Under the pieces are notes generated by a model that was not told the DNA's origin, ran no database searches, and saw only the letters and a list, made by a program, of their open reading frames with translations. A stretch of DNA of 64,000 nt from Panopea generosa (Eukaryota; Mollusca; Bivalvia; Adapedonta; Hiatellidae): assembly GCA_029582155.1 (NCBI GenBank), contig CM055901.1, forward strand, positions 22,779,186 through 22,843,185, in the 5' to 3' direction. The translations under genes and the position numbers were made by a program. Of the stretch, positions 1 to 64,000 are shown piece by piece (position 1 is the stretch's first letter; each line of letters opens with the position of its first letter).

Positions 1-384
1 AGTTGGGATTCACCGCGAATCGCCAACTACCAACCAGTTGCCAGTTGGGGATTCGGATTTTTTTTTTCAAATCGATATTTGTTTTCAAAAACAAATGAAT
101 TCTATAGAAAAACAGTTTCAAACAACAAATAAACACCATTCCCGCGTTGTTCCTTCAATACCATGAGTATATTCATCAGGAGGCGATTCAAAATTTCGAG
201 TTGGGGATTAGCGGCGAATCGCCAACTACCAACCAGCTGCCAGTTAACAAATCAATTCAATAGAAGCTTAAGATAATAATTAAGACAAAAGAACCGCGTT
301 GTTTCCACAATATAACGAGATTACTCACCATATCAATTTGAACATAATAAAATAGCTCATGTAAGAATTAAAAACCGTTGTAAT
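1..384. repeat. Two-copy direct repeat with imperfect palindrome
   Basis: Two diverged copies start near 1 and near 199. Both contain the block ATCGCCAACTACCAACCAG, followed by a similar AT-rich tail with a CCGCGTTGTT motif. The head can fold on itself because AGTTGGGGATT is followed by AATCGCCAACT. No coding signal is seen. It borders the minisatellite that follows. The family is unknown. Confidence 0.55.
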
Positions 385-1610
385 CCGCAGACATATAGAA
401 TCATGCCGTATATCATCCGCAGCCATATAGAACAATGCGTATATCATCCGCAGCCATATAGAACAATGCGTATATCATCCGCAGACATATTGAACCATGC
501 GTATGTTATCCGCAGACATATAGAACCATGCGTATATCATCTGCAACCATATAAAACAATGCGTATATCATCCGCAGACATATGGCGGAACCATGCGTAT
601 TACATCCGCAGTCATATATAACAATGCATATGTCATCCGCAGACATATAATAACATGTGTATGTTATCCGCAGATATATATAACAATGCGTATATCATCT
701 GCAGTCATATATAACAATGCATATGTCATCCGCAGACATATAATAACATGTGTATGTTATCCGCAGATATATATAACAATGTTTATATCATCCGCAGTCA
801 TATATAACAATGCGTTTATCATCCGCAGTCATATAGAATAATGCGTATATCATCCGCAGACATATATAACCATGCGTTTTTTATCCGCAGCCATATAGAA
901 CCATGCGTATTTTATCTGCAGCCATATATATCATCTGCATACATATATAACCATGCGTATTTTATCCGCAGTAATATAGAACAATGCGTATATTATCTGC
1001 AGCTATATAGAACACACGTATATCATCCGCAGACATATAGAACAATGCGTATATCATCCGCAGCTATATAGAACATACGTATATCATCCGCAGACATATA
1101 GAACAATGCGTATATCATCCGCAGACATATATAACCATGCGTATTTTATCCGCAGTCATATATAACCATGCGTATATCATCCGCAGCCATATAGAACCAT
1201 GCGTATTTTATCCGCAGCCATATACAACTATGCGTATATCATCCGCAGACATATATAACCACGCTTATTTTATCCGCAGTCATATAGAACAATGCGTATA
1301 TTATCTGCAGCTATATAGAACAAACGTATATCATCCACAGACATATAGAACAATGCGTATATCATCCGCAGACATATATAACCATTCGTATTTTATCCGC
1401 AGTCATAAAGAACAATGCGTATATCATCCGCAGTCATATATAACCATGCGTATATCATCCGCAGCTATATAGAACATACGTATATCATCCGCAGTCATAT
1501 AGTACAATGCGTATATCATCCGCAGACATATATAACCACGCGTATTTTATCCGCAGCCATATAGAACCATGCGTAAGTCATCCGCAGACATATAGAATCA
1601 TGCGAATATC
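385..1610. repeat. 31-bp minisatellite, about 39 copies
   Basis: The unit is about 31 bp, built around CGCAGCCATATAGAACAATG and CGTATATCATC. Copies differ at a few sites (GAACAATG or TAACCATG, GTATATC or GTATTTT). Short ORFs of 70-110 codons run through it only because the unit has few stops, so they are not genes. Confidence 0.93.
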
Positions 1611-2403
1611 TGTCTGTATTCTGACTTGACAACCTCATGCGGGTAAAGATTGCGCTCAAACACAATCATTGGTCGCCCAAATACGACTAAAAAATTAATA
1701 TGACGTAAAATAAATTGTTATATCAATATAAACAAGTAGGTATAAGTTACAATATCGATTTTCTCACATTGATATTAAAACCCAAAACAATTCTCATGGC
1801 GTATAAAAAGGCTAAACCCTGAGAGTAAACACACCCTTTCCATAAACGGCATATGCCGAATGTATGTGTGGTCGCATGGAGTGTATTTATTTTAAACATT
1901 ACCGTGTTTAGATTATTTTTCTTGTTCAATGTTTGTTTTCCTCAAGTGTTTGCATCTGGGCGCCAATTACTGTATCATACCGCTGGGAAACAGCATTTTA
2001 ACGGTTAACTATATTTGTGCAAGCCTTTCATGCCAACTGCTCTTTCACACATTTCCCAATTAGATACGTTTCCGCTAGAATAAGAAGTCCAACAATGTCC
2101 ATGTGTACATACTTCTGTTACAAAATGTTTCAAGTCTATAGGAGTTTGTTTAATTTAGTAGAATTTCAACAATTAGTTCATTAGAACGATAATTTTCTTG
2201 GCGTTAGTATCGACTTCCAACGTGCGTTATATCAGTTAACTGTCCATCAATTGCCATGTTCTCTTTAGCCAGTTTGCACTGTAAAATGAAACCCACTAAT
2301 GAACATATTGATTCACCGATGTCGATGAAACTTATTAATAATTACATTGTAATAGGTGCTCGTAAAGTGCCGTGCCGAAAGTTGCATTGGTTTCAACCAT
2401 TAC
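1611..2403. other. Unassigned AT-rich sequence
   Basis: Non-repetitive at this scale. There is no splice-flanked open frame, no RNA gene and no recognisable mobile-element motif. A 60-codon minus-strand frame at 1747-1929 has no recognisable domain. Confidence 0.5.
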
Positions 2404-2500
2404 GAGGTCCCCCTGTGACCGAGTGGTCGAAGGCGCAGTCTCAATATTACTTACCTCTCGCCACTAAGGTCGTAGGTTCGAGTTCCACTCGCTCCAAAAT
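2404..2500 (+). mobile_element. tRNA-headed SINE (Leu/Ser-like head), family D
   Basis: GTGACCGAGTGGTCGAAGGC resembles the A-box half of a leucine or serine tRNA, and GTAGGTTCGAGTTCC is a B-box. The middle (CTCGCCACTAAGG) is shared with the minus-strand copy at 36575-36797. The sequence cannot form a clean cloverleaf, so it is read as a SINE head and not a tRNA gene. Confidence 0.65.
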
Positions 2501-2519
2501 ATTAAGGACTGTCAGTTCA

Positions 2520-3350
2520 TCACATACGCTATCGACGATCAGCTGTATGTTTCACACGTTACACACATTTGACAATTACCGCATGAAGTTGGAAATCAGA
2601 CTGGGTTATGCCATTTTCAACATATTAATAACAGGCAGACCGTACTATTAAACATCATTTATATTGAGATGGAATTAAATCAACGCCATCGGCAATGTTT
2701 TTTTTTCTGGAACATGCCAGTTGTTTCATTTAAAATAATACGAATGTTTACACATAACATTAAAATACTCTAAATGTGTCTATAATCTGAAGTATTGCTT
2801 TTAATGAAATCACAATAATTACCTATCTTTTCATTAATATTATACTACAAATAATAATCGTGTCAAACTTTCAAGAAATGAGTTAATTTTTTTAAATGCC
2901 TTCTTAGTCAACATGTTAACCATAGACGGTCAGTGTGTCATAAGTTCGACCCGTCGGTCAAAACATCACGTCCATTTCAAATGCCGTGTAACCTATTCGC
3001 TCGTCCAAGTCTGCTGGTCTTTGTTAGAACAGTTAATTACGGAAGGCGATCTCGTATCTTACACTGCAAACACATTTTGTCAGATGCCAAATGTAGAAAG
3101 TATGAGTAATTCACGTGATATTGTCACAAATCTTGATACATACTTCACGTTATCTTGAAGCGCTCATCATATCAGATTGGTCAAACTAGAACCAGTCACA
3201 ATTCAAGTAAACCAGCCACTTATTGTTTCACTGCCAAGATAACAGTGTCATCACTGTCACCTTGAAGTGTGTTATTGGCACACATTGAGATACATTTAAT
3301 CGTTAATTGTACCGAGGCGAGTGCTATTAGATATGATGTTGCAGCGCCGC
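2520..3350. other. Unassigned intergenic sequence
   Basis: AT-rich. An 81-codon plus-strand frame at 2913-3158 has no recognisable domain. No repeat structure or RNA gene is seen. Confidence 0.45.
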
Positions 3351-3360
3351 TATATGTTAT

Positions 3361-3670
3361 GTTGTTGTATGGTGTTTAGCGTCGCATTCAACAATTTTTC
3401 AGTCATATCGCGACGGTGTCTTCTTGAGATATTCTAAGCGCTGTCACACTGGAGTATCATGCCGCAGACACATGGTATGATACCCCACCCAGTCACATTA
3501 TACTGACACCGGGCCGACCAGACCTAGAATTCTCCTCTAAATGCTGAGTGTCAAGCGAGGAAGCTTCTAGTATCATTTTTAAAGTCTTTGGTATGACCCG
3601 GCCAGGGATTGAACCCACGACCTTTCGCATGCGAGGCGGACGCTCTACCACTAGACTACGCCGCGGTCCC
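3361..3670 (-). mobile_element. tRNA-headed SINE, family A, near full length
   Basis: Read on the minus strand it begins with a tRNA-like head: TAGTCTAGTGGTAGAGCG (A-box) and GTGGGTTCAATCCC (B-box). The body contains TCACACTGGAGTATCATGCC and a GGTATGATACCCCACCCAGT block. The same body recurs at 36012-36187 (headless) and 48463-48770. Pol III promoter boxes at one end and a shared body at three loci support a SINE. Confidence 0.8.
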
Positions 3671-3884
3671 TATACATTATGTGCATAATCATTAGACAAG
3701 TTAAGATCGGGAAGAGGGTTTGACATTTATAATCTTTATAGTCAACATAAAACTATGACAAAACATTATTTAAGCATTGTTTCCCCTTTAAGTTGTTACA
3801 GTTAGCAATTCAATACAGTAATTTACAGTCTGAAACAGTGTCCGACTCCTAACAACTCCTAACAACGAGGTAGTTAATGCTGAT

Positions 3885-4050
3885 TATTTTAGCTCGATTG
3901 TGAACAGAGTTCAAAACTTATATATGTATCGCTTTCGAGTTCGTGTCAGTACTATTTGTTTTTTAGAGACATCAGATTGAGCTTGGGATCGAACCCGCAA
4001 TTTTCTGGCGCGAGCGGTCAACACTCTATCCAGTACACCGCCTCTTCGTC
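3885..4050 (-). mobile_element. tRNA-headed SINE, family C
   Basis: On the minus strand a head with GTACTGGATAGAGTGTTG is followed by the B-box GCGGGTTCGATCCC, then a tail ending in CAATCGAGCT. The plus-strand copy at 12175-12350 shares head, B-box and the same tail, which sets the limits of the unit. Confidence 0.7.
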
Positions 4051-4521
4051 AATAAGATAATGAAGTTACGTCTTAACATTGAAATTGCCTATGTTTATTA
4101 TGTAATTTCCTACCCAAATGTTTTGAAGGGGATATTTCGTTTTAATGAGGTTTTAACACATTGAACCTAAAACAATATTAAGGTATGTGTAATGGATAGT
4201 CAAAAGGATAATTATAAGAAAGATTATGAAAACATGAGTTCTTAATCATTTGAATTTAGTTTGCACAGTTATATGACGGGTACTGTACAAAGTTACTTAC
4301 TTCGGTAACATCAAACTCTTTTAAAACATTATATATCTTTTACCCCTGTCATTATTAAATTGCAACCGGACACTTTACAAAAGAACTTAATAATACTTTG
4401 TAAATTGTTGCTAAAATTGGGTTAGATATTTTTATCAGAAAAAAAGGTGATTTCAATTCATATTATCTTACCCTCAACAGAGTAAGGTGAGGAATTTCAC
4501 AGGTACGTGAATATAATCACA

Positions 4522-4732
4522 GTTTAGTGAGTACAAACACATTAAAGTGAGTACAATCACATTAAAGTGAGTATAAACACATTAAAGTGAGTATAAACAC
4601 ATTAAAATGAGTACAATCAAGGTAAAATGAGTACAATCACAGTCAAAGAGTACAATTATAGTAAAGTGAGTACAATCACAGCAAAGTGAGTACAATCGTA
4701 GAAAAGTGATTATAGTCACAGTTAAGTGAATA
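4522..4732. repeat. 20-bp minisatellite, about 10-11 copies
   Basis: Tandem units of GTGAGTACAATCACATTAAA with single-base variants (TATAAAC, CACAGTAAA). Confidence 0.9.
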
Positions 4733-4739
4733 CAACTGA

Positions 4740-5955
4740 TAAAAAATTATCCATTCAATAAAAATATCGGTTACAGGCAAACATTTATATGGATACAAAA
4801 TATCAGACTGAAAGTAAGCTCGAAGACAAGCATGCTATGTATTGTTTACCCTGGCTCAGAATGCATTGTTCTGCATTTTCTCTGACTAACAACCGTATGT
4901 TCTCCACGTGATGTTTCCGTTTGGAATGTCTTTAGCTTACTTTTATATTTGTTTGGAAATTTGAGAGACAGCACAACAAACGTGTCAGCGATTGTCAGAT
5001 AAACCTTTGCATGGCACAATTGTCTTGTATCATATCCACTCCACAGTCGTGACCTTAATGAACCTTTAATCAGGTTATGCATTATTCACGTATATAAATC
5101 AGTTTGATACTTCTTTCTGTCGATGTTTAAAAATTCCGATCCATAAGTTGACATTGAGCACTCTCATACCAAGACAAATCGTTGATATAAAATAATTTTG
5201 ACAGACAAAAGTGACAAATTATGGAATGTCCGATTTGACAGTCCCACTTACGGGGGTGCTCGATATGGGATAATTACAAAATGATTGTCGTCTGCATCGC
5301 TAAATGGATAGTTCGTGTATGTGTGCGATCGTCCATCTTAAATATGCCTCTCTGTCAATAGTGATATTGCTACTGGCGCCAAAACAAACGTGTCACGTTA
5401 TTACAGGATACATTTAGAATACAGATGCACACAGGCGTGCTCGCTAGTAATCGCCCACACATTCAGTTGTGATATCTTGAAAATAATATAAGGTTATTTT
5501 ACAGTGTATTGTACAATATGGGAATATATTGTACGAGTTCGTAGTGTGGTGTAAACCATAATGGACGAGACGCCATTTTGTCGGTTGTTTGTTTTTATCG
5601 TTGAAATTTCTACTAAATTTATTTCGTCATCTTGAATTTTGATCTGTACAATATAAAAGTTAGTGGATCCAATAAACTTCTAAATATTGTACGGTCACGT
5701 GGTAACATCTGGAGTAGGTGATTGGCTATACATATACAGGTATAGAATAAAAAAAATAAATATCTTACTTTAATTGTATTAAAGAAAAAAATGTATAGTA
5801 TAAATAGATCTATACCATGTTGTATTAATAAATAATGTACTCGTACAAGACAATACAACGAGCATTGCAAATATGATATGAACAAGGACAGTAAAACAAA
5901 ATGTACACAAATCCCATTATGCATTATTGTATCAGGTTAACATAAAACAATAGAT
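4740..5955. other. Unassigned AT-rich sequence
   Basis: No gene, RNA or array is recognised. Minus-strand frames at 4846-5082 and 5619-5924 lack domains and splice context. Confidence 0.45.
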
Positions 5956-5959
5956 CGTT

Positions 5960-6330
5960 TAACTTCTCACACCACTATTACATTTCCCATAGGACTCCAT
6001 TGTTACATTTAACGCGTTCCTTGACCAGGGTTTTTAAGTTCAATGATACCCATCAATTCCCAGAGTAATAATATGTCAACCATTCGCCCAATATGCGGTT
6101 CGAACTAACAATTCTAAAATGACACAGAATTGTCTATAAATCTGGTATCAGCATTAAAGTTTCAGTGACGATTTTTAAAATACTGACCCATTAACAAATG
6201 GTAGGAAAAAAGTAAATCGCTGCAATAAAAATCCCTGAATAAAGAAGAGAAAGAGAAAGAGAATTACATTTTTATTTCTACCTCCTTCATCCGTAGGGAC
6301 ACCGGAGTACTCAAGCGAGATAACAGTGGT
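5960..6330. repeat. Fragment of dispersed repeat Q
   Basis: It shares ACTATTACATTTCCCATAGG, the TTCCCAGAGTAATAATATG block and the CCTCCTTCATC..GTAGG block with Q copies at 9195-11790 and 13367-14845. It is shorter, and has neither the R insertion nor the TTAA MITE present in those copies. Confidence 0.6.
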
Positions 6331-6449
6331 GTTTTTCCTTAAGGAATAGACGCTTAAACTAATAACTAATCTTATGCCGAACGCTTCCAAAGTCCAATAG
6401 AACGTTACTGAAATTGATCGAACAATAGCTGGCAGTATCTCTCGAGAGA

Positions 6450-8985
6450 AGAGCAACATATCTCTAAATCATATATTATATATCTGAAATTTCACTGTAC
6501 AGATATGAGAACAATCTGACAGTGCAACTTTTATATATTTATTTACACCGTCTTGTGTTATGATGTGATGGAGAAGGAAATATCGAGGTTAAATGTACTC
6601 GTAAACAAGACTGAAGGCACATTGGGTTGATTTGAAAACCAATATAACATTTAACACTTTTAAGCTGCGTTTTGTCCTAAGGTTCCTTTTATAACTTAAA
6701 TGTTAACATTATCATCAATGGCGCAAGCAGATTTCTTATGTTTTTTTAGTTTCTCATTTTATTTTGTTCGGATTTGATAAAATGAACATAACAAATTAGT
6801 ATGTATTACATAAATGTTGATAATTACATACAATGATCATTCGCCTTATCTTATAAATAAGCAGTTCACATAGCTTTCAATCCAAATCACAAGTTTATTT
6901 TTGCAGCGCGCATTTAGATAAAACCAAACAGATATACATTTATAAGCAGACTTAATGAGCATTCGTGCGAATAATCGATTCAATGGACCATAGCTTTTAA
7001 CTACATTTTCTACGTATAAAGGGCCTAAAGTTCTTAGAAAGCCGTTAAAGACAGACGAACATTACCAGTAACACTTTTTTAAGGATTGTTGCATTTGGTA
7101 CATGACACAAGTATGTTATATTTGTTCGAACTAGATATATTAACGACACGTTTTTATTGTTAAATATAATAAAGGTGACACATCACCCCGTTTTTTTCAT
7201 TTCGCAATATTTTAGATTATGAAGTTAAACGTTTCAGGCACTCACTCTTATAAGGTAGCTACCAAGCATGCGTGAAAGTAAATGTAGACGTGTAACAGCT
7301 ACCAGAGCTGTGACCCGCACAACGCCATTAACATAATCCCCATGGCGCCGGTAATGCTTGCCCGCCAATTGACGATGTATAACGTTCAGTGGGCAGCCCA
7401 TTATTCGGCGATACATTTTAGATGTCCCGTTGGGATTGTTGCCCTAACAAAATATTTACCGTCTTTAATGTTATTACGACATCTGTTTTATATTCATAAC
7501 TTGATACAGGTCAAACATTTTATCAGTAACTAGTTTGTTGGCTTCATTTACACTCTGTTTGATTTTTGGATTTAAATCGGAAGATCGGTTTGCATTGCGC
7601 AAATATCAATTTCGCCTTTGATTGTTTTACGTGTTTCTTTTGGAAATTCGGGTCTTCCGAAGATGGTATTATTCCCTCCACAAAGACGACGAATTAATCA
7701 ATTCTGTAAGGAAAATCTGCTTATCATCTTCTTGATGTGGTCGTCCATGACAAATTTATCAATCTTTTATGAAAACTTTTAGTTTTAGTTCATGAGAGTA
7801 TCATTACATTTTGTACATTATCGTATACGCCTTTGTGCTCATTTTCAATTCAAGTTATTTGGAGGATTAAATTTACCTTTTTTTTTTCTTTTTTTTTTTA
7901 AATTTCGTACCAAAACTTATAAATATATTAACAAGCAACATATAATGTGCTTATTACGCATCTCCCATGAGTGTTTATCAGCTTTATCATTTTCGACAAC
8001 TTCAATATAATTAACGTTCATTCGATTTGAATTTCGAATGATGAAAAATGTATAGAAAGAAAATACAAATGAATATAATTAGTCCTACCAAATTTATTAC
8101 TAGTGAACAAATTTCTAATTAAAAACGTTTTATATTATGATTTATACCGGAATGCGTGATTCAACTGGGAAGTACCAAAGGGGCGGAACCCTGTCTAAAG
8201 TGATTGATCACATGATTAAAGGCCCCACATTTGGAGAAAGGATACATAATAGATACTTGCACATTCGAACATAATGGGAACGTCTTTAGATTTCCGCGCA
8301 CCATTTTATGCTAAATTATTTCATTATTTACCAAGGGTAATTATATATTATTCGAAATCAAGACGATTCAGATATTTGAGATTAATTTATTTGAACAAGT
8401 TATTAATATGACAAGTCTTGAGGTATCAAACATTGCACTTTGATTATAAATGCTAGTTTTTATCTATTTATCCTTTGATACTTGGGTCATGAGAAACGCA
8501 CACACATTAAAATACTAGTAGGTATGTCACACCGAGTGTTACAAAGTGCACAAAAGGGGGTAGGTACGATGGTGAATCTGTTTAATTCTGTATAATTAAT
8601 GATAATTATGTTACAAACAGTGTAATCAGTTATGTTGAAATCTTTAAAAAACTAGTTAATAAGTTGTTTTATTTGGCGATAAATTAAAAAAATGTAGGTT
8701 AAATTAGATTGATTTAATTTATATAAAATCAATTAGTTCGGCACTTCATGACCCTCTCCGCACATGCAGTTGAGGATTCCTAGTTCTTAATTGATTTATG
8801 ATACAAAATATATAAAAGATGTCTCAAATATATGACACAGGATAAATAGCGATTTTAGTCCTTTATAATATACTTTTATATGGTGATATTTTAATGTGAT
8901 ATTTTTTTTTAAAATTAAATTTAGATTTAGAGAAAATAATACGGAAAAGAACAAGTAAAAACATTGGTTTCAGCTTTAACAGACA
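6450..8985. other. Unassigned sequence with a less AT-rich patch near 7230-7430
   Basis: Mostly AT-rich without array or mobile-element motif. At 7234-7416 (minus) and 7342-7533 (plus) short open frames cross a locally GC-richer patch. Neither has a recognisable domain, and no clear splice sites were assigned. Confidence 0.4.
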
Positions 8986-8989
8986 ATAG

Positions 8990-9060
8990 TACCGCACCAC
9001 CAAACCGCACCACCAGACAATATTACCGCACCACCAAACAATATTACCGCACCACCACGC
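8990..9060. repeat. Short tandem repeat, 3 to 4 units of about 21 bp
   Basis: Units of ACCGCACCACCAAACAATATT are repeated with small changes. On the minus strand it reads as a WWCGNIV repeat, which is not a gene. Confidence 0.75.
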
Positions 9061-9924
9061 CAACTACGACCGTCACTATCAATCATGCCCGTCCACCAAA
9101 TAATAAGAAAAGATAAAAAGCAGGTGTCACTTCTTATTATTCTCGAAAAACGAGTGTTTGAAAAGAACTAAAAAATCATAAATTTCGTTGTGATTTCAAT
9201 TATCTCCTTTTGTGCTAGTTTAAAAAGAATCAAGCAATAGTTCAAATGTTTTAGGTAGTTAGGAGATATTGAGCAAATGCAATGTTGCGATAGAGAAAGG
9301 GGACAACTCATAATCCAAAGCAGAGTATTGTGTTAAGTAAGCAACGTTATGAACAATATAAAGAATAATCGGGCAATACTTCTTCCGAGTTATGGGGCGA
9401 GATTTGTATGAGTTTAATCATTTTAGTTAAAAAGGGGTTACAATTTGAGACATGCAAGTTCTTGTGATAAGGCGAACTGTGTACTAATTTATGGGAGTCG
9501 ACGACGACACCGACAAATGGATAATTATAGAAGCGCCGTGATACCACAGTTTACGTCTCACTCCACTATTACATTTCCCATAGTGCTCCATTGTAAAATT
9601 TATGTCCAAAACACAGTGACAAAAACATCTGCAGTATGTGTCATGGCTCACATTCTTCACTGGTTCAAGATCTGCAATTATAAAAAAAAAACTCTACCAT
9701 AACCGACTTTTTTAATCAATGGTTTTGTGATACCTATCAATTTCCAGAGTAATAATATGTTAATTATTCGCCTACGATGCTGTTCGAACCAACAATTCTA
9801 AAATGATACAAAACTCCCTAGAATTCTGGAATCGGCATCAAATTTTTAGTTACTAAAAAGTGACCGTTTGATACATGGAAGGAAAAAAAGTAAATCACTT
9901 TAATTCTAAGCCCGAAAACAGAAG

Positions 9925-11540
9925 AAGAAACAAGAGTTGTCAGAAGACAAAAAGCTCGCCTATGGGATAAAACTCACCACCCATGCAAAGATTGAGATTG
10001 GCGGCAAACATCAAAAAATTAACACAACTAAACGCAAAAGTTTAACCTGGGTGTCTACAGACGAAAAATTTAGTCCAAAAGGGCCATAACTTTGCTAAAA
10101 TGTGACCCAAAGTAATGATTCTTGTTTGTGTGTGTTCCATTGATGATGGTGAACACGCATACGAAGTTTCATTCATATCCAATTAGTGGTTGTATAGATA
10201 TCTTAAACATAAACGCAACTAAACGCAAAAGTTTAACCTGGGTGTCTACAGACGAAAAATTTAAGTCCAAAAGGGCCATAACTTTGCCTAAATGCAACCC
10301 CGAGTTATGGTTCTTGTCTCTGTGTGTTCCATCGATGATGGTGAACACACATGTGAAGTTTCATTCATATACAATGTGTGGTTGCATAGATATCTTACCT
10401 GATAAAAAACTTTAACCTGAAAAATTAAGTCGAAAAAGGGCCATAACTCTGCCAAAATGCAATTCAGAGTTATGGTTCTTGTCTGTGTGTGTTCCACTGG
10501 TGATGATGAACACACATGCGAAGGTTCATTCATATACAATGTGTGGTTGCATAGATATCGTTCCTGATAAAAACTTTAACCTGAAAAAATAAGTTAAAAA
10601 AGGGCCATAACTGTGCCAAATTGCAACCCAGGGTAATGATTCTTGTCTTTTTATGTTCCATTGATGATGGTGAACACACATGCGAAGTTTTATTCACATC
10701 CAATGAGTGGATGCATAGATATCTTAAACTTAAACGCAACTAAACACAAAAGTTTAACCTTGGTGTCTAAGTCCAAAAAAGGCAATAACTGTGCCAAAAT
10801 GCAATTCAGAGTTATGGTTCTTATCTCTGTGTATTCCATCGATGATGGTGAACACACATGTGAAGTTTCATTCATATCCAATGAGTGGTTGCATAGATAT
10901 ATTACCTGATAAAAAACTTTAACCTGAAAAATTAAGTCGAAAAAGGGCCATAATTCTGCCAAAATGCAACCCCGAGTTATGGTTCTTGTCTTTGTGTGTT
11001 CCATTGATGATGGTGAACACACATGTGAAGTTTCATTCATATACAATGAGTGGTTGCATAGATATCTTATCTGATAAAAAAACTTTAACCTGCAAAAATT
11101 AAGTAAAAAAGGGCCATAACTGTGCCAAAATACAACCCAGAGTTATGATTCTTGTCTCTGTGTGTTCCATTGATTATGGTGAACACACATGCGAAGTTTC
11201 ATTCACATCCAATGAGCGGTTGTATAGATATCTTAAACTTAAACGCAACAAAACACAAAAGTTTAACCTGGGTGCCTAAGTCCAAAAAGGGCCTGACTGT
11301 GCAAAAATGTAATCCAAAGTTATGGTTCTTGTCTCTGTGTGTTCCTTTTATGATGGTGAACACACATGCGAAGTTTCATTTACATCGAATGAATGATTGC
11401 ATAGACATCTTAAACTTAAACGCAAAAGTTTAACCTCGGTGTCTACAGACGACGCCGACGACGACGCCGACGACGACACCGAGGTCATGGCAATAGCTCT
11501 CTTTGGACTCCGTCCTGGAGAGCTAAAAAGAACTAAAGTT
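9925..11540. mobile_element. Element R, expanded copy with about 8 internal tandem units
   Basis: It starts with AACAAGAGTTGTCAGAAGAC and ends with AATAGCTCTCTTTGG..GAGAGCTAAAAAG, the same ends as the copy at 31414-32170. The interior is a tandem array of about 165-190 bp units, each marked by GTGTGTTCCAT, GATGATGGTGAACACAC and AGGGCCATAAC. Units begin near 10133, 10323, 10487, 10652, 10829, 10994, 11160 and 11337. The second copy has only one unit, so this copy has expanded. The superfamily is unknown. A near-terminal hairpin would allow a Helitron-like reading, but this is weak. Confidence 0.7.
11447..11482. repeat. GAC/GCC triplet microsatellite
   Basis: A run of GACGACGCC triplets lies near the right end of element R. 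The second R copy has a shorter, decayed version at the same place. Confidence 0.8.
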
Positions 11541-12174
11541 TTATTTGTACCACCTTCATCTGTAGGTCTGGTCCAAGGGAGATAATAGTGGTGTGAAGTC
11601 ATTCAGCACAACGTCGAACTGTTTAAATTTTTGCGTTTTGACATACTGCGGAGATATGGTCATCGCACTTAAGCCTAATGCCTTTAAACGAGTAAGTTTC
11701 GATATTGCTTTTTTCTCACTAATACACAGTCATGTTAAGTTGAATTTTTATGAAATCAATAAATAGTTCATTTAGATTTCAGGGAATTAATTAATGAATT
11801 AATGATATCATAAATTGAATAAAGGATATGGTGATATCACAAAAATGATTATAAGAGATTACAAGATAGTGAATGAATAGTAAAACGGCACCCCATGGGA
11901 TACATATATTTTTATCAGATTAAAAAATAAAATGAAATGACATGCAAAGTCTCCCCATTGACCCACTAACCAATGGAAGACTCGGAAAAAATCGTGTGAA
12001 AATGTGATTTGGTGCAAGACCCTACGTTCCTTACATGTCAAAAACGCGAAGAATAGGATCGTTTTCTTCACAGTGGTGTGAAAAATGTGATTTGTGAAAA
12101 ATATGGCCCAAAAAGAGTTTTATTCACATTAGGAAATATAACCGCTCTTTTGTTCCAATGACAGTAGGCAAATC

Positions 12175-12350
12175 GGGGGCGGTAGTGTAATGGATAGAGT
12201 GTTGGCCGCTCAGGACAGAGTTTGCAAGTTCGATCCCCAGCTCGGCCCGATGCCTCTCATAAAACAACACTCAGTACCCAAGAAGCGGACTCAAGAGCGG
12301 TTCATGTAAGCTCTGAGCTTTCATCGCAATCGAGCTCAAATATATTAGTA
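12175..12350 (+). mobile_element. tRNA-headed SINE, family C
   Basis: GTAATGGATAGAGTGTTGGC (A-box region) and GCAAGTTCGATCCCC (B-box) are followed by a non-tRNA tail ending in CAATCGAGCTCAAAT. It is the plus-strand counterpart of 3885-4050. Confidence 0.72.
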
Positions 12351-12429
12351 TAAACTAATGACAGTAGGCTGTCACAAAATGGAATCAAGAGGGTGAAAAG
12401 GAAAAAATATCAAATTTGCGACATCCGAT

Positions 12430-12790
12430 ATTATAGTCGCCATTTATTATCAGTTTATGGTAAATTGGCACTTTGGTTTTGGATAGTTATCAGACACACG
12501 CTTCGGATCTTACGTATCTAATATGTTCGGCTGTATTCATATAAAGTATGCATTGACAGCTATACGATATAAAATGGTTCAAATATTTGCATATTTTCAA
12601 GGGTAGTTATTACGTTATAACATTAATATTTGAAAATGCAAAAAAAACCCAGATGTTTTCGTTAACATTTTGGGTAGTTTAAATTAATGACATACAAACA
12701 TAATAATCAATTTCTATCAGATTTAGTTTTTGATTTCGTATCAACAAATTAAAATCAACATAAACTATTTTCTCTCTTAAATATTATTGC
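12430..12790. repeat. Dispersed repeat P, partial copy
   Basis: It shares TTATCAGACACACGCTTCGG and TTCAAATATTTGCATATTTT with 17735-18010 and 19420-19700. As in the copy at 19.4-19.9 kb, it is followed by a GA microsatellite after a short spacer. Confidence 0.7.
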
Positions 12791-12871
12791 TATTTATAGT
12801 CGTCACATATCGGTAAAATAATGTAGCGATAACTGTGTCATCTATAAATAACTGTGAGATCTATAAAAAGC

Positions 12872-12902
12872 AGAGAGAGAGAAAGATAGAGAGAGAGAGA
12901 GT
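12872..12902. repeat. Short interrupted GA microsatellite
   Basis: Runs of AGAGAG interrupted by AAAGATAG, downstream of a P copy. Confidence 0.85.
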
Positions 12903-12949
12903 TTTTCGCTTTTTAAACAGTATTTCAGTTATGTAACGCCGACAGAGAC

Positions 12950-13015
12950 TGTGGCCGGACAGGGAATCGAATTCACAACCTACGAATTGACAGTCTGCCG
13001 TCTGAGTTAAAAACA
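12950..13015 (-). mobile_element. Possible tRNA-like SINE head fragment
   Basis: On the minus strand, CTCAGACGGCAGACTG is followed by TGTGAATTCGATTCCC, which fits an A-box remnant and a B-box. No body shared with the other SINEs was found. Confidence 0.4.
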
Positions 13016-13050
13016 GTATCATAAATATGGTGCAATTCAGTATTACAGTT

Positions 13051-13172
<122 letters not shown>

Positions 13173-13366
13173 TTATTTGTGAACAACCAGACATAGATGT
13201 ACAGACCAGACTACGGTTAGCGCGCCTAGCTACAATGCGAATCATAGACACAATATCAAGGCAGATATCAAATCATGACTTATATACTATGGTTTTACAT
13301 GCAACGGTCGCTTTACAACATATATTAATATAAAATATGTTAAGTTAAAATTAAACCTTACTGTTG

Positions 13367-14845
13367 TGTGCTAGTTTAAAAAGAGTCAAGCAACAGTTCA
13401 GGTGTTTGAGGTATTTAGGAGATGGTGAGCAAATGCAATGTTGCGGCATATAAAGGGTAAAACGCACAATCCAAAGGAGAGTATTGTGATATGTAAGCAA
13501 CATTATTTCATAGAAATTCAACATAACATGTGTTTTAGAGAGAAACGGCAATGTCAAAACCTAAACGGAGTTGTTTTTACTCCCTATTATTTTTTCTTAA
13601 GTATCATTGGTAAAATTTGTGGTGTATACCATCAAACTGGTGCCGCTGCATTAACATGCGGCAAACAGCAATACCAAAATTACAAAAAAGTGTATGCTTA
13701 AAATTGGGAAATAATAACGTCAAAATAAAAAGGAATCGGGCAACATTTCTTCGAGTAATGGAGCGAAGTTTGTACGAGTTATTGAGTGAGTGTTAATCAA
13801 AATGTCATTTTTTAGTTAAAAATCGGTGAGTGGGGAGGTATAATTCAATTTAAATCTTGAGACATGCAAGTTCTTAAGTGGTGAGGTATAATTCAATTTA
13901 AAATTTGAAACAGGCAAATTCTTGTTATAAGGCGAACTGTGTACTAATGTATGGGCGCCGACGACGACACCGACGAATGTGTAAATATAGAAGCTCCGTA
14001 GTACCACAATTTACGTCTCACATCTCTATTACATTTCCCATAGGGCTCCATTGTAATATTTATGTCCAAAACACAGTTACAAAAGTATTTGCAGCATGTG
14101 CCTGGGCTCACATTCTTCACTGGTTCAAGATCTGCAATTATAAAGAAAAAAACATCGACCATCTTTTTTTTATATAATGGTTTTGTGATTTTTGTCGATT
14201 TCCAGGGTAATACTATATTAATTATTCGCCTACGATTAAACCAACAGTTCTTGAATGCCTAGAAATCTGGAAACAGCGTCAAATTGTCAGTGGTGATTTC
14301 TTAAATACTGACCATTCAACAATTGGTAGGAACATATAAATATCTGCAATACAAATCTCTGGGGAAAAAAGAAACACAGATATAAAGTTTTATTTTAACC
14401 TCCTTCACCTGTAGGTCCGTTTCTAGGGAGACAATAGTGGTGTGAAGTCCTTTAGCACAACGTTGAACTGTTTAATTTTTGTGTGAAACTGTGGCGTTTT
14501 GACATACTGCGGGATATGGTCATCGTACTCTAGCACAAGGCCTTTAACCCTTTACTCCATAGATACACGTTTTCCTGCACCAATCACAGAAGGCATTTTC
14601 GTTACGAGCAATCTGAACTCTTCCTGCACTGTTTTCCACTCTGTTGATATAAACATAATTCTCCCAATAATTCAAAAGCCTTCTATATAAGAGGTGTCCA
14701 AATGCGTCTATATTAGAGCTGTCCAAAGGCGTCTATATGAAGTAAAGGGTTAAACGAGTAAGTTTCGACACTATCGTTTCTCTCTAAAACACATGTTATA
14801 TGTTGAATTTCTATGAAATCAATGAATTGTTCATTTAGAGCTCAG
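13367..14845. repeat. Dispersed repeat Q, copy 2, with inverted ends
   Basis: It parallels 9195-11790 but lacks element R. About 50 bp at 13497-13549 are inverted relative to 14774-14825 (shared core CTCTCTAAAACACATGTTAT), so the unit may be a fold-back or MITE-like element. A 202-bp TTAA element is nested at 14548-14749. Short frames such as 13905-14177 recur in copy 1 but have no recognisable domain. Confidence 0.62.
14548..14749. mobile_element. 202-bp TTAA-flanked MITE, piggyBac-like
   Basis: TTAA lies on both sides (14544-14547 and 14750-14753). Ends are inverted: CCCTTTACTCCATAGA and, on the other strand from the right, CCCTTTACTTCATATAGA. The related Q copy reads CCTTTAAACGAGTAAG at 11683, with a single TTAA, so it is the empty site. 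TTAA duplication with CCC-starting ends is typical of the piggyBac superfamily. It is too short to encode a transposase. Confidence 0.85.
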
Positions 14846-14939
14846 ACAAGATCGCTGAGGGCGGAACTGACATATACATGCTTGTAATATACAAATAATC
14901 ACGTCCTGGGCTCGAACGCCTACTTGGTCCATGAGTGCT

Positions 14940-15152
14940 GCTTACTACGTAGTGACTTAATAACATACTCACCACTGCATGTGTATATGCTTAAAACTAG
15001 TACCATACTGAATTACAATGTTGCAAACCCAGTCACATAATACTGATCCCGGACCGACCTTTCTTAGAACGATGCGCCAAATACACAGTGCCAAACGAGG
15101 ACCGTCTACACAAAGTACCATGTATGGTATTGGCGATCCGACGTCGAATCAA
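14940..15152. repeat. Dispersed repeat P, left half of split copy 1
   Basis: It matches 18895-19108 closely, including CAACGTTGTAATTTAG-type sequence read in reverse and CCCAGTCACATAATACTGAT. The copy is interrupted after AATCAA by the retrotransposon at 15153. Confidence 0.85.
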
Positions 15153-17078
15153 ACTAAACTCACGATTGACCATGAAATATACAGAAACCAATGTGCTAGC
15201 GTGAATAGGCTACTCAGACAGGCTAGGGTTAGTTACTACTCGGACAAGGTAAAAGCATGTGGGCGGGATCACAAGAGTTTATTCAAGATAACTAAAAACT
15301 TATTAGGAGGTTCAAATGAGACCATATTACCATCCAACAAACAGTCTAAGGAACTAGCTAAAGACTGCAGCGACTTCTTTATCAATAAAATTGAAAGTAT
15401 ACGTAGTGACATAACTACACACACCGGTCAGCCTAACTCGCACTCAGTAACGCAAGTGGTAGATCAACCATCACCCATATGCGAGCTTGTTGAATTTACA
15501 GCAGTGACAAAGGAAGAGGTGAAGAAGATCATTCAACGATCCCCAAATAAATCGTGTGAAATAGACCCTTTACCAACATGGCTTCTTAAGATGTGCATAG
15601 ATGAACTATTACCTGTGTTGACAAAGATCATCAACGTCTCACTTGAAACTGCGAACGTACCAAAATCCTTTAAAAGCTCACGTATAAGACCTCTTTTAAA
15701 AAAGCCTGGACTTGATCAAAACACATTCAAGAATAATAGACCTGTTTCAAACCTACCTTTTATTTCTAAGGTTCTGGAAAAGGTAGTTGACGTGCGTCTA
15801 GAACAGCATTTGACACTGAACAACCTTCACGAAGAACACCAGTCGGCCTATAGAAAGCTCCACTCAACTGAGACCGCTTTAGTTCAAGTCCAGAATGACA
15901 TTCTCCAATCTCTTGACCAAAACAAAGTCACAGTACTTGTGCTACTCGACCTGTCTGCAGCTTTTGACACCATCGATCACAACACTCTTTTAAATCGCTT
16001 AAAGCATCACTTTGGAATTGCAGGAAAACCGCTCGCATGGATGACATCTTATCTAAGTGATCGTTACCAAACTGTGTGTATTAACGGTGAACTATCAAAA
16101 CCAGTACTGATGAAATATAGCGTGCCTCAAGGATCAGTTCTAGGACCAAAAACTAATATCATGTATACCAAGCCAGTTGGTGACATTTGCAGAAATCATA
16201 GACTTAAACATCATTTCTATGCTGATGATTCACAACTATACCTATCTTTTGAACCAACAGATATGGATTCCCATGTTGAGGCATTGTGTCGTGTTGAGGC
16301 CTGTCTTAATGATATTGTGTCTTGGATGCATGCCAACATGTTAAAGCTGAACACTGACAAAACAGAAGTAATACTGTTTACATCAAAACGCAATGCCAAT
16401 CTCGTTTCGGATGTCTCTGTGAAAGTTGGAGTTTCTGAGATAAAGCCTACCACCTGTGTTAGAAATCTTGGAGCGATGCTGGATTCGAGGATGGACATGG
16501 AGCAGCATGTGAACTCGGTCTGTCGATCTTGCTATGGTCATTTACGACAGATAGGTCATATCAGACAATACCTAACCACAGATGCCACGAAATCTCTGGT
16601 GAACTCTCTAGTCACATCTAGACTTGACTATTGTAACGTGTTGCTAAATGGTGTGCCTAAGACAGTGATAAATAAAATGCAAAATGTTCAAAACACAGCA
16701 GCCCGTATTATTACGAGGACTTCCCGTTACAGTCACATCACTCCGGTGCTCAAAGAACTTCATTGGCTACCTGTGCAGTACAGAGAACAGTTCAAAACAC
16801 TATCAATTACATACAAAGCCTTGCATGGACAAGCACCAGAATATATCAAAAACATGTTAGAGGTGTATAGACCCCAACACGATCTAAAATCTAAAAATAA
16901 CTCTATAACACTAATATTTCCAAGAAGTCGGACCGCAATGTATGGTGATAGAAGTTTTGTTACTGCTGCTTCGAAGCTATGGAATTCTCTTCCAGGAGGA
17001 ATAAGAGACTGTGATACGTTTGCTTCTTTTAAAAGAGCCCTGAAGACACATTTTTTTATTGAGATATATGGAACTTAA
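15018..17078 (+). CDS. CR1/L2-like reverse transcriptase ORF, chimeric and 5'-truncated
   Basis: A 686-codon frame from a non-LTR retrotransposon. Reverse transcriptase blocks are clear: RIRPLLKKPGL then NRPVSNLPFISKVLEK; motif A LVLLDLSAAFDTIDH with the Asp near residue 311; SVPQGSVLGP; and the catalytic FYADDSQLYL with YADD at 401-404. The C-terminal part (LKELHWLPVQYR, YKALHGQAPEY, KLWNSLPGGIR, FKRALKTHFF) is typical of CR1/L2/Rex-type ORF2. There is no endonuclease domain. The first ~45 codons (15018-15152) belong to the flanking P repeat, so the ATG is not the element's own. After GSVLGP the usual LLF is replaced by KTN, suggesting a decayed or inactive copy. Normal ORF2 proteins of this group are longer, with an N-terminal endonuclease. 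Confidence 0.92.
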   Translation: MLQTQSHNTDPGPTFLRTMRQIHSAKRGPSTQSTMYGIGDPTSNQTKLTIDHEIYRNQCASVNRLLRQARVSYYSDKVKACGRDHKSLFKITKNLLGGSNETILPSNKQSKELAKDCSDFFINKIESIRSDITTHTGQPNSHSVTQVVDQPSPICELVEFTAVTKEEVKKIIQRSPNKSCEIDPLPTWLLKMCIDELLPVLTKIINVSLETANVPKSFKSSRIRPLLKKPGLDQNTFKNNRPVSNLPFISKVLEKVVDVRLEQHLTLNNLHEEHQSAYRKLHSTETALVQVQNDILQSLDQNKVTVLVLLDLSAAFDTIDHNTLLNRLKHHFGIAGKPLAWMTSYLSDRYQTVCINGELSKPVLMKYSVPQGSVLGPKTNIMYTKPVGDICRNHRLKHHFYADDSQLYLSFEPTDMDSHVEALCRVEACLNDIVSWMHANMLKLNTDKTEVILFTSKRNANLVSDVSVKVGVSEIKPTTCVRNLGAMLDSRMDMEQHVNSVCRSCYGHLRQIGHIRQYLTTDATKSLVNSLVTSRLDYCNVLLNGVPKTVINKMQNVQNTAARIITRTSRYSHITPVLKELHWLPVQYREQFKTLSITYKALHGQAPEYIKNMLEVYRPQHDLKSKNNSITLIFPRSRTAMYGDRSFVTAASKLWNSLPGGIRDCDTFASFKRALKTHFFIEIYGT

Positions 17079-17443
17079 TTGTGATTTTTCTCTTAACAGT
17101 TTTTAGCATTGAAATGTTTGGATATCTTAAAGAACAGTTTATGTTTTTGGTCACTTTCTGTATTATTTAACTCTGTTGGCATCATTTAAGTTCTGCTTAG
17201 AGTTGCTTTTACCATTTTTTAGTTTTTTTAATACCTCCTGATGCTTTTTTTATAGATATGTGTATGAAGTTTTAGTGTTTTTTTTTGTTTGTTTCTTCCT
17301 ATCATTTGTAATGTTTTATTCCTACGATGCTTTTTTTTATAGATTGTTCATATGTATACGTACATTTGTTTGTTAAGCACTTTTGAACGAATGTATTTTA
17401 TGATAAAAGTGCTATATAAATGTGGTATAATAATAATAATAAT
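15153..17443 (+). mobile_element. 5'-truncated CR1/L2-like retrotransposon insertion
   Basis: The limits come from the paralogous empty site. P copy 2 reads TCGAATCAACAATACC at 19101-19116. Here the sequence is split after AATCAA (15147-15152) and resumes with AATCAACAATACC (17444). AATCAA would be a 6-bp target-site duplication, though its AAT part is ambiguous with the tail. The 3' end has GTGCTATATAAATGTGG followed by an AAT triplet tail, a form common at the 3' ends of L2/CR1-like elements. Length is about 2.29 kb. Confidence 0.9.
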
Positions 17444-18010
17444 AATCAACAATACCTGGCATGCTTTAAATCTAAATTATGAATGCAAATATACAAAAAA
17501 TACAAAAATAGCGAGAAGTGAATCGCGAGACCGTCTTGTTCACGTTAGAAATTATAATCAAAAAGGAAACAGATCAAATTAGCGCAGTCAGATGTTGTGA
17601 CGGAAGACTCAGACTCTTCGGTCACAGTCGCCATTCAAATAATGCTATTTTAGACATTATTAACTCCGCTTTTGTTATACCAGCGGCGGGCGTAATACTG
17701 TGCAGATATTGAGATATTGTGCCCGACCTTATAGTCGGTTTGGATATTTATCAGACACACGCTTCGGATCTTATGATACTTTTAAGTTCGGCACCGTTCA
17801 TATAAAATGTGCATAGACAGCTGCACGTTACAAAGTGGTTCAAATATTTGCATATTTTCAAGGGTGGTTACTACGTTATATCATAATATATGGGCAAAAT
17901 GTATTTTCGTTAGCATGTCCGGCAGTTTTTAATAAATGATATTCCGTCAAAATGATTTGATCAACTTTAATTTTTGGTTCCGTACAAAAAATTAAAATAA
18001 ACATAATTTT
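17444..18010. repeat. Dispersed repeat P, right half of split copy 1
   Basis: It continues the P unit after the retrotransposon: CAACAATACCTGGCATGC, then ATATTTATCAGACACACGC, matching 19108-19700 in order. Confidence 0.82.
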
Positions 18011-18039
18011 TTTTCTCTCTTAAAGTAGTGAGACCGTAA

Positions 18040-18890
18040 TGGGCTTATTAACTTTCGTGCGATGTCGGTATCCTCCGTAACGATTTCGGAGCATCTCGTA
18101 CATCTCGGTATAGATCGGAATAAACTATGTATAGATATTTTTTATTTCAAAAGATTAAATCCCATATCCTGTTTTGTTTCATTGCTTTTGATATCATTTT
18201 ATCGTCATTAACATTAAATTCAGAAGCTGTGTGCTACGCTAAATAGCGGGTTAACCGGAAGGCTGTGTGGTGTGGTGCAATTACTATGTACAAGGGTTAA
18301 GAAACGAAACTGTGAATATTTTGTATTTTGTTAATGTTTCATTGGTTCTAATATATATGTTTGAATTTTCTTATTAAATCTGATGTTTTGTGAATAAAAT
18401 TACTATTTTTACAGAAAATTTACAAGTGTAATGGCAAAGTTATTGAATATTGCTATGTTAAAAGTATTAATAGTTCATTATGTCGCTAAATAATAGATAT
18501 GTGTGATATCAGATAACTTACAACGAGCTTATGATTGTTATATTATTTCTAGGAGTTATTATATCGGCGGGTACGTGCAGGTACCAAAGTATATTGATGT
18601 CGAAGGGTTGGACCAGAACGTGTGCCATATTAGATGAGGAAAATACTTTTAACACGGGGAACGTAAAAAGAAGAATTTGGGATTATAGAACATTTAAGAC
18701 ATTAATCTGTGTGCCAATATCGGTCATTATTTTAACGAATTTACTTTAAGAAATAGCATATCATTACATGTATATTTAGTTTATATTGTATTAAATAGTT
18801 TAATCTTAAAAACATCTATGTGTGGTGGTTCTTTTCTACCGAGTGAAGGTCTCAAAATTATTTAACGATCCCACAATAACGAGAAATCGT
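18040..18890. other. Unassigned AT-rich spacer
   Basis: No gene or repeat is recognised. A 72-codon frame at 18531-18749 has a hydrophobic start but no recognisable domain and no splice context. Confidence 0.4.
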
Positions 18891-18894
18891 GACA

Positions 18895-19735
18895 CTTACT
18901 ACATGCAGTGACTTAATAACATACTCACCGCTACATGAGTATATGCTTAAAACTACTATCATACTAAATTACAATGTTGCAAACCCAGTCACATAATACT
19001 GATCCCGGACCGACCTTTCTTAGAACGATGCGCCAAATACACAGTGACAAACGAGGACCTTCTACAAAAAGTACCATGTATGGTATTGACGATCTGACGT
19101 CGAATCAACAATACCCGGCATGCTTTAAATCTGAATTATGAATGCAAATATACAAAAAATAAAAAAATAGCGAGAGGTGAATCGTGAGAACGTCTTATTC
19201 GCGTTAGAAAATATAATCAAAAAGGAAACAGATCAAATTAGTGCAGTCAGATGTTATCACCGAAGACTCTGTCGCCATTCAAATTTCGCAAGCGGCTGGC
19301 CTGTAAGGCGTTTGGATAAATATCAACGCCTTACGAACCTGAAAGGCGTTTGGATATTTATTTTGGATAAATATCAACGCCTTACGAACCTGAAAGGCGT
19401 TTGGATATTTATTTAGCCTGGATATTTATCAGACATACGCTTCGGATCTTATGGTACTTGTAAGTTCGACGGCGTTCATATAAAGTATGCATAGACAGTT
19501 GTACGTTACAAAGTTGTTCAAATATTTGCACATTTCCAAGGGTGGTTACTACGTTATACCATAATATATAGGTAAAATGAATTTTCGTTAGCATGTCCGG
19601 CAGTTTTAAATGAATGACATTCTATCAAAATTATTTGATCAATTTTGATGTTTGGTTCCGAACCAAAAATTAAAATCAATATAATTTAGTCAATAGTTTT
19701 GCGTTTATAATCGTCAAATATCGATATATATAAAT
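18895..19735. repeat. Dispersed repeat P, copy 2 (empty site)
   Basis: Uninterrupted across the position where copy 1 holds the retrotransposon. It contains a local 51-bp tandem duplication at about 19309-19410 that copy 1 lacks. Confidence 0.85.
19309..19410. repeat. 51-bp duplication with internal palindrome
   Basis: GGATAAATATCAACGCC occurs at 19313 and again at 19364. AACGCCTT and AAGGCGTT bracket each unit, so each can form a stem. Confidence 0.85.
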
Positions 19736-19855
19736 TACCAAATTGCAAAGATTTCCGAACGATAAGGTAAGTAAGCCATCGTTATATGTATTAGTATAAT
19801 GTTACGATAACTAGCGACAACTAGATTTAGTATTATGAATGGCCTATCTATAAAT

Positions 19856-19856
<1 letters not shown>

Positions 19857-19931
<75 letters not shown>
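19857..19931. repeat. GA microsatellite
   Basis: About 37 uninterrupted GA dinucleotides, downstream of P copy 2. A minus-strand leucine-serine frame across it is an artefact. Confidence 0.98.
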
Positions 19932-19935
<4 letters not shown>

Positions 19936-20039
19936 TGTTATTTTAAGTAACATGGTGTTTAATTTCTCCAATAACGTTTCTTGTATTACGTAGTACGCAT
20001 GTATTAGACACGCCGGACATTTAGGTCTCTTTGCACAGT

Positions 20040-20560
20040 TGTGCCCCTTTCACCACGGTAACATGATTCTTGCGCGTAAAAAAACTCTTATGTAATTTGG
20101 TTTGAAATATTTTCAAAATGGTGCAAAGCGGCTGTGAATTCTAAAGCAAAACCTTGCATATTATATAGTACCAACGGGACACCGTTATATACTGCAATAA
20201 GACATCAATTGTGTTAAAAAGGTGACTTTTTAGGAGGGACCAGATGCATGTATTTATGAGCATTTGAGGATTTCTTTTTAAAAAAATTGTAAGGGTGCCA
20301 CTTAGTTTAATCATATTTTATTGCATTTATAATTGAAGCAATGGCGTTGGGCCACAAGTATATATCAATATTGATTACGAAATTTTGTCAATAGTTATGG
20401 TGTCACTGCACAAGACGGTATAATATCTGTCGTGTAGATTTATGTGCGGATACATTCTTGCTATAAAAAAAAAAGTTCTATTTCAAAAAATATTTTTACC
20501 TTTGAAATCTTAGACTTTTTTTTATGAAGAACAAAAAAAAACCCCGAAAACTTTCAATTG
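20040..20560. repeat. Dispersed repeat, copy 1 of a pair
   Basis: It shares TTTGAAATATTTTCAAAATG, ATACTGCAATAAGACATCA and TTATGAGCATTTGAGGA (or a one-base variant) with 25868-26160 in the same order and orientation. No coding signal. Confidence 0.75.
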
Positions 20561-21140
20561 TGTGGTTAATGCAACATATTTGCGTCTCCCGTGCAGATCA
20601 GATATTCAAATAATAAAAAAGCTGTCCATTTGCGCCTTATTTAATCGGGCTACTTTGTGGTGAGACTTTTAGCGTAAAACAAAAAGGCAAAACGCCGAAA
20701 TGCACGCACCTTTAAAAAGGCCTCGCCTATAACGCCAATATTTTTCGATCATAACAGTAAAACTACACATTTATATAAAAAATCATATATTATTATGGAT
20801 ATTCTGTTCAATAATTTATATTGTATTGTGTCTCTGTAGCGCAAAATTCTTTATGTTGACCAAATACTAAATCGCGGCCCGCGATAAAGTCATTCATTGG
20901 CCACCATTTTGTTATGCTAAAACGTTGACAAATAAAATGGAAAATGTCGACCTGTATTAACGAATTTCTAATAATTCAGACTAACTACAAGGACGGAATC
21001 AACAATTCTATTCGAATGGGACCTTCTTCTTTGTGGTTCAATAAATTTTCCACCATTTACTGAATTGAAATATATAGGTAATGCATCTTTAAAGCGTAAA
21101 ATTAAATTAGTGCTCTCGTAAACACACTCCCAAACACTAC
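20560..21140. other. Unassigned AT-rich sequence
   Basis: No array or mobile-element motif is seen. It precedes the candidate exon at 21151. Confidence 0.4.
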
Positions 21141-21150
21141 TTGCTTTCAG

Positions 21151-21402
21151 GCGCTAGCTGTTCCAGTAACGCCGACTGTCCCCATGACCAGTGTTGCGGA
21201 TAGCCCCTATATGATGTCCTTGGCCTCGCCAAAGTTTGCCAGTCGTACCCGAGAGAAGGAGTGCGTGCCACGGTTCCATACTATGGGAAAATTGCGATTG
21301 TCAGGAGAACATTCGGGACTATTCGGACTACTTCCCATTAGCAAAGGGGTTTTTAGACCAGCGGGAAGCACGGATCCAGGGTTCTCCATAATCGGAAAAT
21401 AA
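21151..21402 (+). CDS. Candidate 3' terminal coding exon, product unknown
   Basis: A pyrimidine-rich acceptor (TTGCTTTCAG) is followed by 83 open codons and TAA at 21400-21402. AATAAA follows at 21398 and 21413. The stretch is clearly richer in GC than its AT-rich flanks. The predicted tail is hydrophilic with many Pro, Ser and Gly residues and ends PGFSIIGK. I do not recognise the family. No upstream exon could be tied to it; the 5' side is filled with repeats. It could be a real last exon of a gene starting outside or far upstream, or a pseudogene piece. Confidence 0.38.
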   Translation, partial: ALAVPVTPTVPMTSVADSPYMMSLASPKFASRTREKECVPRFHTMGKLRLSGEHSGLFGLLPISKGVFRPAGSTDPGFSIIGK

Positions 21403-21654
21403 ACGTTCATTAAATAAAGATTAGAGATCATAGTTTTTAAGCTTTCTTTAAAACAGCCATGGAATCGACAGTGTCCTTATTTCTGTTGAACTATGTTCGA
21501 GTTCTGTTTGAATATATGGTGAAGTTAACTATGTGATAATGTAAATGAAAGAACAATCACGCACCGTTTTAATATACTTATTTCATTTATTAAATTCATT
21601 GTATATATACAGTTTCTAAATATATTTAAAATTAATTTCCCTGAATAGTGCTGA

Positions 21655-24455
21655 AATGGCATCGGCGGTTCTGGAAGTGAGGTGATCTATGGTAAGTTAA
21701 AGTGTTGTGGATATATCGGCAGTTCTGAAAGTGAGCTGATCTCTGTCAGGATTTTGTATTGTGGATACATCGGCGGTTCTGGAAGTGAGGTCATCTCTGG
21801 TAGGTTTTTGTATTGTGGATACACCGGCGGTTCTGAAAGTGAGATTATCTCTAGCAGGTTCTTGTATTGTGGATACATCGGCGGTTCTAGCAGTGATGTG
21901 AACTATGGTAGGTTTTTGTATTGTGGATACACCGGCGGTTCTGAAAGTGAGCTGGTCTCTGTCAGGTTTTTGTATTGATAATGCACCGGTGTTTTGGTAG
22001 TGAGGTGATCTTTGGCAGGTTTTTGTATTGTGGATACTCTGGCGGTTCTGGAAGTAATATGATCTATGTCAGTTTTTTGTATTGTGGATACATCAGAGGT
22101 TCTGGAAGTGGGGTGATCTGTGGCAGGTTTTTGTATTGTGGATACATCGGCGGTTCTGGAAGTGAGGTAATCCAAGTCAGGTTTTTGTATTGTTGAAACA
22201 CGGGCGGTTCTTGAAGTGAGGTGATATCATGCGGGTTTCTGTATTGTGGATACATCGGCGGTTCTGAAAGTGCGGTGATTTCATACAGGTTTCTGTATTG
22301 TGGATGCAACGGCAGTTTTGGAAGTGAGGTGATTTCATGCAGGTTTCTGTATTGTGGATAAACCGACGGTCCTGTAAATGAGGTGGTCAATGATGTTTTT
22401 ATTGTGGATACATCGGCGGTTCAGGAAGTGATGATATATCTGGAAGGTTTTTGAATTGTGAATAAACCGACGGTGTAAATGAGGTGACTTCATACATGTT
22501 TTGTACTAAGGATACACTGGCGGTTCAGGAAGTGATGTAATCTCTGGCATGTTTTTGTATTGTGGATACACCGATTTTTCTAGCAGTGACTTGCTCTTTT
22601 GCAGGATTTTGTATTGTGGATACACCTGTTGTTCTGGAAGTGAGTGGCTCCTGCGCAGAAATTTGTATTGTGGATACACCGGTTGTTCTGGAAGTGAGTG
22701 GCTCCTGCGCAGAAATTTGTATTGTGGATACACCGGTTGTTCTGGAAGTGAGTGGCTCCTGCGCAGAAATTTGTATTGTGGATACACCGGTTGTTTTGGA
22801 AGTGAGTTGCTCTGCTCAGAAATTTGTATTGTGTATACACCATTTGTTCTGGAAGTGAGTTGCTCTTTGGCAGGGTTTTGTATTGTGGATACACCTGTTG
22901 TTCTAGAAGTGAGTTGCTCTTTAGCAGAATTTTGTATTGTGGATACACCGGTTGTTCTGGAAGTGAGTTGCTCTTTGATGGGATTTTGTATTGTGATAAA
23001 CCAGTTGCACTGGAAGTGAGTTGCTCTTTGACGGGATTTTGTATTGTGAATAAACAAGTTGTTCTGGAAGTAATTTGCTCTTTGGCAGGATTTTGTATTG
23101 TGGATACACCGCTTGATCTGGAAGTGAGATACTCTTTGGCAGGAGTTTGTATTGTGGATAAACCAGTTGTTCTGGAAGTGAGTTGCTCTTTGGCAGGATT
23201 TTGTACTGTGGAAACACCTGTTGGTCTGAAAGTGAGTTGGCCTTTGGCAGAATTTTGTATTGTGGATACACCAGTTGTTCTGGAAGTGAGTTGCTCTTTG
23301 GCAGGGTTTTGTATTGTGGATAAACAAATTGTTCTGGAAGTGAGTTGCTCTTTGTTAGGATTTTGTATTGTGGATACAATAGTTGTTTTAGAAGTAATTT
23401 GCTCTTTGGCAGGATTTTGTATTGTGGATACACTGGTTGATCTCGAAGTGAGATCTTCTTTGGCAGGAGTTTGTATTGTGGATAAACCAGTTGTTCTGGA
23501 AGTGAGTTGCTCTTTGTCAGGATTTTGTATTGTGGATACAATTAGTTGTTTTAGAAGTAATTTGCTCTTTGGCAGGTTTTTGTATTGTGGATACACCGGT
23601 TGATCTGGAAGTGAGATGCTCTTTGGCAGGAGTTTGTATTGGGTATAAACCAGTTGTACTGGAAGTGAGTTGCTCTTTGACGGGATTTTGTATTGTGGAT
23701 AAACCAGTTGTTCTGGAAGTGAGTTGCTCTTTGGCAGGATTTTGTACTGTGGAAACACCTGTTGTTCTGGAAGAGAGTTGCTCTTTGGCAGAATTTTGTA
23801 TTGTGGATACACCTGTTGTTCTTGTAGTGAACTGCTCTTTGGCAGAATTTTGTATTGTAGATACACCAGTTGTTCTGGAAATGAGTTGCTCTTTGATGGG
23901 TTTTTGAATTGTGGATAAACTAGTTGTTCTAGAAGTGAGTTGCTCTTTGTCAGGATTTTGTATTGTGGATACACCTGTTGATCTGGAAGTGAGTTGCTCT
24001 TTGACAGGATTTTGTATTGTGGATACAATAGTTGTTTAAGAAGTAATTTGTTTTTGGCAGGAATTTGTATTGTGGATACACCGATTGATCTGGAAGTGAG
24101 TTGCTCTTTGACAGGATTTGGTATTGTGGATACAATAGTTATTTTAGAAGTAATTTGCTCTTTGGCAAGATTTTGTATTGTGGATACACCGGTTGATCGG
24201 GAAGTGAGATACTCTTTGGCAGGAGTTTGTATTGTGGATAAACCAGTTGTTCTGGAAGTGAGTTGCTGTTTGGCAGGAGTTTGTATTTTGGGTACACAGG
24301 CTGTTCTGACAGTAAGGTGATTTGTGCCATGTTTTTTTTGTATTATGGATACACCAGTGGTTCTGGAAAAGACGTGAGTTTATGCCGGTTTTTATTTTAT
24401 CGATATACTGACGGTTCTGAAAATGAGGTTATTTCTGACAGTTTTTTTTACACAT
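21655..24455. repeat. 54-bp minisatellite, about 50 copies in two sub-arrays
   Basis: The unit is 54 bp around TTTTGTATTGTGGATACACC and TTCTGGAAGTGAG. The left sub-array (to about 22500) uses CGGCGGTTCTGG and GTGATCTCTGGCAGG. The right one (from about 22550) uses GGTTGTTCTGG and GTTGCTCTTTGGCAGG. Some variants (GATCTGGAAGTGAGA, GTTGTTTTAGAAGTAATTTG) recur at intervals, so there are higher-order blocks. Because 54 is 3 x 18 and the unit has few stops, several frames stay open on both strands (up to 482 codons on the minus strand). These are judged non-genic. Confidence 0.95.
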
Positions 24456-24539
24456 TGAAAGAATTAACTCGTGTAGTTGGCATTTATGATATTCATGAAG
24501 ACGTAAATGCTCATTAAGGCCTAAATAATGTTTGCGCAA

Positions 24540-25690
24540 AATGGGTACTCCATCTTTTAACAGATGTCCAGAAAACTCTTAGACTTACTGTCCAAAATCT
24601 ATAAACAGTGGATTAAAAACGGCCAACAAAGGTCAAACATACTCTAAGTGCTAAAAAATATTATATTCAATATCCTTAGATTTCAATGGCTCTGTCGTTC
24701 AAATACCAACTCCAAGTGGTAAAACTGATAAAGGCAACTTTTACAAGAACTGCGTTTCGAAAAATGTAAAAAACATTTATGAGAACAAGAGACCAGCAAG
24801 GGGTTTACGAGGTATTTGTCTGTTACATGACAACGCGGCCGCCCACAAAAGCAACACTGTCCAGACCTTTTTGAAAGAAGAAAATAATGTTGAGCTTCCC
24901 CATTCACTACATTTTCCAGATTTGAGACCATGTGGCTCCTCTCTCTTCCCACGATTGAAAAAAATATTGACTGGATGGCGGTATACCAACAAAAGTGCCC
25001 TTGGCTCCACCCAAGACTGAAAAAAATAATGTTGGCTGGATGGCAGTATACCAACAAAAGTGCCCTTGGCTCCACCCAAGACTAAAAAAAAAATGTTGGC
25101 TGGATGGCGGTATACCAACAAAAGTGCCCTTGGCTCCACCCAAGACTGAAAAAAAATGTTGGCTGGATGGCGGTATACCACCAAAAGTGCCCTTGGCTCC
25201 ACCCAAGACTGAAAAATAATGTTGGTTGGATGGCGGTATACCACCAAAAGTGCCCTTGGCTCCACCCAAGACTAAAAAAAAATGTTGGCTGGATGGCGGT
25301 ATACCAACAAAAGTGCCCTTGGCTCCACCCAAGACTGTAAAAAAATGTTGGCTGGATGGCGGTATACCACCAAAAGTGCCCTTGGCTCCAACCAAGACTA
25401 AAAAAAATGTTGGCTAAATGGCAGTATACCAACAAAAGTGCCCTTGGCTCCACCCAAGACTAAAAAAAAATGTTAATTGGATGGCAGTATACCACCAAAA
25501 GTGCCCTTGGCTCCCAAGACTAAAACAAAATGTTGGCTGGATGGCGGTATACCACCAAAAGTGTCCTTGGCTCGGCCATCTTCCAGTATCTGCAGAGTAT
25601 ACTATTGAAGACTATGAAAACATTTAGAGATTGGATTTTGAGATTGGATTTTGAGATTGTAAAAGTGTGTTACAGCTCGGGGAGACTTCT
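24540..25690 (+). pseudogene. Mariner-family transposase remnant, split by its own tandem repeat
   Basis: Three pieces in different frames make up a Tc1/mariner transposase of mariner type. At 24542 the frame reads WVLHLLTDVQKTLRL. At 24820-25010 it reads LLHDNAAAHKSNTVQTFLKE, PHSLHFPDLRPCG, LFPRLKKILTGWRYTNKSALGS. From 25572 it resumes with SAIFQYLQS and later KCVTARGDFFDRLK, the usual C-terminus. The second catalytic Asp (HDN) is present. The third, normally just after the PDL.PC segment, is Gly, and frames are broken, so the copy is dead. A 63-bp minisatellite made from the LKK..SALGS segment interrupts it. Confidence 0.88.
24950..25575 (+). repeat. 63-bp minisatellite derived from mariner transposase, about 10 copies
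   Basis: Units start near 24971, 25036, 25100, 25163, 25226, 25289, 25352, 25414, 25477 and 25536. Each contains GGATGGCGGTATACCAAC, GTGCCCTTGGCTCCACCC and an A-run. The first unit is collinear with the transposase reading GWRYTNKSALGS, and the last runs into SAIFQYLQS. Repeats therefore begin and end inside one gene. Confidence 0.93.
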
Positions 25691-25867
25691 TTGACAGGCT
25701 GAAGTAAAAATAAATTGGCTAAAATATTTACATGAAGAAATATAAGCTTTGTCTCGAAACATTTTGATTGACCCTCGTAATCTTTGTTCCTGAGACCCGT
25801 ATATAACATATTAAATCAGCATTTATTTAGAACCAACGTAAGCCTGGAAATGGTTCATGTCTCACTA

Positions 25868-26160
25868 TACAGTTACGCCCCTTTTTTCCATGATTCTTAC
25901 ACTTAAAAAAAGGCCTATGTAATTTGGTTTTGAAATATTTTCAAAATGGTTAATAGTGGTTGTGATTTCTTGCTGCAGATGAGTAGAGCAAAAGTTGGCA
26001 TAGCATATACTGCAATAAGACATCACTAGTGTTAAAAAAGTGACTTTTGTAGGATTTCAACATACGCATGTATTCATGAGCATTTGAGGACTTCTTTTTT
26101 AAAAAATAATATGGGTGTCACTGCACCCTCTTTTGAAAAAAAACCAACGTGGTCAACCTA
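25868..26160. repeat. Dispersed repeat, copy 2 of a pair
   Basis: Matches 20040-20330 in order (see that entry). The two copies bracket the 54-bp array and mariner region in direct orientation. Confidence 0.72.
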
Positions 26161-26299
26161 CCAGTAATTGTGCATTTTATGTGGGTTTACATTCCTGCTA
26201 TACAAAAATAATACTTAAAAAAAATTCTATGTTGAATACTTTTTTACCATGGAAATCCTAGACCTTATTTTATATAGAACAAAGAACAAATTTCAACTG

Positions 26300-26840
26300 C
26301 GTAGTGAGACCTTAATGGTTCCATGTACTGGAAACGTAGATGTATACACGTAACTGATTAATGCCACCCAGACAATATACCAAAGGTGAGACATTATTTA
26401 TTTTTCTTGTTTCAACTTCTTGACACTTCGAGAGAAATAACATGTGGGATGTATTTGATAAAAGGTTTCAAAGTGTGAGCCGTCCCTGACAGTATAAACA
26501 CAGACGAGACTTGTTTTACATTATTAACATGCTGTATATCTATAAAGACAATATCTCCAAACTCTGATAGGAAGACTGTGTTTACAAAATAACAGAACCC
26601 GGACTCTAAATGTATTAAAAGTCTGATTTTAGGGATCTAATAATTGATACATTTCATAAACACAGTACCGTTTTATCAACTATCTCTGCAATAGTTTACT
26701 AAATAGATTCGTTTTATGAATAATTACACAATAACACAAGAATACATAATCTTGAGTTGATGTTCAGTTTTTCATTTCAAAGTTTGCGATGAATGTATAT
26801 TAGTAGAAGACTGGTTGAGAGTATTTTATATTACAACACA
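26300..26840. other. Unassigned AT-rich sequence
   Basis: No gene, array or element is recognised between the dispersed repeat and the TTAA element. Confidence 0.4.
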
Positions 26841-26846
26841 TCTTAA

Positions 26847-29772
26847 AGGGAATTTATCAGGATTTTTCATGAATTTAAAATTGGCTTTAAACATTTGTTT
26901 TCCAATATATCATGCCTATATATACTCACTGACCCCGTATTGCCATAAGACTATATATACTCACTGACCCCGTATTGCCATAATACTTTATATACTCACG
27001 GACCCCATATTGCCATAAGACTATATATACTCACGGACCCCATATTGCCATAAGACTATATATACTCACGGACCCCGTATTGCCATAAGACTATATATAC
27101 TCACGGACCCCGTATTGCCATAAGACTTTATATACTCACTGACTCCGTATTGCCATAAGACTATATATACTCACGGACCCCGTATTGCCATAAGACTATA
27201 TATACTCACTGACCCCGTATTGCCATAAGACTATATATACTCACGGACCCCGTATTGCCATAAGACTTTATATACTCACTGACTCCGTATTGCCATAAGA
27301 CTATATATACTCACGGACCCCGTATTGCCATAAGACTATATATACTCACTGACCCCGTATTGCCATAAGACTATATATACTCACGGACCCCGTATTGCCA
27401 TAAGACTTTATATACTCACTGACTCCGTATTGCCATAAGACTATATATACTCACGGACCCCGTATTGCCATAAGACTATATATACTCACTGACCCCGTAT
27501 TGCCATAAGACTATATATACTCACGGACCCCGTATTGCCATAAGACTATATATACTCTTGGACCCCGTATTGCCATAAGACTATATATACTCACGGAGCC
27601 CGTATTGCCATAAGACTATATATACTCACTGACCCCGTATTGCCATAAGACTATATATACTCACGGAGCCCGTATTGCCATAAGACTATATATACTCACG
27701 GACCCAGTATTGCCATAAGACTATATATACTCACGGACCTCGTATTGCCAAAAGACTATATATACTCACGGACCCCGTATTGCCATAAGACTATATATAC
27801 TCACGGACCCCGTATTGCCATAAGACTATATATACTCACGGACCCCGTATTGCCATAAGACTATATATACTCACTGACCCCGTATTGCCATAAGACTATA
27901 TATACTCACGGACCCCGTATTGCCATAAGACTATATATACTCACTGACCCCGTATTGCCATAAGACTATATATACTCACGGACCCCGTATTGCCATAAGA
28001 CTATATATACTCACTGACCCCGTATTGCCATAAGACTATATATACTCACGGACCCCGTATTGCCATAAGACTATATATACTCACGGACCCCGTATTGTCA
28101 TAAGACTATATATACTCACTGACCCCGTATTGCCATAAGACTATATATACTCACTGATCCCTTATTACCATAAGACTATATATACTCACTGACCCCGTAT
28201 TGCCATAAGACTATATATATACTCTTGGACCCCGTATTGCCATAAGAATATATATACTCACGGACCCCGTATTGCCATAAGACTTTATATACTCACGGAG
28301 CCCGTATTGCCATAAGACTATATATACTCACTCACCCCGTATTGCCATAAGACTTTATATACTCACTGACCCCAAATTGCCATAGACTATATATACTCAC
28401 TGACCCCATATTGCCATAAGACTATATATACTCACGGACCCCGTATTGCCATAAGACTATATATACTCACTGATCCCTTATTGCCATAAGACTATATATA
28501 CTCACTGACCCCGTATTGCCATAAGACTATATATACTCACGGACCCCGTATTTCCATAAGACTATATATACTCACTGAACCAGTATTGCCATAAGACTAT
28601 ATATACTCACTGACCCCGTATTGCCATAAGAATATATATACTCACGGACCCCGTATTGCCATAAGACTATATATACTCACTGACCCAGTATTGCCATAAG
28701 ACTATATATACTCACGGACTCTGTATTGCCATAAGACTATATATACTCACGGACCCAGTGTTGCCGGAAGACTATATATACTCACGGACCCCGTATTGCC
28801 ATAAGACTATATATACTCATGGACCCCTTATTGCCATAAAACTATATATACTCACTGACCCCGTATTGCCATAAGACTATATATACTCACTGACCCTGTA
28901 TTGCCATAAGACTTTATATACTCACTGACCCCGTATCGCCATAAGACTATATATACTCACGGACCCCGAATTGCCATAAGACTATATATACTCACTGACC
29001 CCGTATTGCCATAAGACTATATATACTCACTGACCCTGTATTGCCATAAGACTATATATACTCACTGACCCCGTATCGCCATAAGACTATATATACTCAG
29101 GGACCCCGAATTGCCATAAGACTATATATACTCACTGACCCCGTATTGCCATAAGACTTTATATACTCATGGACCCCGTTTTTCCATAAGACTATATATA
29201 CTCGACGACCCCTTATTGCCATAAGACTTTATATACTCATGGACCCCGTTTTTCCATAAGACTATATATACTCGACGACCCCTTATTGCCATAAGACTAT
29301 ATATACTCACGGACCCCGTATTGCCATAAAAAATATGTATTTAAACATGCCAAATTAATATATGGAAAATGGATTTCCTAACTTTGGCTACACGCGTAGG
29401 TTAGACTAAAATAGATTTCCCAATTAAAATATATTTTGTGATGTATTAAATGGGTCTCGTGATTTCATTTGATTTTAATTTAATCTGTTTTACAGGTTTA
29501 CACATAATAAACAATGCTGCATCTTAGAAAAAGTCCGAATGACGACACAAAGGTCGTCGAATAGTATTCAAGTGCTTGCTACTTATAGAATGAAGATTTC
29601 GTTTGAAGCGTACCAATTTAATTTAAGTATCAATTTTGTCACGTTTTGGTGGGTTTGACATACTAAACCATTAAGATTGTCTTTATATATGATAATCAGG
29701 TGCGTTTTATCCATTTTTAAAATAATTATATTTTTGATACATTGAGAGCGTTTTTTTCCTGGTATACTCCCT
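26847..29772. mobile_element. TTAA-flanked element E, expanded copy containing a satellite
   Basis: TTAA at 26843-26846 and 29773-29776 flank inverted ends AGGGAATTTATCAGGA and AGGGAGTATACCAGGA (13 of 16 match). Non-satellite parts match, in the same order, the minus strand of 56559-57015: TATCAGGATTTTTCA, CGCGTAGGTTAGACTAAAAT, TGGTGGGTTTGACATA and TTTTTAAAATAATTATATTT. Only about 520 bp is element; the rest is 35-bp satellite. No transposase is encoded. TTAA target choice suggests piggyBac-type mobilisation. Confidence 0.82.
26928..29335. repeat. 35-bp satellite array, about 69 monomers, with higher-order repeats
   Basis: The monomer is ACTATATATACTCACGGACC plus CCGTATTGCCATAAG. The main variants are CACGGACC and CACTGACC. 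A 140-bp block of four monomers, marked by ACTTTATATACTCACTGACT, starts near 27124, 27264 and 27404. Near the right end a 70-bp dimer (CATGGACCCCGTTTTTCC then CTCGACGACCCC) is duplicated at 29154-29293. Confidence 0.97.
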
Positions 29773-29859
29773 TTAAATGTATGTAAGTTGCATAACTGTT
29801 TGGTGAAATATCAATAGTATACAATATTAATAAGGCAATAGTATAGGCCAATAATTTAT

Positions 29860-30890
29860 AACTTAATGGTGGTGAACACACATGTGAGGTTTCATTGATT
29901 TATGACAGGTAGTTACTTTACAAGTTAACCGACATTGATCAAAGTGGAAAAAAGCCAGAAATCTCCTTAAAGCAGTGCTAGACCACTTTTCCTTTTAAGT
30001 GACCTAATTGTAGCAAAGACACATTGTTTCATTGATGCATGGCGAGTAGTTAATGATAGCTTCTTATTAATTTCAACCAACAAGAATATGTCACCATTCT
30101 GTAAAAATGTTCATTTGACAACATCCGCAACAATCCTTGTTTGGTAATAATAGGGAACAAGTATTTGAATAAGACACGAGACATCAACAAATTTGAACAA
30201 TCAAAGGGCCAAAACTCCGAAGTCAATGGGGCCATCAGACTGGTTAGCATGGACATTTTTACAATAAACATTCTGTACATGTTTTGTAAAGATTGGAATA
30301 CTATCACTAAACTTAGAGAGGGAACATCGAGGATATCCTCGGCAATCCAAGGGCCACAACTCTGGAGTGACTAGGCTATCATACTAAGTATCAAACTTGA
30401 CATAGACATGGTAATTAAATTGCTTGAATTAGACATAGGACATTGTAACTTTGCCAGTTTTTTAAAAATCCAGAATAAGTAGGGAAATCTGGATGGTTAT
30501 AATAGACATTATTCCAGTAATCATTCTGACCTAGTTTAGTAAAGATTGGATACTTGAGAAAGGATATTAATATTTCTGCTTATTTCACTGTCCAATATCT
30601 GCAACTACAGTGTAGTTAGGAATATTTGGCTGGAATCAAGTTGGTCGAGATATGTTACCAATTTATATTGTAATCAAGTCAAGTGAACATTGGATGAAAA
30701 TTACTCGAGTAAGAGAAGGGACATTGTCAATTTTGAATAAGCCAAGAGTCTCGTCTACCTATTGGTCTGATTATTTACTTCGACCTAGACATTTCTCCCA
30801 TAAATATTCCAACCAAGTTTGGTTAACATTTAAATAACTCAAGTTAGAGAGGGATCTTACATATTCAGACTGAGGAATAAGCACTGACGA
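29860..30890. repeat. Degenerate dispersed-repeat region
   Basis: It contains GTGGTGAACACACATGTGAG, related to the R unit, then loosely repeated blocks with AAAGGGCCAAAACTC, AGGGCCACAACTC and TAAAGATTGGA. Similar blocks occur at 40860-42420. Frames here lack domains. Confidence 0.45.
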
Positions 30891-30992
30891 ATACTTTGGA
30901 TTAAAAGGGATTGCCATAATTAATGTGATGAGCAGGTGTGACCGTTTGTCTATATTTATTTCAATATTCCTTGAAGTCTGTTTTTTTTTTAT

Positions 30993-31210
30993 TGAATATT
31001 TAACGTCATTTTTATGCCATCGAGGGCTAACAAATGATCAGTTAACCTAATCAGTTTCCTGGGATTAACCATTACTCGAGCACACCCCATCTCCGCAAGT
31101 AACTGATAACTTTCCCACTTGAATCATTGGTGAGAGACGAATGATAATGAGACACACTGTCGTATATCAATCATCACGGAGACTGTTGCTGGGCAAATCG
31201 GGCCCGGCAT
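30993..31210 (-). mobile_element. SINE family B, head-truncated
   Basis: Reverse complement of the family B body: GCCATCGAGGGCTAAC, AAGTAACTGATAACTTTCCC and CACGGAGACTGTTGC. The B-box region survives only as GGCATTGAACTC. Confidence 0.75.
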
Positions 31211-31413
31211 TGAACTCTTGTAATATGTTAATTTATTAGGAAATAAAATATGTTAAAACTTTAAATCCTTTGGATTGTTGGAATGGAAACCAACAAAAAC
31301 TCACGGCAGAGCAAGAACAAAAGTTACTCTTTTCTCAGAAAATTGACCTAAAAATAACACAATACAGATCCAAATAAATGATCTTTTCTAGTGCTATTAC
31401 CATGGAAGCAATA

Positions 31414-32170
31414 AACAAGAGTTGTCAGAAGACAACAAAGCTCGCCTCTGGGTGTTTAAGTCATAAAAGGGCCACAACTGTGCCAAAATGCAATCTAGAG
31501 TTATGGTTCTTGTATGTGTGTGTTCCAATGAAGATGGTAAACACACATGCGAAGTTTCATTCACATCCAATGAGCGGTTTCATAGATATCTTAAAGGGAT
31601 TATATTGGCAAGTAACACAAACACGCTGTTAATCCAGACTTTTCCTGTATGCAGTGTGCACAAAATAATGCTTATTTATTGACGTACAACCTTTATTCAC
31701 TTAAAAGTTATCAAATTAACAGTAATTGGATATTTGCCAAAACTTTATAATAATGTATTGCGCAATGTTAACATTGTACTCAGTAAACTTCCCTAACAAA
31801 GCCTCGAAAACGAGATCGGGAACGAGTCTCCACAATGTTATCAAATGATTGAACAGAAACCCGAAAGCGGCTCGTTGAAAATGGCAAATGTAAACAAAAA
31901 CAAAAACGTGGCTTCAGAAACCCCATGTTTGTAATAAAGAAGTTATGCAATTAGACACTTTAGACGCTTATATCTCTAAGTTATAAGTATATCTTCCTGC
32001 TGGGCGTGTGTATTTAGGACAGAGAATTGACGGTAATATGCCAATATAATCCCTTTAAACTTAAATGCAAAAGCTTAACCTGGGTGTCTACAGACGAAGA
32101 CAACAATGCCGATGACGCTGGCGTTATGACAATAGCTCTCCTTGGACTTCGTCAAGGCGAGCTAAAAAAC
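31414..32170. mobile_element. Element R, single-unit copy split by a TTAA MITE
   Basis: The ends AACAAGAGTTGTCAGAAGAC and CTTCGTCAAGGCGAGCTAAA match 9925-11540. Only one internal unit is present (GTGTGTTCCAATGAAGATGG at about 31519). The short inverted AGCTCGCCT / AGGCGAGCT pair lies near both ends. The unit is interrupted at GATATCTTAA by a 460-bp insertion. Confidence 0.78.
31595..32054. mobile_element. 460-bp TTAA-flanked MITE nested in element R
   Basis: TTAA lies on both sides (31591-31594 and 32055-32058). Perfect 16-bp terminal inverted repeats read AGGGATTATATTGGCA. The empty site is visible in the R array, where GATATCTTAAACTTAAACGC runs uninterrupted (for example near 10722 and 11231). 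It has no coding capacity. Confidence 0.9.
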
Positions 32171-32455
32171 ATCTTAACATATTACATGTAGCTCATATTT
32201 TAATATTTTCACGAGAAATCATGAAATCGTTTCCCTGGAACTTTTTCAAATTTTCAAACAATATGTCCATATAAACATGGCAACTAGTTAGTAAGAAAGA
32301 AAAATGATTGATTTGTTGAAAATGTTTATTAATGATTTTTACAATGATATGAAATAATGTAGACATTAATACACAACATTACAAATGATAAAATCCAACA
32401 TGTTAAATATGTATCAACAAAAAGAGATATGGCTGGAGTCACTAAGAATTTGTTT

Positions 32456-32690
32456 GTTTAAACATTCAGCATCATTTATATGGAATCGAGGGCTTACAGA
32501 TGATTTAAACAAACCTCTCGTTGCTGGGATCCTGAAAGGTTAACTAGAACTCAAGCACACCTATGTGCACAATGTTGATTATCAACCATCATGGAGTTTG
32601 TAGATGGGCAGAGATTTGAACTCACAACCCATTGATTGACTTACATATGCACTACAGACTGAGCTAACCATGCCTGACTGAATCACAAGG
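32456..32690 (-). mobile_element. SINE family B, old copy
   Basis: Diverged reverse copy: ATGGAATCGAGGGCTTACA, CATGGAGTTTGTAGATGGGC, GATTTGAACTCACAACCC (B-box) and GACTGAGCTAACCATGCC (A-box end). Confidence 0.68.
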
Positions 32691-32699
32691 AAATATTTC

Positions 32700-33650
32700 T
32701 AGTAATATTTTTTTTGTCTGAAATAAATATTTTAAACAGCTGTTCCCATATATATTGTTATTTAACTTGATTTTGTACCCAACAATATTTGCAAATACAT
32801 GTAGCTTTATAGCTAGTATTTACTTATTTTATCAGAATACAGATACTTGAACCATTTGTAGTGAAAATAACATACATACTTTATGTATCTAACCCATGGC
32901 AATAAGAACTCCATGGACAAAATGTAACAAATGAAAACATTTTCAATTAACATTTGTAAACAAAAACTTGTTTTATGATTAAAAAATCCTAAACCCTCCT
33001 ATTACTCAGTGGCTAATGTAAAGGAATTATTATCATAAATATTATCATAATTATTTTTTTTTTATAACAACTTGCACGCTAATCGTATAGCCTGTAGAGG
33101 TGTAAGCAAAGCTCACTTTAATATTAATGCAGCAAAAGAAACTACCCTAAGGGAGATAAATGACCTATAAAAAGAGTAGTCACATTGCTTCAAGAGTTAT
33201 CCATCTTAGTATCAGATGCACTCTACTTTTAAACAATAACCTCAGTTGTTTTTATGCTAACTGAGTAATTGCATATATTTGCCATGTGACTGCTATCAAT
33301 GTTCAGATCACTCTTGTAGAAATACCGAGTTAGATCAATGTTAAACTGAATAATTACATCCACTTTATCTTTCTATACATGAACATTGCCTCCACAGGCA
33401 GTTAAAGAAATATTCCTGGTGTACCATTTCAAAATATTGGTCATTTTCAAGAATTAATACATGTATATTGTATCCAGAAACCTTTTTTTTTTATAAAAAT
33501 AGATATCTTGTATGTGGAACCAGTTAGTATCCTGTAACACTATCAGCTGGTTCCAGTGTTTTGTCCTTTGCTATCTGTATACATCAAACTTGTTTTCTAC
33601 TAGTAAATATCACAAGTAGATGACATCGTGTACAATACCACAATTAGAGG
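32700..33650 (-). other. Downstream region of POLR2E, probable 3' UTR
   Basis: It lies just past the POLR2E stop codon. No canonical AATAAA was found on the minus strand here. An ATTAAA variant lies near 33117-33122 and could end the transcript about 530 nt after the stop. No other gene is seen. Confidence 0.35.
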
Positions 33651-50753
<17,103 letters not shown>

Positions 50754-50821
50754 ATCGATACTGAATCAAAAACGTTAAAATTATCTGACAATTTATAAAA
50801 CGTGCGCGTTGTTGAGAAACA

Positions 50822-50828
50822 CCGGAAG
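50822..50828. promoter_or_regulatory. ETS/GABP-type motif upstream of POLR2E
   Basis: CCGGAAG lies about 70 bp before the POLR2E ATG, beside GCGCG. Such sites are common near housekeeping transcription starts. The function here is inferred only from position. Confidence 0.3.
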
Positions 50829-50829
50829 C

Positions 50830-52240
50830 AGCTGACTATAGTAAGTCATATATTCGTATTTCTGTTTTAAGTTTTCGCATTCTTATTTTAAATGAAATGT
50901 GGACAATTTTACCATAGTATAAATCAATTTAATTTCGTTATTATTTTAACCGTTTACAGCATAGTGCAAGAAGTTATGTAGCCTATGTCGAAGAAAAATA
51001 CGAACCACAAGCGGGCATAGACTGGTCTCCGGTCTCATATAATATAAGATGCGAAGGCAACGCCGAGAGCATTTTAGGTCTAGGCTAAAGGGGGCGTCTC
51101 AAATTATTTTTTGCTAACTCTCCTTATTCAATCTGCTCGAAAAATTATATTAAAAAGCAACATGCATCAGCCCCATTTGAAAAAAGCCAAAATAATAAAG
51201 AAGCAACGAGAAGCAACCCTCTATTCTTATATATTTTATCTCGTCTGTTTGAAAGTGACTTAATGTCTCTGGCTCAACATTCGATAGTGAAACAAGCAGA
51301 GACATAATGCGTCTATGTCTCTGGAAACAAGACAGGGTTGTTAGGCTATGTACAGCTTGTACAAATCACGCTCGAAGTATTGCGTGGTAGAACCAGTTTA
51401 GTACTAAACATATGCGGAAAAATGTCTTGCTCAAGGACACCAAACATAGCTCTGTGAGAGGATCAAACCCACGACCCTACCGATCCATAGGCGTAGGAGC
51501 CGGTGGGCCAAATGGGGAGGGAGGGGGTGCAACCGGATATTCAGGTTCTTTGGAGCCTGGAATTACATCTTCATACACTCTCTCCTAAGTTTGATGACGC
51601 TTTATTTAATGACCGCCGGAACAAAATCAGGTAAAAATCACAAAAATACCAAATTCATGAATGCGACATGAACCCCCCCCCCCCCCCACCCACCCACACA
51701 CACACAATTTTTTTTCTTCTGAAAATATAAAGGTTCGGGGCGGCATGAAAATTACGGGGAGGGCGGGGATGATAATCTAGCAATTACTTTATTATGGCCT
51801 TAAGTTTCGTTGTCGTTATAAAATACATACTGGTAATTTAAAACTAGAAACGTCCCACCTTATTCGTTAAGTATATCATATACTTATAATATAATTATGT
51901 AAATTCGTGGTTAAGGAGGAAAATATCTCTTGAATAAACCTGCATTACGTCACCAGTTAATTACGTTCACACTGCGGAACGTTCGTTACTCACTAGCTTG
52001 AGCCTTGAAGCATGTCCTTCCTTACGACTTTGAAGTATTTTTTTTGCATATTTATATTTAGTGTCGTGGTAGGTGATGTGGTTGTTATTTTTTAAGCGCT
52101 CTGAGCAGCTGTTGTTGCTTGTTTTAAGTGAACGCGACGTTGAATTAGATCATTCGCTGCACAATATCATTTACTGTGGCTGACATAAACGACAAAATGA
52201 CATGTCGAGTTTTCATTTTGGCTCTTCGCCGACATAACAA
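50830..52240. other. Upstream region of POLR2E, unassigned
   Basis: No coding frame with splice support. It contains a C run at 51673-51687 followed by CACACA, and a degenerate SINE-like patch at about 51420-51490 (GATCAAACCCACGACCC). Confidence 0.4.
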
Positions 52241-52249
52241 CACGATATG

Positions 52250-53745
52250 AATAAAGGCAATACCATACATGGCGACTTGACAAAACTCAGTACTACACAG
52301 CACGACATGACATAAATCAGTACCATAGAAGATAACATGATAAAATTCTGTATCAAACAGCACGGCATGACAAAAATCAGTACCACACAGCACAACACAT
52401 AAATCAGTACCATACAAGATAGCATGATAGAATTCAGTACCACACAGCACGACCTGACAAAAAGCAGTACCTCACAGCAGGACACGACATAAATCAGTAC
52501 CATACAAGACGATATGGCAGAAATCAGTATCATACAACACGACATGACAGAAATCAGTACCACACAACGCGACATGACAAAAGTCAGTACTACACAACGC
52601 GACATTATAGACGTCGTACCGCACAACACGACACGACAGAGGTCGTACCATACATCACGACATGGCAGAGGTCGTACCACACATCACGACATGACAGATG
52701 TCGTACCACATAACACGACATGACATATGTCGTACCACACAATGCGACATGCCAGAGGTCAGTACCACACAATACGACATGACAGAGGTCATACCACACA
52801 ACACGATATGATAGAGGTCGTAACATACATCACGACATAACAAAAGTCAGTACCACATAACCCGACATGGCAGAGATCGTACCATATATCCCTACATGAC
52901 AAAAGTCAGTACCACAAAACACAACATGACAGGCGCCGTACCATACATCACTGCATGACAGAGGTCTGTACCACACAATATGACATGACGGAGGTCGTAT
53001 CACACAACACAACATGACAGACACCGTACCATATATCACGGCATGACAGAGGTCTGTACGACACACTTCGACATGACAGAGGTCGTAACACACAACACGA
53101 CATGACAGATGTCAGAACCACACAACATGACATGACAGACGCCGTGCCATACATCACGACATGACAGAGGTCTGTACCATACAATACGACATGACAGAGG
53201 TCGTACCACACAACACGACATGACAGAGGTCGTACCACACAACGCGACATAACAGAGGTCAGTACCACACAACACGACATGACAGACACCGTACCATACA
53301 TCACGACATGACAGAGGTTTGTATTACACAATACGACATGACAGAGGTCGTAACACACAACACGACATGACAGATGTCAGTACCACACAACACGACATGA
53401 CATACGCCGTACCATACATCACGGCATGACAGAGGTCTGTACCACACACTACGACATGACAGAGGTCGTACCACACAACAAGACATGGCAGAGGTCGTAC
53501 CACACAATACGACATGCCACAAGTCAGTACCACACAACACGACATGACAGACGCCGTACCGTACATCACGGCATGACAGAGGTCTGTACCACACAATACG
53601 AAATGACAAAGGTCAGTACCACAAAACACGACATGACAGAGGTCGTACCACATAACACGACACCACATAGGTCGTACCACTTAACACGACATGAAAGAGG
53701 TCAGTACCACACAACACGACATGACAGAGGTTAGTACCACACATT
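52250..53745. repeat. 29-30 bp minisatellite, about 50 copies
   Basis: Units of CACGACATGACAGAGGTCGT and ACCACACAA, with a variant carrying CAGTACCACAC. The left third is more diverged (ATAAATCAGTACC). Minus-strand frames rich in C, V, Y and M are artefacts of the repeat. Confidence 0.95.
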
Positions 53746-53759
53746 ACAAAACACCTAAA

Positions 53760-54180
53760 TTACTTGAATTTTGCATTTTTATGGAATCTGAATAAGTAAT
53801 TTACTAATGCCGTTTGTAATATTGTAATACGACAACTCATTTTAAGCAAGAAACTAAAACAGTTTGAAAACTAAACACAATATAAATATGATGGGCGTCA
53901 CCAGAGTGTCTAGAACAACCACGTAAATCATCGCCGAATTCATCTTGCGTGGGCAGTAGCAATTTAGGTTTACTAAATTGGCGTGCGGAGAGTTTCACAT
54001 TTGAGATAAAACAGCTTACACTATATAACTATATTGATGTTCCGGCCGTCGGTGGTGTTCTGTATTAATAACAACTTTCATATAAACGTTGGTTGCGCAT
54101 TCAGTCTCGAATAAGTAACAGTTCGGCAGTGTACGGAGCAACGAGAAATTCGTTACAGAAATAAGTTACACTGCATTCTG
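53760..54180 (+). other. Possible promoter and 5' UTR region
   Basis: Single-copy sequence locally less AT-rich than its flanks (GGCCGTCGGTGG, GTTCGGCAGTGTACGGAGC), with an initiator-like TCAGTC near 54100. It precedes the candidate first exon at 54186. Confidence 0.3.
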
Positions 54181-54185
54181 CTAGG

Positions 54186-54200
54186 ATGTCTTCAGATGAG
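54186..54200 (+). CDS. Candidate first coding exon, MSSDE then GTAAGT
   Basis: ATGTCTTCAGATGAG is followed at once by GTAAGTAG, a consensus donor. Five codons are too few to name a family. No downstream exon was recognised in the remaining 10 kb, which is filled with transposon remnants, so the next exon would lie beyond. It would be divergent from POLR2E, about 3.4 kb away. Confidence 0.28.
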
Positions 54201-54267
54201 GTAAGTAGAGTTTTTATTTGTTTGTATTTTTTTATACTTTTTTTGTATGGTGACGAGTTTACGTTTT

Positions 54268-54519
54268 ATATTCTGAAAAGAACAGCGAACCCGCCAACTG
54301 ACATTTTATGTACCGAACATTTTATGTATTTTCTCAAAAAGTATCAAAACGATATCATTGAAATTTGTACTTAAATAAAAAACAACAACATTTAGGTTGT
54401 GTAAAATCAATACATATTGTCTGTTTGTTTCGTATACACGTTTAATAACGATACTCAATCATTTTACGAAGATATTGGAAATACAAAAGTGGCGGGTTAG
54501 CTGTTCCGTTCAGTATATT
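54268..54519. mobile_element. ~250-bp TIR element
   Basis: The left end ATTCTGAAAAGAACAGCGAA CCCGCCA and the inverted right end ATACTGAACGGAACAGCTAA CCCGCCA match over about 27 bp with four or five differences. TA-rich flanks would suit a Tc1/mariner-type MITE. No coding capacity. Confidence 0.6.
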
Positions 54520-54834
54520 TTTTTCGGATGTGTCATTGCCGGATTGCAATAGCCAGTTGACCATTGACCAGTGGTGTATATTTTGTTGACTTGGGATTTC
54601 GTTGATCATTATGAATATTGTTAAATTGGATAAAGTATGCACTAGATTGATAAGTGGTTAAGTAATGTCATTTGAGATGAGAATGTTAAAACATTATTTC
54701 TCTCAGCCTATCGTGTAGCTTGCTATAGTAATGGTTGCTTTTTGTCGTGGAAAAAGCAAACACACTATTAAAGCCTGGAGAGAAAGATTAACAATAGCAA
54801 CATTATAAACAACAAAAACACAACACCCAAACAT

Positions 54835-54985
54835 CGATCAGCAGCAGTACTAAATGATCGATAAGCAACAGTACCAATGATCGATCATCAGCAGTACCAA
54901 TGATCGATCATCAGCAGTACCAAATGATCGATCATCAGCAGTACCAATGATCGATCATCAGCAGTACCAAATGATCGATCCTAGC
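54835..54985. repeat. 23-24 bp minisatellite, about 6 copies
   Basis: Units of GATCGATCATCAGCAGTACC AAT or AAAT, nearly identical. Confidence 0.93.
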
Positions 54986-54989
54986 AGTT

Positions 54990-55830
54990 TTCTCGTACAC
55001 TGACCGATTTGTCGGAGGTATCGTCTGCTATATAGAAACATTGAATACACCAGTAAAAATGCAAGCAACACGTACTAGTTAACGTTAATTGTTAATGCAT
55101 GTGCGGTATGTTTAAAATAGAGACTAAATAATTGGTTACATGCAACGTTTTACATATGGGTTAGTCATAAATCTGAAATATGAGCTTCTCTATATTCTTG
55201 GCGTAATGTAATGATTATGTAACGGTGTTTATATCTGCTGTGTTAAACAGAAAAGCAGTAAATCGGTATCATTTTCCAGAACAAAACAAAAGTTTGTTTG
55301 TAATTTCTAACTTAATGTGAAAAAAGACAAAACAACAACAAAACAGCATAAACACGCAAGTGCATGCACACAAATATTGTCATATCTGGATTTGATATAA
55401 TGCACATACTTGCGTTTTTAATAGGCGTTAAATATAAAATAACCCACAATCGTCAGTGTAAGTAGCAGCAACAGCATCAGCAGCAAAAGCAACAACAACA
55501 CTATAAGAAATATCAGATGGATGTTATAAACGTGAACACCGAAATATAACATGTACAATATGCAAAAATGCCGTTTGTTCATGCTCTTGTTAGAACGATT
55601 AATAAATTGACAATTAAATAATACAACTGACACAGAACACATGTTCTGATTTTTTATATAGGCATGTGGAACATATGTTTTATTTGAATAAAAACACTTT
55701 AGATAAGCACTCGGCAGAAAGTGTTGCTGCACACTTAATTGTTTGGTGTGCGGTGTTACGACATGAACCACGAGTGAAAGGTTAAATCTAAGTGTAAAGA
55801 AATTCACTTTTAATTGAGTTAGTGTATCTG
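54990..55830. other. Unassigned AT-rich sequence
   Basis: Contains a short CAG/CAA-rich patch near 55465-55500. The 129-codon minus frame at 55418-55807 has no recognisable domain. Confidence 0.4.
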
Positions 55831-55835
55831 GGTGG

Positions 55836-55916
55836 GGAGAGAGAGTGAAAGAGAGAGAGAAAAAAGAGAAAGAGAGAAGGGGAGAGAAGGGGAGAGAAGG
55901 GGGAGGGAGGAAGGGA

Positions 55917-55991
<75 letters not shown>
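55836..55991. repeat. GA/GGGA purine-rich microsatellite
   Basis: An imperfect GAGAGG-type stretch runs into about 35 pure GA units (55920-55990). Leucine-serine or arginine-glutamate frames here are artefacts. Confidence 0.97.
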
Positions 55992-55993
<2 letters not shown>

Positions 55994-55999
55994 GTGGGG

Positions 56000-56550
56000 T
56001 TAGTACCATACTTTGTAATTCATGGTGTATCAAAACTCTAATCGCCATATTCAAATAATGAATGCAATGTCTACACGATTTTCAAACATTATTTCATTAC
56101 TGCTATTATACTACGGATGCACACATATTAAAACTAGTTAAGTACCGATAACTTATAGAAGTGCATGTTACTATACTATAACAAGCGCTCTGGATACATA
56201 TCTCTGATTAAACATAGGCTTACATAAGCAAGGTACTTAAGACGATCCCATCCGTGACATAAAACCAAGTAATACTGTATTATTCCAAGTATCTTTTTAT
56301 GGGAGTGACGCTATTACTTTTTGAGAAATGTGTTACCTGTTATAAAGTCACTGGTGTTACCCTTTTATATGGGGATCTGGTGTTTTCAAAGGGTCACACA
56401 ATATGTAACTAAGTCAATATTATAACTACGCATGGACCTCATTTACGAAAAACGCAGATAGTCATATAGAAAAAATTAAGTCCGTATAATTTTTACGGCA
56501 CAACCACTTATTTCTCATACATTTTCCAATTTACAATTTTCTTATGAAAT
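56000..56550. other. Unassigned AT-rich sequence
   Basis: No gene or repeat recognised. Confidence 0.4.
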
Positions 56551-56558
56551 ACCTTTAA

Positions 56559-57015
56559 AGGGTGTATATCAGGGTGAAACGCTAAATGTCTAAAAAAATA
56601 TAATTATTTTTAAAATGGATAAAAAGCATCCCATTTTCATCAATCAATGAAATTCTAATGAAAGTCCAATGGTTTTGATATGTCAAATCCACCAAAAACT
56701 TAACAAAATTGATATTTAAACTGGAGCGGTATCCCCATTCTAAAAATAGACAGCACATATGAAAACCTTTAAATCCAAATGAAATCGCACTCATTTTAAA
56801 ACGTCACAAATATGTTACAATTTTAAGTGGAAAATCTATTTTAGTCTAACCTAGGCGCGTAACCCAATTTAGAAACTCTCTTTTCAATATATTATTTTGA
56901 CATTTAAATATATATCCTTTTGGCAACATGGGTTCAGTGCGTCTATATCTAGGCATGGTCGGTTTATTGGAAAGAAAATGTTTTAGTCAATTCTCAAATT
57001 TTGAAAAATCCTGAT
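56559..57015 (-). mobile_element. TTAA-flanked element E, unexpanded copy
   Basis: On the minus strand it is collinear with 26847-29772 but carries one monomer-like stretch (TAGATATAGACGCACTGAAC, CCATGTTGCCAAAAGGATAT) where the other copy has the 35-bp satellite. The left end AGGGTGTATATCAGGG follows TTAA (56555-56558). The right end decays after TATCAGGATTTTTCA and meets the next element. Confidence 0.8.
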
Positions 57016-57033
57016 AGATCTATATGGGAGACC

Positions 57034-58253
57034 GGGGCTAGTTTGGCCCCTTTCTTAATAAATCGACCTAAATTGATAACTGTTATAGCTATTTTTCTGA
57101 AACTGTCCCTAGAATTTAGACATTTCAGTAAGTTTATGTACGGCATACATTTAAGAGTTCTACTTCAAGGTGTATACAAATATTTTCATAGCAAAGTCAT
57201 CGTGTCCAAGTGGCCGAACTTGCCCCGTGTTGGGTCAAGTCCGCCCAACCAATGGGGCAAGTTCGGTTAAAAAAATAGTTATTGACCTTTTATTTCGTGA
57301 AATTAAACTATAAAATAGCACAATAATACAAGCACATTGGGTTATTAACACATGGTTAATTACTTTAAAAACCATTGACTTCATCGATGCAGTTTTTTTA
57401 ACATTGTATATTTTTGTGAACTTAACATTTGTCTGGGGTTTTGATATCCAAATGACATCGATGCTGATCGATCAGACTCCGGTAACTTTTTGAATTTCTT
57501 CACATAATCTTGTAGTGTTGAACGAGGTATGCGGAACAACAGATCCACCAGAAGTGCTGTTGTAATGTCCCAAAGCCTTCAGCAAGACTTCTGGATGCGT
57601 TGTAATGTGTATCTGGTCGTTGCGTCTTGTATGAGTACACTATTGTTTCTCTGTCAAAGAGTGTCAAATAGTTTTGAAACAAAAAGAAAGAAAAGAAAAT
57701 GACTGCATTTGGAGAGTAAAACGATATATATATACAATGATGTCACGCGTTACGTACCTGTTACTTCTATAATATTTGCAGATGATATCAAATGATGATA
57801 TAATACGATCAATATCAGAAACAATCGAGTTAACAATATTGTATTTATGTGGAGCAAGTTAGACTACATGCCAAACGTTCGATTGCGCAAAGGGTCGAAC
57901 TAGCCGCTACCAATCACGTGACATCAAATAGTGCAGATCATGAATCGAACTGAACAAAGTGTCCCCTAAAAGTATGTTGCCCTATCAAATTTCACACAAA
58001 AAAACATTAGCATATCAACCGAAAGCATCTAGTTACAAAATAAAACTAAAGTGGAAGTGGAAAAGTTACTCACCAGTTCAAACAGCGTGACTATCGTTCC
58101 GAATTCGCGTAATTATACATCTGCTACTTTGAATTTAAAATAATCGTATCAGTCATGTGACTTCTTATCAATGGCGCCACTTTCGATGTCTTGTTACAAA
58201 TACGCGCGAGGTATGGGTGTTTACCGAACTTGCCCTGGGGCCGGACTAGCCCC
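57034..58253 (-). mobile_element. 1.2-kb pogo-like DNA transposon remnant with 17-bp TIRs
   Basis: The ends are inverted: GGGGCTAGTTTGGCCCC at 57034-57050 and GGGGCTAGTCCGGCCCC read from 58253. A subterminal CCGAACTTGCCCC occurs near both ends and again inverted at 57253-57266. On the minus strand about 57480-57540 reads RIPRSTLQDYVKKFKKLPES, the helix-turn-helix of pogo/pipsqueak-type transposases. Frames around it are broken, and no DDE domain is present, so it is a deletion derivative or a first-exon remnant. Confidence 0.72.
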
Positions 58254-58284
58254 TGGCTACTTCTACTGCCCCAGGACTGACGCA

Positions 58285-59260
58285 TGGCAGGCAGGTGACA
58301 TCAAAAAGGTTAAGAGCTCAAGGCATAATTACAAATAAAACAATAAAAACCTCTGTATGTCTAGGCTGTGTATTTCTGCAGACGAACGCTGAAGTCGTCA
58401 GCAGATGTGGACAGCACCAGGTTCGGAGTAAGGGCATTCCGGTCTCTGGTGGTTCAAGACAGGAAACTGTTCTTGTACTGCTCGTAGATGACCCGAGATC
58501 GATGTAGGATTGACTGTAAAATCTGGTATCATAGCGGATTGAAGTGGTAACAAAAGCTGGGATGTTTACGGGAGATTCATTGTTAATAGCTTTATACAAT
58601 GGTAATAGTCTCTTGTTCTTTCGTCTGTGTTTCAATGGTGGCCAATTTAGAGTGTCAAGCGTGTGGTTGTTACACGTTCTCGTAACAAAGTGTGCTCCAC
58701 GGCGCTGGACTTTGTCTAGTGCTGAGACATCCTGTTTATAGTAAGGGTCTCAGACAGAGGATGAGTATTCGAGATGTGGTCGAATATAAATGTTTTTTTC
58801 TTAACTTCCTGATTACAGTTGTATAGGTGTCTTCTTAGAAGATTGAGAATCTTGTTTGCTCTGCTGGTGATATTGCTTATGTGTTGTTTTCAAGTCAAGT
58901 CTGATATGAGTTCCACTCCGAGGTAAGGATGGTGTTGTACTCTCAGTAGGTTTTATATGTAACATGGAGTATCGATAAAAGACCGCTTTCTGGTGATCTT
59001 GAGTATGCTTGAGTAGGTGGCATTTAGCTGAGTTTAATTTCATCATCCATGTATGTGATCACTCTGTCATAGTATCAAGGTCTTGCTAAAGTTGTAATTG
59101 ATCTGCGGCATTGTTGATTGTCCGATAAAGGAGGCAGTCGTCAGCAAACAGTTTGATCCTTGTCAAGAGAAATACCTTGTATGTGATGCCATTGACGTAG
59201 CTCTAGCAGGTACATCAGAGGCCCCAAAACAGTGCCCTGGGGAACGACCCTATTTTCCCC
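58285..59260 (-). pseudogene. Jockey/CR1-type reverse transcriptase, C-terminal fragment
   Basis: Read on the minus strand from 59260: a VPQGTVLG-like block with broken frame, KLFADDCLLYRTINNAADQL (catalytic FADD near 59125), LQQDLDTMTE, KLNSAKCHLLKHT, SNITSRANKILNLLRRHLYN, RPHLEYSSSV, DKVQRRGAHFVTRTC, then LYKAINNESPVNIPAFV and YKNSFLS with NALTPNLVLS. Order and content match the second half of jockey/CR1-like ORF2. Stops and frameshifts throughout show it is dead. The 5' half is missing. Confidence 0.87.
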
Positions 59261-59269
59261 TATTCCCTT

Positions 59270-59640
59270 TAAATAATATTAAACGAAGGTAAGGTCGAGT
59301 CTGAGTTTTCCATGGGTTTCAGCAACCAGCGACTAATGTTGTTATAACTTGTAGTTCAATCCATTAGCGTTTGTTATATATAAACATGTATCATCGTGTG
59401 ATGTTATATATATGTAACATAAGTAATAAAATATGTTTAAACCATAAATTATCTATACATGTCAGGCCTGTCGATCCCGATACGCACATACGCACGTGCG
59501 TATCATCTGAAATCGGTACAGAGATTAAAAAAAAAAAAAACAACCTTAAAATATGCAATAAAGGTTGAAGCTTAAGGGAAATAAGGGCGTAAGATGCGTA
59601 TACAAAATAGATCGAGATCGTTCCTGCGCCTCAAGAACAG
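59270..59640. other. Spacer between RT fragment and hAT remnant
   Basis: AT-rich, with an A run at 59528-59541. The hAT coding may begin slightly upstream of 59653. No other feature recognised. Confidence 0.4.
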
Positions 59641-59652
59641 TATGCACGGAAC

Positions 59653-61030
59653 ATGTTGGACAACGTCCAAGAGATCGCCTTCGCTTTTAACTACTCTGCG
59701 AAACAGCTGCTACAATTTCAGAACAATCTTAATGATACAGAGAATGTAAGTCGTGACGAAATGGACAAACGTACGAAATTGCAGTCACTTTGTGCGGCTA
59801 GAGCGGACTTCCTCATACATCAAAGTAGTAACCAATGTTAGCGTTATTGTTGCAACGTAAAACCTGCGACCTTGTCGAGACCGTAACAGAAGCCCATGTT
59901 CTAACTTATCAATTAATTGGTGAACGGAACGACCCATTATTATGGGATGTACCCTATGACAAAGGCCGTCTCCCTGGCGGCTGATGTTGTTATATTATGG
60001 TAGTTAAGATTTTTTATAATGTATAAAAAATCATATATTGATTTAATATTTGAAGATAGAGTTAATGTTTATGTTTTAAAATGGACTTAGTAATTAAGAA
60101 TTTGACCAACAGCCAGGAAATTATGAGTTGACCAATCAGGGAAAAGGGCTCGAGACCTTTTTTGGGAGAGTGGAGAACAGAATGGGATGGTCAGCGGGAG
60201 ACAGTCCTTGCTTATGGTAACACGGTAGTTTTAGATCAGTAGACTTTCGTGAGTTTAAGATGTTAGCTTGTGACTTAGAATTTATATAGAGTTGCATACA
60301 ATTACTGAGAAATATATAAATATGTGAATAAAATGACTTTAAATGAAACCACCATGTGTTTATGCCACAATGTTGTTGTCAAACTATCACATCCCCGTGT
60401 ATGCGCTGGACGCGCACAACAAAGACCAAACGTACAAGATGAAACGTTATCTGAGTATTGGAGAATCAGCATGTATCTACCATTCTTGGGCCATCTCAGA
60501 ACAGAACTTGAATCAAGATTGCTGCAAGAGAGCGAACGTTTGAAAGCGCAGTTCCTCATTCCAAAACGTTCTCCACAAATTACGTCACATGTATGAATGC
60601 TCTATGTTTACATGTCCATGTTTCAGTGTGTTTTCGTTTTATAGTTGTGGCCGGTAACAAAGAGTAAAATAAATTGCTCCATTCTTATTAGAACTAGCAG
60701 TAGTTACAAATTTGAATGCTATGCACTGCTTGAGTAAGTATTCGTATATCAGTTAATTCATTTTAATAATTCTTTGTTACTAGGTATAAATTTGAATTTT
60801 TAAATGTTTTATTAGCCATGCCAGTTTCCAAAGCATCTGCGGAAAGATCGTTTAGTACCATGAGCAGGGTAAAAAGTAGGCTACCTAAGAAGTAGCATGA
60901 CAACAAAGAGATTGTCAAGTCAGGGATTGTTTAACTGTTATCGGGAGAAGGAGCTTAACGCAGAACCAACAGTTGATACCTTTGCACGGGAAAAAAAGAC
61001 ATGCTATAAAATGTCGCCATTTGTAGTACA
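59653..61030 (+). pseudogene. hAT-family transposase remnant
   Basis: Three separated segments in different frames follow the order of hAT transposases related to the 52-kDa repressor/ZMYM-like group. 59653-59838 reads MLDNVQEIAFAFNYSAKQLL and DKRTKLQSLCAARADFL. 60370-60560 reads RPNVQDETLSEYWRISMYLP, FLGHLRTELESRLL and KAQFLIP. 60818-60895 reads MPVSKASAERSFSTMSRVKS, the C-terminal dimerisation motif, continuing after a frameshift at 60897 as MTTKRLSSQGLFNCYREKEL up to VDTFAREKK. The middle (59850-60340) is non-coding. It is a dead copy. Confidence 0.87.
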
Positions 61031-61227
61031 AGTGGGAACTCTAAAAGACCCTGTCATAGTGGAGGGGGACACCCTAAGCCTATCCCATTATGCGTATATT
61101 CATAAAAGGGAGACCGGCGGCCCTGCATGTCTGTGAATATGCCAAATAAATTGTGTCTCGCCTTGTCTCCTTAAACCGGGTAACTTTGAGATAATCCCGA
61201 TTTGTAACATTTTGCTCGGAAAATTCA

Positions 61228-61369
61228 GGGCTGCGTTCATTTCGGTAAACGTTTGCTATATTTTCATGGACACTGGATCAACATCAATATAGCACGCAGT
61301 AGCAACACTTTTGTGGAACCAGGCATATTAAACGTGCTTGCTGTTTAATAACGGTATTGAACGCAGCCC
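61228..61369. mobile_element. 142-bp TIR element
   Basis: 12-bp perfect inverted ends GGGCTGCGTTCA and TGAACGCAGCCC, followed inward by similar CGGTA blocks. The target duplication is not clear. It may be a non-autonomous hAT-like element, by end sequence only. Confidence 0.6.
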
Positions 61370-61387
61370 GAGATGTTAACTACTCTT

Positions 61388-61435
61388 GATCATCGGCGAT
61401 GCTTGCTTTTCTACAAGCAAGCGTCGCACATGATC
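61388..61435. other. Imperfect 21-bp hairpin
   Basis: GATCATCGGCGATGCTTGCTT and its inverted partner pair with about 3 mismatches around a 6-nt loop. No association with a gene end. Confidence 0.6.
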
Positions 61436-61870
61436 TAGACTAGACTGTAGTTCGACGGTGATTGTGTTTACTTTATGTTCAGTCGCGTGACACCTAGATT
61501 ATCTTGGAATTTTATGGGGATAAGCTGTTCCTCTAGAAATATGGTGGGTGGAATTTACTGTGTTTTATTAGCATATATTGTTTAGTTTCACACTAAATCT
61601 TTTGACTAAAATAAAATTTAATTAATATGATCGATAAACATAATAGTTTATTAAAATCTAATATTTCGTTCCAAGACCAAGTTATTTCATAATACATGTA
61701 CCAGATTACGTAACGTCACCGTGAACAAATTATGAAATTGCTAATTTCATTGTTACCGGTGAATTACATGTTTGATAATGTGACCTTGACATTATCAATG
61801 ACACAACTGTTGCTTAATACATATAATTTATTTTCGGCATATTGCCCATGGGAAGAAAATCTTGTATATA

Positions 61871-62097
61871 CAGTATACCTAATACTGCGACCAACTAACT
61901 GCGAATGCCGATATAAAAACAATCTTGGAAGACATGCGCAAAGCTCCAACTTCTGTTAACGTCGGCATTTTTTTGCATTTCGTATCGGCGACTGTTTATT
62001 ACTTGTCATACTTGAGTAACCTTATTACTGTTTATTATTGACGCCATTCTTAACATGGTTCAAAATTTTTTAGACTCGCGGTATTAGGTATGACCAG
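61871..62097. mobile_element. 227-bp TIR MITE, copy 1
   Basis: Left end CAGTATACCTAATACTGCG; right end inverted CTGGTCATACCTAATACCGCG. TA on both sides (61869-61870, 62098-62099) fits the Tc1/mariner type. It matches copy 2 along its length (CATGCGCAAAGCTCCAAC, TTTGCATTTCGTATCGGC). Confidence 0.8.
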
Positions 62098-62438
62098 TAT
62101 AATAGCAGGTGGAATGGTACACTTCTTGTTTGTGCTGATGCAACCAACCTGCCTGGTAAAAAGTACTCATCCGGATAGAAAGTTCAGTTGTCCGAAAATT
62201 TAATACTAAAATTTGTCTATTTTGAAGCAGGTTGTGCTTACTTTCCCTATCAATGTGAACTTCAGATGTTTCAGTTGTCTCTTGACAGTTTTCATAACTT
62301 TTTTTACAAAAAAACCCATCCAACTTTCGTTGAGATATTTTCATTTGAAAAACTTTGTTTTTTTCCCATTATAACGTGGATCTGCATGGCTGGTACTAAC
62401 AAATGTAAATTATAAGAGTTAGACTTAGTATTTATATA
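62098..62438. other. 340-bp spacer between two MITEs
   Basis: Between two directly repeated MITEs. A minus-strand frame of 86 codons has no recognisable domain. Confidence 0.4.
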
Positions 62439-62669
62439 CTGTAAACCTAATACCGCGATATACCTATTACTGCGAATGCCCATACAAAAACAATCTGGGA
62501 AGGCATGCACAAAGCTCCAACTTTGGTTAGCGTTGGCATTTGTTTGCATTTCGTATCGGCAACTGTTTATAACGCAGCATACTTGAGTAACCTTATTACT
62601 GTTTATTAATGATCCCATTCTTTACATGGTTGAAAAAAATTTTAGACTTGCGGTATTAGGTATGACTAG
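62439..62669. mobile_element. 231-bp TIR MITE, copy 2
   Basis: Same family and orientation as 61871-62097: ACCTAATACCGCG at the left, GCGGTATTAGGTATGAC at the right, shared interior. TA flanks the left end only. Confidence 0.8.
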
Positions 62670-62814
62670 TCTTGATAAAATTATGTTGTCTCAAAAGTGA
62701 GGGAGGAGGGTTGCTTTTATTATCAAACAAAAATAACGATAAGAACAATGATATTTTCTTCAAAGTTTACTTGTGCAATGGACTATTTGCTTGTAAAAAT
62801 AACTCGTCCCCGGC

Positions 62815-63790
62815 AAAAAACTGTCTGGACGAGTGCTTTTGGTGGCATCTGGCCATGTTGATTCCCAATCTTCCAGTGTAGATAGATCTTGCTGCATCTT
62901 CTCAGCATCACCAACGTCCTTGATGCGAAGAATCTGGTGTCAGATGAAGTTGACTCTGGAAGTTTGTTGATAAACGGGAGGAAGAGCTGAGTGCCTAACA
63001 CTGTGCCTTGGGGTACGCCAGAGACTACATTGGTCTGTGAGGATTTCACTTCTGTAGCTGTGGAATGATTGGATGCACCCGAGGATATCTCCTCTCACTC
63101 CATAATAGTCTAGCTTGTGTAGGAGTCGCTTGTGAGGAACTTTATCAAATGCCTTGGAAAAGTCAAGAAGAATGATATCCACTTGATCTTTCCCCGTCCG
63201 TAGTCTACTAGCTATACTTTGGACTGTAGTGATGAGCTGGCTTTCGCGAGATCGCTCGACTCTGAATCCATGTTGGTTGTCACAGAGTATGTTGTTGTTG
63301 ATGAAGTGGTTCATGACATTGCTGTGTGTGATGTGCACCAAGATCTTGGTTGAAACTGACTTTAGGGAGACTGGTCTGTAGTTGGAGACCTGCTGCTTGT
63401 CATTCTTCTTGAACAGTTGGGCTATTCATAGCTTCTCTCCAATCTTGAGGGACGGTACCTGTCTCGAGAGGAAGTTGGAAGATCATGGAGAAGTTTTGAG
63501 AGATTTCACTTGCCGCCACTTTTGAGTATAAAGTAGGGATTGAATCGTCACACCTCCTATTATGATCTTGATCCTAGGCATTGTACAATGGGGACTTGTG
63601 CCTTTATCTGGGATGGAGCTGGTGTCCTCTCTAGCATACACTGACTTAATTGGTCATTCAGTATGTCAGCCTTCTTAGTGCTTTCACTCTGTAGGAAGCC
63701 ATCCTTGTTGATAGGTGGTGACACATCTTCTGATTCCTGCTTCATTCCAGATTTTGGATCCAGAATATATAAGAGTTTTTGCAATTTGGT
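62815..63790 (-). pseudogene. Jockey/CR1-type reverse transcriptase, N-terminal half
   Basis: On the minus strand from 63784: VSPPINKDGFLQSESTKKAD, then TGTVPQDWREAM, NYRPVSLKSVSTKILVHI, NILCDNQHGFRVERSRESQL, IILLDFSKAFDKVPHKRLLH (motif A), SGVPQGTVLG, and a decayed FAS in place of FADD, ending in QQDLSTLEDWESTWPDATKS. The frame changes at least three times. The family is the same type as 58285-59260, but the two overlap over the VPQGTVLG-FADD stretch, so they are two copies or a partial duplication, not one split element. Confidence 0.87.
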
Positions 63791-63799
63791 TTTGGTATA

Positions 63800-64000
63800 T
63801 ATAGAGAATTATTTGACTGTCAGTGTAGATTTTTAGAATGTGTTTTTGCTGCAGGGGTAAAATTATTTTATACATTCAACTAACATTTTATGTACAAGAA
63901 ATCAGTTACCTGTAAATTATGAATAATTAATTTGCCAAATAATTAATCCTTGTGTACTATTTTATCAACATTTAATCAGGAGATGCAAGTTTCTTATCGT
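63800..64000. other. Unassigned AT-rich window end
   Basis: No feature recognised. Confidence 0.4.

Follow-up and report, generated by a model that had tools for sequence, protein, structure and literature searches.

The tandem array described here lies inside a small mobile element, and the question it raises is whether the array grew from a segment that the element already carried or was acquired from elsewhere. An earlier note on the window (the whole 64,000-nucleotide stretch of Panopea generosa DNA analyzed here) had proposed the former, calling the array a satellite.

Structure of the array-bearing element

The element at positions 26847 to 29772 of the window is bounded on both sides by TTAA (26843 to 26846 and 29773 to 29776), and its inverted ends are intact. 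On the plus strand, it consists of a left arm (26847 to 26915) opening with the inverted end AGGGAATTTATCAGGA, a 35-bp unit (CTATATATACTCACKGACCCCGTATTGCCATAAGA) repeated 69 times head to tail at 26916 to 29329, and a right arm (29330 to 29772) with the terminus ...CCTGGTATACTCCCT. The arms were delimited from the sequence and a family alignment, and the array by TRF and unit analysis. Unit starts are 35 bp apart in 66 of 68 cases, with one spacing of 34 bp and one of 37 bp; the mean pairwise identity of the 69 units is 92.8%, and TRF reports 68.9 copies with 92% matches. As assembled, the array is 2.4 kb long and contains higher-order repeats with periods of 70 and 140 bp. In this copy and its relatives alike, AT-rich blocks flank the 35-bp segment (the seed): TATATATA lies to its left and ATATMTATT to its right. 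Tandem arrays are often mis-sized in assemblies, and the length or even the existence of this one could be an assembly error; however, its many private unit variants and ordered higher-order pattern are unlike simple stutter, and we consider such an error highly unlikely.

A second, diverged member of the same family is located on the minus strand at 56559 to 57015. As the earlier note had described, it contains a single seed segment (56916 to 56952), which differs from the 30-base seed core by seven mismatches. The two had been taken for copies of one TTAA element. They do belong to one family, but the second copy matches the array copy at only 77.9% of shared columns and is incomplete: TTAA is present only on its right (56555 to 56558), while its left side reads CATATAGATCTATCAGG, with neither TTAA nor the AGGG end. 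Intact flanks and ends are therefore a property of the array copy. A full-length match of the flanks was not obtained either. When unit-to-unit matches were excluded, the two copies aligned in three pieces of 75 to 77% identity, and the alignment coordinates place the second copy ~95 bp short in the right arm. Judged by sequence similarity, it is a true yet distant relative of the array element.

The MITE family and its target site

Relatives were sought in the 1.47-Gb assembly, which comprises 39 contigs. The family left end (27 bases, up to three mismatches) gave 6,814 matches, and its reversed control gave none. A right-arm search produced 7,469 first-look candidates, 40 of which were scored; of the 39 non-self matches among the 40 listed, 35 aligned along the full 436 bases of the arm, at 83 to 87% identity. 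The family of miniature inverted-repeat elements (MITEs) has thousands of copies in the genome.

For the family alignment, we used 42 rows, including both window copies; from a collection of 48 arm pairs, three same-place duplicates and five partial copies were left out, other partial copies were retained, and some rows have common flanks, so that the rows are not all independent. The resulting consensus is 557 bp long including both TTAAs. The left TTAA is retained in 24 rows, the right one in 34, and both in 20, and conservation drops directly outside TTAA. The collection of 48 arm pairs was restricted to arms separated by at most 60 bases and is hence blind to arrays, which are covered by the two-seed test described below. 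Copies with common flanks form groups at C15:141200, 27477288, 27852075, 27903857, and 27964769; at C12:24972313 and 25037209; and on C28/C3 (L030, L033, and L034). Their common flanks indicate that these groups were multiplied by duplication of larger segments and not by transposition.

An empty site in locus L088 reads GTGTTAAAAATGG; it contains exactly one TTAA and matches the two flanks of the L074 copy when these are joined. A second empty site, at 36563 to 36737 of the window, has TTAA with one A fewer beside it, and those in L006 and L069 read TTGA. The single TTAA at empty sites identifies TTAA as the duplicated target of the family and backs the target-site status of the TTAAs that flank the array copy. 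The consensus ends, AGGGAATTTATCAGGA and AGGGAGTATATCAGGA, are alike at 14 of 16 positions by eye and carry the terminal AGGRR motif. MITEs with a TTAA target and AGGRR ends, termed T2-MITEs, are regarded as non-autonomous Kolobok elements (PMC6004289). Since the ends (AGGGA...) fit this rule, the element is consistent with a T2/Kolobok-type MITE, an assignment made by its TTAA and AGGRR ends.

Single seeds across the genome and a single array

When the whole assembly was searched with the 30-base seed core (up to three mismatches), 1,285 matches were obtained, 62 inside the array and 1,223 elsewhere. A 30-base head-to-tail junction pattern, used at the same tolerance and blind to dimers with more than three changes or in another register, gave 64 matches. 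All 64 fall in the array at 26916 to 29329, which has 68 junctions; at up to three mismatches, no junction was found outside it in the 1.47-Gb assembly. Reversed-pattern controls yielded no matches in the seed, junction, left-end, and unit-variant searches, which excludes chance as the source of the matches. At up to nine mismatches, at least one seed was detected in 52 of 56 other loci fetched (some places twice) and none in L023, L027, L038, and L075; two seeds within 110 bp were found in none of the 56. The other copies examined contain one unit or its remains at the same internal place that holds the 69 units in the array copy, as the earlier note had anticipated.

The array units point to the same root. 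The 35-bp type-B unit, which opens the array as unit 1 and accounts for 14 of the 69, is present letter for letter in the family consensus. Type A, with 16 of 69 units the commonest, departs from type B by a single T-to-G change at unit position 15. In a search whose pattern accepted G or T equally, the G variant occurred in 0 of 36 off-locus matches among 100 listed of 111. The presence of type B in the consensus and the absence of the G variant from these off-locus matches root the array in the element and set the direction from one unit to many. The claim that the array originated inside the element, and in this direction, is thus supported by the single units elsewhere, the confinement of all 64 junction matches to one locus, and the identity of the consensus segment to type B. 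A genome search, as the earlier note had proposed, gave 1,223 seeds elsewhere and found no second array.

An opposite course of events, in which the MITE captured an existing tandem repeat and most copies later shrank to one unit, is how miDNA4 of Xenopus tropicalis has been explained (PMC12628747). Here, no junction was found elsewhere in the 1.47-Gb assembly despite 1,223 well-kept seeds, and the family consensus holds one unit. Capture followed by contraction is strongly disfavored, to the point of being scarcely probable, and we retain growth from a single seed.

The name satellite did not hold, since the junction occurs at one locus only (64 of 64 matches), whereas satellite DNA forms abundant arrays at many loci. 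A minisatellite is a single-locus array of 0.5 to 30 kb with units of some tens of bases. At 69 × 35 bp and 2.4 kb, the array is a single-locus minisatellite and not a genome-wide satellite. The suggestion that the element could carry satellite seeds to new loci stands insofar as MITE copies contain the 35-bp segment, but the searches turned up no other locus with an array. The array copy itself, having both ends and both TTAAs intact, could be mobile and represent an early stage of a dispersing satellite. However, a second array was not found in the assembly, and among the 42 aligned rows the array copy has no relative closer than 89.6% identity, hence no close offspring there; we give this possibility very little credence.

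Probable in-place growth of the array

The order of unit types reveals duplicated blocks: ACAB occurs three times consecutively, and runs of ABABABA and GHGH are present. Twelve lags were examined, eight of which were tested by shuffling. At lag 2, the mean difference was 2.19 versus 2.24 for the lowest of 1,000 shuffles; at lag 4, it was 2.15 versus 2.22. Relative to types A/B, units of the left half carry 0.53 changes on average and those of the right half 1.63 (p 5e-5 by permutation), the halves having been defined once the series had been seen; this distribution fits recent turnover in the left half. Together, block duplications and polar variation fit unequal exchange or slippage in place. 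An array acquired by gene conversion, or through insertion of an extrachromosomal circle into the seed, would likewise give one locus with intact arms; yet the assembly yielded no donor array, and the 70- and 140-bp block duplications point to growth in place. We therefore regard arrival by either route as unlikely and favor stepwise growth.

Microhomology was rejected as a proven trigger. An exact run of at least 6 bases at the 35-bp offset was present in only 3 of 41 other copies, and control offsets of 33 and 37 gave 4 of 41 and 3 of 41, respectively; the microhomology that a start by slippage would predict is weak.

We consider it very probable that a MITE insertion was followed by in-place growth of one segment to 69 units in one copy. 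A non-autonomous T2/Kolobok-type MITE would have inserted at the TTAA site at 26843, carrying, like its relatives, one 35-bp internal segment between AT-rich blocks. A single first duplication, by replication slippage or unequal sister-chromatid exchange, probably occurred in this one copy, and further rounds of unequal exchange or slippage involving one, two, or four units at a time would have extended it to 69 units. The expansion most likely took place after the insertion, a timing that we infer. We claim no function for the array, which is probably neutral.

Other tandem arrays in the window

Tandem repeats occupy 23.7% of the window, compared to 8.7% of 172 kb around other MITE copies (some places twice). 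Besides short ones, ~11 different arrays with units of 20 to 168 bp are distributed over positions 1 to 64000. The idea that all of them are transposon-derived was rejected: among five further arrays, each searched by one edge, only the 63-bp unit occurred in dispersed copies among the matches listed. With the 50-bp array edge, no locus but the one in the window was returned. The dispersed matches listed for the 54-, 31-, and 48-bp arrays, where scoring covered 17 of 17, 40 of 304, and 40 of 454 candidates, respectively, end at or outside the array edge. The start of the 54-bp array (21668) and the end of the 48-bp array (50462) are each only a few bases away from the end of a match to a dispersed repeat whose listed copies are without the unit. 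The left flank and unit-like parts of the 168-bp array (43790 to 45268) recur in L085 (1616 to 2539), which makes a dispersed element its possible carrier.

Elsewhere in the genome, a 30-bp minisatellite adjoins two MITE copies, at L038 (1322 to 3446) and L027 (C8:38718909-38723548). Both copies are left-truncated, each being cut where the seed ends on its right side (TTTAAA). We rejected them as a second expansion of the seed, as the 30-bp unit is by eye unrelated to the 35-bp seed.

A mariner segment with repeated expansions

The 63-bp array (24958 to 25573, ~10 units) is located 1.3 kb upstream of the MITE array, so that both kinds of array occur within this distance in the window. It continues a broken mariner transposase, whose identity rests on phmmer (SETMAR and Mos1, E about 2e-5), with the Pfam match to DDE_3 (E 0.0098) being below the cut-off. 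A query made from the left edge of the array gave 84 listed matches; 40 of 41 candidates were scored and six places fetched. Because this query contains the unit, the sample favors arrays, and the contrast between MITE and mariner is to be read as a lead and not as a rate.

Arrays of the mariner segment comprise 10 units in the window, at least 55 on C19 (L089), where the array reaches the edge of the fetched piece, and 3 on C12 (L090; TRF 3.7). On C5 (L094), a 29-bp sub-unit is repeated 10.6 times at the same place in the segment. The copies on C9, C4, and C3 have two units each, with a mutual identity of 61 to 75%. The nearest neighbor of a unit lies in its own locus for 9 of 10 units in the window, 54 of 55 on C19, and 3 of 3 on C12, indicating that these arrays were expanded or homogenized separately; for all six units on C9, C4, and C3, it lies in another locus. 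Thus, an old dimer seems to have preceded repeated expansion of the mariner segment, unlike the single MITE expansion found, and may ease expansion.

Among ~1,200 well-kept copies, the MITE segment, which inherited no dimer, expanded a single time; the mariner segment has an old diverged dimer and underwent separate expansions at four places. On this basis, we put forward a speculative reading, which we ourselves consider doubtful: the first duplication, and not later growth, would limit array birth inside transposons, and T2/Kolobok MITEs would be recurrent, rare satellite nurseries in distant hosts. With the MITE and mariner arrays in one genome, expansion from an existing dimer can be compared with expansion that had none to start from.

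Comparison with known systems

Tandem arrays derived from transposable elements have been described in several hosts. In Xenopus, an inner segment of a TTAA/AGGRR MITE was amplified in Xmix and Xstir (PMC6004289). Xmix shares with our element the TTAA target, the terminal AGGRR, and the amplified internal segment (PMC6004289), and 12 of the 16 bases of the end AGGGAATTTATCAGGA agree, by eye, with the XKol A5 end of X. tropicalis, AGGGGAACTATCATGA. Xstir is described as a large repeat family, and an Xstir-like repeat would be carried to many loci with its MITE, whereas one array was found here, at one locus among more than 1,000 seed-bearing copies. In miDNA4, as in our family, a MITE holds either a single monomer or an array, flanked by AT-rich sequence, in that case short direct repeats (PMC12628747); it is, however, filed as Tc1/mariner, with capture of an existing repeat proposed and a variable copy number, in contrast to the one array found here.

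In mammals, too, arrays have grown from part of a dispersed element: ~7,276 such minisatellites are given for human, and mouse Ms6-hm is derived from a MaLR LTR (PMC9659126). Their hosts are retroelements (Alu, LTR) and not a MITE of the cut-and-paste type, but the same review also gives further cases of tandem repeats in MITEs. In bivalves, the pearl and DTC84 MITEs hold internal tandem repeats (PMC5139131), although their arrays are short (up to six units) and form a module of the element, as opposed to a private expansion in one copy.

With Xmix/Xstir, miDNA4, human minisatellites, and bivalve MITEs on record, this mode of array birth is already known, and the accepted picture is unchanged. 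What the present locus adds is an unusually clean before-and-after case of the birth of a tandem array, in which the presence of the ancestral segment at more than 1,000 places, together with the one expansion found, makes the rate of the first step countable.
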